Source: Pleomorphomonas diazotrophica (GTDB taxonomy: Bacteria > Pseudomonadota > Alphaproteobacteria > Rhizobiales > Pleomorphomonadaceae). From it: DNA of 60,771 nucleotides. Position numbers and translations under genes: made by a program. The stretch is from assembly GCF_002844595.1 (NCBI RefSeq), contig NZ_PJNW01000023.1, forward strand, positions 1-60,771, given 5' to 3'. Below the pieces are notes generated by a model that saw nothing but the letters and a program-made list of their open reading frames with translations, was not told the origin of the DNA and did no database searches. Each line of letters opens with the position of its first letter. The stretch's first letter is position 1. Of the stretch, positions 1 through 60,771 are shown piece after piece.

Positions 1-33
1 CGGCTTCCGGCGTCAAGCGACGCCGCGCGAAGC

Positions 34-66
34 GGGTCTTTCGAGACCCGAAGCGTCTCGAAAGAC
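34..66. repeat. Intergenic inverted repeat at window edge
   Basis: A perfect 12-base inverted repeat, GTCTTTCGAGAC at 36-47 and GTCTCGAAAGAC at 55-66, is separated by 7 bases. The left arm also folds on itself as GGGTCT-TTCG-AGACCC (34-49). The flanks to about position 120 are built of further short GC-rich repeats (GTCAAGCG twice, GGCCGG/CCGGCC pieces). No U-tract follows, so this looks more like an extragenic palindromic repeat than a terminator. The upstream gene lies outside the window. Confidence 0.5.
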
Positions 67-187
67 GTCAAGCGGAGCGAAAGCCAGGGGCCGGAGGCCC
101 GCCGGCGCCTGAGGCCGGAATAAAAGAACACGTCAAGGCGCTCGATGGGGTATTCTGTTGGCGAGAAAACCAACCGGGAGACCCACG

Positions 188-613
188 ATGCGCGCGATCC
201 TGGCAGCCCTTCTTGCCCTCGGCACCATTCTCACCTCGCAAACTGCAACGGCCCAAGAACCGCCACCACCTCAGGAAGGCTACAGTCTGCAGCCGGCCAC
301 CGGCGAATATCTGAAGATCGACCGTCGTACTGGCGACGTCTCCCTTTGCGCGTCGCGCAGTGGCGGCTGGTCCTGCGAACTGATCGCCGACGATCGCAAG
401 GCCTATGAAGACCGCATCGCCGAACTCGAGGCCGAGAACGAGCGACTTGGCAAGCGGATCGCCGCCCTGGAGGCCGACGGCACGCGGACGCCGCTTCTCG
501 GTCAGGACGACGAGCGCCGTCTGCAAGAATTCTTCGACCTTAGCGATCGCATGTTCCGCCATTTCTTCGATCTGGTCGGTCGACTGCGCGAACGGGACGA
601 GGCACCGATCTAG
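188..613 (+). CDS. Small secreted protein with coiled coil, unknown function
   Basis: A 141-residue protein starting at the ATG at 188. The first 22 or so residues are a clear signal peptide (MRAILAALLALGTI, ending near ATA-Q), so an upstream start at 158 that would precede it by ten polar residues is less likely. After a short proline-rich stretch, two cysteines lie in a segment reading SLCASRSGGWSC, probably a disulfide. A charged heptad-like region (roughly residues 78-105, rich in E, L and R) suggests a coiled coil, and the tail is amphipathic. The product is probably periplasmic. I recognise no named family, although similar small secreted proteins occur in Rhizobiales. It stands alone on this strand, with a hairpin directly after its stop. 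Confidence 0.7.
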   Translation: MRAILAALLALGTILTSQTATAQEPPPPQEGYSLQPATGEYLKIDRRTGDVSLCASRSGGWSCELIADDRKAYEDRIAELEAENERLGKRIAALEADGTRTPLLGQDDERRLQEFFDLSDRMFRHFFDLVGRLRERDEAPI

Positions 614-700
614 CTGGAGTAGTTCCAGCAAAAGTGGGAACCGGTTTTGCGTCCGCTCTTCCGTTGAATCTCATTTCACCGGAAGCGCTCTGGCGACGGA
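613..700. repeat. Degenerate extragenic repeat with small hairpins
   Basis: Directly after the small secreted gene lies a hairpin (GCTGGA at 613-618, TCCAGC at 624-629), followed by a stretch resembling the TTCCAGCAAAAGTG...GGTTTTGCGTCCG type of extragenic element that I recall from Rhizobiales intergenic regions. The family resemblance is from memory. Only the hairpin is directly visible. Confidence 0.35.
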
Positions 701-754
701 CCGAAATCCACAGATTTATCCGTAAAAATGCGGTCGGGGCCGACCCAGGCCATG

Positions 755-773
755 GCAGCGCGGCAAGCGCTGC
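755..773. other. Hairpin upstream of mscL
   Basis: A perfect 7-base-pair hairpin, GCAGCGC-GGCAA-GCGCTGC, lies 45 bases before the mscL start. It has no T-tract and could be a leader structure or part of a repeat. Confidence 0.35.
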
Positions 774-817
774 TGCATGATCGCACTCACCCTAAGCACA
801 TGCGGGGAGGCTGAAAC

Positions 818-1234
818 ATGCTCAAGGAATTCAAGGAATTCGCGCTACGCGGCAACATGGTAGACCTGGCTATCGGTGTGATCATCGGCGGCGCCTTCGG
901 CGGCCTCGTCAACTCGATCGTCGCCGATCTCCTGATGCCGATCATCGGCCTGATCACCGGTGGCATCGACTTTACCAATCTCTATGTCCAGCTGTCCGGG
1001 CAACCGGTGGCGAGCGATCTCGAGGCCGCCCGCAAGGCCGGCGCGACGATCGCCTACGGCAACTTCGTGACGCTGGCCATCAATTTCCTGATCATCGCCT
1101 TCGTCCTGTTCATGGTGGTGAAGGTGATGAACCGGCTGAAGACCTCCTCGGAACCTCCGGTGGCGGCGCCTCCCGAAGTGCCGGCCGACGTCGCTTTGCT
1201 CACGGAGATCCGCGACCTTCTGAAGAAGGGCTGA
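818..1234 (+). CDS. mscL: Large-conductance mechanosensitive channel MscL
   Basis: A 138-residue inner-membrane channel that opens under osmotic downshock. The N-terminal amphipathic helix and first transmembrane helix carry the family signature ([20 protein letters not shown], about residues 3-22), followed by [13 protein letters not shown]. The second helix is at about residues 82-103 ([20 protein letters not shown]). The charged C-terminal helix (EIRDLLKKG) matches the cytoplasmic bundle. Length is normal for MscL. An SD-like GGGGAGG precedes the ATG. It is a single-gene unit with no visible link to its neighbours. Confidence 0.97.
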
Positions 1235-1362
1235 AGGGGAACGCGCCGCGATCGTCAGGGCCGCGGCAGCTTCTTCCATATTTTGCGTTTTGATTCGTTT
1301 TTGCGAGCCTGATACTCCCGGATGACGGCGATTCCCGCCGGGCATCCGAGCAAGGCATCCCC

Positions 1363-2586
1363 ATGACACCCGATGTTGCCATGCGTTTTCTCGACGATAT
1401 CCGGCCAACCGCCCGGAACGCGCCGCCGAGCGGCATCGTCGAAGTTCATCTCGAAGGACTGAAGAGGCCGGGAACCGCAAAACTCTGGGTCGGCGAGGGC
1501 AGCCTGCCGACACCCGCCCATATCCGCGACGCCGCGGTCCGCTCGCTACTGGCCGGTGAAACCTTCTATACCCATCAGGCGGGGCTTCCCGAACTGAGGG
1601 AAGCCCTCTGCCGTTATCATGACCGGCTCTACGGGCCGTTCGGCGGCCGCCCTGCCGACGCCGCCCGCTTCATCATCACCGGCTCGGGCATGCACGCCAT
1701 TCAGATGGCGGCGTCGCTGGTTACCGGCGCCGGTGACGAGGTGATCGTGCCGACGCCCGCCTGGCCGAACGCACCGGCCGCCGCTGCGCTCTGCGGCGCT
1801 TCGATGTGCGAGGTGCCCATGCGCTTCGGTCCGAGCGGTTGGGATCTCGATCCCGACGATCTCAAGGCGGCGATCACGCCTCGCACGCGTGCCATCTTCG
1901 TCAACTCGCCGGGCAACCCCACGGGCTGGGTGGCAAGCCGCGATCGTCTCGCCGCCATCCTCGACATCGCCCGCCAGCACGGCATCTGGATCGTCGCCGA
2001 CGAGGTCTACGGCCGCTTCTGCTACCTGGACGGTGTCATGGTGGCGCCGTCCTTCCATGAAGTGGCCGAGCCTGAAGACCGCCTGATCTTCGTCAACACC
2101 TTCTCCAAGAACTGGGCGATGACCGGCTGGCGCATCGGCTGGATCGAGGTTCCTGCCGCCCTCAACGCCACCGTCCAGAATCTGGTGCAGTATACGACCT
2201 CGGGAACGGCGGTCTTCATGCAGCGGGCGGCCGTCGAGGCGCTCGACAACGGCGAGGATTTTCTTGCCTTCCAGATCGCCCGGGCGCGCGACAACAGGGC
2301 GGCGGTCATCGCCGCGCTCGCTGCCACGGATGGCGTGACGATGTCGCCGCCCGATGGCGCCTTCTACCTGTTCTTCTCCGTCGAGGGGGAGAGCGACACG
2401 CGTCGCCTCTGTCTCGACATGGTGCGCGAGGCCGGTGTCGGCATCGCGCCAGGCACCGCCTTTGGTCGAGGTGGCGAGCGATTCATGCGCCTCTGCTTCG
2501 CCGGGGATCCGCAGGACATCACCGCCGCGCTCGACCGTCTTCCGGCCTGGCTCGCCACGCGCCGAGGGCTTGGCGGCGGTCGTTAG
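1363..2586 (+). CDS. Pyridoxal-phosphate aminotransferase, class I/II
   Basis: A 407-residue fold-type I aminotransferase of the aspartate aminotransferase superfamily. Visible signatures are the SGMHAIQMA phosphate-binding region (about 108-117), the substrate/PLP segment NSPGNPTGW (181-189), the VADEVYGRF aspartate and tyrosine (D213, Y216), and the Schiff-base lysine K249 in FSKNWAMTGWRIGW. The carboxylate-binding arginine is probably in the FMRLCFAG segment near the C-terminus. Substrate specificity cannot be read from the sequence, and the family includes aromatic and aspartate-type enzymes. The gene stands alone between mscL and the fixL region. Confidence 0.85.
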   Translation: MTPDVAMRFLDDIRPTARNAPPSGIVEVHLEGLKRPGTAKLWVGEGSLPTPAHIRDAAVRSLLAGETFYTHQAGLPELREALCRYHDRLYGPFGGRPADAARFIITGSGMHAIQMAASLVTGAGDEVIVPTPAWPNAPAAAALCGASMCEVPMRFGPSGWDLDPDDLKAAITPRTRAIFVNSPGNPTGWVASRDRLAAILDIARQHGIWIVADEVYGRFCYLDGVMVAPSFHEVAEPEDRLIFVNTFSKNWAMTGWRIGWIEVPAALNATVQNLVQYTTSGTAVFMQRAAVEALDNGEDFLAFQIARARDNRAAVIAALAATDGVTMSPPDGAFYLFFSVEGESDTRRLCLDMVREAGVGIAPGTAFGRGGERFMRLCFAGDPQDITAALDRLPAWLATRRGLGGGR

Positions 2587-2751
2587 CGACTTTTTGCAGG
2601 CATTTGCATTTGAATTTGATCTGGAACAGTTCCTTTTCCGTCAAACTCGTGCATGGTACATCCGGACTTGCACTGAAGGGCTGTTCCTGATTTGACAGGC
2701 TCGTAGGCCGAGGCCGTGGCCAAACGGGACGAAGGGGAGAGCGAGGCGGAT

Positions 2752-3915
2752 ATGGGTGAACTCGAGGACCGCAGGACAGCGGTTTCGGAAGCTCGTTTCG
2801 AGAGCCTTCTCGACACCGCCGCCGATGGCATCATCGTCATCGACGATACTGGTCGCATGCTGGTCTTCAACAAGATCTGCGAACGGCTGTTCGGCTATAC
2901 CGCCCAGGAGGCGATCGGCCAGAACGTGTCGCTGATCATGCCGCCCGAGTTCTCGACCTACCACGACCGCTTCATGCATAATTATCACCGTACCGGTGAG
3001 AGGCGGATCATCGGCATCGGGCGTGAAGTGTCCGGCATGCATCGCGACGGCACTGTCTTCCCATTGGAACTGTCGGTCGGCGAGGCGAAGACAACCGATG
3101 GCCGGCAGTATATCGGCGTGTTGCGCGACCTGCGCTCGCGCCGGGCCGTCGAGCAGCGGGTGTCGCAGCTCCAGGCTCAAGTGGTGCACATGACCCGCCT
3201 GTCGGCCATGGATGAGATGGGCGCCGCCATGGCCCATGAACTCAACCAGCCGCTCACCGCGCTGCTGCTTTACCTTCAAGCGGTTGCCCGACAGGTCAAG
3301 GCCTGCCATGCCGACGCCAAGCCGCCGAGCGACAAGATGCTCGACGTGCTCGACAAGGCGGTTCTGGAGGCCGAGCGGGCCAGCCATATCGTCCAGCGCA
3401 TGCGCCAGATGGTGGAAAAGCGCGATCCCGAACGCGCCACCGTCGATCTGCGCGAGGTGGTCAACGAGGCGCTCGATCTCAGTGAGTTCGTGGCGCAGGG
3501 TGCCACCGTCACCATCCGTCGCGTCTTCGGCATGGCGCCCATCCACGTGGACGCCGACGCCACGCAGATCCAGCAGATCATCCTCAACCTCTTGCGCAAC
3601 GCCCTTGAGGTGGCCAAGGAGAGCGAGGAGCGCTGGGTGAAGGTATCGATCGGCTCTGACGATCGGTCGGCCTTCGTCTCGGTGACCGACAGCGGTCCCG
3701 GTTTCTCCGAAGAAGTCGGCAAGTCGCTGTTCAGAACATTCAGTACGACCAAGAAGTCCGGCATGGGGCTGGGGCTCGCCATTTCCCGGGCAATCGCCCA
3801 GAACCATGGCGGCGACCTGATGGCCGACCCAGGCGGCAACGGCCAGGGCGCGACCTTCACGCTGATGCTGCCGATGCACCGTTCGGACGAGGCGGAAGAC
3901 GATACGTGGGGGTGA
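2752..3915 (+). CDS. fixL: FixL oxygen-sensing heme-PAS histidine kinase
   Basis: A soluble FixL of 387 residues from the ATG at 2752, which has GAGG at 2743-2746 as ribosome site; a GTG start at 2716 would add 12 residues. In numbering from that GTG, one PAS domain (about 26-140) contains the heme ligand histidine H83 in STYHDRF, and the IIGIGR block with R103, equivalent to the oxygen-gating arginine R220 of Bradyrhizobium FixL. The residue matching R206 is asparagine (N89). The kinase follows with H-box H174 (MAHELNQPLTALL), an N-box (ILNLLRNALEVA), and G-boxes DSGPGF and GMGLGLAIS. No transmembrane helix is present, unlike Sinorhizobium FixL. When oxygen leaves the heme the kinase phosphorylates FixJ, whose gene is downstream. 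Confidence 0.92.
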   Translation: MGELEDRRTAVSEARFESLLDTAADGIIVIDDTGRMLVFNKICERLFGYTAQEAIGQNVSLIMPPEFSTYHDRFMHNYHRTGERRIIGIGREVSGMHRDGTVFPLELSVGEAKTTDGRQYIGVLRDLRSRRAVEQRVSQLQAQVVHMTRLSAMDEMGAAMAHELNQPLTALLLYLQAVARQVKACHADAKPPSDKMLDVLDKAVLEAERASHIVQRMRQMVEKRDPERATVDLREVVNEALDLSEFVAQGATVTIRRVFGMAPIHVDADATQIQQIILNLLRNALEVAKESEERWVKVSIGSDDRSAFVSVTDSGPGFSEEVGKSLFRTFSTTKKSGMGLGLAISRAIAQNHGGDLMADPGGNGQGATFTLMLPMHRSDEAEDDTWG

Positions 3916-4161
3916 GAGGCGGCGCGGTTGGCGCCGGTGGGGAAGGGCAACTAGTCAATACGACCGTCCAAAGGGCGGTAACTGGCGCGGCGGGAGGTTT
4001 CGCCGTATAAATACGTAGACCAACAATGTCCGCCGCGCAGTTTGCGGGGCCGCCCAAGGGCGGGAAGCTCAAAAGGCGCGGAGCGGACGCGATCCATGGA
4101 CTTGGCTAGCCGGGCGGGACCCTGGCGGTCTTCAGGGATCCTCAGATCGAGGAAGGGTGAC
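3916..4161 (+). promoter_or_regulatory. 246-base fixL-fixJ gap, possible separate fixJ promoter
   Basis: fixL and fixJ are usually adjacent or overlapping; here 246 bases separate them. I see no conserved reading frame in the gap. It includes ATACGTAG at 4011-4018, which resembles the GTAMGTAG core reported for FixJ binding, beside a TATAAATA stretch. This could be an internal promoter with FixJ feedback, but that is inference. Confidence 0.3.
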
Positions 4162-4782
4162 ATGGCTGAAACAGAAGGAAAAATCTTCGTTGTCGATGAT
4201 GACGCTTCGGTGCGTGACGCGCTGTCGGTCATCTTCGAGATGGAAGGTTATGGCGTGAGAGTGTTCGCCGACGGCGACCAGTTCCTGACCGCGCTCAAGA
4301 CGGAAAAGCCGGCCTGCGTGCTGCTCGACGTGCATATGCCCGGCAAGTCCGGCCTCGACATTCTCCGGTCGATCGATGTCGGCACCTTCCCGGCGCCGGT
4401 GTTCATCATTTCCGGCCAGGGCGACATTCCCATGGCGGTCAGCGCCATCAAGGCCGGCGCCACCGACTTCATCGAGAAGCCGTTCGACGCCGATACCGTG
4501 GTGACGCGCGTCCGCGAGGCGATCGCCTCCTACGGCCGCCACGCCAACGGCAGCAGCCCCAGCCTCAGCTTCCCCGGTGCCGAACACCTGACGCCGCGCG
4601 AGCGCGACGTTCTCCAGGAGATCACCGGCGGTGCTTCCAACAAGGAAGCCGGACGGCGTCTCGGCATTTCCCCGCGCACCATCGAAGTGCACCGTGCGCG
4701 CATCATGGAGAAGCTCGGCGCTCGCAATGCGGCCGATCTCGTACGTATCGTGCTGACTGCGCATACGGGGGATCACGGATAA
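4162..4782 (+). CDS. fixJ: FixJ response regulator
   Basis: A 206-residue two-domain regulator. The receiver (about residues 5-120) has the acidic pair in VVDDDASVRD, the phosphoacceptor aspartate in CVLLDVHMPGKSG, the switch serine in IISGQGDIPMAV and the lysine in IEKPFD. The output domain (about 140-203) is a LuxR/FixJ helix-turn-helix: LTPRERDVLQEI, then NKEAGRRLGISPRTIEVHRARIMEKLGA. Start at ATG 4162, six bases after GGAAGGG; upstream codons in this frame are not conserved. FixJ phosphorylated by FixL activates fixK and typically nifA under low oxygen. Confidence 0.93.
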   Translation: MAETEGKIFVVDDDASVRDALSVIFEMEGYGVRVFADGDQFLTALKTEKPACVLLDVHMPGKSGLDILRSIDVGTFPAPVFIISGQGDIPMAVSAIKAGATDFIEKPFDADTVVTRVREAIASYGRHANGSSPSLSFPGAEHLTPRERDVLQEITGGASNKEAGRRLGISPRTIEVHRARIMEKLGARNAADLVRIVLTAHTGDHG

Positions 4783-4856
4783 ACATTGTCAGTTGATCAA
4801 GGCACACTACTTTTTCCTGCGACTGGTTTGCGTTTTGCAGATTTAGAGTGTTGCCG

Positions 4857-5195
4857 ATGTATATCATTGTTGAGGATGACCCCTCGGTCGCCGACGCGCT
4901 GGAATCCCTGCTCTCCGGAGCGGGATTGCCGGTGCGTGTTTTTGCCAGCGCCGAGGACTTCATTCACTCCGCCTCCCTGACGCCCGATGACACGATGATC
5001 GTCGATCTCGGTTTGCCGGGCATGAGCGGCGGTGAGCTCGTTCGCCATCTGGAAAAGGCCGGGGCAACGCCCAAGGTGATCGCCATTTCCGGCAAGTCGT
5101 CGCGGACCATCGCCCGCGAGACCGAGGGCCTGTCCGACGTGAAGATCCTGCGCAAGCCGCCGGCCGCCGACTGGCTGGAGGCCATTACCGCCTGA
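4857..5195 (+). CDS. Single-domain response regulator (orphan receiver)
   Basis: A 112-residue stand-alone receiver from ATG 4857; a GTG three codons earlier has no better ribosome site. It retains the acidic pair (IIVEDDPSVAD), the phosphoacceptor aspartate (MIVDLGLPGMSG), the switch serine (AISGKS) and the lysine (LRKPP), so it should be phosphorylatable. It has no output domain. Its place 74 bases after fixJ and before fixK suggests it works with the FixL/FixJ pair, perhaps as a phosphate sink or as a competitor for FixL. That role is inference; the receiver fold is clear. Confidence 0.8.
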   Translation: MYIIVEDDPSVADALESLLSGAGLPVRVFASAEDFIHSASLTPDDTMIVDLGLPGMSGGELVRHLEKAGATPKVIAISGKSSRTIARETEGLSDVKILRKPPAADWLEAITA

Positions 5196-5224
5196 TCCTA
5201 CTCGCCCGGACGATGCTCTGATCG

Positions 5225-5244
5225 CCCGGCTTGCCGGGTTTTTT
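5225..5244 (+). terminator. Rho-independent terminator after the receiver gene
   Basis: CCCGGC-TT-GCCGGG is followed by six Ts (5239-5244), 29 bases after the receiver stop. It separates the fixLJ-receiver unit from fixK. Confidence 0.8.
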
Positions 5245-5590
5245 CATCTTCTTTGCCCAGGGAAAGCAATGTTGTGCGACGGGATCGTCCATGTGGACGC
5301 CTGTTTTGTCCTGGCACATCCACCCTCGAATGGCTCAAAGGAGTGGCCGCAACCTGCGGCCCAGGCGCGCGCTGCCGCGTCAAGCCCTGTAACCCTTCCT
5401 CCGATGGTTAAGTAACCAAACGAATTACCGCAGGGCGCATATGTCCATATTGTGTCACGGTCGATAGTGGTGCGGCCGAAGCGGACGGGTTTCGGTCGAG
5501 CTGGCGGAGAAGGAACGGCCGTGGACGGATGGCCGGATCGATCTTCCGGTGGGCTGCCGACCACGGTCATGTGTCATCGAGGAGGGATCG
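5245..5590 (+). promoter_or_regulatory. fixK leader/promoter region
   Basis: Together with the terminator before it, this gap of about 395 bases between the receiver and fixK holds no recognisable gene. A near-palindrome TGGTTA-AG-TAACCA at 5405-5418 lies about 175 bases before the fixK start and is a candidate FixJ operator, since its AAGTAA core resembles known FixJ sites. No FNR-type box was seen here. Confidence 0.4.
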
Positions 5591-6349
5591 ATGTTCATTG
5601 AGAAGAAAATGTCGTTCGACGAAGGCCCTGCCGCCGGTGGGTTCGATGGCGGTCGTCATCGCAGCCGGTACGCCGGCACCACGCTGCGCGCGCCGGTCGA
5701 CGACAGCGCCTGGACGCACTATCGCACTTCACCGCGCGCCCGGCTCGACCGCCATGATGCCCACGCCGTGCTGTTCCGCGAGGATGACACGGCAAGCCAT
5801 CTCTACGAGGTGGTCAGCGGCCAGATCATGCTCTATCGGCTGCTCGGCGACGGCCGCCGTCAGGTCGTCGACATTCTCGGCGAGGGTGACCTTTGCGGCC
5901 ATTCGCTTACCGGTCTCTACGACTGCACCGCCGAGGCGCTGACCCCGGCCGAGGTGCGAGTGCTCGACCGCCGCGACATCGACCAGTCGACCGATCTGCT
6001 CGCCCACGTCAACCGTTGCCTGCTGACCCGCATCGAAGCGTTGCACAGCCACGCCGTGCTGCTCGGCCGCAAGTCGGCCTCCGAGCGGGTGGCGAGCTTC
6101 CTGATGCGCTTCGTGCGCGGCCGCGGCATCGTCGGCTGCAAGGGACCGGAGCGACACAGCGCCGACACCGAGCTGGTGATCCTGAAGATGACCCGGCAGG
6201 AGATTGCCGACTTCCTCGGTCTGACCATCGAGACGGTGAGCCGCGTGCTGTCTGACCTCAAGCGGCGAGGGGTCATCGCCATCGAGCGCAATGACCGCAT
6301 TCGCCTGGTCAACGTCTGCCGCGTCTGCAAGATGACCGGCATCCACTGA
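5591..6349 (+). CDS. fixK: FixK, CRP/FNR-family transcription activator
   Basis: A 252-residue regulator. The cyclic-nucleotide-binding-like barrel spans about residues 45-145 (FREDDTASHLYEVVSGQIMLYRLLGDGRRQVVDILGEGD). The C-terminal winged helix-turn-helix is at about 200-240, with MTRQEIADFLGLTIETVSRVLSDLKR. The ETVSR recognition helix is that of FNR/FixK proteins reading TTGAT-N4-ATCAA. The N-terminus lacks the cysteine cluster of FNR, so it should not bind an iron-sulfur centre; oxygen control comes through FixL/FixJ. ATG 5591 is preceded by GGAGGG. Matching boxes lie before ccoN and hemA. Confidence 0.92.
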   Translation: MFIEKKMSFDEGPAAGGFDGGRHRSRYAGTTLRAPVDDSAWTHYRTSPRARLDRHDAHAVLFREDDTASHLYEVVSGQIMLYRLLGDGRRQVVDILGEGDLCGHSLTGLYDCTAEALTPAEVRVLDRRDIDQSTDLLAHVNRCLLTRIEALHSHAVLLGRKSASERVASFLMRFVRGRGIVGCKGPERHSADTELVILKMTRQEIADFLGLTIETVSRVLSDLKRRGVIAIERNDRIRLVNVCRVCKMTGIH

Positions 6350-6356
6350 ACCGAGA

Positions 6357-7718
6357 CTACACCGCCACTGAATGCCGCCCGCCGGTGCCGAGATAGGCAT
6401 CGAAGGCCGAAGCGACAAGGCGCGCCAGCTCGGCGCCATGGCGGAGGATGGCAACCCGTCCACCATGAGCGGTCACCCAGCCGGAGCGGACGAGCGGTTC
6501 CAGTTTGTCGAGGTCGGCGGAAAACACGGCGAGATCCGCGCCGTGGCGCGCCGCCATTGCCGAGAGATCCACGTCGAAGAAGCACAGGATCTGTTCGATC
6601 ACGTCAGCCCTGAGCCGGTCCTCGGCCGTCAGGACGCGTCCGCGTTCGGTGGCGAACCGACCGCCGACAATGCGTTCGCGCCAGTTGCCGGTATCCGTCA
6701 CGTTCTGCGCGTAGCCCGCCGGCGTCCGGCCGATCGATGACGCGCCGAAGCCGATCAGCGTGTCGGCGCGGTCGGTGGTGTAGCCCTGGAAGTTGCGCCT
6801 CAACGTTCGCGTCGACAAGGCCAGGGCCATGGCGTCGCCCGGCCGGGCGAAGTGATCGATGCCGACCGGCGTGTAGCCAGCCGCCTTGATCGAGCCGTGG
6901 GCGGTTCGTTCGAGTTCGAGCCGCAGCTCGCTTCCCGGCAGTTTTGCGGTGTCGATGAGCTTCTGATTGACGCGGAACCAGGGGACGTGGGCATAGCCGA
7001 ACAGCGAGATGCGGTCGGGGGCGAGCGCCATGGCCGTCTCGACCGTACGTCTGATGGAGGAGACCGTCTGTTCGGGCAGCCCATAGATGAGATCGAAGCT
7101 CAGAGAGGTGATGCCGGCGCCCCTCAGATGGTCGACGGCGGCCATCACCGTCTCGGCAGGTTGGATGCGCCCAATCGCCGCCTGAACCGCCGGGTCGAAG
7201 TCCTGCACGCCGAGGCTGGCTCGGTTGACGCCAATGCTGGCCAGAAAACTCGCGCGCTCCTCACCGAGATGGCGCGGATCGAGCTCGATCGCATGCTCGG
7301 TATCCGATCCGATGTCGAAGAAGCGGTGGAAGTCACCGACGATCGCCTCGAAGGCTGCGGCCGACAGAAGGTTGGGCGTGCCGCCACCCCAGTGGATATG
7401 CGATACCGCCCGCCGGCCGATCCGCGCCGCCACCATGGCGATCTCCGACCTCAAGACTTCGACATAGGCTTCGATCGGCGCGTAGCGCCGGGTCGCCTTG
7501 GTAGTGCAGCCGCAGTAGTGGCAGATCGAGTGGCAGAAGGGGATGTGCACGTAGAGCGAAATCGGGCCGTCCTCAGCCGCCGCCCGGTCGAGAAAGCCGC
7601 CATAGGCGTCCGCTCCCACGTCGGTCGAGAAGTGCGGCGCCGTCGGGTAGGACGTATAGCGCGGTACGGTGGCTCGGATGACGGTTTCGAGGGAAACGGC
7701 TTCGTCCAGATAGGTCAT
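6357..7718 (-). CDS. hemN: Oxygen-independent coproporphyrinogen III oxidase HemN
   Basis: A 453-residue radical-SAM enzyme that converts coproporphyrinogen III to protoporphyrinogen IX without oxygen. The start is ATG at 7718, preceded by AGGA on the minus strand. The iron-sulfur motif CX3CX2C is at C62, C66 and C69 (HIPFCHSICHYCGC). It is preceded by the HemN-specific YTSYPTAPHF (about 21-30) and followed by HWGGGTPN and ELDPRH. The HemN C-terminal domain is present, which favours true HemN over HemW. It converges with fixK (7 bases between the stops) and diverges from ccoN, placing heme synthesis inside the low-oxygen regulon. Confidence 0.93.
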   Translation of the reverse strand: MTYLDEAVSLETVIRATVPRYTSYPTAPHFSTDVGADAYGGFLDRAAAEDGPISLYVHIPFCHSICHYCGCTTKATRRYAPIEAYVEVLRSEIAMVAARIGRRAVSHIHWGGGTPNLLSAAAFEAIVGDFHRFFDIGSDTEHAIELDPRHLGEERASFLASIGVNRASLGVQDFDPAVQAAIGRIQPAETVMAAVDHLRGAGITSLSFDLIYGLPEQTVSSIRRTVETAMALAPDRISLFGYAHVPWFRVNQKLIDTAKLPGSELRLELERTAHGSIKAAGYTPVGIDHFARPGDAMALALSTRTLRRNFQGYTTDRADTLIGFGASSIGRTPAGYAQNVTDTGNWRERIVGGRFATERGRVLTAEDRLRADVIEQILCFFDVDLSAMAARHGADLAVFSADLDKLEPLVRSGWVTAHGGRVAILRHGAELARLVASAFDAYLGTGGRHSVAV

Positions 7719-8208
7719 AGGCAATCCTAAAGCACGTCGCACGAACTCTATGGCGGTTTGCGCCAGCTGCATGTGCATGAAAAGGCCCGAAGCGGGCATA
7801 GCGGATCTGAAGGATCGCTATACGCTCTCGGCGCAGAGAGCCAGCCCAGACATTGATCGGGTCAAGTGGGGTGGCATCCAGCCGAATCACCACTTAGCGC
7901 TACTACGTACGATCCCCTGCGGTGCGATCTGTTTTCCCGGCAACAGTACGGAATCCATTCCAGACGCACATTATAATTAGTCCATTTTGATATAGGCAAA
8001 ACGTCTAGAACTGCGCTAAACCCGCTCCGTTCCCGGACCGGTTTTGACCTTTGTCAAAGCTGGTATGCGTAGAGCCCACTAGGTTATTTCCCGTGCCAAG
8101 GACGCGAAGGTCCGGGGCGGGGGAGTTCCGAGGGGCGTCGGCAAACGGGCGAAGCGAGACGCCCGTTGGCGACGGCAGGCGATCTCCGACAAATACGGGG
8201 CGACGAAC
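7719..8208. promoter_or_regulatory. Divergent hemN/ccoN promoter region
   Basis: This 490-base gap between two divergent genes contains no convincing coding sequence. It includes the FixK-type box at 8044-8057 and an imperfect dyad TTGAT-CGG-GTCAA at 7853-7865, whose spacer is one base short for an FNR-family site. An AT-rich patch lies around 7970-7995. Confidence 0.6.
8044..8057 (+). promoter_or_regulatory. FixK/FNR box upstream of ccoN
   Basis: TTGAC-CTTT-GTCAA is a perfect dyad with the 5-4-5 geometry of FNR/FixK sites (consensus TTGAT-N4-ATCAA; the C/G variant is accepted in rhizobial FixK sites). Its centre is about 158 bases before the ccoN start. Confidence 0.75.
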
Positions 8209-9861
8209 ATGACGGCGTTGAGGGCCAAACCTCTGATGTCGCTCGAGGAGACCGCGTATGCGGTTTTCCTGGGGCTTCTCTTTCTCTACTGCGTTCTGGC
8301 CGCCGGCAAGGCGCTGGATCCGGTCTTTGCATTTCATGCCACCATCGGCGCCATCGCGTCGGCGGCCGGCATCTTCCTGATCGTCCGGTCGTTCATCGAT
8401 CGCGATGGGCGTGCCGAGCCGGAGGAGATCAACGGCAAGCCGAACTACAACCTCGGCCCGGTCAAGTTCGCCTCGATCGCTGCCATGTTCTGGGGCATCG
8501 CCGGCTTCACGGTCGGTATCTGGATCGCCCTGGAGTTGGCCTATCCGGCCCTCAACCTCGGTCTTCCCTGGACCACCTTCGGTCGTCTCCGGCCCCTGCA
8601 TACGTCGGCGGTGATTTTCGCCTTCGGCGGCAACGTGCTGCTGGCGACGTCCTTCTACGTCGTGCAGCGCACCAGCCGCGCCCGCATGCCGGGCCTCGTC
8701 ACGCCCTGGTTCGTCATCCTCGGCTACAACGTGTTCATCGTCATCGCCGGCACGGGCTATCTGCTCGGCGTCGGGCAGGGCAAGGAATACGCCGAGCCCG
8801 AATGGTACGCCGACCTCTGGCTGACTATCGTCTGGGTCGCCTATCTCCTAGTCTTCCTGGCGACGCTGTGGAAGCGCAAGGAGCCGCATATCTATGTGGC
8901 GAACTGGTTCTATCTCGCCTTCATCGTCACCATCGCCATGTTGCACCTCGTCAACAACGCGGCGGTGCCGGTCAGCATCTTCGGCTCCAAGTCCTACGTG
9001 GTCTGGTCGGGCGTGCAGGACGCCATGGTGCAGTGGTGGTACGGCCACAATGCGGTGGGCTTCTTCCTCACCGCCGGCTTCCTGGCCATCATGTACTACT
9101 TCGTGCCGAAGCGGGCCAACCGTCCGGTCTATTCCTACCGGCTGTCGATCATCCACTTCTGGGCGCTGATCTTCCTCTACATCTGGGCAGGTCCCCATCA
9201 CCTGCACTACACCGCGCTGCCCGAATGGGCATCCACGCTCGGCATGGTGTTCTCGGTGATGCTGTGGATGCCTTCGTGGGGCGGCATGATCAACGGCCTG
9301 ATGACGCTGTCGGGCGCCTGGGACAAGCTCCGCACCGATCCGGTGCTGCGCCTTCTCGTCGTGTCGGTCGCCTTCTATGGCATGTCGACCTTCGAGGGAC
9401 CGCTGATGTCGGTGAAGGCCGTCAACTCGCTCAGCCACTATACCGACTGGACCATCGGCCACGTGCATTCGGGCGCGCTCGGCTGGGTGGGCTACGTCTC
9501 CTTCGGCGCGCTCTACTGCCTGGTCCCCTGGGTCTATGGCAAGCGGGACGTCTATTCGCTGAAGCTGGTCGACTGGCACTTCTGGATCTCGACTCTGGGC
9601 ATCGTGCTCTACATCACCTCCATGTGGGTGTCGGGCATCATGCAGGGTCTGATGTGGCGCGCCTACACCGAGCTCGGTTTCCTGCAGTATTCCTTCGTGG
9701 AAACCGTCGAGGCGATGCATCCCTACTATGTGATCCGTGCGTTGGGCGGCATCCTCTTCCTGACCGGCGCGGTGATCATGGCGGTCAACCTCTATCTCAC
9801 CATTCGCCACGGCGAGGCCGAAAAGCCGGCCGCTGACGTGGCCTTGGCTCCGGCCGAGTAA
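8209..9861 (+). CDS. ccoN: cbb3-type cytochrome c oxidase subunit I CcoN
   Basis: A 550-residue catalytic subunit of the high-affinity heme-copper oxidase in the inner membrane. It is a 12- or more-helix protein with conserved histidines in [14 protein letters not shown] (low-spin heme), [11 protein letters not shown] and [15 protein letters not shown] (CuB and the cross-link region), and in [14 protein letters not shown] (heme ligands). Length is typical for CcoN. It is the first gene of ccoNOQP (12 bases before ccoO) and has a FixK box upstream, as expected for microaerobic induction. A second ATG-rich N-terminus is possible but the start at 8209 fits family alignments. Confidence 0.97.
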
Positions 9862-9872
9862 GGAGACGACTG

Positions 9873-10604
9873 ATGAGTCTCATGCAAAAGCATGCGGTGT
9901 TCGAGCGGAACTCCATCGTTCTCCTGATCGGCATCCTGATCGTGGTGGCCATCGGCGGTCTGGTCGAGATCGTCCCGCTGTTCTACTTGAAGAGCACCAT
10001 CGAGACGGTGACCGGGATGCGTCCCTACTCGCCGCTGGAGCTTGCCGGTCGCAACATCTTCGTCCGCGAAGGCTGCTATCTGTGCCACAGCCAGATGATC
10101 CGCCCGATGCGCGACGAGATCGAGCGTTACGGCCACTTCTCGCTGGCGGCGGAAAGCCAGTACGATCATCCCTTCCAGTGGGGATCGAAGCGGACGGGCC
10201 CCGATCTCGCCCGCGTGGGCGGCAAGTATTCCGACGACTGGCACGTTGCCCACCTGGTCGACCCGCGCTCGGTGGTGCCGGCCTCGGTCATGCCGGCCTA
10301 TCCCTTCCTGAAGGAAGCGCCGCTCAAGACCAATCTCATCGCCGAGGACATGAAGACGCTGCGGATCGAAGGTGTGCCCTACACCGACGAAGCCATCGCC
10401 AATGCCGAAGCCGATCTCAAGGCCCAGGTGAACCCGGACGGCACGGCCGACGCTCTGGTCGCCCGCTATCCCAAGGCGGTGGTGCGCGACTTCGACGGCA
10501 ACCCGGACAGGCTCTCGGAGATGGACGCGCTCGTCGCCTATCTCCAGATGCTCGGCACGTTGGTCGACTTCTCGACCTACGACGACAAAGCCAACCTGCG
10601 TTGA
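9873..10604 (+). CDS. ccoO: cbb3 oxidase mono-heme subunit CcoO
   Basis: A 243-residue membrane-anchored cytochrome c. One N-terminal transmembrane helix (about 13-40) is followed by a periplasmic domain with a single heme c site CYLCH (C68-H72) and a downstream axial methionine, probably in the VMPAYPFL segment. It carries electrons from CcoP to CcoN. SD-like AAGGAGA precedes the ATG. It is the second gene of ccoNOQP. Confidence 0.96.
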
Positions 10605-10613
10605 GGTGCAGCC

Positions 10614-10769
10614 ATGGACTTCAGCTACGAACAGGTTGCCGCCTTCGCCCAACAAAGCGGGCTTCTGTACTTCTTCCTGATCTTCTCGGCCATCTGCGTC
10701 TACGCGCTCTGGCCGAAGAACAAGGCGAAGTTCGATCACGCCGCGCAGATCCCGCTTGAGGAGGATTGA
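10614..10769 (+). CDS. ccoQ: cbb3 oxidase small subunit CcoQ
   Basis: A 51-residue protein encoded between ccoO and ccoP. It has one transmembrane helix (about residues 15-33, SGLLYFFLIFSAICVYALW) followed by a charged tail PKNKAKFDHAAQIPLEED, the usual CcoQ layout. It stabilises the complex. Spacing is 9 bases after ccoO and 3 before ccoP, so translation is probably coupled. Confidence 0.93.
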   Translation: MDFSYEQVAAFAQQSGLLYFFLIFSAICVYALWPKNKAKFDHAAQIPLEED

Positions 10770-10772
10770 GCC

Positions 10773-11639
10773 ATGGCTCACGAGGATATCGACAAGGTCA
10801 CAGGCGTGGCGACCACAGGCCACGAGTGGGATGGGATCAAGGAACTCAACAACCCGCTGCCGCGCTGGTGGCTCTGGGTGTTCTACGCCACCATCGTCTT
10901 TGCGGTCGGCTACGTCTTCGTCTATCCGGCCGTGCCGCTCGTCACGAGCTATTCCAAGGGTCTGCTGGGCTACTCGCAACGCGCTTCGGCGCTTGACGAG
11001 ACCGCGGCCGGCCAGGCAGCGCGCGCCGAGGTGGGCAAGGGACTGGCGAACGCCAGCCTTGAGGAGATCAAGAACGATCCCAAGATGCTGGAGTTCGCCA
11101 TGGCCCAAGGCCGGGCGGCCTTTGGCGACAACTGCGCGCCCTGCCATGGTTCCGGCGCCACCGGCTCCAAGGGTTATCCCAACCTGCAGGACGACGACTG
11201 GCTGTGGGGCGGTACGCTTGCCGACATCGAGCAGACCATCACGGTCGGCGTGCGCTCGACCAGCCCGGACACGCGCATGAACGACATGCCGCGCTTCGGT
11301 GCCGACGGGTTGCTTGATGCCAAGCAGGTCCGCAATGTTGCCGGCTACGTGCTGTCGCTGTCGGGAAGCTCCGTCAAGGGAGCTGACGTCGAAGCGGGCA
11401 AGCAGATCTTCGTCGAGAACTGCACCAGCTGCCATGGTGAGGACGCCAAGGGTATTCAGGAACTGGGCGCGCCGAACCTGACCGACAAGGTCTGGCTCTA
11501 TGGTGGCGACGAGGAGTCGGTGATCTACACCGTCACCCATGCCCATCGCGGGGTCATGCCGACCTGGGGCGGCAAGCTCGATCCGGTGACCATCAAGTCG
11601 CTGGCGATCTACGTCCACGATCTCGGTGGCGGCACCTGA
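10773..11639 (+). CDS. ccoP: cbb3 oxidase di-heme subunit CcoP
   Basis: A 288-residue cytochrome c subunit. The N-terminal region holds the HEWDGIKELNNPLPRWW motif typical of CcoP and one transmembrane helix (about 31-55). Two periplasmic cytochrome c domains follow with CAPCH (121-125) and CTSCH (217-221). Axial methionines are likely in NDMPRFG and VMPTWGG. It accepts electrons from soluble cytochrome c. It is the last gene of ccoNOQP, with a hairpin after the stop. Confidence 0.97.
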   Translation: MAHEDIDKVTGVATTGHEWDGIKELNNPLPRWWLWVFYATIVFAVGYVFVYPAVPLVTSYSKGLLGYSQRASALDETAAGQAARAEVGKGLANASLEEIKNDPKMLEFAMAQGRAAFGDNCAPCHGSGATGSKGYPNLQDDDWLWGGTLADIEQTITVGVRSTSPDTRMNDMPRFGADGLLDAKQVRNVAGYVLSLSGSSVKGADVEAGKQIFVENCTSCHGEDAKGIQELGAPNLTDKVWLYGGDEESVIYTVTHAHRGVMPTWGGKLDPVTIKSLAIYVHDLGGGT

Positions 11640-11662
11640 GCCTTCTTGAGGAGAGTTGAGGC

Positions 11663-11692
11663 GGCGGCGGGCCTGGCCTGCCGCCGTTCTTT
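11663..11692 (+). terminator. Hairpin terminator after ccoP
   Basis: GGCGGCGGGC-CTG-GCCTGCCGCC forms a ten-base-pair stem (one G-T pair) and is followed by GTTCTTT. The T-tract is weak. It separates ccoNOQP from ccoGHIS, which seem to be distinct transcription units. Confidence 0.6.
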
Positions 11693-11827
11693 GCAAGGTC
11701 AGGTCGGGCATGGCCGTGTTGCTCAATTCGCGGTTCGTTCTTCAGTCTTTTTATGCTTATGTGCTAATAAGAGGCGAATGCTTCGTCCGTCGGGATGAAC
11801 CGACGGTCTCTGGGAGACGAAGGCAAC

Positions 11828-13282
11828 ATGCGGGTCGATGAGAACGTGGCGGCCGGAAGCGACAGCTATTATGCCGCCGCCAAGAAGAATTACCCAGCAT
11901 CAGTCAGCGGCCGATTGAGGACCATCAAGTGGTCCGTGCTGATCATCACGCTCGGAATCTACTATCTCCTGCCGTTCATCCGCTGGGACCGGGGTCCGGA
12001 TGCGCCTGGGCAGGCGGTATTGATCGACATGGCGGGCCGCAAGGCCTATTTCTTCGGCATCGAGATCTGGCCGCAGGAAGTCTATTACCTGACGGGCCTC
12101 TTGGTACTGGCCTCCGTCGCCCTGTTTCTGATGAACGCGGTTGCCGGCCGTGTCTGGTGCGGCTACCTCTGCCCGCAGACGGTGTGGACCGACCTTTACT
12201 TCGCCGTCGAGCGCTGGTTCGAGGGTGACCGCCGCGACCGCATCCTGATGGATCGTGCGCCGATGAGCGCCGGCAAGCTTGCCCGAAAGGCGGGCAAGCA
12301 TGTCGTCTGGCTGCTGATCGCCGTCGGAACCGGCGGCGCCTGGGTGCTCTACTTCGGCGATGCGCCGACGATCATCAGGGACATTTTCACCGGCAATGCC
12401 GCGCCGATCGTCTATATCTGGATCGGCATCCTGACATTCACGACCTATTCGCTGGCTGGCTTCATGCGCGAACAGGTCTGCCTCTACATGTGCCCCTGGC
12501 CGCGAATCCAGGCGGCGCTCACCGACGAATGGGCGCTCAACGTCACCTACCGCACCGATCGCGGCGAACCGCGCATGTCGGTGCGGACGGGAGCCAGGGC
12601 CAAGGCAGCCGGCGCCGAGGTCGGCGATTGCATCGACTGCAAGGCCTGCGTTCAGGTCTGCCCCACCGGCGTCGACATTCGTGAAGGCATGCAGCTCGGC
12701 TGCATTCAGTGCGGCCTCTGCATCGACGCCTGCGATACGGTGATGAAGAAGGTCGGCCGCGAGCCTGGGCTGATCGGTTACGACACCGACATGAACATTG
12801 CCCGGCGCAGCGAGGGCAAGCCGCCGATTTATCGCATCGTGCGGCCGCGCACCGTGCTCTACGCCGCGCTGATCGTCATCATCGGCGGTGTCATGGCCTA
12901 TACGCTCGCCCATCGAGCCTTCCAGGGCGTCAGCGTCCTGCACGACCGCAACCCGCTCTACGTCAATCTGTCGGACGGCGGCACGCGCAACGGCTACACC
13001 ATGCGCCTCATCAACAAGCGTCCCCACGAGCGGCACTTCGCGCTCACCGTGTCTGGTTTGCCGGACGGCTTTACGGTGGAAGCCCAGGGCGTGGCCTCGG
13101 CCGGCGGCAAGCCGGTGATCGAGGTGCCGGCCGACACGACCCGCGAGCTGCGCGTGCTGGTCATGGTTCCCGGCGGCGCCGCGTTGCCGGAGTCGACGCC
13201 GATCAACTTCTACATCGTCGATACCGACAACGGCGAGAAGGCCTCGGCGTCCGACTTCTTCAAGGCCGCGCCAACGAACTGA
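11828..13282 (+). CDS. ccoG: CcoG/FixG, cbb3 oxidase assembly iron-sulfur protein
   Basis: A 484-residue polytopic membrane protein with five or so transmembrane helices. It carries membrane-side cysteine motifs (VWCGYLCPQTVW near residue 110, YMCPWPR near 220) and a cytoplasmic ferredoxin-like domain (about 268-305) with CIDCKACVQVCPTG and CIQCGLCIDACD. The C-terminal part is an Ig-like periplasmic domain. It is required for cbb3 maturation and is thought to reduce copper. I chose ATG 11828 after GAAGG; ATG 11795 would add 11 residues. First gene of ccoGHIS. No FixK-type box was found in the 188 bases upstream. Confidence 0.94.
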   Translation: MRVDENVAAGSDSYYAAAKKNYPASVSGRLRTIKWSVLIITLGIYYLLPFIRWDRGPDAPGQAVLIDMAGRKAYFFGIEIWPQEVYYLTGLLVLASVALFLMNAVAGRVWCGYLCPQTVWTDLYFAVERWFEGDRRDRILMDRAPMSAGKLARKAGKHVVWLLIAVGTGGAWVLYFGDAPTIIRDIFTGNAAPIVYIWIGILTFTTYSLAGFMREQVCLYMCPWPRIQAALTDEWALNVTYRTDRGEPRMSVRTGARAKAAGAEVGDCIDCKACVQVCPTGVDIREGMQLGCIQCGLCIDACDTVMKKVGREPGLIGYDTDMNIARRSEGKPPIYRIVRPRTVLYAALIVIIGGVMAYTLAHRAFQGVSVLHDRNPLYVNLSDGGTRNGYTMRLINKRPHERHFALTVSGLPDGFTVEAQGVASAGGKPVIEVPADTTRELRVLVMVPGGAALPESTPINFYIVDTDNGEKASASDFFKAAPTN

Positions 13283-13346
13283 ACCGTGCCGCCCGGAGCT
13301 ACGGCCGAAAGGTTGCTAACGGCTCGCAAAAAGCAGATGCTGGGGC

Positions 13347-13877
13347 ATGAGCGAGGAGATCCACCGGATGACCGCCACCACCGAAGAAGCCACGCGCGGC
13401 CGTCGTCTGACCGGGCGGGGCGTCCTTCTCTGGCTCCTCGCCTTCTTCGGCATCACCTTCGCGGTGAATGGCGTCTTCATCTATCTGGCCGTGTCGACCT
13501 TTCCCGGTGTCGAAGTGGCGTCGAGCTATCGGGCCAGCCAGCAGTTCGAGGGCGAGATCGAGGCCGGCAAGGCGCAGGCCGAACGCGGCTGGGCGGTTGA
13601 TGCCGCCGTTCGGCCAGTGGGCGACGACGCCTCCGTCGAGGTCCATTTTGCTGACAAGGCGGGGGCCGATCTTCACGGTCTCGACGTACGCGTCCGGCTG
13701 ACCCATGCCGTCGATCCGGACCACGACCATTCGGCCAGCCTGCCGGAAGTGGCGAGCGGCACCTATCGCGCGGTAGTGCCGACCGTGAAGGCGGGCATGT
13801 GGAACCTCACCATCGAGGCCTACAAGGGCGAGGACCGGCTTTTCATGAGCCGCAACCAACTGCGCCTCATCCGCTGA
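13347..13877 (+). CDS. ccoH: CcoH/FixH, cbb3 oxidase assembly protein
   Basis: A 176-residue protein with one N-terminal transmembrane helix (about 24-49, GVLLWLLAFFGITFAVNGVFIYLA) and a periplasmic domain ending MWNLTIEAYKGEDRLFMSRNQLRL, as in FixH. A downstream ATG at 13368 with GAGGAG eight bases before it is an equally good start, which would shorten it by seven residues. It lies between ccoG and ccoI, the conserved order. Confidence 0.92.
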   Translation: MSEEIHRMTATTEEATRGRRLTGRGVLLWLLAFFGITFAVNGVFIYLAVSTFPGVEVASSYRASQQFEGEIEAGKAQAERGWAVDAAVRPVGDDASVEVHFADKAGADLHGLDVRVRLTHAVDPDHDHSASLPEVASGTYRAVVPTVKAGMWNLTIEAYKGEDRLFMSRNQLRLIR

Positions 13878-13891
13878 CGGAGGGCAACGCC

Positions 13892-16204
13892 GTGAACATT
13901 GCGGTGAACGCCGGCGATCTCGAAGGCGGCCCCGCGGGTCGGCCCGTCGATCACGACTGGGACGCCTACACGGTTGCCGATCGCGACGGTACCCGCCGCA
14001 TCGAGCTGGCCGTCGACGGCATCACCTGCGCCGCCTGCCTCACCGACATCGAGCGCGGCCTTCGCCGCCTGCCGGGCGTGGTGCGTGCCCGGGTCAATGT
14101 CGGCAACCGTCGCACCTCGGTGGTCTTCTCGCCCGACAAGGTGACACCCGACGCGGTGCTGGAGCGCATGGCGGCCATCGGCTATCCGGCACAGCCCTTC
14201 GATCCTGCCCTGCGGCGCGACAACCGGTCCGCCGAGGCGCGCGAACTCCTGAAATGCATGGGCGTCGCCGGCTTCGGCGCCATGAACGTGATGTTGATGT
14301 CGGTGTCGGTCTGGTCCGGCAATGTCACCGACATCACGCCCGAGACGCGCGACTTCTTCCATTTCATGAGCGCGCTCATCGCCATCCCGACGGTGGCCTA
14401 TGCCGCCCGTCCGTTCTTTCGCAGCGCTTTGGCCGCCCTTCGTCGCCGATCGCTCAACATGGACGTGCCCATTTCGATCGGCGTCTGCCTCGCCATGGGG
14501 CTTTCCATCTTCAACACGCTGACCCACGCTCTCGAGGCTTATTTCGACAGCGCGCTGATGCTGCTGTTCTTCCTGCTGCTCGGTCGCTTCCTCGACGAGA
14601 ACATGCGCCGCCGCACGGCGGTCGAGGCGGAAACGCTGGCGACCTTGCGTGCCGACTCGGCGTTGAAGCGTGGCGCGGATGGCGACTTGGTGCGGGTGCC
14701 GCTGAGTGCCGTTCGCCCGGGCGATATCGTGGTTGTGCGGCCCGGCGAACGGGTGCCGGTCGACGGCGAGGTGCTTTCCGGACGGTCCGACGTCGATCGC
14801 AGTCTGGTCACCGGCGAAACTCTGCCGGCGCCGGTCGCACCCGGCGATGTCGTTCATGCCGGCACGCTGAATGGGGCGGGCCTTCTGACGGTGGTGGTCA
14901 CCGCTGCCGTCGAAGGCACACTGATGGCCGAGATTGAGCGGCTGATCGGCGAGGCGCAATCGGCCAAGTCCGGTGCGCTCCGTCTGGCCGACCGTGCCGC
15001 CCGCGCCTATGCGCCGGTTGTCCATTCTTCGGCTTTCCTGACCGCCGCCGGCTGGCTGATGGCCGGCGCCGGTTGGCATACGGCGCTCATCAATGCCATC
15101 GCCGTGCTGATCATCACCTGCCCCTGTGCCCTGGCGCTTGCCGTGCCGGCGGTGCAGGTGACGGCGGCCGGGCGTTTTTTCCGAAACGGCATTCTGCTCA
15201 ATGCCGGCGACGCCATCGAACGCCTTGCCCGCATCGACACCGTCGTCTTCGACAAGACCGGTACCCTGACCAGCCCCGAGCCAATCCTGGCCAACCGGAC
15301 CGCCGTTTCCGACGACCTGCTCGATCTCGCCGGCCGGCTCGCCCGTTCGAGCCGGCATCCGCTGGCGGAGGCGCTGGCCCGGGCGTCCGGTGCCACTGGA
15401 GCCATCGACGGCGCCCGCGAGGTGACGGGCGAAGGCGTCATGGCCGATGTGGCGGGCCGGACGCTGCGGCTCGGTTCGCTCTCCTTCTGCGGGATCGGCA
15501 GCGACGTGGCGGACCCGGTACGCGCCGCTCATCCCGACGCCTCGCTCATTGCCTTCTCCGATGGCGAGCGCAGCGCCGTGTTCGCCTTCGCCCAGCGTCT
15601 CAAGACGGACGCTCCGGAGGTGATCGCCGAGCTTCGGGCAAAGGGCTGCCGGATCATGATCCTGTCGGGCGATCGCGAGGCCGCTGTCGCCGTCGTCGCG
15701 GACCGGCTGGGTGTGTCCGAATGGCAGGCCGAGGTCGATCCGGCCGGCAAGATCGCCCGGCTGGACGCGTTGAAGGCCGAGGGCCGGCGGGTGCTGATGG
15801 TCGGCGACGGCCTCAACGACGCGCCTTCGCTCGCCGCCGCGCATGTGTCCCTGTCGCCGGTGTCCGCCGCCCATCTGGCGCAGGCCGCCTCCGACGCCGT
15901 CTTCCTGGGAGACCGTCTGAAACCGGTGGTCATCGCCCTTGATGTGTCGCGGGCTGCCTATCGGCTGATGAAACAAAACCTTTGGACGGCGGTTGTCTAC
16001 AATCTGATCGCCGTGCCGATCGCCGTGCTCGGCTACGTCACGCCGCTGATCGCCGCGGCCGCCATGTCGGGCTCGTCGCTGATCGTCACGCTCAATGCCT
16101 TGCGGCTGCGTCGTGTGGCGGCCCCACCGGCGGAGCGACCGGCGGCGGCAGTGGCCGCCGCTCGCGAGGAACTGGCCAGGGAGCAGGCCGAGGAGCAGGT
16201 ATGA
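13892..16204 (+). CDS. ccoI: CcoI/FixI, copper-transporting P1B-type ATPase
   Basis: A 770-residue ATPase that exports copper for cbb3 assembly. I place the start at GTG 13892, 7 bases after ACGGAGGG; the longer frame upstream overlaps ccoH and is not conserved. An N-terminal metal-binding domain has GITCAAC (C46, C49). The transmembrane metal site is CPC (410-412), the phosphorylation site is DKTGTLT (D454), and the hinge is GDGLNDAPSLAAA. The two-cysteine N-terminal domain and locus place it with FixI/CtpA2 rather than detoxifying CopA. It ends overlapping ccoS by 4 bases. Confidence 0.95.
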   Translation: MNIAVNAGDLEGGPAGRPVDHDWDAYTVADRDGTRRIELAVDGITCAACLTDIERGLRRLPGVVRARVNVGNRRTSVVFSPDKVTPDAVLERMAAIGYPAQPFDPALRRDNRSAEARELLKCMGVAGFGAMNVMLMSVSVWSGNVTDITPETRDFFHFMSALIAIPTVAYAARPFFRSALAALRRRSLNMDVPISIGVCLAMGLSIFNTLTHALEAYFDSALMLLFFLLLGRFLDENMRRRTAVEAETLATLRADSALKRGADGDLVRVPLSAVRPGDIVVVRPGERVPVDGEVLSGRSDVDRSLVTGETLPAPVAPGDVVHAGTLNGAGLLTVVVTAAVEGTLMAEIERLIGEAQSAKSGALRLADRAARAYAPVVHSSAFLTAAGWLMAGAGWHTALINAIAVLIITCPCALALAVPAVQVTAAGRFFRNGILLNAGDAIERLARIDTVVFDKTGTLTSPEPILANRTAVSDDLLDLAGRLARSSRHPLAEALARASGATGAIDGAREVTGEGVMADVAGRTLRLGSLSFCGIGSDVADPVRAAHPDASLIAFSDGERSAVFAFAQRLKTDAPEVIAELRAKGCRIMILSGDREAAVAVVADRLGVSEWQAEVDPAGKIARLDALKAEGRRVLMVGDGLNDAPSLAAAHVSLSPVSAAHLAQAASDAVFLGDRLKPVVIALDVSRAAYRLMKQNLWTAVVYNLIAVPIAVLGYVTPLIAAAAMSGSSLIVTLNALRLRRVAAPPAERPAAAVAAAREELAREQAEEQV

Positions 16205-16416
16205 GCGTTCTCGTCTTTCTGGTGCCGGTCGCGTTGCTCCTCGGGCTCTTGGGTCTCGCTGGCTTCATGTGGTCGCTGAAGACCGGTCAGTACGAGGATC
16301 TCGAAGGCGCTGCCTGGCGCATCCTTGAGGACGACGACATCGAAGACAAGCCCGAGGCGGATAGCGAAGGCGTGCGCGGCCGGGTTCCGGAAGGCGAGGA
16401 ACGGCGCAGGGGTTGA
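16201..16416 (+). CDS. ccoS: CcoS, cbb3 oxidase assembly protein
   Basis: A 71-residue protein with one N-terminal transmembrane helix and the family motif GFMWSLKTGQYEDLEGAAWRILEDD. Its ATG overlaps the ccoI stop (ATGA), so translation is coupled. It is needed for cofactor insertion into cbb3 oxidase. The acidic/basic tail (EADSEGVRGRVPEGEERRRG) is longer than in many CcoS proteins. Confidence 0.95.
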   Translation: MSVLVFLVPVALLLGLLGLAGFMWSLKTGQYEDLEGAAWRILEDDDIEDKPEADSEGVRGRVPEGEERRRG

Positions 16417-16446
16417 GCCGCATCCAGCGCCAGCTGCTCCCAAACA

Positions 16447-16482
16447 AAAGCGGGACCGGCGTTGCCACCGGTCCCGCTTTTT
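16447..16482. terminator. Bidirectional terminator between ccoS and hemA
   Basis: AAAGCGGGACCGG pairs perfectly with CCGGTCCCGCTTT across an 8-base loop. The run of Ts on the plus strand and the matching As on the left arm make it usable from both sides. It lies between convergent ccoS and hemA. Confidence 0.93.
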
Positions 16483-16502
16483 CGTTGGTGCCTCTTTGAT
16501 CG

Positions 16503-17774
16503 TCAGCCGCCGGCGGCGCTGAAGATCTGCTGGCGAACGGCCTTTTCGACCTCCGGCACGCTCGGCTCGGAGAAGGGCAGGCTGAGCGTCTCCCAGACGT
16601 CGACCAGCGCGTCACGCAGGTGGTCGATCAGCGCGTCGTTGTGGAACGGCGTCGGGGTAATCCGGAGCCGTTCGGTACCGCGTGGCACGGTCGGGTAGTT
16701 GATGGGCTGGATATAGATGCCGTGCTTTTCCAGCAGGATATCGGTCGCCTTCTTGCAGAGGTCGGCGTTGGCGACCAGCACCGGCACGATATGCGTGACC
16801 GACGGCATCACCGGCAGCCCGGCAGCCCTCAGCACCGCCTTGGTGCGGGCGGCCTGCCGCTGATGCGCCTCGCGCTCGCTGCGGCTCTCCTTGAGATGGC
16901 GGATCGAGGCGGTGGCGGCGGCGCATAGGCCGGGCGGCAGCGCCGTCGTGAAGATGAAGCCGGGGGCATAGGAGCGGACGGCATCCACCAGCGACTTCTT
17001 GCCGGTGATATAGCCGCCCATCACGCCGAAGCCCTTGGCGAGAGTACCCTCGATGACGTCGATACGATCCATGACGCCGTCGCGCTCGCAGATGCCGGCG
17101 CCGCGCTCGCCATACATGCCGACGGCGTGTACCTCGTCGATGTAGGTGAAGGCGTTATACTTGTCCGCGAGGTCGGCGATCTTTTCGATCGGCGCGATGT
17201 CGCCATCCATCGAATAGACGCTCTCGAAGACGATCAGCTTGGCGCGGTCGGGACCGGCGGCGATCAGCAGTTCTTCGAGATGGTAGAGGTCGTTGTGCCG
17301 CCAGATCTGCTTGGAAACGCCCGACGAACGCACGCCATGGATCATCGAGGCGTGATTGAGCGCGTCGGACAGGATCAGGCAGTTGGGCAGCAGCTTGGCG
17401 ATGGTCGAGATCGCCGCTTCGTTGGAGACATAGCCGGAGGTGAAGACCAGCGCCGCTTCCTTGCCATGCAGGTCGGCGAGTTCATTCTCAAGCTGGACCA
17501 GCGGATGATTGGTGCCGGAAATGTTGCGCGTGCCGCCGGCACCGGCGCCCATCGCCTCGGCGGCCGCCGTCATGGCGCCGATCACCTTGGGATGCTGGCC
17601 CATGCCGAGATAGTCGTTGGAACACCAGACGGTGATCTCGCGCGTGCCGCCGCCCTGATGCCAGAGAGCGGTCGGAAACCGTCCGGCCATCCGCTCCAGT
17701 TCCGCGAACACGCGATAGCGCTTCTCGTCCTGCAGCGCCTGGACGGCACTCTCGAACACGGCATCATAGTTCAT
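16503..17774 (-). CDS. hemA: 5-aminolevulinate synthase (HemA, C4 pathway)
   Basis: A 423-residue PLP enzyme condensing glycine and succinyl-CoA to 5-aminolevulinate, the first step of heme synthesis in alphaproteobacteria. Motifs are [13 protein letters not shown] (50-62), [13 protein letters not shown] (77-88), [10 protein letters not shown] (213-222) and the Schiff-base lysine K247 in [14 protein letters not shown]. Length matches Rhodobacter and rhizobial ALAS. A perfect FixK/FNR box lies about 134 bases upstream, tying heme supply to the cbb3 island. It converges with ccoS. Confidence 0.96.
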
Positions 17775-18212
17775 GATCGATCCAATCCCTCCGACGCTCG
17801 GCGGGCTGAGCGTCTTTCCGTGAACGGATCGCCCTGCTACCGGCCGACGGTCCGTCGTCTTTCCACCTACGATAACCTACGCACATTGCCGCGAACCGCC
17901 TTTGATCATGATCAAACCATACACTGTCTTGATCAATTCGTTCGGCGAAAAGACGAGGTAGCCCTCGATGTGCTTGCGTGGTCACAGCCTTTTGAACGGG
18001 TCCAAAAACCCGATGCATCTGTCTGAAACTAAAGCACGGCGAGGGTGAAGTCTCAAGCGGTTTCGTTGCGCTCTCGCCGGGAGGAGACCGGCGGCGGCCC
18101 CCTTCCGGCATGTCATTGTAACTTTGGTCGAAGGCCCCGGCCGGCGACCGCTCCGGCCATATCGCCTAACCGCTTTTTCATCTTTGGCTGCTAAGCAGAA
18201 AAGCGAAGGAGT
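17775..18212. promoter_or_regulatory. Divergent hemA / receiver promoter region
   Basis: A 438-base gap without a recognisable gene. It contains the FixK box at 17901-17916 and a TTGATCAA palindrome at 17929-17936 that lacks the N4 spacer of an FNR-family site. Confidence 0.55.
17901..17916 (-). promoter_or_regulatory. FixK/FNR box upstream of hemA
   Basis: TTTGAT-CATG-ATCAAA is a perfect 16-base palindrome that contains the full consensus TTGAT-N4-ATCAA. Its centre is about 134 bases before the hemA start on the minus strand. Confidence 0.85.
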
Positions 18213-18713
18213 ATGCCGGTGCAGCTTGATCTGTCATCCCTGACCTTCCTGGTCGTGGAAGATAGCGCCTACATGCGCACGATCCTCAGGACGATGCTGC
18301 AGGGTTTTGGCGCGCGCCGCATCGTGGAGGCGGAAGACGGCGCCTCTGGCCTGGAGGCGATGGATCGCGCCAATCCGGATATCCTCATCCTCGACTGGGT
18401 GATGCCGATCCTCGATGGCGCCGACATGGTGCGGATGATTCGCGTGCCCTCCAATCCCTTCGCCTATATTCCGATCATCATGGTCACAGGACATACCGAA
18501 CGAAGCCGGATCATCGAGGCGCGCAGGCTTGGCATTCACGAGCTGCTGTGCAAGCCGATTTCGGCCAAGTCGCTCTACCAGCGTATCCAGTCGGTGGTGC
18601 TGGCCCCACGCGATTTCGTCAAGACGCCCACCTATTTCGGCCCTGCGCCGCGCGAGATCCGCAACCGCCAGAATATCTGGCAGGCCAAGCCCGGCGAGAA
18701 GGCCGCTTCCTGA
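18213..18713 (+). CDS. CheY-like response regulator with short C-terminal tail
   Basis: A 166-residue protein. The receiver domain (about 10-130) has the acidic pair FLVVEDSAYMR, the phosphoacceptor in LILDWVMPILDGADMV, the threonine MVTGHTE and the lysine LCKPISAKSLY. A 35-residue tail (YFGPAPREIRNRQNIWQAKPGEKAAS) follows, without a known output domain. Alphaproteobacteria often carry such receivers with a basic tail; a role in motility or cell-cycle signalling is possible but not shown. It is monocistronic on this strand. Confidence 0.8.
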   Translation: MPVQLDLSSLTFLVVEDSAYMRTILRTMLQGFGARRIVEAEDGASGLEAMDRANPDILILDWVMPILDGADMVRMIRVPSNPFAYIPIIMVTGHTERSRIIEARRLGIHELLCKPISAKSLYQRIQSVVLAPRDFVKTPTYFGPAPREIRNRQNIWQAKPGEKAAS

Positions 18714-18821
18714 CCGAAGTCTTTTGTCGTCGCCTCTGAAACTCTTTGCCTCGCTCCGCGTTGAAGAGCCTGACGAAGGCCGCCTTCGGCAACGTCTGGC
18801 TCGTCCTCCTGGAGAGATGCA

Positions 18822-19148
18822 ATGGCTCGCACCCTCTGCACTTCGGCCTCCCTTCCGCTGGCCATTGCGGCGCTCGTCGCCCTGGCACCCGCAGCCGCCG
18901 CCGACGAGACTGCCGCAACTCCGGGCCTTCCTGTCTGCCTGATCGGCCTCGGCGCGGGTGATGGCTCGCCTCTCTGGTCGCAACTCGACGTGGGGCCGAG
19001 CCGTAGCGTCGACTTCGATCTCGCAGATGGCGCCGGCCTGACGATCGCCTGCGGGACCTTCGTTGCGCCGAAATATCGGCCGGCGGCCGCCGTTGTGCCC
19101 CTGGGCGCCAAGGATCCCTCCGCCAAGGGGGACTTCGGCTCGCTCTGA
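18822..19148 (+). CDS. Small secreted protein, unknown function
   Basis: A 108-residue protein with a signal peptide (about residues 1-27, ending AAAADE). The mature part has two cysteines (GLPVCLIGLG and LTIACGTFVAPKY), probably a disulfide, and no known domain. GGAGAG lies nine bases before ATG 18822. It faces the reverse-strand deacetylase, with 16 bases between their stops. Confidence 0.65.
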   Translation: MARTLCTSASLPLAIAALVALAPAAAADETAATPGLPVCLIGLGAGDGSPLWSQLDVGPSRSVDFDLADGAGLTIACGTFVAPKYRPAAAVVPLGAKDPSAKGDFGSL

Positions 19149-19164
19149 ATGCCTCTTGCCGGCT

Positions 19165-19869
19165 TCAACCGGTCGGCAACGGAAAGGCCGTGTCGAGCCG
19201 CTCGAACCGTACGCCCCTCACGACGAGCGCCTTGATGGCCTCGGCGACGCCGGCGCCAGCCGGCCGCTCCGGGTGGTTGATATGGGCGATGATGACGTCG
19301 CCCGGCTTCGCGGCCCGAATGCGGCGGCTTACCTCGGCCGCCGGCAGCGAGGCGCCGACATCGGCGTTGAGCGAGTAGCCGGCAATCCTGTAGCCAAGAT
19401 CATCGATCAGATGGACGGCATCGCGACTGTAGCGGGCCGAGGCATCGCGATACCAGACGGGCGCGTGGCCGAAGACGGCTGTCACCGCGGCCGCCCCACC
19501 GGTCACCTCCTGCGACACCGCCGCAAGCGACCCTGCCGTCGGCAATCCGAAGACGGTCGGCCGATCGGTGATCGCCGGAACATGGTTTTCGCCGTGATTC
19601 TCGATCTCGAACAGGTCGGCATGCGCGAGAAGCCTCGCCGCTGCGGTCGCGTTGCGCTTCAGCCAGCGATGCGTGACGAACAGCGTCGCGGGTACGCGGT
19701 CGGTGATGAGCTCGTCGAGGATGCGGTCGTCAACGGCGCCTGAGCAGGCGTCGAATGTCAAAGCGATGCTGCGATCGCCGGCCGGCAGCGTCATGCGCGG
19801 CTCGATGTCGCCGGCGAAGGCCGGTGAGGCAAGCAGCGAAAGAACGGGAACCAGGCGGGACAAACGCAT
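19165..19869 (-). CDS. Secreted polysaccharide deacetylase-like protein
   Basis: A 234-residue protein with a signal peptide (MRLSRLVPVLSLLASPAFA). The NodB-homology domain starts with IALTFDACSG at about 35-44 in place of the usual TFDDG; the first aspartate is kept, while the second, a metal ligand in classical enzymes, is alanine. The histidine motif is ENHGENH (about 91-97, H..NH pattern), and a later YRDASARY and IAHINHP segment match motifs 3 and 5. It may act on peptidoglycan or exopolysaccharide in the periplasm, or have a changed metal site. Neighbours give no pathway. Confidence 0.75.
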   Translation of the reverse strand: MRLSRLVPVLSLLASPAFAGDIEPRMTLPAGDRSIALTFDACSGAVDDRILDELITDRVPATLFVTHRWLKRNATAAARLLAHADLFEIENHGENHVPAITDRPTVFGLPTAGSLAAVSQEVTGGAAAVTAVFGHAPVWYRDASARYSRDAVHLIDDLGYRIAGYSLNADVGASLPAAEVSRRIRAAKPGDVIIAHINHPERPAGAGVAEAIKALVVRGVRFERLDTAFPLPTG

Positions 19870-19995
19870 CTCTCAGCTCCTGACGATCGAGACGGCGGTT
19901 CGATGCGCCGCCCGCGTGTCGAAATCAAGGCTGCCGTCGTGCCGCCAAAATTATGGAATCAAGACTCCGCAATTGCTCACACCGGATTGTCGTCA

Positions 19996-20355
19996 ATGTC
20001 CTTCATCCCGCCGGCGCTTCTCCCCGTCGTCCTGCTCGTCGCTTCCAATCTGTTCATGACCTTCGCCTGGTACGGTCACCTCAAGTATCCGAACAAGCCC
20101 CTCTGGGCCGTTGTCCTGATCTCCTGGACGATAGCCCTCGTCGAATACTGTCTCGCTGTACCGGCCAACCGCTATGGCTTTCGCGTTTATTCGGCAGCCG
20201 AGCTCAAGACCATGCAGGAGGTGATCACCCTCGCCATCTTCATGGTGTTCTCGGCCGTCTATCTGAAGCAGCCGGTCACGCTCAACCACCTCATCGGCTT
20301 TGCCTTCATCGGTCTCGGTGCCTTCTTCATCTTCAAGGGCCCGATCCGGCTTTGA
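19996..20355 (+). CDS. DUF486 family small membrane protein (DMT superfamily)
   Basis: A 119-residue protein with four predicted transmembrane helices (about 5-22, 32-50, 68-86, 92-112). The sequence FMTFAWYGHLKYPNKPLW near the start and FIGLGAFFIFKG at the end are typical of the DUF486 family, a small relative of drug/metabolite exporters. The function is unknown. I took ATG 19996 because upstream codons are polar and not conserved. Its stop abuts the reverse-strand TPR gene. Confidence 0.8.
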   Translation: MSFIPPALLPVVLLVASNLFMTFAWYGHLKYPNKPLWAVVLISWTIALVEYCLAVPANRYGFRVYSAAELKTMQEVITLAIFMVFSAVYLKQPVTLNHLIGFAFIGLGAFFIFKGPIRL

Positions 20356-20832
20356 TTAGCTTTTGGCGTTCTGGGCCGATGCGTTGGCGGCGATCACCGG
20401 GTTGCCGGGGGCGAGCGTCAAGGCTTCGGCAAACAGCAGCTTGGCCGCCTCGCGATTGCCCCGGTGCCATTGCGACCAGCCCATGTTGTTGACCACTTCG
20501 CCGCGTCGGCCGGCGATGGCGATCACCTGCGCATAGGCTTTGTCCGCGACCTCGAACCGCCCGAGCCGATCGGACGCGGCGGCGAAGCCGAGCCATGCTT
20601 CCGGGTCGAGAGGATCCTTGGCGAGGACGGCCCGGTAGGTCCGCTCGGCACCGGCGAAGTCATTCTGCCGGAAGGCAGCCTTGGCTCGATTGCGCAAGGT
20701 CGCCTGCTGGCTCGCGAACTGCGAATACTCCGGACCATCTTCGAGCAGGCTGTCCTCGAAGGCTGTACTGCACGCCGTGAGTTGTATCGAGAGGGTAACA
20801 ACCAGTGCTGATAGGTAGATCTGTCGTTTCAT
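20356..20832 (-). CDS. tadD: TPR lipoprotein, probable TadD of the Tad pilus
   Basis: A 158-residue lipoprotein. The signal peptide ends in lipobox LTAC (MKRQIYLSALVVTLSIQLTAC), and the mature region holds tetratricopeptide repeats (RAKAAFRQNDFAGAERTYRAVLAKDPLDPEAW, then VADKAYAQVIAIAG, then NNMGWSQWHRGNREAAKLLFAEALTLAPGNP). It lies on the same strand 233 bases after tadC and matches the size and layout of TadD, a pilotin-like assembly protein. The start is taken at ATG 20832; codons upstream in frame do not look like signal sequence. Confidence 0.75.
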   Translation of the reverse strand: MKRQIYLSALVVTLSIQLTACSTAFEDSLLEDGPEYSQFASQQATLRNRAKAAFRQNDFAGAERTYRAVLAKDPLDPEAWLGFAAASDRLGRFEVADKAYAQVIAIAGRRGEVVNNMGWSQWHRGNREAAKLLFAEALTLAPGNPVIAANASAQNAKS

Positions 20833-21065
20833 GAGGCACGCCTTGATGGATAGTCGGAGGATAGCGAATGCCCCCATAAGGCTGGCTCAAGAATTCCTGT
20901 TCAATTTTACGCAGAGGCTAGGCCGAAGTAGTTAGCTCTTGCGAGACCAAGAGGCCTTGCTGGATCAACTCTCCATTCACGCGCCCATCAATCACCTGTT
21001 CAAAGGCGACAGGGTGAAAAGAGGCTGCCGGCTCGACAGCTCTTGTTGTCGTGGCAATGGCTCGA

Positions 21066-22064
21066 TCAGCTGTTGAACTTCACCACCATCGGCCAGATGG
21101 CGATGAACAGAACCACCGGCAGAATGCAGGCGGTAACGGGCACCGACAGCTTGGCCGGCAGGGCATAGGCCTTTTCCTCGGCGGCGGCGAGGCGCTGGTG
21201 GCGCATGTCCTCGGCGAAGACGCGGAGCGCGTCGGACAGGCTCGATCCGAGCTCGCGCGACTGTTGCAGCAGCGTTGCGAAGGCGCGCACTTCCGGCACG
21301 CCGACGCGATCGGCCAGGGTTTGCAGCGCAAGTTCCATCGATCGTCCCGCCCGCACCTCGAGGCAGAGCACCTCAAGATTGACCCCGAGAGCCGGATACA
21401 TCGGCGCCAGCTCCTGCGTCACCCGCTCCAGGCTGGCTTCCATGGAAAGCCCGGCATTGGCGCAGACGCCCATCAGGTCCATGAAGTCGGGAAAGGCGAT
21501 GCGGTTCTGGCGCAGCACGGTCTTGGCACGCCGGTCGACGTAAAAGCTCGGGCCGAGGTAGCCGACGATGGCGGAGACCAACAGCACCACAAGCAGCTTC
21601 GTTGTCTCAGGCATGGCGTTGGCCACGGTGAGAAGTAGCAGCGCGGTCGCCGGCGCCGCGATGGCACCGGCGAGGCGGGCCAGGAAGAACAGGGCAACGG
21701 CATGAGGGGAAAACAGGCCCGCACGGATCATTCGCTGCCGAGCGATCTTCATCTTGCCGGCGTCGCCGCCGCTGACGATGCTGTTGGCCTGGGCAATGAA
21801 CTTCTCAAGCGTGGGCGGCAGGCGGCTTCCCTCCGGCCCGAGGCCAAGGGTCGACAGCGGATCATCGCCCGGCTCTTCTCCCGGGGCGTCGCGCCTGGAC
21901 ACCGGCAGATTGACCGTGAGGCGGCGCTTGAGGTGTCGACGACGCGCCATTGAACTGGCCACCGTGACGACGATGCTCGTGAGCATGGCGATGAAGGCCG
22001 CCAGCGCCAGAAGATCGGGGCGGCTTGCGGCAATATCGAGAAGAGCGCGAACGACGTCGGGCAT
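21066..22064 (-). CDS. tadC: Tad pilus inner-membrane protein TadC
   Basis: A 332-residue type II secretion F-domain protein with transmembrane helices near residues 10-30, 135-175 and at the C-terminus (SVPVTACILPVVLFIAIWPMVVKF). The F-domain is seen in FPDFMDLMGVCANAGLSMEASLERV and ALQTLADRVGVPEVRAFATLLQQS. With TadB it forms the platform for Flp pilus assembly. It follows tadB by 7 bases. Confidence 0.93.
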   Translation of the reverse strand: MPDVVRALLDIAASRPDLLALAAFIAMLTSIVVTVASSMARRRHLKRRLTVNLPVSRRDAPGEEPGDDPLSTLGLGPEGSRLPPTLEKFIAQANSIVSGGDAGKMKIARQRMIRAGLFSPHAVALFFLARLAGAIAAPATALLLLTVANAMPETTKLLVVLLVSAIVGYLGPSFYVDRRAKTVLRQNRIAFPDFMDLMGVCANAGLSMEASLERVTQELAPMYPALGVNLEVLCLEVRAGRSMELALQTLADRVGVPEVRAFATLLQQSRELGSSLSDALRVFAEDMRHQRLAAAEEKAYALPAKLSVPVTACILPVVLFIAIWPMVVKFNS

Positions 22065-22071
22065 TGGAGCC

Positions 22072-23031
22072 TCAGAAACGGAAGCTGATCATTTTCTTCA
22101 TCATCAGGTTGCCGACGCCGAGCCAGGCGGCGGCGCCGACGAGACCCCACGTGGTCATCGGCTTGCCCCACACCGAGCCGTAATAGTCGGGCGACATGAA
22201 GTTGAGGGCCACGAACAGCAGCACCGGCATGGCGGTGAGGAAGACGGCGGAGATTCTGCCTTCTGCCGAGATGGAGCGGATCTTGCGCCGCATCTTGATG
22301 CGTTGGCGGATCACGTCGGTGAGGTTTTGCAGGATTTCGCGCAGGTTGCCGCCGGTCGACGATTGAATGGAGACGGCGGTGACGAACAGCGGCAAATCCT
22401 CCTGCCCGACGCGCGCCTGCATGTTGGCGAGCGCCGTGACGAGATCGGCGCCATAGGTCACCTCGTCGGTCATCATGCCGAACTCGGTGCCGATCGGATC
22501 GGACATTTCGCGCGCCACCATGGACATGGCGACAGGCACCGGATGGCCTGCCTTGAGGCTTCGGACGATCAGCTCGATCGCCTCGGGAAACTGCACGGCG
22601 AACTTCTCCTGCCTTTGGTTCCGCCGCATGCGCAACACCATGACCGGCAGAACGAAGCCGCCGAGCGGCAGGGCAAGGGCCGTCTTGACGAGGTCGTGGT
22701 TGGTGAAGTTGAACACCAGCCCGGCGATGATGACGCCCGTGGCGGCAAAGACCAGCATCAGCTTGCTGAGGCCGATGGTGATGCCGCACTGGACGATCAG
22801 CCGGCCAAGCCAGGCAAGATGGCGCGGCATGCCGCCGGAGGCCGTGAGGCCGCGCTCGCGCCTCAGAAGCACCATCACTTCCTGCCGGTTGGCATCGGGC
22901 GCCGATACGCGGAGCCGTCGGTTGACCTGACGGCGATCGGCGCTGGCGTTCACCGTCAGGAGATACACCGCCTCCGCCAGGAAGGCCGCGGCGAAGCCGG
23001 CGAAGGCGTAGAACAGGTGCATCTCGTTCAT
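22072..23031 (-). CDS. tadB: Tad pilus inner-membrane protein TadB
   Basis: A 319-residue type II secretion F-domain protein. Helices lie near 5-25, 95-130 and 250-300. The F-domain carries FPEAIELIVRSLKAGHPVPVAMSMVAREM and VSIQSSTGGNLREILQNLTDVIRQR. It partners TadC. It follows tadA by 7 bases, so the tad genes read as one operon. Confidence 0.93.
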   Translation of the reverse strand: MNEMHLFYAFAGFAAAFLAEAVYLLTVNASADRRQVNRRLRVSAPDANRQEVMVLLRRERGLTASGGMPRHLAWLGRLIVQCGITIGLSKLMLVFAATGVIIAGLVFNFTNHDLVKTALALPLGGFVLPVMVLRMRRNQRQEKFAVQFPEAIELIVRSLKAGHPVPVAMSMVAREMSDPIGTEFGMMTDEVTYGADLVTALANMQARVGQEDLPLFVTAVSIQSSTGGNLREILQNLTDVIRQRIKMRRKIRSISAEGRISAVFLTAMPVLLFVALNFMSPDYYGSVWGKPMTTWGLVGAAAWLGVGNLMMKKMISFRF

Positions 23032-23038
23032 GCCGACC

Positions 23039-24445
23039 TCACACGAGCGGCTTGGTGGGATCGAAGTAGGCGCTCGGCACGGTGATGCCCTTGGCGACGA
23101 GATCGTCCAGGAAGCGCGGCCGGATGCCGGTGGCCCGAAACTCGCCGACCACCGTTCCGTCCGCCTCGGTGCGCAGGCGGTTGAAGCGGAAGATCTCCTG
23201 CATCTGGATGATGTCGCCTTCCATGCCGGTGATCTCGGAAATGGAGGTGACGCGGCGCTTGCCGTCGGAAAGACGGGTGAGCTGCAGGATCAGCCGGATG
23301 GCCGATGCAATCTGCGAGCGGATGGAGGCGACGGTCATGGGCATGCCGGTCATGCCCAGCATCTGTTCGAGACGGGAGATGGCGTCGCGCGGCGTGTTGG
23401 CGTGGATGGTGGCCATCGACCCTTCGTGGCCGGTGTTCATGGCCTGCAACATGTCGAAGGCTTCCTCGCCGCGGCACTCGCCGAGAATGACCCGGTCGGG
23501 CCGCATGCGCAGCGCATTCTTGACGAGGTCGCGCTGCCGGATTTCGCCGTGACCTTCCGTGTTGGCCGGCCGCGTCTCCATGCGGGCGACGTGCGGTTGT
23601 TGCAGTTGCAGTTCCGCCGCGTCCTCGATGGTGATGAGACGCTCGTCCGGCGAGATGAAGGCCGACAGGGCGTTGAGCATGGTGGTCTTGCCGGTGCCGG
23701 TGCCGCCTGAGATCAGCGTTGTGACGCGGGCGTTGACGGCGGCGGCCATCAGCTCGCCCATCGGCTTGGCCAGGGCGCCGACGTCGATCAGCCGGTCGAG
23801 CGACAGCTTCTTCTTCGCGAACTTGCGGATGGAGACCAGCGGCCCATCGACGGCGATCGGTCGGATCGCCGCGTTGAAACGCGAGCCGTCGAGCATGCGG
23901 GCGTCGCAGGTCGGGTGGCTCTCGTCGATGCGTCGGCCGACGGCGGCGACGATCTTGTTGATGATCCTGAGAAGATGCGCCTCGTCCTTGAAGGGAATGT
24001 TGATCGGTTCGAGCTTGCCGAACCGTTCGACGAAACAGTTCTGATGGCCGTTGATCAGGATGTCGTTGATGGTGGGGTCGCGCATGATCGCTTCGAGCGG
24101 CCCAAGCCCCATCATCTCGTCGTAGACGGCGGTGACGAACTCGCCGAACTCGATCTCGTTGAGCGCGAGCCGCTCCTCGGCGGCAAAGGCGCTCACCTGT
24201 CCATAGAGCTCGCGCATCACCGCGTCCGGCGACAGCTTCTCGAGCTGGGACAGGTTAAGGTCCTCGATCAGCCGCTTGTGCAGCTTGTCCTTGGCGGCGA
24301 TCAGTTTCTCGTTGATCGGCTTGGGGAGCGGCAACGGCTCCATCTCGCGCAGCGGTGCCACCTGGATCAGCGAAGCCGCCGGGCGGTCGGGCACCGCCGG
24401 CGTCGGCGTTTCACCCGATTGCAAGGCCTGGAAACGGCTACGCAT
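23039..24445 (-). CDS. tadA: Tad pilus assembly ATPase TadA/CpaF
   Basis: A 468-residue secretion ATPase of the VirB11/CpaF type. Walker A is ISGGTGTGKTTMLNAL, Walker B region is VILGECRGEEAFDMLQAMNTGHEGSMATIHAN with the histidine box, and the N-terminal domain (LMGLGPLEAIMRDPTINDILINGH) is typical. I chose the internal methionine at 24445, which overlaps the tadZ stop by 8 bases; a start 30 bases upstream is also open. Confidence 0.94.
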   Translation of the reverse strand: MRSRFQALQSGETPTPAVPDRPAASLIQVAPLREMEPLPLPKPINEKLIAAKDKLHKRLIEDLNLSQLEKLSPDAVMRELYGQVSAFAAEERLALNEIEFGEFVTAVYDEMMGLGPLEAIMRDPTINDILINGHQNCFVERFGKLEPINIPFKDEAHLLRIINKIVAAVGRRIDESHPTCDARMLDGSRFNAAIRPIAVDGPLVSIRKFAKKKLSLDRLIDVGALAKPMGELMAAAVNARVTTLISGGTGTGKTTMLNALSAFISPDERLITIEDAAELQLQQPHVARMETRPANTEGHGEIRQRDLVKNALRMRPDRVILGECRGEEAFDMLQAMNTGHEGSMATIHANTPRDAISRLEQMLGMTGMPMTVASIRSQIASAIRLILQLTRLSDGKRRVTSISEITGMEGDIIQMQEIFRFNRLRTEADGTVVGEFRATGIRPRFLDDLVAKGITVPSAYFDPTKPLV

Positions 24446-25673
24446 GGCGGCGCCCCTTGGCGGCAGCAGGTGCATCGGTGCGCCTCAATCTGGCGAGCAG
24501 GGCGCGCAGCGGCGCCGTCCAGGACGATGTGGCGAGCTCCGAGGGATCGGCGATGATCGCTCGGAGGTCGGCGATGACCCGCGAGTTGGGGGCCACCTCG
24601 CCGAGCGGGCGGCCTTGGTCGAGTGCCTCGCGCACCGCCTTGTAATCGTTGGCCACCGCCCCAGCAAAGGCGTCGCCGAACAGTTGCTTCACCTCGGCGA
24701 GCGACACGCTGGCGCCGGCGTCGGCGCGGTTGACGATGACGCCGAAGCGGGCGTCCTTGTGCACCCGTTCCCGAACCGCCTGGGCGAGCCGCTGGGCCTG
24801 CCTCAAAGCCGGTACCGTCATCTCGGTGGTCACGAACACATGGTCGGACCCCTGCAGCACGGAATCGGTCCACGGGAACCAGGTGCGGGGCAGGTCGATC
24901 ACCACATTGTCGAAATGGCCGGCGACGAGGTCCAGAAGTCGCGCCACGAGATCCGGCCGGTAGCTGCGCATCTCCCACGGGCAGGGCGGCGCCGAGACGA
25001 TGGCGAGGCCCGACTTGTGCCGGCTCAGCATGACGTCGAGCAGCTTGCGGTCGAGCCGGTCGGGCTGGTTTTCGATCTCGGCGATATCGAAGTGCGGTTC
25101 GAGATCGAAATACTCGGCGCAGGAGCCGTTCTGAAGATTGAGGTCGACGACGCAGGTCGTCTGGTGCCGGCGTGCGGCTGCCTGATGCAGCAGCACCGCC
25201 GATTGAAGCGTCAATGTCGTGTTGCCGACGCCGCCGGCCGCTGGCAGGAAGGTGTAGATCCGGGAGTCCGGATAGGGATCGGCGTCGTCGCGGCCGAGAC
25301 GGGTCAAGGTGTGGGCCAGATCGGCGGGCACCACCGGCTTGACCAGGAAGTCCTGCAACTTCAGCCGCAGGAAGCCGCGCGCCACCTCGGCGTCGAACAC
25401 GCCCGTGACGGGCAGGAAGCGCACCGACGGTCCCGCTTGCCGGTAGAGTTCCGAAAGGCCGGCGACCGGGCCATCGGGAAAGGCGTCGAGATCGGGCACG
25501 ACCAGGCCGCAGGCCGGGTCGGCAAGCTCGTCGGACAGCTTGTCGGGTGCTCGCACCTTGAGGTCGCCAACGTTGGCGCCGGACGCCCGGAGCGCATCGG
25601 CCACCAGGACGGCGAAGTCCTTGTCGGCGGTGACGACGACCACGGTACCGAAGTTGATCGGGGATTCGGCCAT
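24438..25673 (-). CDS. tadZ: Tad pilus localisation protein TadZ/CpaE
   Basis: A 411-residue protein with an N-terminal receiver-like domain (about 1-125; INFGTVVVVTADKDFAVLVADAL) and a MinD/ParA-like ATPase domain. The P-loop region reads AAGGVGNTTLT, so the signature lysine of the deviant Walker A is asparagine, as occurs in TadZ proteins. A later DNVVIDLPRTW matches the A' / Walker B region. It probably positions the pilus machine at the pole. It lies 5 bases after rcpA. Confidence 0.9.
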   Translation of the reverse strand: MAESPINFGTVVVVTADKDFAVLVADALRASGANVGDLKVRAPDKLSDELADPACGLVVPDLDAFPDGPVAGLSELYRQAGPSVRFLPVTGVFDAEVARGFLRLKLQDFLVKPVVPADLAHTLTRLGRDDADPYPDSRIYTFLPAAGGVGNTTLTLQSAVLLHQAAARRHQTTCVVDLNLQNGSCAEYFDLEPHFDIAEIENQPDRLDRKLLDVMLSRHKSGLAIVSAPPCPWEMRSYRPDLVARLLDLVAGHFDNVVIDLPRTWFPWTDSVLQGSDHVFVTTEMTVPALRQAQRLAQAVRERVHKDARFGVIVNRADAGASVSLAEVKQLFGDAFAGAVANDYKAVREALDQGRPLGEVAPNSRVIADLRAIIADPSELATSSWTAPLRALLARLRRTDAPAAAKGRRHA

Positions 25674-25678
25674 CGGCT

Positions 25679-27049
25679 TTACCTTACCAGGTCGAGGATG
25701 TAGCCGCCGGTCGATGCTCCGTTGGCGGCGACATAGGCGGCGGTGTCGGGGGGGACCTCGGCATTGCCGCGAGCGAAGGCATCGAGATCGCTGCCCGGCA
25801 ACGCCCGGTCGAAGGGCGTGGCGATGCTCGAGCCCGCACCGAGCGGATCGACAATGTGCGGCGTCACGATGATCACGAGATCGGTTTCCGAACGCTTGTA
25901 GGCGGTGGAGCGGAACAGGTTGCCCAGCACCGGCACCGAGCCCAGCCAGGGCACGCGGTTGTTCGACACCGAGCGCGAGTTGGTGAGCAGGCCGGCGATG
26001 ACGAAGCTCTGGCCGTCGCGCAGTTCGAGCGTCGAGTCCGAGCGGCGCACCTTGAGGCCGGGGATGGTGATGTTGTTGATGGTGACCGCCGCCGAATAAT
26101 CGATCTCGCTCACCTCCGGCTTGATGTTGAGATGGATGAGCCCGTTGGGCGCCACGGTCGGCGTGAAATCGAGGCCGACGCCAAACTTCTTGAACTCGAT
26201 GGTCACGGACTCGTTGTCGCCGGCCACCGGCACGGGGAACTCCCCGCCAGCCAGGAAACTCGATGTCTGTCCGGACAGCGCGACGAGGTTGGGCTCGGCG
26301 AGCGAACGGGCGAGACCGCGCGCCTCCAGCGCCTGCACCACCATGTCGACGGACAGACCGCCCGACAGGACCTGGCTGACGATCTCACCAAATGGCGTCG
26401 AGCCCGAAGCGAGGGACGATGATCCGACGCCGACGGCAAAGCCGTCGGTCTGCACCGCCCAGCCCAGGCCGAGCTCGCGATTGGCCGACCGCGTCGCCTC
26501 GAGGAAGCGCACCTTGAGCTGTACCTGCTTGCCGCCGCCGATGTCGACGGTGTTGACCACCTTGTCGCCGCCGAACTCCTTGGCGATGGCGCCCGCTTCG
26601 TCGATGGTCTTTTGATCGGCGGCGACGCCGGACAGCACGATGGAACCGTTGGCCGAGGAAACGTCGACCCGGGCGTCGGGCAGCTTTCGTTCCAGCGCTT
26701 CCTGCAACCGGTCGGTATGCAGGGCGATCTCGAAGTCGGCGGCGCCGACCACGTTGCGTTCCTTGTCGAATAGCACGATGCCCGTGACGCCACCCTTGGT
26801 GCCCAGCACCATGAACGACTTGTCGGTGAGCGGCCATGCGTCGGCCAGTGCCGGATCGCCGACCACGATCTCCGAGAAGGCGGCGGTGGTTACGATCATC
26901 TGTGGCACACCCTTGGCAATCGCGAACGACTGGCCCGAGGTTGCCGCCGTCATGCGGACGGGCGAGGCGGCATTGGCCGGCAGGGCAACGGTCAGCGCCA
27001 GAAGGAGGAGCACCACCAGGCGAAAAGCCGCCTGCGTCGAGGGGGTCAT
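25679..27049 (-). CDS. cpaC: Tad pilus outer-membrane secretin RcpA/CpaC
   Basis: A 456-residue secretin from ATG 27049, which overlaps the cpaB stop (ATGA). A signal peptide (about 1-31, ending ALPANA) precedes the pilus N-terminal domain (FAIAKGVPQMIVTTAAFSEIVVGDPALADAWPLTDKSFMVLG), a BON-like module (GSIVLSGVAADQKTIDEA) and the secretin domain (VALSGQTSSFLAGGEFPVPV, ... VPWLGSVPVLGNLFRS). The C-terminal VPWLGS/LGNLFRS is the secretin signature. It forms the pore for the Flp pilus. Confidence 0.93.
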   Translation of the reverse strand: MTPSTQAAFRLVVLLLLALTVALPANAASPVRMTAATSGQSFAIAKGVPQMIVTTAAFSEIVVGDPALADAWPLTDKSFMVLGTKGGVTGIVLFDKERNVVGAADFEIALHTDRLQEALERKLPDARVDVSSANGSIVLSGVAADQKTIDEAGAIAKEFGGDKVVNTVDIGGGKQVQLKVRFLEATRSANRELGLGWAVQTDGFAVGVGSSSLASGSTPFGEIVSQVLSGGLSVDMVVQALEARGLARSLAEPNLVALSGQTSSFLAGGEFPVPVAGDNESVTIEFKKFGVGLDFTPTVAPNGLIHLNIKPEVSEIDYSAAVTINNITIPGLKVRRSDSTLELRDGQSFVIAGLLTNSRSVSNNRVPWLGSVPVLGNLFRSTAYKRSETDLVIIVTPHIVDPLGAGSSIATPFDRALPGSDLDAFARGNAEVPPDTAAYVAANGASTGGYILDLVR

Positions 27050-27987
27050 TGCGGTTCTCCGGCGGCGATCGGGGCGGAGGAGGAAGGCGGAACATCGGCG
27101 GCCGGCTCGGCAGGCGCGGCGGGAGCATCCGGCGGCGTCACGCGGCGGCTCGGGCCGCCGTCCCTCACCGGAACGGAATATTGGGTGAGTTCGGTCGCCC
27201 GCCGCACCCACACCGTGGCATCGGTGGCCGGTGGCGTGGGCGGCAACTCGGCCTTGGCGTTCTCGGTCTCGCGGGCCGTGGTGAGGTCGGCGATGCTGAT
27301 CGGCCGGAAGGCGGCGGCACGCACCTCGCCGGCCCGTCGCAACACCAGCGACAGGCTGCCGACGCTCTGGGCCAGCACCAGCTTCTGCGCCGCTTCCGGC
27401 GAGACCTCCACGGTGGCGGTGTGGGCCACCATCGGCTCGGCGCTCTTCTCGTCGGCCATCTGGTCGATCGACAGGATGCGCACGTCCTGAAGGATCACCT
27501 CGGCGACATCGGCGGTGGTCAGCACCACGTCGACGCGGTCGCCCGGCAGTGCCAGCCCACCGACACCGGCGACATCATTGACCCGCAGCGTCACGGCGCG
27601 GTTGCCGTCGGAAATGAGGCGGGAGAGGGCCGCCCGCTCGCCGGGGCCGGTCAGCTTGGAGGCGAACAACGGTTCGCCTTCTTCCAGCGGATAGAGCACG
27701 GTGCGGTCGCCATCCTTGAAAAGATCGTCGGCCGTGGCAAAGGCGCCAGGCGGCAGATCGCCTTGAGGCCATGGAATCTCGCGGACCGATTGGCGGGACA
27801 GCGGAGCGCCGAAGCGGAGCGGTTCGGCGGCCACCATCAGCGTTCCGAAGGTAACCGAGGGCTGTGCCGCCTCGATCTCCCTGAGACGAGCGGCCGAAGC
27901 ATTGTCGAGCCAGCGGCCGCCAGCCCAGACGGCTCCACCGCCGCAGACGACGGCAAGCAGGATCATGATCTTGAAGTTGGCGCGCAT
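27046..27987 (-). CDS. cpaB: Tad pilus periplasmic protein CpaB/RcpC
   Basis: A 313-residue protein with an N-terminal transmembrane anchor (about 6-24) and a SAF domain (about 45-110; LMVAAEPLRFGAPLSRQSVREIPWPQ). The region GNRAVTLRVNDVAGVGGLALPGDRVDVVLT is the CpaB hallmark. The proline/alanine-rich C-terminus is variable. It is the first gene of the tad operon in this window; no flp pilin or prepilin peptidase gene lies upstream before alr. Confidence 0.92.
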   Translation of the reverse strand: MRANFKIMILLAVVCGGGAVWAGGRWLDNASAARLREIEAAQPSVTFGTLMVAAEPLRFGAPLSRQSVREIPWPQGDLPPGAFATADDLFKDGDRTVLYPLEEGEPLFASKLTGPGERAALSRLISDGNRAVTLRVNDVAGVGGLALPGDRVDVVLTTADVAEVILQDVRILSIDQMADEKSAEPMVAHTATVEVSPEAAQKLVLAQSVGSLSLVLRRAGEVRAAAFRPISIADLTTARETENAKAELPPTPPATDATVWVRRATELTQYSVPVRDGGPSRRVTPPDAPAAPAEPAADVPPSSSAPIAAGEPQ

Positions 27988-28181
27988 CGGACACTCTCTT
28001 CGGATGCGCCGAAGCTAGCAGGTTCGCAATAAAGGCCGGTTCAATCGGTTCGTGGCTTTTCCGCAATCATCTCAAGCTTTTGTTAACGTCTATAATGGCG
28101 GTTCTTCGCCGGCGCGGCTTGCGGCCGGACTGGAGGCGGACTAAGCCGGTTTCAGGCGATCCATCAGACGCGGAGGAAAAA

Positions 28182-29288
28182 GTGTCGGCTTCCGAGGGCG
28201 TTTCAGGCGCGGCGGCTGCGGCCGGCGGTATCCTGACGATCGGCGTCGAGGCCGTCGTCGCCAATTGGCGGAGCCTTGCCGCCCGCGTTGCGCCGGCCCG
28301 TACGGCTGCCGTGGTCAAGGCCGATGCCTATGGTCTTGGCGCGGCGCCGCTGGTGAGGCCACTCTACGACGCCGGCTGCCGCGATTTCTTCGTGGTCGCA
28401 CTGTCCGAAGCCGATCTCCTTCGGCCGTTGCTGCCGTCCGATGCCTCGATCTACGTGCTGAACGGGCTGTTGCCGGGCACGGCTGCCGCCTACGGCGACG
28501 GTGTCGTGCCGGTCCTGAACTCGCTCACCCAATGCCGTGCCTGGGCGGACGCCACGCACGGCCGCCGCCCGTCGGTGATCCAGGTCGATACGGGCATGTC
28601 GCGTCTTGGTCTCGACGTCGCCGAGCAGCAGTCACTCGTCGCCGATCCCGGCCTTGTCGCCGCCACGGGCGCCCGTCACGTCATGAGCCATCTAGCCTGC
28701 GCCGACGAGCCGGACAAGCCGGCCAGCGGTGAGCAGCTCGCCGCTTTTCGCGCCGCGCGCCAGCGATTGCCGGGTCTTGCCGCCTCGCTCGCCGCGTCGA
28801 GCGGCATCTTCCTGGGGGCGGACTATCACTTCGATCTGACGCGTCCCGGCGCGTCGCTCTACGGCATCGAGACGAGCCCACGCGCCGAGGGCATCCGGCC
28901 GGTGGTGGATCTCAAGGTGCGCGTCGCGCAACTCCGCGAGATCGAGACCGGCACCTCGGTCGGCTACGGCTACACCTTCCGGGCCAGCCGGACCATCCGC
29001 CTTGCCACGCTGACGGTGGGATATGCCGACGGCTGGTGGCGCCGCTTCTCCGGCGGTGCCGGTGCAGTCTATTTCGGCGGCATTCGTCTGCCGTCGGTCG
29101 GGCGCGTCTCCATGGACAGTTGCTCGGTGGACGTGAGCGCCCTGCCGGTCGGGGCGCTTGCCGAAGGCGACCTCGTCGAGCTGATCGGTCCGCATCAGAG
29201 CGTCGACGACGTGGCGCGTGCCGCCGGCACCATCGGCTACGAGGTGTTGACCGCGCTCGGCCGCCGCTATCACCGCATCTATCGCTGA
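28182..29288 (+). CDS. alr: Alanine racemase
   Basis: A 368-residue PLP enzyme interconverting L- and D-alanine for peptidoglycan. The Schiff-base lysine is K46 in AAVVKADAYGLGA, and the catalytic tyrosine is in GTSVGYGYTF. Other motifs are QVDTGMSRLGL, HLACADEPDKP, RPGASLYGI and GRVSMDS. I place the start at GTG 28182 because GGAGG at 28172-28176 is well spaced and the residues encoded upstream (from 28080) are basic and unlike the family. An upstream ATG at 28095 is open. It diverges from the tad operon. Confidence 0.93.
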   Translation: MSASEGVSGAAAAAGGILTIGVEAVVANWRSLAARVAPARTAAVVKADAYGLGAAPLVRPLYDAGCRDFFVVALSEADLLRPLLPSDASIYVLNGLLPGTAAAYGDGVVPVLNSLTQCRAWADATHGRRPSVIQVDTGMSRLGLDVAEQQSLVADPGLVAATGARHVMSHLACADEPDKPASGEQLAAFRAARQRLPGLAASLAASSGIFLGADYHFDLTRPGASLYGIETSPRAEGIRPVVDLKVRVAQLREIETGTSVGYGYTFRASRTIRLATLTVGYADGWWRRFSGGAGAVYFGGIRLPSVGRVSMDSCSVDVSALPVGALAEGDLVELIGPHQSVDDVARAAGTIGYEVLTALGRRYHRIYR

Positions 29289-29292
29289 GGCC

Positions 29293-30126
29293 TCATGGGC
29301 GGGCGATCACCGCGAAGGCGGTGGCCCCGCCCGGCCAAGGACCACCCGTCGCAAAATCGACGATCTCCACGGCCGAGTAACCGGCGGCCAGCACCTCCGC
29401 CGTGATGATGTCTGGCGTGTAGTACTGCATCCAGTTGTGGATCTGGAATGTGCGGTCGGGCGTTACAATGAGATACCGCTCGAGGCTGATCGCTTCGTCC
29501 CGGTAGAGCTGTGTCATCTTGAACCCGATATAGTCGCCGGCCGCCCAGAAGCCGTTCATCAGGCGAGGCTGGAAGAGCGTCTCCTCGTGCAGCTCGTCGA
29601 ACATGCCCGTCGAGAAGACGTCGAACACGAAGACGCCGTTGGGCTTCAACGCGGCTTTGATCTTGCCGAGAACGCGGCTGCGCCTGTCAGGCGCCATGGC
29701 GCAGAAATCGCCATAGATCATGGTGGCGAGGTCCTGACCGCCGGGTAAGTCGTCCCGGAGATAGTCGGCTTGCCGGTAGTCGATGGAAAGGCCGGCCCCC
29801 TCCGCCGCCTTGCGTGCATGGGTCAGGGAGCTGGCCGAAAAGTCGAGGCCGGTGACCATGCCGCCTCGCTCGGCATAGCGGCTCGTGTAGAGCCCCGGGC
29901 CGCAGCCTAGGTCGGTGACCGCCAGGCCGGCGAGCGGGAATCGCCTGTCCAGCCAGGCGACGAACCCGTCGATGGTCGTTGCTCGCCGCGAGGCGAGGTC
30001 GTTCTCTCCATCGAGATGAAAACGCAGCATCTCCCCGGCGATATGCGGGTCCGTCCACAACAGCTCGGTGGTCGAAACGGAAAAGGGGGCAGGGCGGAGG
30101 AGGAAGTCCGAAAGGATTTCATACAT
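29293..30126 (-). CDS. Class I SAM-dependent methyltransferase
   Basis: A 277-residue Rossmann-fold methyltransferase. Motif I is VTDLGCGPGLYTSRYAERG (about 77-95), followed by VTGLDFSASSLTHARK and, at post-motif I, MIYGDFCAMAPDRRSRVL. The C-terminus ends with AVEIVDFATGGPWPGGATAFAVIARP. The substrate is unknown. It follows the YhcH-like gene by 20 bases and converges with alr. Confidence 0.85.
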   Translation of the reverse strand: MYEILSDFLLRPAPFSVSTTELLWTDPHIAGEMLRFHLDGENDLASRRATTIDGFVAWLDRRFPLAGLAVTDLGCGPGLYTSRYAERGGMVTGLDFSASSLTHARKAAEGAGLSIDYRQADYLRDDLPGGQDLATMIYGDFCAMAPDRRSRVLGKIKAALKPNGVFVFDVFSTGMFDELHEETLFQPRLMNGFWAAGDYIGFKMTQLYRDEAISLERYLIVTPDRTFQIHNWMQYYTPDIITAEVLAAGYSAVEIVDFATGGPWPGGATAFAVIARP

Positions 30127-30146
30127 GACGGCAAGGCGCCTCGACG

Positions 30147-30608
30147 TCAGGCCAGGATCTTGACCACGACCTTCCGCACCCGGGCCGGCTCGCCCGCGAT
30201 GCAGCCCGGTCGATGGATGTCGGTGGGGTGGAAGACGGCATAGGCGCCGCTGCCAAGGATGAGGTCCGTCTCATCGGTCACCGAGGCGAAGAACTGCACG
30301 TCACGCGCCTCGAAATCATTCTCGGCCACGGGGTTGTCGCCGGCCAGCGAAGCGTAGCCGATCAGCTCGCGACCCCTCGCCACATACTGAATGTCGATGT
30401 AGCGGGCATGCGACTCGGGCCGCTTGTCGGCCTTCGGCACCGTCTCATAGTCCTGCACCAGCGCGAACATCCGGTCGCCATCGATGTCGACGCGGCCGGT
30501 CGGCAGGGTGGCGATGTCGGTCCCCGCGAGGAACCGGAGACCGCGCCGGATATTCTCAGGCAGGTTGATGGCGTCGCGGTCGAGCGTGGCGATATGACTG
30601 AGATACAT
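30147..30608 (-). CDS. YhcH/YjgK/YiaL family protein (DUF386)
   Basis: A 153-residue cupin-like protein. The family pattern is seen in ATLPTGRVDIDGDRMFALVQDYETVP, ESHARYIDIQYVARGRELIGYA, and FHPTDIHRPGCIAGEPARVRKVVVKI. Members are beta-galactosidase subunit or sugar-catabolism linked proteins with a metal site formed by histidine and glutamate residues. The start is at ATG 30608, taken over a longer frame to 30644. It pairs with the downstream methyltransferase. Confidence 0.9.
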   Translation of the reverse strand: MYLSHIATLDRDAINLPENIRRGLRFLAGTDIATLPTGRVDIDGDRMFALVQDYETVPKADKRPESHARYIDIQYVARGRELIGYASLAGDNPVAENDFEARDVQFFASVTDETDLILGSGAYAVFHPTDIHRPGCIAGEPARVRKVVVKILA

Positions 30609-30889
30609 AGGCTTTCTCCCTGGGGAAGCGGTCGGGGCCGGCATGCTGGGCCGACGCGTTTATTCCGCCACTTGCACCCTTCTGCGGAGGCTGGTGTGGC
30701 GCCCTTGATACGCTTGGCCCACATGCCGGTCAAACTCGGCACGAAGATCGCGGTGGTGAGGCAGGCGGCTGTGACCGGGGGGTCGCGCCGGCGGTCGAGG
30801 AGGCCGCGAGTTCAATCCCGATTGCTTCTCCGGCAACGTCGGCGCCGTCCACGATTGCTGGGCCCGACGCGATGGCATGATGGCGGCGC
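30609..30889. other. 281-base intergenic region, no gene recognised
   Basis: This lies between the YhcH-like gene and the siderophore ABC ATPase gene, both on the minus strand. Several short frames are open on both strands but none shows a family motif. A GTTCAATCCC string at about 30810 recalls a tRNA T-loop but has no matching arms. Confidence 0.4.
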
Positions 30890-31648
30890 TCACGGCGCCA
30901 CGCTGACCAAGCGCCGGCCGCTCACCTCGACGACGTCGCCGTCGACGCGGAAAACCTCCGACAGAAGCCGCCGGTCGATGACGTCGAACGGGGGACCATC
31001 GCCGACCACCCGTCCCGCCTGCATCACAATGACCCGGTCGGCGTAGGCGGCGGCGACGTTGAGATCGTGCAGCACGATCACCACCGTCTTGCCCGGCTGA
31101 TCGGCCATGCGGCGCAGGAGCCGCATCATCGATACGGCATGGTGGATGTCGAGGTTGTTGAGCGGCTCGTCGAACAGCGCGTAGTCGGCATCCTGGGCGA
31201 GCGTCATGGCAACGAAGGCCCGCTGCCGTTGTCCACCCGAAAGCTGGTCGAGAAAGCGGTCGGCCAGGGCTTCCAAGCCGACGAAGTCGATCGCCATCCT
31301 GACCCGCTCCACGTCTTCGCGCGTCGGGCGGCCTCGATTGTGTGGAAAGCGACCGAAGGCGACGAGATCGCGTACCGTGAGACGGGCGGCGACGTGGTTT
31401 TCCTGGCGCATGATCGACAGTCGGCGCGCGATCTCGCGACCCGGAGCCGTTGTTACGTCAAGCCCGTCGACGCGCACCACGCCGGAATCGGCCTTGATTA
31501 GCCGGCTTATTATCGACAGAAGCGTCGACTTGCCGGCCCCGTTCGGGCCGACGATACCGACCACGCCGCCGCGCGGGATTGTCAGGCTGGCGTCGTCGAC
31601 GACCGTCGTGTCGCCGTAGCGTTTGCTGAGTTTGTGGATTTCGATCAT
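30890..31648 (-). CDS. Iron-siderophore ABC transporter ATP-binding protein
   Basis: A 252-residue FepC/FecE-type ATPase. Walker A is GPNGAGKSTLLS, the signature is QLSGGQRQRAFVAMTLAQ, Walker B is YALFDEPLNNLD and the H-loop is VIVLHDLN. ATG 31648 overlaps the permease stop by 4 bases. It energises uptake of a ferric siderophore with the two permeases and the binding protein encoded on the opposite strand. It is the last gene of the araC-permease-permease-ATPase operon. Confidence 0.94.
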   Translation of the reverse strand: MIEIHKLSKRYGDTTVVDDASLTIPRGGVVGIVGPNGAGKSTLLSIISRLIKADSGVVRVDGLDVTTAPGREIARRLSIMRQENHVAARLTVRDLVAFGRFPHNRGRPTREDVERVRMAIDFVGLEALADRFLDQLSGGQRQRAFVAMTLAQDADYALFDEPLNNLDIHHAVSMMRLLRRMADQPGKTVVIVLHDLNVAAAYADRVIVMQAGRVVGDGPPFDVIDRRLLSEVFRVDGDVVEVSGRRLVSVAP

Positions 31649-32610
31649 CGCCGTCCGGTCTTGAACAGAATGAGGAGGAAGGCGATCCCGCCGATGAAGT
31701 CGATGACGATGGACAGCGCCGTACCGAAGCCGAGCACCCGTTCGAGCAGCATCTGGCCGCCGACCAGGGTGATGATGGCGAGGCCGACGGCAATGGGCAG
31801 CACGTCGGCATGCCGAGCCGACGGCACCAGGAGATAGGCGAGATTGGCCACCAGCAGGCCGAAGAAGGTCGTGGGTCCGACCAGCGCCGTCGACGCCGAC
31901 ACCAGAATGGCGACGAGCGCGAAGACGAGTGCCGACAGTTTTGCCGTATCGATACCGAGGCCCGTCGCCTTGTCGCGGCCGAGGGCGAGCACGTCGAGTT
32001 CCGGGAGGCGCGGCAGCAGCAGCCCCGTCACCGTGAGTGCCAGAAGGGCGGCAATGCCGATCAACGCCGGATCGGCCGCATTGAAGGATGCGAACGTCCG
32101 TCCCTGCAATACCATGAAATCGTTCGGGTCCATGACGCGTTGCAGAAAGGCCGACAGGCTGCGGAAAAGTGCGCCGAACAGCAGGCCCGCCAGCACGACC
32201 AGAGCCAGGTTGCGCCCTTCGCCACGGAACAGCAGACGGAACAGAAAGCCGGAGAGGCCGATCATGACGAGGCATTCGATCGAGAACAGAAGTCGCGGGT
32301 CGAGCGCGCCGGCTCCGGCACCGCCGAGGAACGCCACCAGCGACGTCTGTAGGAGAAGGAACAGCGCGTCGAAGCCCATCACCGCCGGCGTCAGGATGCG
32401 ATTGCCGGTCAGCGTCTGGAACAGCACCGTCGACAGGGCGATGGCATAGGCCACCGTGACGAGAGCGGCGAGACGAATGCCGCGGTGGGTCAGCACGAAG
32501 CTCCAGGATCCGCGCGCCCCGATTGTCATGAAGGCCAAGGCGGAAACGGCCGCCAGAAGCGCGACCAGGAGCGTCAGGCGACGGATGGCACGAGCGCGGT
32601 CAGGCGGCAT
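31645..32610 (-). CDS. Iron-siderophore ABC permease (FecCD family), second
   Basis: A 321-residue permease with about nine to ten transmembrane helices. Family features are LALTVTGLLLPRLPELDVLALGRDKATGLGID and LVGPTTFFGLLVANLAYLLVPSARHADVLP. It forms the membrane channel with the other permease. Start and stop overlap both neighbours, so the operon is translationally coupled. Similarity to the CeuC/YclO type matches the CeuE-type binding protein nearby. Confidence 0.93.
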   Translation of the reverse strand: MPPDRARAIRRLTLLVALLAAVSALAFMTIGARGSWSFVLTHRGIRLAALVTVAYAIALSTVLFQTLTGNRILTPAVMGFDALFLLLQTSLVAFLGGAGAGALDPRLLFSIECLVMIGLSGFLFRLLFRGEGRNLALVVLAGLLFGALFRSLSAFLQRVMDPNDFMVLQGRTFASFNAADPALIGIAALLALTVTGLLLPRLPELDVLALGRDKATGLGIDTAKLSALVFALVAILVSASTALVGPTTFFGLLVANLAYLLVPSARHADVLPIAVGLAIITLVGGQMLLERVLGFGTALSIVIDFIGGIAFLLILFKTGRR

Positions 32611-33571
32611 GGCCGCGCCGCCCGAAGATGAGCGTCAGGAAACCGAGGCTGCCGACGACGCCCATGATGGTGCCGACCGGTATTTCGTAGGGAGCAATGA
32701 CCAGCCGCCCGGCGACGTCCGAGGCGAGCACCAGCAGCGCTCCGCCAACGGCCACAAATGGCAGGCTGCGTCTCAGGTCGTCGCCCAACAGGAGGCTGAC
32801 GACGTTGGGAACGATCAGACCGACAAAGGGGACGGCGCCGACCGTCACGACCACGGCAGCGGTGACGACCGAGACGATGACGAGCCCGAAGATGATGAGG
32901 CGCCGGTAATCGAGCCCCACGCCGACGGCAACGGCTTCGCCCATGCCTAGAATGGTGAAGCGGGCGGCCGTGGCGTAAGCGGCGGCCACCAGGCCGGCGA
33001 TGACCCAGAGGAACTCGTAGCGGCCGCGCAGCACGATGGAAAAGTCGCCACTGCCGAAGGCGCCGAGCGATTGCAGGAGATCGAAGCGGTAGGCGAGGAA
33101 GCTCGTCACGGCATCAAAGATGCCGCCGAGCATGATGCCGACCAGGGGAACCATCAGCGCCGATCCGAGGGGTAGCCGGCCGAGCAGCACCAGGAACAGC
33201 GCAGAACCGGCAAGCGCCACCAGAGCCGCCACCAGCATGCGCACGACGACCGGAGCGCCGGGCATCAGAAGCAGCGTGAGCAGGATGCCGAGGCTTGCCG
33301 ATTCCACCGTGCCGGCGGTCGATGGTTCGACGAAACGATTGCGCGCGATCATCTGCATCAGGATGCCGGACACGGCCAGCCCGGCACCCGACAGCAGCAG
33401 GGCGAGGGTACGCGGCACCCGGCTCGCCGCGAGCACGAGCGCGCCGTCACCCTCCGTCGTCAGCACATCGGTCCAGGTATAGCCGCCGCCGGTGATGAGG
33501 CTCACCGCCACGAGGGCGGCCATCCCGATGAGAGCAATGCATGCCAACAGGGGGCGGGGCGGAACGCTCAC
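32600..33571 (-). CDS. Iron-siderophore ABC permease (FecCD family), first
   Basis: A 323-residue permease. Motifs are SRVPRTLALLLSGAGLAVSGILMQMIARNRFVEPSTAGTVESASLG and AVPFVGLIVPNVVSLLLGDDLRRSLPFVAVGGALLVLASDVAGRL, the FecCD signatures. Its start overlaps the AraC gene stop by 4 bases and its stop overlaps the next permease by 11 bases. Confidence 0.94.
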   Translation of the reverse strand: MSVPPRPLLACIALIGMAALVAVSLITGGGYTWTDVLTTEGDGALVLAASRVPRTLALLLSGAGLAVSGILMQMIARNRFVEPSTAGTVESASLGILLTLLLMPGAPVVVRMLVAALVALAGSALFLVLLGRLPLGSALMVPLVGIMLGGIFDAVTSFLAYRFDLLQSLGAFGSGDFSIVLRGRYEFLWVIAGLVAAAYATAARFTILGMGEAVAVGVGLDYRRLIIFGLVIVSVVTAAVVVTVGAVPFVGLIVPNVVSLLLGDDLRRSLPFVAVGGALLVLASDVAGRLVIAPYEIPVGTIMGVVGSLGFLTLIFGRRGHAA

Positions 33572-34455
33572 TCGGCCGCCTCGCGGAAAGGCATCGCCTG
33601 CCGCCGCCGCAACTTGGGCGGCACGCCATAGGCCTTCTTGAAGGCGGTGGCAAAGCTCGAGGGCGCCGAGTAGCCGGCAATGAAGGCGGCGCAGGCGATG
33701 CTGACGCCGCGATTGTCAAGCGCGTCGCGGGCGGCGTCGAGGCGCCGGCGGCGCACGAAGTCGAACACCGTCATGCCGTAGAGCTCCTTGAAGCAGCGCT
33801 GCACGACGCTGACCGATGCGCCCACGGCCTGGGCCACCGCATCGATGGTCAGCGGTTCGTTGAGGTGGTCGAGCAGAAAGACTCGGATGCGCTCGCCGAG
33901 TAGCGACAGTGCCGGACGCGGCAGGGTGCTTTCCTCGCGCCGAAGCGCCAGGGTACTGAGCGTCAGGCAGATCAAGTCGAAGGCGCGGGCTCGCCGGTAA
34001 AGCGGCAGAGCCTCGCGTGGCACCCAGGCCGGCGGCTCCGCGGCGAGCCGGGCGAGGCGGATGCTGTCGTCGTCGAGGCGCCAGAGATGGTTGTTGCCGT
34101 GGCCGGCGAGGAAGGTGGCGAGTGCGTCGCCGTGACCTGCCCCCTTGAGGTCGAGTGCCGAAGTCCAGTCGCGTGGCGCGGTGATCATCAGCTTGCCCAT
34201 GCGGTCTTCCGACCAGGCGAGCTGGGCCAGACGCGCCGGGCGGGTGAGCGCCAGCGCCAGCGCCACCGGGCCGCCGTCGGCGGAGATGTCGAACCGTTGA
34301 CCGTCGATCTCGAAGCGCTGCCAGCCCTGCAAGTACACGAACAGGCGGAAGCCCGGCTGGATCTCGCGCACCGGCCGCGGACCGGCGACCACCGGTGCAA
34401 GCCGGCAGGCCAGCGAGATGCCGTCGTGTTCCGAGGTCGCTGTCGACAGTTCCAT
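33568..34455 (-). CDS. AraC-family regulator of siderophore uptake
   Basis: A 295-residue regulator. The N-terminal two-thirds is an effector domain without named signature; the C-terminal AraC domain (about 195-292) has two helix-turn-helices: EPLTIDAVAQAVGASVSVVQRCFKELYGMTVFDFVRRRRLDAARDAL and IACAAFIAGYSAPSSFATAFKKAYGVPPKLRRRQ. In this family (PchR type) the effector is the ferric siderophore. The start is ATG 34455; a GTG at 34473 is also open. It is the first gene of the reverse operon and faces the receptor gene, a usual layout for siderophore-induced uptake. Confidence 0.87.
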   Translation of the reverse strand: MELSTATSEHDGISLACRLAPVVAGPRPVREIQPGFRLFVYLQGWQRFEIDGQRFDISADGGPVALALALTRPARLAQLAWSEDRMGKLMITAPRDWTSALDLKGAGHGDALATFLAGHGNNHLWRLDDDSIRLARLAAEPPAWVPREALPLYRRARAFDLICLTLSTLALRREESTLPRPALSLLGERIRVFLLDHLNEPLTIDAVAQAVGASVSVVQRCFKELYGMTVFDFVRRRRLDAARDALDNRGVSIACAAFIAGYSAPSSFATAFKKAYGVPPKLRRRQAMPFREAAE

Positions 34456-34667
34456 GAACGCACCCAATGCCACCCGAAGAGCCGTCTCACAACCTCTGCG
34501 GCGGGCTCGGCTGTTTATGAAAAAGAAACCGCCGTTTTCGCTGAAGCCCTTGTCGTCGACAGCTCTCGACCCCCTTGTTTATATACATGATCAAACGAGT
34601 CAAGTTTAAGGGAAATCCCTTATGCGATTGGATCTCAATTGCAATACGGGAAGTGGGGCAGGGTTAA
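34456..34667. promoter_or_regulatory. Divergent araC / TonB-receptor promoter region
   Basis: A 212-base region between the divergent regulator and receptor genes. It is AT-rich around 34575-34625, with TTTATATACATGATCAAA and the palindrome AAGGGAAATCCCTT at 34606-34620. This is the likely site for the AraC regulator and an iron regulator; I could not identify a clear Fur, Irr or RirA box. Confidence 0.45.
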
Positions 34668-36863
34668 ATGGCTGATATTACGGAACTTCTCACCAAGGGC
34701 GACGTGCGTTGGGTCCGATATGCCCGTCGCGTCTTCATGCGGGCGGCGCTGATGACAACGGTTTGTCTTGCCGCCGCCGGCGGGGCGAGAGCGCAGTCGG
34801 CGGATGATGCCGCCACACTTGAGCCGATCGTCGTCGAGGGGACCGGCGAGGCCGCCGACGGCCCGGTGAAGGGGTATGTCGCCAAGCGATCGAAGACCGC
34901 CACCAAGACCGACGTGCCGCTGGAAAAGACGCCGCAGTCGGTCTCCGTGGTCACTGCTGATCAGATGGCTGATCAGGGCGTCAAGTCGGTGGCCGAGGCG
35001 CTGCGCTATACGCCCGGCCTGTTCGCCGAATATCGCGGCGCATCCAACCTGCACGACGAAACATTCCTGCGCGGCTACTATTATGCGCCGCGCTTCCTCG
35101 ACGGTCTGCTGTTCGGCTCCAACTCGCTCGGCCAGGTGGATCCCTATCTTCTTGAGCGCGTCGAGGTGCTGAAGGGGCCGTCGTCGGTGCTCTACGGCGA
35201 GGCCCGGCCCGGCGGCCTCATCAACCTCGCCAGCAAGCGTCCGACCGGCGAGACGGCGCGTGAGGTGCAGGCGACGGTCGGCACCGACAACCGCGTCGAG
35301 GCCGCCTTCGACCTCATGGACAAGCTTCCCGGCAGCGACGCTGTCTCCTACCGCCTCGTCGGCAAGGCGGCGCGTGCCGACACCATGGAGGCCGGGCTCG
35401 ATACCCAGCGCATTGCCGTGGCTCCGTCGGTCATGTGGCAGCCGGACGACCAGACCAAGGTCACCGTTCACGCCTTCTACCAGAACGAACCGGAAGCCGG
35501 CTTCCGGAATTTCCGCGAGGCCAAGGGATCGCTCACGCCGACCGCTTACGGCTACATACCGCGCGACTTCCTGATTTCCGATCCCAACGTGCAGAAGTCC
35601 GAGCGCGAGCAGGCTTCGATCGGCTATCAGGCCGAGCATCGCTTCGACAACGGCGTCACGCTGCGCCAGAACGCCCGCCTCACCGACATCGACACCGCCT
35701 ACCAGACCCTGACCTGGGGCGCCTTGCAGGCCGATGGCAAGACCATCACCCGCACCGGCTCCGGCGGCACCGAGGACATGTTGCAGTTCGTCATTGACAA
35801 CAGCGCCGAGGCCAAGCTTTCCACCGGTCCGCTCGACCACACGCTGATCGGCGGCTTCGACTATCGCTATTCGATTGTCGATTACGCCTGGGGTTACGAC
35901 TACACGGTGCCGTCAATCGACTGGACCAATCCGGTCTACAACGTCACCAGCCTCAACCTCTCTTCGGGTCGCACTGACACCCAGACCAAGGCGTCGCAGG
36001 TCGGCCTCTACTTGCAGGATCAGATCGAGATCGGTCGTCTGAACCTGCTGTTCGGCGGGCGTCAGGACTGGGCAACCACCGATATCGACAACAACCTGAC
36101 CGGCACGGCGACCAGCTTCGATTCCTCGGCCACTACCGGTCGTGCCGGGGCGGTCTACGATATAGGCTGGGGCCTTTCGCCCTATGTCAGCGTTGCCACA
36201 TCCTTCGAGCCGGTGCTGACGGCGGCGCCGTCCGGTTCCGACCCCTTCGAGCCGTCGACGGCCATCCAATACGAGGCAGGCTTGCGATTCGCGCCGGAGG
36301 GCTACGGCTTCAATCTCAGCGCCGCCATCTACGAGCTCACCCAGCAGAACGTCCTTTACCGCGAGACCAGCTCCAGCCCCTGGCAGCAGACCGGCGAAAT
36401 CCGCACGCGCGGTGTCGAGCTGGAGGCTCGCGCCGAGATCACCGACAACCTCAGCCTGCTTGCCGCCTACAGCTACACCGACCAGGAGGTGACGGAAGCG
36501 GCGCAGGCCAACATCGTCGGCAAGACGCCGGCCCGTATCCCGCTCAATCAGGCTTCGATCTGGGGCAAGTACGAGTTCGATGACGGCCCCTTTGCCGGCC
36601 TCGGCCTCGGTCTCGGCCTGCGCTATATCGGAGAGAGCTGGGGCGATGCCACCAACACCTTCAAGGTGCCGGACACGCTCCTGCTCGATGCGTCGCTCTC
36701 CTATGACTTCGGCGCGCTCGACAGGGACTTCGAGAACGTGTCGCTGCAGGTGAACGCCACCAATCTCACCGACGAGTTCTACACCGCGTCCTGTGCCAGC
36801 GCTTATGCCTGCTTCGTCGGCGCCGGCCGTACGGTCACGGCCACGCTGAAGTACAAATGGTAA
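34668..36863 (+). CDS. TonB-dependent ferric-siderophore receptor
   Basis: A 731-residue outer-membrane receptor. A long signal sequence (about 1-42; MRAALMTTVCLAAAGGARAQ after a basic leader) precedes a TonB-box-like LEPIVVEG (about 51-58), the plug domain (TPQSVSVVTADQMADQGVKSVAEALRYTPGL ... LERVEVLKGPSSVLYGEARPGGLINLASKRP) and the 22-strand barrel ending in TATLKYKW. The sequence VLYGEARPGGLIN is typical of the FhuA/FoxA-like TIGR01783 siderophore receptors. The exact siderophore is unknown. It overlaps the esterase gene by 7 bases. Confidence 0.94.
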   Translation: MADITELLTKGDVRWVRYARRVFMRAALMTTVCLAAAGGARAQSADDAATLEPIVVEGTGEAADGPVKGYVAKRSKTATKTDVPLEKTPQSVSVVTADQMADQGVKSVAEALRYTPGLFAEYRGASNLHDETFLRGYYYAPRFLDGLLFGSNSLGQVDPYLLERVEVLKGPSSVLYGEARPGGLINLASKRPTGETAREVQATVGTDNRVEAAFDLMDKLPGSDAVSYRLVGKAARADTMEAGLDTQRIAVAPSVMWQPDDQTKVTVHAFYQNEPEAGFRNFREAKGSLTPTAYGYIPRDFLISDPNVQKSEREQASIGYQAEHRFDNGVTLRQNARLTDIDTAYQTLTWGALQADGKTITRTGSGGTEDMLQFVIDNSAEAKLSTGPLDHTLIGGFDYRYSIVDYAWGYDYTVPSIDWTNPVYNVTSLNLSSGRTDTQTKASQVGLYLQDQIEIGRLNLLFGGRQDWATTDIDNNLTGTATSFDSSATTGRAGAVYDIGWGLSPYVSVATSFEPVLTAAPSGSDPFEPSTAIQYEAGLRFAPEGYGFNLSAAIYELTQQNVLYRETSSSPWQQTGEIRTRGVELEARAEITDNLSLLAAYSYTDQEVTEAAQANIVGKTPARIPLNQASIWGKYEFDDGPFAGLGLGLGLRYIGESWGDATNTFKVPDTLLLDASLSYDFGALDRDFENVSLQVNATNLTDEFYTASCASAYACFVGAGRTVTATLKYKW

Positions 36864-38497
36864 GGCGCATGCGGAAGGCTTTGGAAGCATTGTACACGCT
36901 GGCCTTCGTCCTCCTCTCCGGTGGTGTCTCCGCCGGGGAGGGCATCCGTCTTGTGCCCGGCCTGCCAACGATCGTCGAGGCGGTCGCGCCGGGCGCGACC
37001 GTTACTTTGCCGTTCGAGGCGGCGCCCGGCGACTACCTGCGCGGTCGGCTCGACGTTTCGGTCGGCAGCTTCGCTCTCGAAGTCGTCGGCAAGGACGGCA
37101 AGCCCTGGCGGCGCCTGCTCGATGACATCGGCCTTTCCGGCGATTTCCAGTTCGTCGCAGGCGATGCGCCATCGGCGTTGCGGCTTGTTGCAGGGCCGGA
37201 CGGCGGCGCCGGTCGCCTGACCCTTGCAACGCGCCTTTCGCCGGCCGAGCAGCGACCTCCGGCCATAGGCCACGACAGCCCGGCGATCGCCGGCGTTGCC
37301 GCGACGATTGCCACCGGCGGCACGACCGACGCCTTCTGGAGCCATGCCGGAGAGGTGGGCACTCCACTCATCGAGCGAGCCGAAGACGGCAAGACGCTGC
37401 TGACCTTCGTCTATCGCGGCGCCAGGCGGAACGTCCGCCTCGTCGGTGCGCCCTCCGGCGACCACGAATGGCTCGACCGGCTCGACAACTCCGATATCTG
37501 GTTCAAGAGTTTCCGCGTGCCGCCGGAGACGCGGTTTTCCTATCAGCTCGCTCCTGACGTGCCGGAGTTGCCGGGGTCCGCGCGGGAGCGGCGGTTGGCG
37601 TTGCTTGCCACCGCCGCCGCCGATCCGCTGAACGCGGCACCCTGGCCGGACGATGCATCGGACCGGTTCAATGCCAAGTCGACGGTGACGCTCGCGGCGG
37701 CACCGGTGCAGCCGGGCATGGAGAACACGGCCGCGCCGACGGGAGAGTTCATCCGCTTCCGCTTCGCTTCGGACCGCCTGGGCAATACGCGCAACATAGC
37801 GATATACAGGCCGAGGCACTTCGATCCCACCGATCCCGACGCCCTGCTCCTCTTGGTCTTTGACGGCCGGAGCTACCAGCGTGAGGTGCCGACGCCGACG
37901 ATTCTCGACGCTCTTGTCGCCGCCAACCGGTTGCCGTCGACGCTTGCCGTCTTCATCGACAACCCCGATCAGGCGGCGCGGTCGCGCGAACTGCCCGACA
38001 ATGCCATTTTCGCCGACGTCCTGGCGGACGACCTGATGCCCGAGATACGCAGGCGGACCGGTTTCTCGCCGCCGCCGGGCCGAACGGCGCTGGCTGGGTC
38101 CTCCTACGGCGGGCTCGCCTCGATGACGGTGGCCCTTCGCCGTCCTGAAGTCTTCGGCAACGTGTTGTCGCTCTCCGGCTCCTACTGGTGGAGCCCGCCC
38201 GGCACGCCGGCCGCCGGCGCCAACATCGTCGCTCGTCGCGTCGCCACCACGAGCCGGCGTCCCGTACGCGTCTTCCTGTCGGCGGGTCTGTTCGAGCGCG
38301 AACATGGCGGCGCCGATGGCATCCTGGAAACCAACCGCCATCTGCGCGACGTGCTGACGGCGCGCGGCTACGAGGTGACCGCCCGCGAATATGCCGGCGG
38401 CCACGACTATTTCGTCTGGCGGGGCGCACTCGCCGACGGATTGCTGGCGCTGTTCGGGCGCGGCTCGGCCTCACAGATCATCAAGGACAAGCCATGA
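36857..38497 (+). CDS. Exported siderophore esterase, Fes-like
   Basis: A 546-residue alpha/beta hydrolase. A signal peptide (about 1-28, MVRRMRKALEALYTLAFVLLSGGVSAG) indicates export. An extra N-terminal domain of about 110 residues is followed by a region like the N-terminal domain of enterobactin esterase (RRNVRLVGAPSGDHEWLDRL ... DPLNAAPWPDDA) and the catalytic domain with nucleophile GSSYGG and LLVFDGRSYQREVPTPTILDAL ... DNPDQAARSRELPDN, closely matching the Fes pattern. A C-terminal GGHDYFVWR carries the histidine. It probably opens a trilactone or ester siderophore in the periplasm. A later ATG at 36869 is an alternative start. Confidence 0.85.
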   Translation: MVRRMRKALEALYTLAFVLLSGGVSAGEGIRLVPGLPTIVEAVAPGATVTLPFEAAPGDYLRGRLDVSVGSFALEVVGKDGKPWRRLLDDIGLSGDFQFVAGDAPSALRLVAGPDGGAGRLTLATRLSPAEQRPPAIGHDSPAIAGVAATIATGGTTDAFWSHAGEVGTPLIERAEDGKTLLTFVYRGARRNVRLVGAPSGDHEWLDRLDNSDIWFKSFRVPPETRFSYQLAPDVPELPGSARERRLALLATAAADPLNAAPWPDDASDRFNAKSTVTLAAAPVQPGMENTAAPTGEFIRFRFASDRLGNTRNIAIYRPRHFDPTDPDALLLLVFDGRSYQREVPTPTILDALVAANRLPSTLAVFIDNPDQAARSRELPDNAIFADVLADDLMPEIRRRTGFSPPPGRTALAGSSYGGLASMTVALRRPEVFGNVLSLSGSYWWSPPGTPAAGANIVARRVATTSRRPVRVFLSAGLFEREHGGADGILETNRHLRDVLTARGYEVTAREYAGGHDYFVWRGALADGLLALFGRGSASQIIKDKP

Positions 38498-39405
38498 TCG
38501 GATTTCGCCACCTCGGCGCTGTGCTGGCGCTGTTTCTCCTGTTCGCCGGTTCGGGCACCGTCGAAGCTGTCACCATCACCGATGCGCAAGGGACGCATGA
38601 TCTGCCCGACCGTCCAAAGACAGTCGTCGTGTTCGATCTCGCCGCCCTCGACACGTTCGATACGCTGGGCGTCGAGGTGAAGGGCGTGCCCGACTGGTCG
38701 ATGACCGGCGAACTCGAGAAATATGGAAGTGAGTCCTACACCAAGGTCGGATCGCTGTTCGAGCCGGACCTCGAGGCGGTGGCGGCGCTTGAACCGGATC
38801 TCATCGTTGTCGGTGCTCGCAGCCAGAAGCACGTCGCAACGCTGTCGGAGATTGCGCCGGTGCTCGACCTTACGCCGGACAACGGGGACTTCCGTGGTTC
38901 GGTGAAGCGCAATGCCGAGGCCGTCGGCAAGCTGTTCGGCAAGGAAGCCGAGGTCGCCGAGCGGCTTCGGAAACTCGACGCCACGATGGCCCGTCTCCGG
39001 CAGATGACAGCCGGCAAGGGCAGGGGGCTCGTGGTGCTGACCACCGGCGGCAAGATCAGCGCCTACGGTCCTGGCTCGCGCTTCGCCGAGGTCCACGATC
39101 TCTACGGTCTCGCCGCTGCCGACCCGACCATCGAGGCGACAACCCACGGCCAGGTCATTTCCTGGGAATACATCCTCAAGGTCAATCCGGACTGGCTGAT
39201 CGTCATCGACCGCGATGCGGCCATCGGCAAGACCGAGACCCCGGCCCGCGCCCTGCTCGACAACGAGCTGGTGAACCGCACCCGCGCCGCCACGGCCGGG
39301 CATGTCGTCTACCTCGATCCGGTCGCCATGTATCTCACCAGTTCCGGCCTGCGCGCCGAGCAGGCCATTGCCGACAGCTTCATCGCAGCCTTCGGGCGGC
39401 CTTGA
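38494..39405 (+). CDS. Siderophore ABC transporter substrate-binding protein (CeuE/YclQ type)
   Basis: A 303-residue periplasmic protein with a signal peptide (MIGFRHLGAVLALFLLFAGSGTVEA). The class III binding fold is seen in DRPKTVVVFDLAALDTFDTLGVEV, VGSLFEPDLEAVAALEPDLIVVGAR, and the CeuE/YclQ hallmark TTGGKISAYGPGSRF(AEVHDLYGL). Members bind catecholate or tetradentate ferric siderophores, which suits an esterase that hydrolyses triscatecholates. Its ATG overlaps the esterase stop (ATGA). It delivers to the FecCD permeases on the other strand. Confidence 0.93.
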   Translation: MIGFRHLGAVLALFLLFAGSGTVEAVTITDAQGTHDLPDRPKTVVVFDLAALDTFDTLGVEVKGVPDWSMTGELEKYGSESYTKVGSLFEPDLEAVAALEPDLIVVGARSQKHVATLSEIAPVLDLTPDNGDFRGSVKRNAEAVGKLFGKEAEVAERLRKLDATMARLRQMTAGKGRGLVVLTTGGKISAYGPGSRFAEVHDLYGLAAADPTIEATTHGQVISWEYILKVNPDWLIVIDRDAAIGKTETPARALLDNELVNRTRAATAGHVVYLDPVAMYLTSSGLRAEQAIADSFIAAFGRP

Positions 39406-39438
39406 TCCCGCACTCGTCCTCTGTCCCGGAGCCTCCCC

Positions 39439-40518
39439 ATGACCATCCAAGAGCCGGTCCGTCTTGCCGCCACGCTGTTCGTTCCGAGCCCCGACCCGGC
39501 GGCACTGCGCGCCCGGCTCGTCGAACACGTCGGCCGCTACGCTCACTCCGAAACGACGGCAGCCGGCGACATCCTGCTGTCGAGCGAGCTTGGCCTGTCG
39601 CGGCTGACGCTCGAAGCCGGTGGTTTGCGCATTGCCGCCGAAAGCCGCGACCCCGCCGGCCTCGCCTATATCAAGATGATCATGGCCGACCACGTCCTCG
39701 AGTTCGGACAGGCCGGGGTGGCGCTGCACTGGACAGGGGCCGGCGGCGCCGGTTCGCCGCTGCCGTTCTTTCGCGAGATGACGGTCACGGCCGTCGCGAT
39801 GGTCGGCCGCTTCCTCCGCCTGACCCTGCGCGGCAACGATCTTGGCCGCTTCGCCGAGGGCGGGCTGCATGTCCGCCTGTTGTTGCCATCCGAGGGTGTA
39901 GCCCAGCGCTGGCCGGTGACCGGAGACGACGGCCGTCCCTTCTGGCCGGACGGCAACCCGCCGCCGGCCCGTGTCTACACGCTGCGGCGTATCGACGTCG
40001 CCGCCGGCGAGGTGGAGATCGACATGCTGCTGCATGCCGGCCATCACGGCGCGCCCGGCGCCGCCTTTGCCGAACGGGCAAGGGCTGGCGACGTCGTCGG
40101 CATGACAGGTCCAGGCGGTGGTGACTTGCCGGAGGCGGCTGACTATCTCTTCTTCGCCGACGAGACGGGCTTGCCGGCCGTTGCCCGGATGCTCGCCGAG
40201 ATGCCCGCCGGTCGCCGCGTCCGCGCCTTTGTCGAGGTTGAAGATGAAGCCGATCGGCAGGTGCTGCCGAGTTCCGCTGCGGCGGAGATCACCTGGCTGT
40301 ACCGGCGAGACGGCGCGCGGCTTGAACTCGCCGCCATTGCCATTGGGACCGGCGATCTCCCACCCGATTTCGTTGTCTGGGGCGGGATGGAGCACGCCGC
40401 CCGCCGCGCCATTTATCGAAGGGCGATCGACACGTGGAATCTGTCACGCGACCGCCTGCGCCTTGCCTCCTATTGGCGGCGCGGACAGGCTGGCGAGGAC
40501 CATCACCACGACGATTGA
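39439..40518 (+). CDS. Siderophore-interacting protein (DUF2218-SIP fusion), ferric reductase
   Basis: A 359-residue fusion. The N-terminal part (about 8-95) matches DUF2218 (LFVPSPDPAALRARLVEHVGRYAHSE ... LTLEAGGLRIAAESRDPAGLAYIKMIMADHVLEFG). The C-terminal part is the SIP/ViuB flavin reductase (about 110-350; RFLRLTLRGNDLGRF, GLHVRLLLP, RVYTLRRID, GPGGGDLPEAADYLFFADETGLPAVARML and a C-terminal RGQAGEDHHHDD). It reduces ferric siderophore in the cytoplasm to release iron. DUF2218-SIP fusions are known in Rhizobiales. It is the last gene of the forward siderophore operon. Confidence 0.9.
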   Translation: MTIQEPVRLAATLFVPSPDPAALRARLVEHVGRYAHSETTAAGDILLSSELGLSRLTLEAGGLRIAAESRDPAGLAYIKMIMADHVLEFGQAGVALHWTGAGGAGSPLPFFREMTVTAVAMVGRFLRLTLRGNDLGRFAEGGLHVRLLLPSEGVAQRWPVTGDDGRPFWPDGNPPPARVYTLRRIDVAAGEVEIDMLLHAGHHGAPGAAFAERARAGDVVGMTGPGGGDLPEAADYLFFADETGLPAVARMLAEMPAGRRVRAFVEVEDEADRQVLPSSAAAEITWLYRRDGARLELAAIAIGTGDLPPDFVVWGGMEHAARRAIYRRAIDTWNLSRDRLRLASYWRRGQAGEDHHHDD

Positions 40519-40824
40519 CACGGATTCGGCGGGTCACGAGGTCACTTTGCCGGACTCCCATGCTCATATGCGGCGCACCGCCTCCGATAGGTGGCAATCC
40601 TGCCGAAGGACGATGGCACAAGGACTTGGTCGCGAAAGAGCCCGCAGCTTTCCCGGTATCTCGGCGTTCTTCTTTAAGTATATAGACTTATATGCTTTCG
40701 TATTATGCAGGGTAGTGTCAGGAATGACTGCAATTCGTGCGTGACAAAAGCAGGATTTGCCTCGACCCTTCAGGGGTGGGAAGCCGGTCTCCTCCCTGCC
40801 GGCCCCGACCTGAGGAGCCATGGC
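40519..40824 (+). promoter_or_regulatory. nifA upstream region
   Basis: A 306-base gap between the siderophore operon and nifA with no recognised gene. It has an AT-rich segment (about 40672-40708, with TATATAGACTTATATG and TATTATGC) that could hold a sigma-70 promoter. I found no FixK-type dyad and no good sigma-54 element; TGGCACAAGGACTTGG at 40612 has the wrong spacing. A ribosome site GAGGAG lies at 40812-40817. Confidence 0.45.
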
Positions 40825-42594
40825 ATGATCGTGGCAGTCCGCCAAGCGCCACGCCTCGCGCCAGCCGCGTCGGCGCCCGTTGTTCGGCGCGAAAGCCGGC
40901 AGAGCGCCGAGATGGCGCTGTTCGGCCTTTATGAGATCTCGAAGATACTCAACGCGCCCGTCCGCCTTGAGAGCATGCTGGCGAGCGTCGTCAACATCCT
41001 CACTTCGTTCCTCGCCATGCGGCGCGGCATGATCGTCGTCATCGACGAAGCCGGCGAACCGGAGATCGTCGCCACCGCCGGCTGGGCGGGCGAGGTGAAG
41101 GGACGACCGATTGACAGCCTGCCGCAGGCGGTCATCGACCGCATCGTCGCCACCCAGACCTCGCTCGTCGTGCAGGACACGGCGGCCGATCCGCTGTTCG
41201 CGGGCACGCCGGCGGCTCACGATCCGAGTCGGGTTTCCTTTGTCGGCGTGCCGATCAAGGATGACGCCAAGGTGATCGGCACGCTCAGCATCGACCGCGT
41301 CTGGGACGGGTCGGCCGACATCCGCATCGACGAGGATCTGCGCTTCCTTGCCATGGTCGCCAATCTCGTGGGGCAGGCGGTGCGCCTCCATCGCGTCGTC
41401 GCCGCCGATCGCAAGCGTCTGATCGACGAGCGGTCGCGACTTGAGAAGGCGCTCGACGAGAAGCCCAAACCGGCCCGTATCCGCATCGGGACCGGCGGCA
41501 TCGTCGGCGACAGCCCGTCGGTGCGCCGTGTCATGGAGACCATCTCCATCGTCGCGCCGTCCAACTCCACCGTGCTGCTGCGCGGCGAGAGTGGCACCGG
41601 CAAGGAACTGTTCGCCCGCGCCATCCACGAGCTGTCGAGTCGCAAGGCCAAGCCCTTCGTCAAGCTCAACTGCGCCGCCGTCTCCGAAAGCGTTCTGGAA
41701 TCCGAGCTGTTCGGCCATGAGAAGGGCGCCTTTACCGGCGCCATAGCTCTGAAGCCCGGCCGTTTCGAGCTCGCCAACGGCGGCACGCTCCTGCTCGACG
41801 AGATCGGCGAGATCTCGCCCGCCTTCCAGTCCAAGCTGCTGCGCGTTCTTCAGGAGGGCGAGTTCGAGCGCGTCGGCGGTACGCGGACGCTGAAGGTCGA
41901 CGTCCGGCTGATCTGCGCCACCAATCGCGATCTCGAGGCAGCCGTCGCGAAGGGCGACTTCCGCGCCGACCTCTACTATCGCATCAATGTCGTGCCGGTG
42001 TTCCTGCCGCCGCTCCGCGAGCGGCCGGGCGACATTCCCTTGCTCGCCCGTGCCTTTCTCGACCGTTTCAACCGCGAGAATTCACGCCGGCTAAGTATCA
42101 CCGACAAGGCCCTCGACCTTCTGGGCAAATGCTACTTCCCCGGCAACGTGCGTGAGCTGGAAAATTGCGTTCGCCGCACGGCGACGCTGTCCCGCAGCGA
42201 CACCATCCGCCGCGAGGATTTCGCCTGCGCGCATGGGGAATGCCTGTCGGCGACCTTATGGACCGGCGCCCACCACGTCACGGCCGACGAGCAACTGACC
42301 GCGCTGAAGCGCGGCGAGGTGCTGGTGCCCGGCCTGCGCCCTCCGGTTTCATCTTTCCAGCCGCCTCAGTTCGAGCCGCCGCAGAACGAGCCATCGGCCG
42401 AGGGGCATGTCTGTGAACACGCGGGTCCCGACTGCCCGGCGCTCGGCCATCGTGCGGGCGAGAAGGAACGGCTGATCGACGCCATGGAGAAGTCCGGCTG
42501 GGTGCAGGCCAAGGCGGCCCGCATCCTTGGCCTGACGCCACGCCAGATCGGCTATGCGCTCAAGAAGCACCGTGTCGAGCTGAAGCGGTTCTGA
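40825..42594 (+). CDS. nifA: NifA, sigma-54-dependent activator of nif genes
   Basis: A 589-residue regulator from ATG 40825, chosen for GAGGAG seven bases before it; an upstream start at 40705 would cross a poor leader. An N-terminal GAF domain (about 30-190) is followed by the AAA+ domain with Walker A GESGTGKELF, GAFTGA and Walker B GTLLLDEIGE, then a C-terminal Fis-like helix-turn-helix (GWVQAKAARILGLTPRQIGYALKKHRVEL). The redox signature C-X11-C-X19-C-X4-C is exact (C436, C448, C468, C473), so it is the oxygen-sensitive rhizobial type. Two more cysteines (C530, C537) lie in the variable linker. It binds TGT-N10-ACA sites. Confidence 0.96.
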   Translation: MIVAVRQAPRLAPAASAPVVRRESRQSAEMALFGLYEISKILNAPVRLESMLASVVNILTSFLAMRRGMIVVIDEAGEPEIVATAGWAGEVKGRPIDSLPQAVIDRIVATQTSLVVQDTAADPLFAGTPAAHDPSRVSFVGVPIKDDAKVIGTLSIDRVWDGSADIRIDEDLRFLAMVANLVGQAVRLHRVVAADRKRLIDERSRLEKALDEKPKPARIRIGTGGIVGDSPSVRRVMETISIVAPSNSTVLLRGESGTGKELFARAIHELSSRKAKPFVKLNCAAVSESVLESELFGHEKGAFTGAIALKPGRFELANGGTLLLDEIGEISPAFQSKLLRVLQEGEFERVGGTRTLKVDVRLICATNRDLEAAVAKGDFRADLYYRINVVPVFLPPLRERPGDIPLLARAFLDRFNRENSRRLSITDKALDLLGKCYFPGNVRELENCVRRTATLSRSDTIRREDFACAHGECLSATLWTGAHHVTADEQLTALKRGEVLVPGLRPPVSSFQPPQFEPPQNEPSAEGHVCEHAGPDCPALGHRAGEKERLIDAMEKSGWVQAKAARILGLTPRQIGYALKKHRVELKRF

Positions 42595-42598
42595 GCGC

Positions 42599-42614
42599 TG
42601 TCGGAAGTCCGACA
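42599..42614. promoter_or_regulatory. NifA upstream activating sequence for fdxN
   Basis: TGTCGGAAGTCCGACA is a perfect TGT-N10-ACA and a near-perfect palindrome, 72 bases before the -24 element. Its centre is about 105 bases before the expected start of transcription. It begins 5 bases after the nifA stop. Confidence 0.85.
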
Positions 42615-42685
42615 ATGGCGTGTCGCGTCAGGAGTGTTTTCGTGAGGTGTTCTAGTAAGTATCTGTAATGGAATGGTTTTATAGG

Positions 42686-42700
42686 TGGCATGCCGCTTGC
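42686..42700 (+). promoter_or_regulatory. Sigma-54 promoter of fdxN operon
   Basis: TGGCAT-GCCGC-TTGC, with GG-N10-GC geometry intact. Transcription is expected to start around 42711, about 26 bases before the fdxN ATG. Confidence 0.85.
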
Positions 42701-42736
42701 GGAGCGGATGGCGGGCTTCATTACGGAGATATCGCC

Positions 42737-42931
42737 ATGGCCATGTCCATCAATGCTGACGATTGCACCGCCTGTGGCGCCTGCGAAAGCGAATGCCCGT
42801 CGAAGGCCATTCGCTTCAAAGGTGCGGTTTATATGATCGACCCGAAGAAATGCACCGAATGCCAGGGGGCGGCCGACGCACCGCAGTGCGACGAGGTCTG
42901 CCCGTCCGGCGCAATATCGAAGGCAGCCTGA
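42737..42931 (+). CDS. fdxN: Nif-associated 2[4Fe-4S] ferredoxin FdxN
   Basis: A 64-residue ferredoxin. Motif 1 is CTACGACESECP (CX2CX2CX3C) and motif 2 is CX2CX8CX3C (C39, C42, C51, C55; CTEC then CDEVCP), the pattern of nif-linked ferredoxins. It is a possible electron donor to NifH or to cofactor synthesis. ATG 42737 is nine bases after ACGGAG; the longer open frame to 42668 overlaps the promoter. It is first in fdxN-nifZ-nifT-sir2-like. Confidence 0.93.
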   Translation: MAMSINADDCTACGACESECPSKAIRFKGAVYMIDPKKCTECQGAADAPQCDEVCPSGAISKAA

Positions 42932-42932
42932 C

Positions 42933-43232
42933 ATGGCCTTCGTCGATCGGGAGATTGATATCGAGATCGACGGCCCGCCGCGCTTTCAGCCCGGCGACAA
43001 GGTGTCTGCCCGCCTCAACGTGAAGAACGACGGCACCTTTCCCGGCCGCGACATCGGCGAGCGCCTCGTTCACAAGGGCGATGTCGGCTACGTGCGCGAC
43101 GTCGGCACCTTTCTGCAGCAGTTCTACATCTACGCGGTCGAATGGGTCGATCGCGGCATTCTGGTCGGCATGCGGGCGCGGGAACTTGTCGCACTCGATG
43201 CCCCCGAGACCACGGAGCGCGCCCAGCGATGA
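42933..43232 (+). CDS. nifZ: NifZ, nitrogenase MoFe P-cluster maturation
   Basis: A 99-residue protein with the family core PRFQPGDKVSARLNVKNDGTFPGRDIGERLVHKGDVGYVRDVGTFLQQFYIYAVEW. NifZ helps assemble the second P-cluster of the MoFe protein. It starts one base after the fdxN stop and overlaps nifT by 4 bases. Confidence 0.94.
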   Translation: MAFVDREIDIEIDGPPRFQPGDKVSARLNVKNDGTFPGRDIGERLVHKGDVGYVRDVGTFLQQFYIYAVEWVDRGILVGMRARELVALDAPETTERAQR

Positions 43233-43441
43233 AAGTGATGATCCGCCAATCGGCCAAGGGCCTGTCGGCCTATGTCGCCAAGAAGGACCTGGAGGAGCCG
43301 ATCGTCTCCCAGGAGAAGGACGCGCTTTGGGGTGGTGCCGTGACGCTGAAAAACGGCTGGGTGCTGGACCTGCCGGACATGCCCTTGGAAACCCGCCTTC
43401 CGGTGACCGTCGTTGCCCGCCGACGCGGCGAGGACGATTGA
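43229..43441 (+). CDS. nifT: NifT/FixU small protein
   Basis: A 70-residue protein, MKVMIRQSAKGLSAYVAKKDLEE... with GGAVTLKNGWVLDLPDM, the NifT/FixU signature. The function is unknown; it is dispensable for fixation in several diazotrophs. Its ATG overlaps the nifZ stop, so translation is coupled. Confidence 0.93.
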   Translation: MKVMIRQSAKGLSAYVAKKDLEEPIVSQEKDALWGGAVTLKNGWVLDLPDMPLETRLPVTVVARRRGEDD

Positions 43442-43442
43442 C

Positions 43443-44312
43443 ATGAGCGCGCTTCTCGCCGGTGGCCTTCTTGAGAGTCTCTCCGGTGAAGCTGCCCGCG
43501 CCGCGCTGTCGAGCCTGCGGGCCGAGCTTCTCGCCGATCGTCTCGTCCCCTATCTCGGCCCTGGTCTCCTGACCCTCGACTGGCCACCGCCGATGCCGGC
43601 CTCGCCGGAAGAGGTGGCCGCGGCATTGCAGAAACGCGTGCCGGTGCCCGGCCGCATCCGCGGCAACATGTGGGCCGTCGCCCAGTACATCGAAAGCCGC
43701 CGTCATCGCCGGACGCTGAAGAAGCTGATGGCAGACATCTTTGCCGCCGAGCCGCGCCCGTCGGCTTTCCACCGTTTACTGGCGGGCTTGCCACTCGGCC
43801 TCGTCATCGACAGCTGGTATGATGGCACGCTCGCCGCCGCCATGGCCGAGGTTGGGCGAGCCGACGTTGCCGACGTCCAGGGTATGTCGCGGGCCGCCAT
43901 CGGCGAGGATCGTTGGCATCGGGCCTTCGATCTCGCCGGTCAAACCGCCGAACCGGAGAAAGCGCGTACGCTGCTCTACAGGCCGCATGGCGGCATCCGA
44001 CCGGACGGCGACGTGCTGGTGTCCGACAGTGATTACGTCGAGGTGCTGACCGAGATCGACATTCAGACGCCGATCCCCGAGGAGGTCCGGACGCGACGGA
44101 TGACGCGCGGCTTCCTGTTCCTCGGCTGTCGCTTCCACGACCAGATGCTGCGCACCTACGCCCGGCAGATCCTCAAGCGATCGGCCGGTCCGCATGCTTG
44201 CGTGGCCGATGCCGTGACGTTGACGGTCAACGAACGGCGCTTCCTCGCCGCGGAGGGCATCGCATTGCTCGACCTGCCCCTGGCGGAGGCGACGCGCCTT
44301 CTTGCCGGCTGA
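43443..44312 (+). CDS. SIR2-like protein of nif operon, unknown role
   Basis: A 289-residue protein one base after nifT. The N-terminal LLADRLVPYLGPGLLTLDW and later RLLAGLPLGLVIDSWYDGTL resemble the SIR2-like fold found in proteins encoded in nif clusters, but the classic GAG-S and NID motifs of active sirtuins are not clear. Later segments (LFLGCRFHDQMLRTYARQILKR) resemble the same group. Its place in the NifA-controlled fdxN operon suggests a nitrogenase-related role, perhaps sensing NAD or nucleotide status. That role is inference. A terminator follows. Confidence 0.6.
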   Translation: MSALLAGGLLESLSGEAARAALSSLRAELLADRLVPYLGPGLLTLDWPPPMPASPEEVAAALQKRVPVPGRIRGNMWAVAQYIESRRHRRTLKKLMADIFAAEPRPSAFHRLLAGLPLGLVIDSWYDGTLAAAMAEVGRADVADVQGMSRAAIGEDRWHRAFDLAGQTAEPEKARTLLYRPHGGIRPDGDVLVSDSDYVEVLTEIDIQTPIPEEVRTRRMTRGFLFLGCRFHDQMLRTYARQILKRSAGPHACVADAVTLTVNERRFLAAEGIALLDLPLAEATRLLAG

Positions 44313-44358
44313 TATTCGGGGCGGACGCTCTTTCTGACTCCCCACGTCTGTCCCATCT

Positions 44359-44383
44359 GGCCGCCCTTCGGGGCGGCCTTTTT
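44359..44383 (+). terminator. Terminator after the fdxN operon
   Basis: GGCCGCCC-TTCG-GGGCGGCC is followed by five Ts; the stem closes on a stable UUCG tetraloop. It isolates the fdxN operon from nifHDK. Confidence 0.93.
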
Positions 44384-44424
44384 CATGCGGCGGCCTTCGT
44401 CTTCCGACATCGACTGTCGATTTT

Positions 44425-44440
44425 TGTCGGACCCGCGACA
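44425..44440. promoter_or_regulatory. NifA upstream activating sequence for nifH
   Basis: TGTCGGACCCGCGACA fits TGT-N10-ACA exactly. Its centre is about 113 bases before the expected nifH transcription start, the normal distance. Confidence 0.87.
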
Positions 44441-44477
44441 GCCCCTGTTGCCACGTAGTCTTGCTGCCAAGAAGAGA

Positions 44478-44490
44478 TAATGCATTGATT
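44478..44490 (-). promoter_or_regulatory. IHF site in the nifH promoter
   Basis: On the minus strand, AATCAA-TGCA-TTA matches the IHF consensus WATCAA-N4-TTR exactly. It lies between the NifA site and the sigma-54 element, the usual place for DNA bending that brings NifA to the polymerase. Confidence 0.7.
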
Positions 44491-44519
44491 TACATTGAGT
44501 ATCTCAAGCCATCGCCAGT

Positions 44520-44534
44520 TGGCACGCCCCTTGA
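44520..44534 (+). promoter_or_regulatory. Sigma-54 promoter of nifHDK, atypical -12
   Basis: TGGCAC-GCCCC-TTGA. The -24 element is perfect, but the -12 element is TTGA in place of TTGC, so the normally invariant GC reads GA. Transcription should start near 44545, leaving a leader of about 78 bases before nifH. Confidence 0.75.
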
Positions 44535-44550
44535 AAATAGAGAGGCGTGA

Positions 44551-45522
<972 letters not shown>

Positions 45523-45544
45523 TCTCCGGGAGGATGCGTGGGCT

Positions 45545-45561
45545 CCGGGCCTTGACCCCGG
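45545..45561 (+). other. Hairpin between nifH and nifD
   Basis: CCGGG-CCTTGAC-CCCGG lies in the 80-base nifH-nifD gap. Such hairpins often stabilise or partly stop nifH mRNA so that NifH exceeds NifDK; that role is inference here. Confidence 0.5.
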
Positions 45562-45602
45562 TGTCCGCGCCTTTCCCGTTTCCTTCCGCGAGGACTTGAT
45601 CC

Positions 45603-47117
45603 ATGAGCGACAGTTACGAAAACGACGGCAAGGCCCACGAGCAATACATCACCGAGGTCCTTGCCCAATATCCCGACAAGTTTGCCAAGCGACGCCGGAA
45701 GCACCTCGCCGTCGCCAAGGCCGTGGAGGCGGCGCCGGACGCGCCGGTCGGCGAGGAAGGTCCGCTTCTCACCGAATGCGACGTCAAGTCGAACATCAAG
45801 TCGATCCCCGGCGTCATGACCATTCGTGGCTGCGCCTACGCCGGCTCCAAGGGCGTGGTGTGGGGACCGGTGAAGGACATGGTCCACATCAGCCACGGGC
45901 CGGTCGGCTGCGGCCAGTATTCCTGGTCTCAGCGCCGCAACTATTATGTCGGCACCACCGGCATCGACGCGTTCGGCACCATGCAGATCACCTCCGACTT
46001 CCAGGAGAAGGACATCGTCTTCGGTGGCGACAAGAAGCTCGACAAGGTGATCGACGAGATCGAAGCGATGTTCCCGCTGAACGGCGGCATCTCCGTGCAG
46101 TCGGAATGCCCGATCGGCCTCATCGGCGACGACATCGAGGCCGTCTCCCGCCGCAAGGGCAAGGAGATCGGCAAGACCATCGTTCCCGTCCGCTGCGAGG
46201 GCTTCCGTGGCGTGTCGCAGTCGCTCGGTCACCACATCGCCAACGACGCCATCCGCGATTGGGTGCTCGACAAGAGCGCCGAAGCCGAATGGGAAGCCGG
46301 TCCCTACGACGTCAACATCGTCGGCGACTACAACATCGGCGGTGACGCTTGGGCGTCTCGCCGCCTTCTCGAGGAAATGGGGCTGCGCATCTGCGGCAAC
46401 TGGTCGGGCGACGCCACGCTCGCTGAGATGGAGCGGGCGCCCAAGGCCAAGCTCAACCTCATCCACTGCTATCGCTCGATGAACTACATCTGCCGGCACA
46501 TGGAAGAGAAATACGGCGTGCCGTGGATGGAGTACAACTTCTTCGGCCCGTCGCAGATCGCTGCCAGCCTGCGCAAGATCGCCAAGCACTTCGGCCCGGA
46601 AATCGAAGCCAAGGCCGAGGAGGTCATCGCCAAGTACAAGCCGCTGGTCGATGGCATCGTCGAAAAATACGGCCCGCGCCTCAAGGGCAAGAAGGTCATG
46701 CTCTATGTCGGCGGTCTCCGCCCGCGCCATGTCATGACTGCCTACGAGGATCTCGGCATGGAGATCGCCGGCACCGGCTACGAGTTCGCCCACAACGACG
46801 ACTACCAGCGCACCGGCCACTACGCCAAGCCCGGCACGCTGATCTACGACGACGTCACCGGCTATGAGCTGGAGAAGTTCGTCGAGAAGATCCGGCCGGA
46901 TCTCGTCGGCTCTGGCATCAAGGAGAAATATCCCGTCCAGAAGATGGGCATCCCCTTCCGCCAGATGCACTCCTGGGACTATTCGGGCCCCTATCACGGC
47001 TACGATGGCTTCGCCATCTTCGCCCGCGACATGGACCTTGCCATCAACAACCCGGTCTGGGACCTGTTCGACGCCCCCTGGACGGACGGCGGAGAGTTGC
47101 TCGCCGCTGCCGAGTAG
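45603..47117 (+). CDS. nifD: NifD, nitrogenase MoFe protein alpha chain
   Basis: A 504-residue subunit. P-cluster cysteines are C77 (MTIRGCAYA), C103 ([10 protein letters not shown]) and C169 (VQSECPIG). The FeMo-cofactor ligands are C289 ([11 protein letters not shown]) and H456 (FRQMHSWDY). The N-terminal extension of some 40 residues and the absence of a delta-subunit gene mark the molybdenum type rather than vanadium or iron-only. It sits between nifH and nifK. Confidence 0.98.
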
Positions 47118-47129
47118 CCCGATGCGCTG

Positions 47130-47151
47130 CCCCTTCCCGTGAGGGGAGGGG
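47130..47151 (+). other. Hairpin with T-rich tail between nifD and nifK
   Basis: CCCCTTCCC-GTGA-GGGGAGGGG (with G-T pairs) is followed by TTTCTT, 12 bases after the nifD stop. It could be an attenuator or processing site. A second palindrome, CACGCG-CTGC-CGCGTG, is at 47177-47192. Confidence 0.5.
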
Positions 47152-47252
47152 TTTCTTCCGAAGCTCACCGTTTCACCACGCGCTGCCGCGTGACCGATAC
47201 TCCATGCCCGTCTGGCCGCCGTATGGCGCGGCGCGGGCGATGAGGTCAGACA

Positions 47253-48794
47253 ATGCCCCAGTCAGTTGAAAAGATCCTCGACCATGGCCCGCTGTTCCGC
47301 GAACCGGAATATCAGGAGATGTTCGCCCGCAAGAAGGCCTGTGACGGCGCCGCAAGCATCGACGCCACCGCCCTTCAATCCGAATACACTAGGGGATGGG
47401 ACTACCGGGAAAAGAACTTCGCCCGCGAGGCGCTGGTCATCAATCCCGCCAAGGCCTGTCAGCCGCTCGGCGCCGTGTTCGCCGCCGCCGGTTTCGAGAA
47501 GACCATGAGCTTCGTCCATGGCTCGCAGGGCTGCGCCGCCTATTTCCGCTCGCATCTCTCCCGCCACTTCAAGGAGCCCTGCACGGCGGTTTCCTCGTCG
47601 ATGACCGAGGACGCGGCGGTGTTCGGCGGCCTCAACAACATGATCGACGGTCTCGCCAACTGCTATTCTCTCTACCAGCCGAAGATGATCGCCGTCTCTA
47701 CCACCTGCATGGCCGAGGTGATCGGCGACGACCTGCACGGCTTCATCGGCAACGCCAAGGCCAAGGGCTCGGTCCCCGAAGACTTCGACGTGCCTTTCGC
47801 CCACACGCCCTCCTTCGTCGGCAGCCACATCGACGGCTACGACAATGCCATCCGGGGCATTCTGGAGCACTTCTGGAAGGACAACCCGGCGTCGGCTGGT
47901 TCTTCGGAGACCATCAACATCGTCCCCGGCTTCGACGGCTTCTGCGTCGGCAACAACCGCGAGCTCGGCCGCATGCTTGGCCTGATGGGCGTCAGCTATA
48001 CCTTCATCGGAGATGCCGCCGATCAGTTCGACACCCCGTCGGACGGCGAGTACCGCATGTATGACGGCGGCACCACCATCGACGAACTGAAGGCGGCCAA
48101 GGGCGCCAAGGCGACCGTCGCGCTGCAGCACTGGAACAGCCGCAAGACGCTGGAATACGCGGCGAGCGTCGGCCAGGAGACGGCGAGCTTCAACTATCCG
48201 CTCGGCGTCAAGGCCACTGACGATCTTCTCATGAAGGTCTCGGCGCTCAGCGGCAAGGCCATTCCCGAGGCCCTTCGCCTGGAGCGCGGCCGCCTCGTCG
48301 ACGCCATGGCCGACAGCCAAGCCTATCTGCACGGCAAGCGCTACGCCATCTTCGGCGATCCGGACTTCGTCAAGGCGATGGCCCGCTTCATCCTGGAGAC
48401 CGGCGGCGAGCCCGTCCATTGCCTCTCCACCAACGGCGGCAAGGAGTGGGCCGAGGATATGCAAAAGCTGTTCGATGGCTCGCCCTTCGGCAAGGACTGC
48501 AAGGCCTACGCGCAAAAGGATCTCTGGCACCTGCGCTCGCTGCTGTTCACCGAGCCGGTCGATTTTCTGATCGGCAACAGCCACGGCAAGTATCTCGAGC
48601 GCGATACCGGCACCCCGCTGATCCGCCTGACCTTCCCGATCTTCGACCGCCATCACCACCATCGCTTCCCGGTGATCGGCTATCAGGGCGGCCTCAGGGT
48701 GCTGACTACCATCCTCGACAAGCTGTTCGACAAGCTCGATGCGGAGACCAACATCGCCGGCGAGACGGACATCTCCTTCGATCTGACGCGCTGA
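47253..48794 (+). CDS. nifK: NifK, nitrogenase MoFe protein beta chain
   Basis: A 513-residue subunit. P-cluster cysteines are C69 ([10 protein letters not shown]), C94 (GSQGCAAYF) and C152 ([12 protein letters not shown]). The C-terminus ([17 protein letters not shown] ... TDISFDLTR) is typical of NifK. It forms an alpha2-beta2 tetramer with NifD. It begins 135 bases after nifD, past the hairpins, and is followed by a terminator. Confidence 0.98.
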
Positions 48795-48815
48795 CGCCGT
48801 TTCGGTGGGGGCGCA

Positions 48816-48850
48816 GGCCTGGCTCCGGTCATGGGGCCAGGCCTTTTCTT
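48816..48850 (+). terminator. Terminator after nifK
   Basis: AGGCCTGGC pairs with GCCAGGCCT across a 12-base loop and runs into TTTTCTTTT. It ends the nifHDK unit. Confidence 0.85.
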
Positions 48851-48988
48851 TTGCGAAAGGTCGAAGCGGCCCGGCTGGCTGCCCAGTGCAGGCAGCGATC
48901 GGCCAATAAGCAATCTCGATATCGGCTTAGTTGATTTTATTCTCGTTAAACGATAATTATTCACCGTCAATCAGAAAGACGGTGTCCT

Positions 48989-49627
48989 ATGCCTACCTAT
49001 CGTCCGCTGTTCGCTGCCGCGTTGGCCTTCTGCCTTTCCTCCTGCGGCGCCGTGCCGCTCACCTCCTTACCGAGCCTTGCCCGCATCGATCCGCGCACGA
49101 CCGATTTCTCCGTCATGATGGTCGCTCTGGCCGCTCCCCGGTCCATCGACGCGGTCGCCGGCAGCGTGCATGTCGAGTTCAAGAGCCGCGTTGATGACGC
49201 GCCGGAAAGAACGGACACGTTCGTGCTCGCCCCCACGACGGCACCCGTAGACCTCACCGACATGGTGGGCACGCTGCGCGAAAGCGAAAGCCTCTCTATC
49301 TACGCCCTGCCGCCGGAGGAAGCCGCCCGCCTGACCATCGCCCGCGACCAGCTGATTGCCGAGCGGGCGGCCGGCCACAAGGTGACGGCATCGATCGGCG
49401 TGACGGCGCGAAGCTTCTGTCTGGCCGGTGTGGTGCCGGCCGGCGATCTCCTGATCACCACCTATCTTCGCACTTCGGAAACCCAACGCTTCGTACCGCT
49501 GGTCCGCGATTTCGATCTCGCCTCGCAGCCCGATCTCACCGCCAGCCTCAGAACGCTGCCGCCCTGCTCCTCGGGCGCCGCAAAACCCGCGATATCATCG
49601 GTCGACGCGTCGCAAACCCGACAATGA
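48989..49627 (+). CDS. Lipoprotein of unknown function inside the nif cluster
   Basis: A 212-residue protein with a signal peptide ending in lipobox LSSC (AALAFCLSSC), then a mature region with no known family. The mature part has repeated beta-strand-like segments (DFSVMMVALAAPRSIDAVAGSVHVEFKSRV, HKVTASIGVTARSFCLAGVVPAGDLLITTYLRTS). It lies between nifHDK and nifE but is not obviously part of either; its own AT-rich upstream region (48905-48988) could hold a promoter. Its 3-prime end overlaps the NifA site of nifE. A role in nitrogen fixation is unproven; it may be a bystander. Confidence 0.7.
   Translation: MPTYRPLFAAALAFCLSSCGAVPLTSLPSLARIDPRTTDFSVMMVALAAPRSIDAVAGSVHVEFKSRVDDAPERTDTFVLAPTTAPVDLTDMVGTLRESESLSIYALPPEEAARLTIARDQLIAERAAGHKVTASIGVTARSFCLAGVVPAGDLLITTYLRTSETQRFVPLVRDFDLASQPDLTASLRTLPPCSSGAAKPAISSVDASQTRQ
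49608..49623. promoter_or_regulatory. NifA upstream activating sequence for nifE
   Basis: CGTCGCAAACCCGACA fits NGT-N10-ACA with one mismatch (C for T). It lies about 138 bases before the expected start of transcription and inside the end of the lipoprotein gene. A second near match, TGTCGCAGGTTCCGCA, is at 49630. Confidence 0.55.
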
Positions 49628-49727
49628 CGTGTCGCAGGTTCCGCAGCCACGCGACATGAGCTGCAGCGCCATGGCTGGAGATCAGGAAAAGCGAACGATT
49701 CCAGTCTGTTGATGAATGGGAACCCAC

Positions 49728-49742
49728 TGGCACGTCGCTTGC
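49728..49742 (+). promoter_or_regulatory. Sigma-54 promoter of nifE operon
   Basis: TGGCAC-GTCGC-TTGC is a perfect consensus. Transcription should start near 49753, about 26 bases before the nifE ATG. It lies inside the longer open frame that begins at 49716, so that frame's start is not the real one. Confidence 0.9.
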
Positions 49743-49778
49743 GAAACACGCCTTGTGATCGCAAGCGACGAGGTGTCG

Positions 49779-51254
49779 ATGTCCCTGGTCAGAACCGCCA
49801 ACCTGTTCGACGAGCCGGCTTGCCCGACCAATCGGGAAAAGACCGAGACGGCGCGCAAGAAGGGCTGCTCGAAACCACTGACCCCCGGCGCGGCGGCCGG
49901 CGGCTGCGCCTTCGACGGCGCCAAGATCGTGTTGCAGCCGATCACCGACGTCGCCCATCTGATTCATGGGCCGATTGCCTGCGAGGGGAACTCCTGGGAC
50001 AACCGTCACGCCGCCTCGTCGGGCTCCGACCTCTGGCGGCGATCGTTCACCACCGATCTCACCGAGCTCGACATCGTCATGGGCAACGGCGAGAAGAGGC
50101 TGTTCAAGGCGATCCGGGCCATCGTCGAGCGGCATGATCCCCCCGCCGTCTTCGTCTATTCCACCTGCGTCACCGCACTGATCGGCGACGACATCACCGC
50201 TGTCTGCAAGCGCGCCGCTGAGCGCTTCGGTCGGCCGGTGGTTCCCGTCGAGGCGCCTGGCTTTGCCGGCTCCAAGAACCTCGGCAACCGTCTGGCCGGC
50301 CAGACGCTGCTCGATCATGTCATCGGCACTGCCGAGCCTGACGATGTCACGCCCTATGACGTCAACATCCTCGGCGAATACAATCTCGTCGGCGAGTTCT
50401 GGTTCGTGAAGCCACTGCTCGAGGAGCTCGGCATCCGCCTGCGCGCCGTCATTCCCGGCGACGCACGTTATCGCGACATCGCCACCGCCCACCGCGCCAA
50501 GGCCAACATGATGGTCTGCTCCTCGGCGCTGATCAATCTCGCGCGCGGCATGCAGGAGCGCTGGGGCATTCCCTATTTCGAGGGCTCCTTCTACGGCATC
50601 GCCGACACGTCGGCAGCCATTCGGGGCATCTGCGGGCTGTTGGTGGAGCAGGGCGCACCAAGCGCACTTCTTGATCGGGCCGAGGCGCTGGTCGCCCGCG
50701 AGGAGGCGATCGCCTGGCAGCGCATCGCACCGCTGAAACCCCGGCTCGCCGGCAAGCGGGTGCTGCTCAACACCGGTGGCGTCAAGAGCTGGTCGATGGT
50801 GGACGCGCTTCAGGAAGCCGGCATGGAGGTGATCCGCACCTCGATCAAGAAGTCGACCGAGGAGGACAAGGCGCGGGCGCTGGCCGCGCTCAAGGACGAG
50901 AAGCATCTGTTCGATCGTCTGGCCCCGCGCGAGATCTACCGCATGCTCGCCGACGGCGAGGCCGACATCATGCTGTCCGGCAGCCGCACCCAGTTCATCG
51001 CCCTGAAGGCGAAGACGCCCTGGCTCGACGTCAACCAGGAACGTCATCATCCCTATGCCGGCTACGAGGGCTTCGTCGAACTGCTCAGGCGGATCGATCT
51101 CGCCGTCAACAGCCCGGTTTTCCCGGCCCTTCGCCAGCCGGCGCCCTGGGACGAAGCCGGGCGGCTGACAGCTCAGCCAGTCATTCCGACTGACGTCGCT
51201 CACAGCTTTCGCAAGTTCGCGAGTGGCGCCCTTGAAGACTCCGACGATTGCTGA
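49779..51254 (+). CDS. nifE: NifE, FeMo-cofactor scaffold subunit
   Basis: A 491-residue homologue of NifD that forms the NifEN scaffold on which FeMo-cofactor matures. Motifs are LTPGAAAGGCAFDGAKIVLQPITDVAHLIHGPIACEGNSWDNRHAASSG, YSTCVTALIGDD and VPVEAPGFAGSKNLGNRLAG. The start is taken at ATG 49779 because the sigma-54 promoter lies upstream at 49728. It overlaps nothing and is followed 16 bases later by nifN. Confidence 0.97.
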   Translation: MSLVRTANLFDEPACPTNREKTETARKKGCSKPLTPGAAAGGCAFDGAKIVLQPITDVAHLIHGPIACEGNSWDNRHAASSGSDLWRRSFTTDLTELDIVMGNGEKRLFKAIRAIVERHDPPAVFVYSTCVTALIGDDITAVCKRAAERFGRPVVPVEAPGFAGSKNLGNRLAGQTLLDHVIGTAEPDDVTPYDVNILGEYNLVGEFWFVKPLLEELGIRLRAVIPGDARYRDIATAHRAKANMMVCSSALINLARGMQERWGIPYFEGSFYGIADTSAAIRGICGLLVEQGAPSALLDRAEALVAREEAIAWQRIAPLKPRLAGKRVLLNTGGVKSWSMVDALQEAGMEVIRTSIKKSTEEDKARALAALKDEKHLFDRLAPREIYRMLADGEADIMLSGSRTQFIALKAKTPWLDVNQERHHPYAGYEGFVELLRRIDLAVNSPVFPALRQPAPWDEAGRLTAQPVIPTDVAHSFRKFASGALEDSDDC

Positions 51255-51270
51255 GGAGACGGTCATCCCG

Positions 51271-52641
51271 ATGAATGAAGCCCGCTCGCTCTCCACCAAT
51301 CCGCTGAAGTCGTCGCAACCGCTCGGCGCCGCCTATGCCTTCCTCGGCATTGAGGGCGCCATGCCGCTTCTTCATGGCAGCCAGGGCTGCACCGCTTTCG
51401 CGCTGGTGCTGTTCGTCCGCCATTTCAAGGAGACCATCCCCATCCAGACGACGGCCATGAACGAGGTGTCGACGGTGCTCGGCGGTACCGACCATCTGGA
51501 GGAGGCCATTCTCAACATACGCCAGCGCGCCAACCCCAAGCTGATCGGCGTCTGCACCACGGCTCTGGTCGAGACGCGTGGGGAAGATTTTGCCGCCGAC
51601 CTCGCTGCCATCCAGGCGCGCCGCGCCGATGCCCTCGGCGATTGTCGCGTCGTTCTGGCCGAGACCCCCGATTTTCGCGGTTCCATCGAGGAAGGCTGGA
51701 GCGCCGCCGTCACGGCGATGATCGAGGCGCTGACCCGGCCGACGACGCGCCGGGATCCCGAACGCCTCGTCGTCCTCGCACCCAGCCACTTCACGGTCGG
51801 CGACATCGAAATCTTGCGGCAGACGGTGGAGGCCTTCGGTCTCGTACCGGTGATCTTGCCGGATATCTCGGGATCTCTCGACGGCACGGTGCCGGATCGC
51901 TGGATACCCTCCGCCTACGGCGGCACGAGCGTCGCGGACATCGAGACGCTAGGCGCCGCCTGTCATTGCATAGCCGTCGGCGAGCATATGCGCCGCCCGG
52001 CCGAGACGCTGCGCCGGAAGACCGGTCTTGCCTTCACGCTCCTGCCGACGCTGACCGGACTAGCCGCCGCCGACCGATTTGTGGCGCTGCTCGCCCGCCT
52101 GTCCGGCCGGCCGGTTCCGCCCTCGATCCGCCGCCGTCGCTCGCAGCTTCAGGACGCCATGCTGGACGGGCATTTCCACTTCGGCGGCCGCAACATCGCC
52201 ATCGCCGCCGAACCGGACCTCCTCTACCAGATGGCAAGCTTCTTCGCCGAGATGGGCGCCGAGACCACCGTCGCGATCGCATCGACGCCGGACAATCCTA
52301 TCCTGGCCGCCGTGCCGGCCGAGGTGACGGTCGGCGACCTTGGCGATCTGGAGGAGCGCGCGGCCGGCGTCGATCTTCTGGTTAGCCATGCCCACGGCCG
52401 GCAGGCGTCGGAACATCTGGGCATCCCGCTGTTCCGTGTCGGCTTTCCGATTTTCGACCGGCTCGGCGCCCAGCACCGCCGTAGCGCGCTCTACGAGGGC
52501 ACGCGCGACCTGATCTTCGAGGTGGCGAACATGATGATCGCCGCTGCCGACCACCACGCCACACCCGAAAGCCTCAATCCGCTTCGCAACCGGGAGATGC
52601 TCCATGACAGCCGTCCGTCGCCTGAGCCTCGTCGACACTGA
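51271..52641 (+). CDS. nifN: NifN, FeMo-cofactor scaffold subunit
   Basis: A 456-residue homologue of NifK. The N-terminus NPLKSSQPLGAAYAFLGIEGAMPLLHGSQGCTAFALVLFVRHFKETIPIQTTAM is diagnostic. I chose ATG 51271, with GAGGAG 12 bases before it; a GTG at 51223 inside the nifE end is also open. Its end overlaps nifX by 38 bases. Confidence 0.95.
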   Translation: MNEARSLSTNPLKSSQPLGAAYAFLGIEGAMPLLHGSQGCTAFALVLFVRHFKETIPIQTTAMNEVSTVLGGTDHLEEAILNIRQRANPKLIGVCTTALVETRGEDFAADLAAIQARRADALGDCRVVLAETPDFRGSIEEGWSAAVTAMIEALTRPTTRRDPERLVVLAPSHFTVGDIEILRQTVEAFGLVPVILPDISGSLDGTVPDRWIPSAYGGTSVADIETLGAACHCIAVGEHMRRPAETLRRKTGLAFTLLPTLTGLAAADRFVALLARLSGRPVPPSIRRRRSQLQDAMLDGHFHFGGRNIAIAAEPDLLYQMASFFAEMGAETTVAIASTPDNPILAAVPAEVTVGDLGDLEERAAGVDLLVSHAHGRQASEHLGIPLFRVGFPIFDRLGAQHRRSALYEGTRDLIFEVANMMIAAADHHATPESLNPLRNREMLHDSRPSPEPRRH

Positions 52642-53092
52642 CGCGGCGGCCGATGCCGCGCCACCGCCCGGAGCGGTGCGCGTCGCCATCGCCTCTACCG
52701 ATCTCAAGGCGCTCAATGCCCATTTCGGCTCGGCGCCCAAGTTCGCGGTCTATGACGTGACGCCGTCCGGCTGGAGCTTCGTCGAAGCCGTCGAGTTCGA
52801 GGGCAACACCGACGGCGGGGGCTCGCATCGGAGCGATGGCGACGACCGCATCACGCCCAAGGTCGACGCGCTCGCCGGCTGTCACCTGCTGTTCTGCCTC
52901 GCCATTGGCGGGCCGGCGGCCGCCAAGGCGGTGGCGCAGCGCATTCATCCGATCAAGGCGCAACAGGCACCGATCGATGAGGTGCTTGAGAAGGTGCGCG
53001 TCATGCTGACCGGCACGCCGCCACCCTGGCTCCGCAAGGTGCTGCAGGCGGCCGGCGTTGGCGCTCCCCGCCCCGATTTCGAGGACGATTGA
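52604..53092 (+). CDS. nifX: NifX, FeMo-cofactor/NifB-co carrier
   Basis: A 162-residue protein of the dinitrogenase iron-molybdenum cofactor family. The fold appears as VRVAIASTDLKALNAHFGSAPKFAVYDVTPSGWSFVEAVEF and GCHLLFCLAIGGPAAAKAVAQRIHPIKAQ. It shuttles NifB-co or VK-cluster between NifB and NifEN. The ATG is inside nifN, so translation is coupled. The DUF269 gene follows 4 bases later. Confidence 0.93.
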   Translation: MTAVRRLSLVDTDAAADAAPPPGAVRVAIASTDLKALNAHFGSAPKFAVYDVTPSGWSFVEAVEFEGNTDGGGSHRSDGDDRITPKVDALAGCHLLFCLAIGGPAAAKAVAQRIHPIKAQQAPIDEVLEKVRVMLTGTPPPWLRKVLQAAGVGAPRPDFEDD

Positions 53093-53096
53093 GCCC

Positions 53097-53558
53097 ATGA
53101 ACGATATCGCCATGCAACCCGCCGCGCTCGACCATCCCTTCGTCAAGACGCTGGCCCGCCTGGTCCGCGCCGCCGACAGCCACGGCGTCTGGGACCGCAA
53201 GTCCGACGCCGAGGTGCTGGCCGATTTCATCGTCAGCCGCGAGGATCGTCGATCGCGCCCGATCATCGACGACCCCGATCCCGATATCATCGACCGAGTG
53301 GAGGCCTTCTATGGCGCTGTCGGCCTGGCCGTCGAGCAGGCGACCGGGCGCATCGCCTCGCCGATACTGAAGCTCAACCACGAGGGCTTCGGTCGCGTGC
53401 TGCTCACCGCCGGTCGGCTGGTGGTGATCTCCCGGACGTTGCGCGACGTCCATCGCTTCGGCTTCGACGATTTCGCGGCGCTGGCCGCTGCCGGCGGCAA
53501 GCTGGTCGACGAGGCTATCGCCATGATCGGCCGCTTTCCCGAGGTCGCCGATTTCTGA
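53097..53558 (+). CDS. NifX-associated protein (DUF269)
   Basis: A 153-residue protein of the DUF269 family, always next to nifX. The signature is HPFVKTLARLVRAADSHGVWDRKSD and GRVLLTAGRLVVISRTLRDVHRFGFDDFAALAAAGGKLVDEAI. The exact function is unknown; it may help NifX. The start is ATG 53097, four bases after the nifX stop. Confidence 0.93.
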   Translation: MNDIAMQPAALDHPFVKTLARLVRAADSHGVWDRKSDAEVLADFIVSREDRRSRPIIDDPDPDIIDRVEAFYGAVGLAVEQATGRIASPILKLNHEGFGRVLLTAGRLVVISRTLRDVHRFGFDDFAALAAAGGKLVDEAIAMIGRFPEVADF

Positions 53559-53592
53559 GCTACCTACCGAACCATCCGAGCTGGAGACATTG

Positions 53593-53910
53593 ATGGCCGA
53601 CTACACCACCCGCGACGGCAGTCCCTGGACGCCGCTGTTCCTCGTTTCGATCGATGGCGGCGCCTGCATCGGCTGCGCTCGTTGTTTCAAGGTCTGCGAC
53701 CGCGACGTCATGCACCTCTATGGTGTCGACGACGAAGGTGAGATCCTCGGCAAGGTGGTCGAGGACGACGATGACGATTTCGACGGCGAGCTCAACCGAA
53801 AGATCATGGTCGCCGACAATGACGGCGCCTGCATCGGCTGCAACGCCTGTGCCCGCGTCTGCCCGAAGGCTTGCCAGAGCCACGCCACGCCCGACAAGCT
53901 GGCGGCGTAA
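53593..53910 (+). CDS. fdxB: Nif-specific ferredoxin III (FdxB)
   Basis: A 105-residue 2[4Fe-4S] ferredoxin. Motifs are CIGCARCFKVCDRDVM (with D where P is usual) and CIGCNACARVCPKACQ; between them an acidic loop DDDDDFDGEL is typical of FdxB. It is placed at the end of nifENX and may feed electrons into cofactor synthesis. ATG 53593 follows GGAGA; the TTG codon just before it is also open. Confidence 0.93.
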   Translation: MADYTTRDGSPWTPLFLVSIDGGACIGCARCFKVCDRDVMHLYGVDDEGEILGKVVEDDDDDFDGELNRKIMVADNDGACIGCNACARVCPKACQSHATPDKLAA

Positions 53911-53925
53911 CGCTCTTCCCTACTG

Positions 53926-54525
53926 TCAGAAGGTCGGCAGGAGCGGCACGACGTTGCCGCTCTCCGCTTCCATCCGGGCAAGCATCTTCCGGCGCCGCTG
54001 ATCGGTCTCCTGCCACCAGGCGCGTACGACGCGCAGGCGGCAGGCGAGGAGGGTGCCGATGCCGCCGGTGAACCGCAGCCAGGCCTCCACGTCTTCCCGG
54101 CGGATGGCGGTCAGAACGGGCAGGCCGAAGGCGGCCAAGGTGCCGAAGGCATCGGCACGGCCGCCGCCGGCAATCTCGGCCGCGCCGAAGCGAGGGATGA
54201 TGGCGAGATCGGCCTGCGCTTCGATGGCTGCGCAGATGCGGCGTGTCATCGCGGCAATCTCGCCTGGAGCAAGGGAAATGCGTGGTTGCCGCCAGCAATC
54301 GCCGGTCAGGAGATCGGCCGCGGTCACCTCTCGGCTCGGCGGCTCGTCATCCGGCAGATGGATGGTGCCTCCGACCCGTCGTCCCGCGGTCCGCAGTTCT
54401 TCGGTGAAGAAGGCAATGAGATGGTCCACCGAAGCCCCCTCATCGAAGACGATCGCCGCAAGCTCGGACGCGTTGATCCCGAGAGGATCGAGAGCTGGAA
54501 AACGATCAAGCAGGCGGCGAGTCAT
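53926..54525 (-). CDS. DUF2478 protein, molybdenum-linked
   Basis: A 199-residue protein of DUF2478, a family often encoded with molybdate transporters and Mo-enzyme genes. Motifs are ELAAIVFDEGASVDHLIAFFTEELRTAGRRVGG and ADLAIIPRFGAAEIAGGGRADAFGTLAAFGLPVLTAIRREDVEAWLRFTGG. The fold is thought to be a P-loop relative without the loop. Its start at ATG 54525 follows AGGGAGCACCC. It diverges from the molbindin gene, with a predicted Mo-box between them. Confidence 0.8.
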   Translation of the reverse strand: MTRRLLDRFPALDPLGINASELAAIVFDEGASVDHLIAFFTEELRTAGRRVGGTIHLPDDEPPSREVTAADLLTGDCWRQPRISLAPGEIAAMTRRICAAIEAQADLAIIPRFGAAEIAGGGRADAFGTLAAFGLPVLTAIRREDVEAWLRFTGGIGTLLACRLRVVRAWWQETDQRRRKMLARMEAESGNVVPLLPTF

Positions 54526-54594
54526 GGGTGCTCCCTGTCGGACGCGAGGCTGTGGTGACGAGTGTCTCGCAAAGGCTGGGCCAACCGCTTCAAG

Positions 54595-54618
54595 CGTTAT
54601 GAAAATTGCTATATAACG
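54595..54618. promoter_or_regulatory. Predicted ModE-type Mo-box
   Basis: CGTTAT-N12-ATAACG (24 bases) has the same arms and spacing as the ModE operator of Escherichia coli modA and the Mo-boxes of Rhodobacter. It lies in the 125-base gap between the divergent DUF2478 and molbindin genes, 33 bases before the latter. Molybdate-bound ModE (or MopA/MopB) would be the likely binder; no modE gene lies in the window. Confidence 0.75.
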
Positions 54619-54650
54619 AAACACGACTTCGCAACCCAACGGAGATGAGC

Positions 54651-54863
54651 ATGCGACTTTCGGCACGTAACATATTGAAGGGCAAGGTCGTGGCGCTGAC
54701 GCGAGGCGCCACCACCACCCACGTCAAGGTGGAAGTCGTTGACGGCATGGTCGTGACCGCCTCGATCACCAACGAGGCGGCGGATGACCTGGGACTGGCG
54801 GTCGGCATCGACGCCGCCGCCATCATCAAGGCTTCGGACGTGATGATCGGCGTCGACGCGTGA
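54651..54863 (+). CDS. mop: Molbindin, molybdenum-pterin-binding protein
   Basis: A 70-residue protein consisting of one TOBE/Mop domain: MRLSARNILKGKVVALTRGATTTHVKVEV...SITNEAADDLGLAVGIDAAAIIKASDVMIGV. It stores or buffers molybdate as a hexamer. ATG 54651 is six bases after GGAG; ATG 54645 is too close. It is under a predicted Mo-box and just upstream of nifQ, so molybdenum storage and delivery genes are grouped. Confidence 0.92.
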   Translation: MRLSARNILKGKVVALTRGATTTHVKVEVVDGMVVTASITNEAADDLGLAVGIDAAAIIKASDVMIGVDA

Positions 54864-54871
54864 CCTGATCC

Positions 54872-54886
54872 CGGCACGGTCTTTGC
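54872..54886 (+). promoter_or_regulatory. Sigma-54 promoter of nifQ
   Basis: CGGCAC-GGTCT-TTGC keeps GG-N10-GC; only the first T of TGGCAC is C. It begins 9 bases after the mop stop. Transcription would start near 54897. Confidence 0.6.
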
Positions 54887-54933
54887 GCTGCCCCTCCTTG
54901 ATTGCTCCGGAAACTCGCCAGGCGGCTTTCGCC

Positions 54934-54949
54934 TGTCGGATTCCCGACA
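54934..54949. promoter_or_regulatory. NifA site downstream of the nifQ promoter
   Basis: TGTCGGATTCCCGACA is a perfect TGT-N10-ACA, identical to the site before iscA. It lies 48 bases downstream of the candidate -12 element, inside the predicted leader, and ends 19 bases before the nifQ ATG. Confidence 0.7.
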
Positions 54950-54968
54950 GAGATGAAGGAGGTGGCAC

Positions 54969-55598
54969 ATGCCGGCGTCGACCTTTGCCCGTCACTATGC
55001 GGAGATTCGCATCGCTGCCGGTCCGGCGCATGACGAGACGGAGGCGTTCGACAGCCATGTTCTCGCTGCCATTCTCGCGTCGGCTCAGACCGAGGCGGAC
55101 ATGAGCGGCGTCGGTCTTGCCGATGGCCTTGGGCTCTCGAACCCAGAGATTGCCCGTCTCGTCGATTGTCACTTTCCCCGCTGGCACCCGGCCGGCTTCG
55201 CCGATCTGGCTTCCGGCGCTCCTTCGGATGAGGAAACGCTTCTCATCGATCTTCTGTTGGCTCACCGGTCCGGACCGGAGCCCGTCGCGGGCTGGCTCGC
55301 CGTCATGATCGCCCGCCGGGCCATGCGGCCCGATCACCTCTGGCAGGATCTCGGACTGAACGATCGCGGCGAGCTCAATCGTCTTCTCGCGCGCCATTTC
55401 CGTAGCCTGCACGCCGGCAATACCGGCAACATGCGCTGGAAGAAATACTTCTACCGCGTGCTCTGCGAGGCCGAGGGCTTTTCGCTTTGTGCGGCGCCCT
55501 CCTGCGCCGTCTGTACAGATTTCAACAACTGCTTCGGCGAGGAAGATGGCCTCAGCCGGCTGGCCGATCTGCGCCGACGTGTGGAGCTGGCCGCCTGA
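54969..55598 (+). CDS. nifQ: NifQ, molybdenum donor for FeMo-cofactor
   Basis: A 209-residue iron-sulfur protein that supplies molybdenum to NifEN. The signature C-X4-C-X2-C-X5-C is present near the C-terminus (LCAAPSCAVCTDFNNCFGE). Other family segments are AFDSHVLAAILASA, HFPRWHPAGF and NTGNMRWKKYFYRVLC. GAAGGAGG lies six bases before ATG 54969. It sits downstream of mop and upstream of iscA. Confidence 0.95.
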   Translation: MPASTFARHYAEIRIAAGPAHDETEAFDSHVLAAILASAQTEADMSGVGLADGLGLSNPEIARLVDCHFPRWHPAGFADLASGAPSDEETLLIDLLLAHRSGPEPVAGWLAVMIARRAMRPDHLWQDLGLNDRGELNRLLARHFRSLHAGNTGNMRWKKYFYRVLCEAEGFSLCAAPSCAVCTDFNNCFGEEDGLSRLADLRRRVELAA

Positions 55599-55612
55599 GT
55601 TGTCCAGGGTCG

Positions 55613-55628
55613 TGTCGGATTCCCGACA
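55613..55628. promoter_or_regulatory. NifA upstream activating sequence for iscA
   Basis: TGTCGGATTCCCGACA, a perfect TGT-N10-ACA with the same sequence as the nifQ site. Its centre is about 74 bases before the expected start of transcription, closer than usual. Confidence 0.82.
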
Positions 55629-55667
55629 TGTCGAGCTGTCCATAAACAATTACAAAGGGTTAGGTCC

Positions 55668-55682
55668 TGGCATACCCTGTGC
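55668..55682 (+). promoter_or_regulatory. Sigma-54 promoter of iscA-nifW-draTG
   Basis: TGGCAT-ACCCT-GTGC with GG-N10-GC geometry; the -12 has GTGC for TTGC. Transcription should start near 55694, about 37 bases before the iscA ATG. Confidence 0.75.
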
Positions 55683-55730
55683 AACACGGATACCGACGTC
55701 TTCGCTCACCCAAATACGAGAGACAGTTCC

Positions 55731-56051
55731 ATGATCGAACTCACCGACAATGCAGTCGACGCCGTGCGGACCGCGCTTATCGGGGCCGGTGATCGGGCGG
55801 AGGGCCTGCGCATCGTCGTCGAGGCCGGCGGCTGCGCCGGTCTTCAATATCGCATGGGCCTTGAGAAGGATGAGCGTCCCGGCGACCTCGTTCTGGAACA
55901 GGGCGGCATCAGGCTCTATCTCGATGCGCTTACGCAGCGCCATATCGGAGGCCTCGTGGTCGACTTCATCGACGGCGTCGAGCAGTCGGGTTTCGTTTTC
56001 GACAATCCCAACGCCGCCTCCCGCTGCTCCTGCGGCAAGTCTTTCTGCTGA
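55731..56051 (+). CDS. Nif-associated IscA/HesB iron-sulfur carrier
   Basis: A 106-residue A-type carrier. The three cysteines are C35 (EAGGCAGLQY), and C99, C101 and C106 in CSCGKSFC. It assembles or delivers iron-sulfur clusters, here with a NifA promoter, so for nitrogenase. Similar genes are called iscN or nifIscA. It is the first gene of iscA-nifW-draTG. ATG 55731 follows GAGAGACAGTTCC. Confidence 0.92.
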   Translation: MIELTDNAVDAVRTALIGAGDRAEGLRIVVEAGGCAGLQYRMGLEKDERPGDLVLEQGGIRLYLDALTQRHIGGLVVDFIDGVEQSGFVFDNPNAASRCSCGKSFC

Positions 56052-56084
56052 TACCAAGATGCATTGAAAATGCGGCTTGGTATT
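56052..56084. other. First hairpin between iscA and nifW
   Basis: ATACCAAG at 56052-56059 pairs with CTTGGTAT at 56077-56084; inside, GCAT (62-65) pairs with ATGC (71-74). The stem begins at the first base after the iscA stop. No T-tract follows. Confidence 0.55.
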
Positions 56085-56090
56085 CCGCTT

Positions 56091-56131
56091 GCCGATTTCT
56101 CATGCCCCTGACGCGAATGAGAAATCGGCAA
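56091..56131. other. Second hairpin between iscA and nifW
   Basis: A perfect 14-base inverted repeat, TGCCGATTTCTCAT (56091-56104) and ATGAGAAATCGGCA (56118-56131), with a 13-base loop. It is followed by no T-tract. Together with the first hairpin it fills the 134-base gap. Confidence 0.65.
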
Positions 56132-56185
56132 TGACTTCAATGAGTGGATGCGACAGCATCTTCGCGAGTTGCTATGAGAGGCGCC

Positions 56186-56569
56186 ATGACCTGTCCGATT
56201 GATCGCCCCGTTCCCAGCACCGCCGGCATTCTCGAAAGAATGAGGCGTCTGTCCTCGGCCGAGGAGTTTTTCGAGGTGCTCGGCGTCCGCTTCGACCGAG
56301 AGCGTCTCGCTGTCTGCCGCCTGCACGTCCTGAAGCGGATGGGCGAGATGCTGGCCGGCGACGATCTCGAGGATTTGCCCGACAGCGTTGCCGCCGCGCG
56401 CGCCCGCTCCATGCTGGAGCGCGCCTATCGGGAGTTTGCCGGCGCCTCGCCACTCGAGAAACGCCTCTTCAAGGTGCTGAAGGACCGTGACCCTTCCCGT
56501 CCGGTCGAACCGCCGCGTCGGCCCTTCGTGGCACTTGGCGATGCCCTGCGGCCGATCGATGGTCGTTGA
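56186..56569 (+). CDS. nifW: NifW, nitrogenase-stabilising/protective protein
   Basis: A 127-residue protein with the family core ILERMRRLSSAEEFFEVLGVRFDRERLAVCRLHVLKRMGEML and ARSMLERAYREFAGASPLEKRLFKVLKDRD. It protects MoFe protein from oxygen or helps its maturation. The start is ATG 56186, preceded by GAGAGG; other in-frame starts lie at 56144 and 56174. It is between iscA and draT. Confidence 0.93.
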   Translation: MTCPIDRPVPSTAGILERMRRLSSAEEFFEVLGVRFDRERLAVCRLHVLKRMGEMLAGDDLEDLPDSVAAARARSMLERAYREFAGASPLEKRLFKVLKDRDPSRPVEPPRRPFVALGDALRPIDGR

Positions 56570-56590
56570 GAGGCTGGAGCAGTCTTTATC

Positions 56591-57430
56591 GTGGCTCACG
56601 CCGATATCAGCGAGGCAGGAACTCCCGACGGCGACCTGATCGGGCATTCGACCAACCTCGTCGGGTTGTCGACGCCCTTTCTCGCCGACGTCGCCTTCAA
56701 TGCCCGGCCGGTGCCCGTCCACATTTCCGGCGTGCGCGAGATGAACGGTCCCCTGTTCGAGATGCTCGGCCTTGCCGACGACCTCGCCGAGGCGGGCGAT
56801 GCCTTCGCAGCCTACATGATGGCGATGTTCGGCATCGACCGCGAGCAGCGCGAAGCGGGGAACGGAGCGGAGCGGCGGCGCTACCGCTCGTCCTACCTGC
56901 GGCTGATCAAGGGATGGGGCTATGACAGCAACAGCCCGGAAGGCGCGGTGCTGAAAGGCTGGGTAGAGAGCCGCTTCGGCATCTTCCCGACGTTTCATCG
57001 GCAACGCCTCGTCCGGCAGGCGCCGGCCGCCTGGGCGGCCTACGTCGCCGAGAAGATGTCGAGCCGCTTCCACAACAACGCCATCATGACCCAACTCGAC
57101 CTGCTCTACGAGTTCTGCCAGTGGGCGCTCGTCCGTTTCGCATGCCCGACGGAAACCCATCTGACGCTCCATCGCGGCGTCAATGACTTCGACGAGCATC
57201 CCATTCGCGAACGCCTCGATCGGCGCCGGGTAGTGATGCGCCTCAACAGCCTGTCGTCCTTCACGGCCGAGCGCGACATTGCCGACTGTTTCGGCGACGT
57301 CATCCTGACGGCGCGGGTGCCGCGCGAGAAGATCCTGTTCTTCAACACGTTGATGACCTCTCACCCCCTCAAGGGCGAGGGAGAGTATCTGGTCATTGGC
57401 GGCGATTACGAACTCAGCGTGTCGCGATGA
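56591..57430 (+). CDS. draT: DraT, dinitrogenase reductase ADP-ribosyltransferase
   Basis: A 279-residue enzyme that ADP-ribosylates an arginine on NifH using NAD when ammonium or darkness is sensed. The family core is HSTNLVGLSTPFLADVAFNARPVPVHISGVREMN. R-S-E class catalytic motifs are LTLHRGVND, LNSLSSFT and GEGEYLV. The start is GTG 56591, 21 bases after nifW. draG follows 46 bases later. Confidence 0.94.
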   Translation: MAHADISEAGTPDGDLIGHSTNLVGLSTPFLADVAFNARPVPVHISGVREMNGPLFEMLGLADDLAEAGDAFAAYMMAMFGIDREQREAGNGAERRRYRSSYLRLIKGWGYDSNSPEGAVLKGWVESRFGIFPTFHRQRLVRQAPAAWAAYVAEKMSSRFHNNAIMTQLDLLYEFCQWALVRFACPTETHLTLHRGVNDFDEHPIRERLDRRRVVMRLNSLSSFTAERDIADCFGDVILTARVPREKILFFNTLMTSHPLKGEGEYLVIGGDYELSVSR

Positions 57431-57476
57431 ACCGGGTCGTCCTCCAGGAAAGTCCGGCAGATGGCGGGAGGCCGGC

Positions 57477-58358
57477 ATGACCGATCCCGGCGTGGCAGAC
57501 CGGGCGCTTGCCGCCTTCCTCGGCCTTGCCATCGGCGACGCGCTCGGCGCCACCGTCGAGTTCATGACCCCGCGCGAGATCGTCGCCGAACACGGCGTTC
57601 TGCGCGACATCGTCGGCGGCGGCTGGCTGCATCTCAAGGTCGGGGCGGTGACCGACGACACGGCGATGTCGCTGGCCTTGGCACGCTCGCTTGCCCGACG
57701 GGGAACCCTCGATCTTCTCGATCTTTGTGAGGAGTTCGCCGCCTGGCTCAAATCCGGTCCGCCCGATGTCGGCAACACCTGCCGGCGCGGTATCCGGCGC
57801 TATATTCAAAGAGGCATCGTCACGGGGCCGCCGAACGAGGGTGATGCTGGCAATGGCGCCGCCATGCGAATTCTGCCGGCGACGATCGCCAGCTATCGCG
57901 ATCCGGCGCGCGCCCGCCGCTGGGCGGTGGATCAGGGCCGCGTCACCCACAATCACCCCCTGTCGGATGCAGCCTGCGATACGCTCGCCGGCATGCTTGT
58001 TGCCCTGATCGCGGGGGAAGGTCGCGCCGGCGCGGCACGGCTCGCCGACGGTCTGGTCGGGCGCTATCCGACCTTTCGCTTCGTTCCCTATCGGGGCATG
58101 TCCTCGGCTTATGTGGTCGACACGCTGCAAACGGCCTTCGACGGCTATTTCGCGACGGCTTCCTTCGAGGACTGCCTGATCCGCACCGTCAACCACGGGG
58201 GCGATGCCGATACCACCGGGGCCATCGCCGGCGCATTGGCCGGCGCAACCTACGGTCTCGAAGCGATCCCGAAGCGCTGGCTGAAGGCTCTTGATCGCGA
58301 CACCGTCGCGACGATCCGCGCTTTGGTGCCGGCCCTGCTGGCCGTGGCCGAGCGCTGA
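57477..58358 (+). CDS. draG: DraG, dinitrogenase reductase-activating glycohydrolase
   Basis: A 293-residue ADP-ribosylhydrolase that reactivates NifH. The dimanganese motifs are AVTDDTAMSLALA (about 59-71) and VNHGGDADTTGAIAGALAGA. The N-terminus is DRALAAFLGLAIGDALGATVEFMTP. ATG 57477 is five bases after GGGAGG. It ends the iscA operon and converges with cheB, 30 bases away. Confidence 0.95.
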   Translation: MTDPGVADRALAAFLGLAIGDALGATVEFMTPREIVAEHGVLRDIVGGGWLHLKVGAVTDDTAMSLALARSLARRGTLDLLDLCEEFAAWLKSGPPDVGNTCRRGIRRYIQRGIVTGPPNEGDAGNGAAMRILPATIASYRDPARARRWAVDQGRVTHNHPLSDAACDTLAGMLVALIAGEGRAGAARLADGLVGRYPTFRFVPYRGMSSAYVVDTLQTAFDGYFATASFEDCLIRTVNHGGDADTTGAIAGALAGATYGLEAIPKRWLKALDRDTVATIRALVPALLAVAER

Positions 58359-58388
58359 ACACTTGGCCGGTGGGGGGCCTTGGCCTGG

Positions 58389-59549
58389 TCACCGCCTCGC
58401 TTGCTGCAGGATGATATGCGGCGCGATGTCTTCCAGCGACAGGATCGTGTCGACGCCGCCGCGGGCGATGGCTTCCTTTGGCATGCCGAACACCACGCAG
58501 CTTTCCTCGTCCTGCGCGACGGTGTGGGCGCCGGCCTCCTTCATCTCGAGAAGCCCGCGCGCGCCGTCGTCGCCCATGCCGGTCATGATGACCCCGACGG
58601 CATTGGGGCCGGCCGCCCGCGCGGTCGATCGGAACAGCACGTCGACGGATGGCCGATGGCGCGATACCAGCGGCCCGTCCTTCACCGCGACATGGTAGCG
58701 CGCGCCCTGGCGTTCGAGCAGCAGGTGGCGGCCGCCGGGGGCGATCAGCACGTGGCCGCGCAGCACCGGGTCGCCGTCTTCGGCTTCCTTGACGCTGACC
58801 TGGCACAATCCATCGAGCCGTTTGGCGAAGGCAGCGGTGAAATGCTCGGGCATGTGCTGGACGATGACGATTCCCGGAGCATTGGCCGGCAGCGCCATGA
58901 GGAACTCGCGCAGCGCTTCGGTTCCGCCCGTCGACGCCCCGACAGCCACGATGATTTCGGTGGTCTTGGCCATGGCGCCATGTGCGACCGGCGGCAACAT
59001 GGCGTCGGCCGTGAGTTTCGGCGCTGGCGTTTTCAGTCCCGCTGGGGCAGCCGGTGGCGCATTGCGCCGCCGTCCCAGGCGGGCGCGGGCCGCGCTCTTC
59101 ACGGTGTCGCAGATCAGCATGGCCTGCTCGGCAAGGTGGTCGGCGGCAGCGATCTTCGGCTTCAGGATGACGTCGACCGCACCGGCTTCCAGCGTCTGCA
59201 TCAACGTTTCCGAACCTTCCTCCACCAGCGACGAGCACATCACCACCGGGATGGGGTGCTGGGCCATCAGCTTCTTGAGAAAGGTGATGCCATCCATGCG
59301 CGGCATCTCGACGTCCAAGGTGATGACGTCGGGGATGTCCTCCCGAAGCCGTTTGGCCGCCACGAAGGGGTCGGCGGCCACGCCGATCACCTCGATCTCC
59401 GGGTCATTGCCGAGGATGGTGGAAAGTGTCTGCCGGACGGAGGCGGAATCGTCGACGATGAGGACGCGGACACGTTTCTGACTGGTCAACGGCATCTCGC
59501 TCCGCGCGGTGGGTGCCTCTTCTTCGGCGATCGCCTCGGCTGGCGTCAC
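58389..59549 (-). CDS. cheB: CheB, protein-glutamate methylesterase
   Basis: A 386-residue chemotaxis enzyme. The receiver domain (about 26-145) has [12 protein letters not shown] and phosphoacceptor D79 in [12 protein letters not shown]. The methylesterase domain (about 195-380) has the serine in [10 protein letters not shown], histidine in IVQHMPEHF and aspartate in [11 protein letters not shown]. It demethylates receptors. An internal ATG at 59495 is an alternative start. It follows cheR on this strand. Confidence 0.95.
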
Positions 59550-59646
59550 CCCCTGGGCCTAACATGGTGGCGAGCGGCGCGGCAAGTCGGCTTTGGATGC
59601 AGCGGTTTGCCGCGCGGCACCGCCGATTTGCCGACCGAACGACGCC

Positions 59647-60519
59647 TCAGACTCTCTGAAAGATCGTGTTTGCGACGGTTCGGACCGGCAGGTTGAACCC
59701 GGTTATCGATTCCGAGTGCCCGATGAACAGATAGCCCCCCGGCGCCAGGCAATCGCAGAGGCGCGCCAGCACCTTGGCCTGCGTGGGCTTGTCGAAGTAG
59801 ATGAGCACGTTGCGGCAGAAAATGACGTCCACGGGCTCGCCGATTGGATAGGTCTCGTCCATGAAGTTCAGACGCGCGAAGCCGACCTTGGATCTCAGCT
59901 CCGGTGCGATGCGCACGAGGCCGCTTTGCGTGTCGCTAGAGCGACGAACGAACCGCTGCATGTAGTTTTCCGGCACCGGAGCCAGCATCGCTTGGTGGTA
60001 GATTCCCTTGCGGGCGGCGGCGAGGACGTCGGTCGACAGATCCGTTCCGAGGATGAAGTAGCTGAGCGGCCCTGAGGTCTCGGCAAAGTCGGCGAGGACC
60101 ATGGCGGCTGTGTAGGGCTCAGCCCCCACCGAGCAAGCCGCACTCCACACTCGGATCGCGGTGCGGCCGCTGCGCATGAACGCGGGCAGGACGGTCCGCT
60201 GCAGGAACTCGAAGTGTTTGGGCTCGCGGAAGAAATCGGTCTTGTTGGTGGTCACCGCGTCGATGAGCGCCACCATCTCGGTCTCAAGACCACCGCCGTC
60301 GAAGAGATAGGCGCAATAGGCGTCGAGGCTAGCAAATCCCGTGGAGCGCAGACGGCGGCGCAGGCGGCCCTCCAGCATGGTTTGCTTGCCCGGAGGCATC
60401 TTGATGCCGCTGTAGGCGCTGACGAGTGCCGACAGTCGTCGGAAGTTCTTCGCGCTGAGCTGGTCGACCGAACGATCGGAGTGCAGGGCCTCGACAGATG
60501 ACAAGGGCTCGGTCCTCAT
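59647..60519 (-). CDS. cheR: CheR, chemotaxis protein methyltransferase
   Basis: A 290-residue enzyme that methylates chemoreceptors with SAM. The N-terminal helical domain (LSALVSAYSGIKMPPGKQTMLEGRLRRRLRSTGF) and the SAM site (RVWSAACSVGAEPYTAAMVL, then FCRNVLIYFDKPTQ and GYLFIGHSES) are typical. The next gene upstream is the partial cheW. Confidence 0.95.
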   Translation of the reverse strand: MRTEPLSSVEALHSDRSVDQLSAKNFRRLSALVSAYSGIKMPPGKQTMLEGRLRRRLRSTGFASLDAYCAYLFDGGGLETEMVALIDAVTTNKTDFFREPKHFEFLQRTVLPAFMRSGRTAIRVWSAACSVGAEPYTAAMVLADFAETSGPLSYFILGTDLSTDVLAAARKGIYHQAMLAPVPENYMQRFVRRSSDTQSGLVRIAPELRSKVGFARLNFMDETYPIGEPVDVIFCRNVLIYFDKPTQAKVLARLCDCLAPGGYLFIGHSESITGFNLPVRTVANTIFQRV

Positions 60520-60585
60520 GGATGGGGGAAGGAGGCCGGCCCCTCCCGATCATTGGGAGGTGCCGGGTACTTGGTCGTCGAGTTT

Positions 60586-60771
60586 CAGGCGACGGCTCGG
60601 TTTGTATCCGGGCCGGCGAGGGCTGCGAGGTCGTTGGTTGCGAGCAGTCTTGCGAGGTCGATGACGACGACGAAGCCCTGGTCGCGACGGACGACGCCGT
60701 CGATGTAGTCCGAGTTCCAGTGAATGCCGATGTCGGGTGCGGCTTCCAGCTGGTCGTCGCGGAAGGCGGCG
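60586..60771 (-). CDS. cheW: CheW chemotaxis coupling protein, C-terminal part
   Basis: The last 61 residues of a CheW-like protein; the start lies beyond the window. The visible sequence includes the CheW segments IHWNSDYIDGVVRRDQGFVVV and IDLARLLATND. It couples receptors to CheA. It stops 66 bases before cheR on the same strand. Confidence 0.85.

Follow-up and report, generated by a model that had tools for sequence, protein, structure and literature searches.

We found that nifQ of Pleomorphomonas diazotrophica is preceded by a predicted sigma-54 promoter whose NifA-type site lies downstream, in the 5' leader of the gene, and sequence comparison suggests that NifA probably activates the promoter from this downstream enhancer. 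The features concerned, all on the plus strand of the window (the whole stretch of 60,771 nucleotides that was analysed), are the following.

40705-42594, plus strand: nifA (TIGR01817, 1.4e-228)
54651-54863, plus strand: mop, molybdenum-pterin binding, TOBE (PF03459, 6.3e-15; TIGR00638, 3e-20)
54872-54886, plus strand: sigma-54 (-24/-12) element CGGCAC-GGTCT-TTGC (CGGCACGGTCTTTGC), the predicted nifQ promoter
54898, plus strand: predicted transcription start, 12 nt past the -12 C, placed by the usual sigma-54 geometry
54934-54949, plus strand: TGTCGGATTCCCGACA, a NifA-type palindrome inside the nifQ leader, the proposed downstream enhancer
54956-54962, plus strand: nifQ Shine-Dalgarno sequence AAGGAGG, read from the letters
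54969-55598, plus strand: nifQ (PF04891, E 3.8e-51)
55613-55628, plus strand: second palindrome, an identical 16-mer, in the normal upstream order before the promoter of the iscA-like gene
55668-55682, plus strand: TGGCATACCCTGTGC, a sigma-54-like element belonging to the iscA-like gene
55731-56051, plus strand: iscA/hesB-like gene (PF01521, 1.7e-16; TIGR00049)

The nifQ element begins after the 8 bases that follow the mop stop at 54863, mop being the gene directly upstream in the window. It has one mismatch to TGGCAC-N5-TTGC, thus agreeing with nine of the ten consensus bases, and keeps the GG-N10-GC spacing. The palindrome follows 47 bases further on and ends 19 bases before the nifQ ATG (54969); its arms, TGTCGG and CCGACA, are perfect complements around a central ATTC that is not complementary, and it conforms to TGT-N10-ACA with the same letters as the site upstream of the iscA-like gene. 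A sequence-only reading of the window had located the element after the mop stop and the palindrome 19 bases ahead of nifQ, in both cases correctly to the base, and its observation that the NifA site stands downstream of the promoter, contrary to the usual upstream order, holds for nifQ. Given a start at 54898, the palindrome would occupy +37 to +52. Besides nifA, the genome carries rpoN (Sigma54_DBD, 3.7e-70). On the proposed mechanism, nifQ would be served by its own sigma-54 promoter, and NifA, occupying 54934-54949 beyond that promoter, would reach the closed complex of sigma-54 polymerase from downstream and open it through ATP hydrolysis, after which the elongating polymerase would have to pass over NifA or displace it. 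We infer NifA binding, the direction of its effect, the start site and the displacement of NifA.

The sigma-54 element by itself is little proof, and matches with up to two mismatches occur 75 times in the window against 60 expected. The palindrome is less common: TGT-N10-ACA occurs ten times (4.1 expected; none of 100 shuffles reached ten), and the 16-mer with up to three mismatches has five matches at four places (0.69 expected; none of 100 shuffles reached five). TGTCG-N6-CGACA is found at 11 sites in the 4.5 Mb assembly, four of them inside the window. It is because of its conservation, however, that the pair of promoter and palindrome goes beyond chance.

Loci of relatives were collected by nifQ protein search, which was positive for 22 of 60 genomes, including the window genome and all 13 congeners. 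Promoter followed by palindrome was the order in 14/14 Pleomorphomonas nifQ loci (in one of which the palindrome deviates by one base), and it recurred in G017, from another genus of the same family, and in G291 (locus L025), an Ancalomicrobiaceae MAG from a second family (f27), which makes 16 genomes. The start-to-start distance between promoter and palindrome was 61-64 in 15 of these 16 loci and 51 in G017. Over the 14 genus members, the ten specified promoter bases were 98.6% identical and the 5+5 palindrome bases 97.1%, whereas identity was 70% in the promoter N5, 72% both in the middle six bases of the palindrome and in the spacer between the two elements, and 62% at the 4-fold sites of a core nifQ stretch. 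The base at -26 was C rather than T in 15 of the 16 promoters and G in the remaining one (L014); L014 also had CGT in place of TGT, and in L005 one of the arm pairs was G-T. Between palindrome and ATG, the stretch that includes the ribosome site was 85% identical within the genus, and it measured 19 bases in 14/16 loci, among them G017, whose promoter stands closer to the palindrome by about 12. Distance is thus conserved to the promoter and to the ATG alike, and since the sequence of this stretch is kept as well, the ribosome site may account for part of the constraint.

Scanning 102 loci (L002-L103), we found the downstream layout in 17 with L014 included (L009 and L024 represent one and the same contig), the usual upstream order in five (L020, L042, L059, L064 and L091), and no such pair within 500 bases in 80, several of which have little upstream sequence. 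The nifQ cluster of M. loti is reported to be without a NifA promoter (PMC3538637); together with the five loci in the usual order, this indicates that the downstream layout is local to some lineages. A strict site upstream was absent within 1 kb from all 23 loci with the pattern, two of them having one beyond 1.1 kb. When degenerate upstream sites were allowed (up to one mismatch, at least 6/8 symmetric), 15/16 nifQ loci had none within 400 nt and L014 had one poor candidate. Other candidates were also discarded. An alternative promoter past the palindrome, TGGCAC at 54963-54968, has no correctly spaced -12 and reads TGACAC in 10/13 congeners, and a search of 54500-55800 for a sigma-70 promoter or terminator in the gap gave no such promoter and a single terminator-like match, inside nifQ.

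The layout was also searched for genome-wide with a strict pattern, GGCAC-N5-TTGC followed after a gap of 25-55 by TGTCG-N6-CGACA. Within the family it occurred in 13 of 20 genomes, once in each and always in the nifQ leader, G006 and G012 escaping it owing to variant letters. Across the order it occurred at 23 places in 22 of 397 genomes, and the reversed control had no match in the table; gaps of 1-24 gave nothing in the 397 genomes, nor did gaps of 56-86, for which there was one control match. In a class-wide sample of 385 genomes, only the window genome carried the strict pattern. Fourteen of the 23 places belonged to nifQ (12 Pleomorphomonas, G017 and G291) and six to nifE in f27 genomes, with a spacing of 40-41. 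The others comprised an FeoA-domain gene in G153 (L152:1501-1567), with a sigma-54 element and a downstream NifA-type site at a spacing of 52, a hint that iron uptake might be under NifA; in G342, an imelysin-family gene (spacing 42), a doubtful case as the gene starts about 230 bases further on; and, in G356, a frame with no Pfam or NCBIfam match (spacing 52).

The nifE loci of f27 were retrieved by protein (L156 nifE, TIGR01283, 8.9e-201) and not by pattern, and were obtained from 13 of 15 genomes. Seven of the 13 had the downstream site at 40-41, six in strict form and L164 with CGT for TGT. Five leaders (L167-L171) had no leader site and no strict site in the 400 bases upstream (335 in L168), although CGACA and TGTCG half-sites could be seen by eye in their upstream regions and L170 had a one-mismatch site at -147; the L173 locus is situated at the end of its contig. 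In the window itself, nifE shows the conventional arrangement: a site with the CGT variant (49608-49623) precedes a perfect sigma-54 element (49728). From these mixed layouts, the NifA-type site appears to have switched sides among relatives. That a lack of free upstream DNA caused the relocation is a guess, and it stays one, since the room upstream is alike in both kinds of f27 nifE locus (8-83 bases from the open frame with the palindrome versus 11-116 without). At several upstream nif sites, among them those at 42599 and 49608 of the window, there is a third half-site of the form CGACA-N5 or N6-TGTCG, which by eye is absent from the downstream nifQ sites.

The surroundings of nifQ bear on which gene the palindrome serves. 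Downstream of nifQ, an iscA-like frame (motif CSCGKSF) was present in 16/16 loci, and in all 16 a NifA-type site stood upstream of its sigma-54-like element, 54-62 bases start-to-start; compared with the nifQ sites, some show weaker symmetry (L003, L012 and L015). The two arrangements coexist in the same loci, which provides an internal control: the same genomes use one kind of site in both orders. In the DNA upstream of the promoter, tblastn detected mop throughout the genus (14 members) and in L025. It adjoins nifQ in three (the window, L003 and L008), and modD sits between the two in the other 11 and in L025 (TIGR01334 for L006), the layout of promoter and palindrome being alike with or without modD; in 9/13 congeners the promoter begins 2-3 bases past the modD-like frame. 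DUF2478 lies further upstream in the 14 genus members and in L025, where the locus end often truncates it. In front of this divergent gene the window has a minus-strand sigma-54-like element, TGGCCCAGCCTTTGC (54569-54583); L003 has it too, and L008 has a variant of it, these two being the congeners in which the scanned range takes in this place. Between DUF2478 and mop, CGTTATGAAAATTGCTATATAACG (54595-54618) resembles a ModE/Mo-box, and mop may thus be regulated by molybdate.

It could be argued from these neighbours that nifQ is transcribed by read-through from mop (from modD in congeners) and that the palindrome is a remote enhancer of iscA, about 730 bases downstream, or of the divergent DUF2478 gene. 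The constant presence of the iscA-like frame after nifQ, that of DUF2478 and mop upstream throughout the genus, and the minus-strand element before DUF2478 are in keeping with this explanation. We consider it very unlikely, however: a separate site stands close to the iscA-like promoter in 16/16 loci, G017 keeps the layout although DUF2478, mop and modD were all not found within 1.4 kb upstream, and the f27 nifE cases concern another gene.

If the leader site does act on nifQ, it could do so in either direction, and the sequence-only reading had offered both, a downstream enhancer first and repression by leader-bound NifA second. The order and spacing kept in 16 nifQ loci across a diverged spacer, the lack of an upstream site in range and the recurrence at nifE favour the first, that is, activation. 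Repression would mean that NifA on the leader brakes nifQ by blocking elongation while initiation at the promoter depends on NifA in its unbound state or on a different enhancer-binding protein. The palindrome would indeed be transcribed, and a protein bound at such a position can act as a roadblock; the search for NifA-type sites revealed no second activator site upstream. Yet the distance to the promoter is kept despite the divergence of the spacer and is confined to 40-64 in the 397 genomes, and since a roadblock should tolerate many distances, a NifA roadblock leaves this tight spacing unexplained. For these reasons we regard repression as unlikely and activation from downstream as the better reading of the site.

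The spacings of the downstream layout clustered at 40-42, 51-52 and 61-64, with successive clusters differing by roughly one helical turn. With a period of 10.5 bp, a circular test gave R 0.93 (p 0.0003) for seven hand-chosen groups and R 0.91 (p 0.007) for the five left without two doubtful genes, the groups sharing ancestry in part. Helical phasing of the downstream sites is therefore suggestive; the upstream spacings of the iscA-like genes (54-56 and 61-62) showed no whole-turn steps. Tentatively, some diazotroph lineages might have relocated NifA enhancers downstream at more than one gene (nifQ, nifE and the FeoA-domain gene) in spacing steps of about 41, 52 and 63, so that NifA would activate from a fixed face of the DNA with no long loop, and the polymerase, by displacing its own activator, would make the promoter self-limiting.

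A further explanation is that the palindrome only looks like a NifA site and is instead a hairpin of the leader RNA that affects translation or stability of the nifQ and nifE mRNAs. The distance of 19 bases to the ATG, kept in 14/16 nifQ loci, agrees with it, and so does the behaviour of the flanking arms, which can pair over the ribosome site: in the 16 nifQ leaders a leader's own arms paired better than swapped ones (permutation p 0.0009, uncorrected for relatedness), and among nifE leaders pairing was better than that of shuffled arms (z < -1) in 6/7 with the palindrome versus 1/5 without, the arms of the latter being defined by halving the leader. The same swap in 12 nifE leaders, on the other hand, gave p 0.12, and an Rfam search gave no match. 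We also compared the base pairs of the palindrome in 23 downstream sites that had all been located through protein searches (16 nifQ and 7 nifE). Pairs 2-5 were nearly invariant and unchanged in type except for one G-T, an invariance that is uninformative on covariation; pair 1 was broken in 2/23, and pair 6 in 5/23, with one C-G exchange. That TGTCG and CGACA are kept while pair 6 is lost in five sites fits a DNA site with TGTCG half-sites, and the identity of the window palindrome to the iscA upstream site also speaks against an RNA element. We therefore find it improbable that the palindrome is a hairpin in place of a NifA site; an effect of the leader RNA added to that of the DNA site is possible. 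In the f27 nifE leaders (L161-L172), the arms that pair over the ribosome site are of the CCCCTC/GAGGGG kind. A hairpin inside the spacer between promoter and palindrome, striking by eye, proved no better than shuffles in the 16 nifQ and 12 nifE leaders, which likewise lends nothing to an RNA reading.

NifA is the textbook activator from upstream enhancers, and a conserved downstream site departs from that picture. It offers a natural system for studying how an AAA+ activator on the opposite side of the promoter makes contact with sigma-54, and what follows when the polymerase has to get past it, and the tight, possibly phased spacing and the paired upstream site in the same loci add to its value. 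In practical terms, promoter scans limited to upstream sites will miss nif genes. Among the matches listed in the open-licence literature there was no case of a downstream NifA enhancer, a weak absence given that most subscription papers lie outside that scope.

With the canonical NifA-dependent sigma-54 promoters, of the nifH, nifE and iscA type, nifQ shares the -24/-12 element, the TGT-N10-ACA site and the presence of nifA and rpoN. It differs from them in that the site is in the leader, downstream, whereas in the same loci the site of the iscA-like promoter lies upstream. The closer likeness is to sigma-54 promoters with an enhancer-binding protein site downstream, for which FleQ reportedly provides a precedent; the regulator, the genes and the DNA motif of the FleQ system differ from those of nifQ, and the downstream position is what they share. 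Like promoters of the FleQ or RocR kind, nifQ has an activator-type site downstream of its sigma-54 element and none upstream in range, the site here being of NifA type. In Bacillus subtilis, RocR activates the sigma-54 promoter of rocG from a downstream enhancer (PMC4941409). The enhancer of rocG lies 1.5 kb downstream, whereas the predicted NifA site of nifQ is in the leader, 47 bases past the -12 element.
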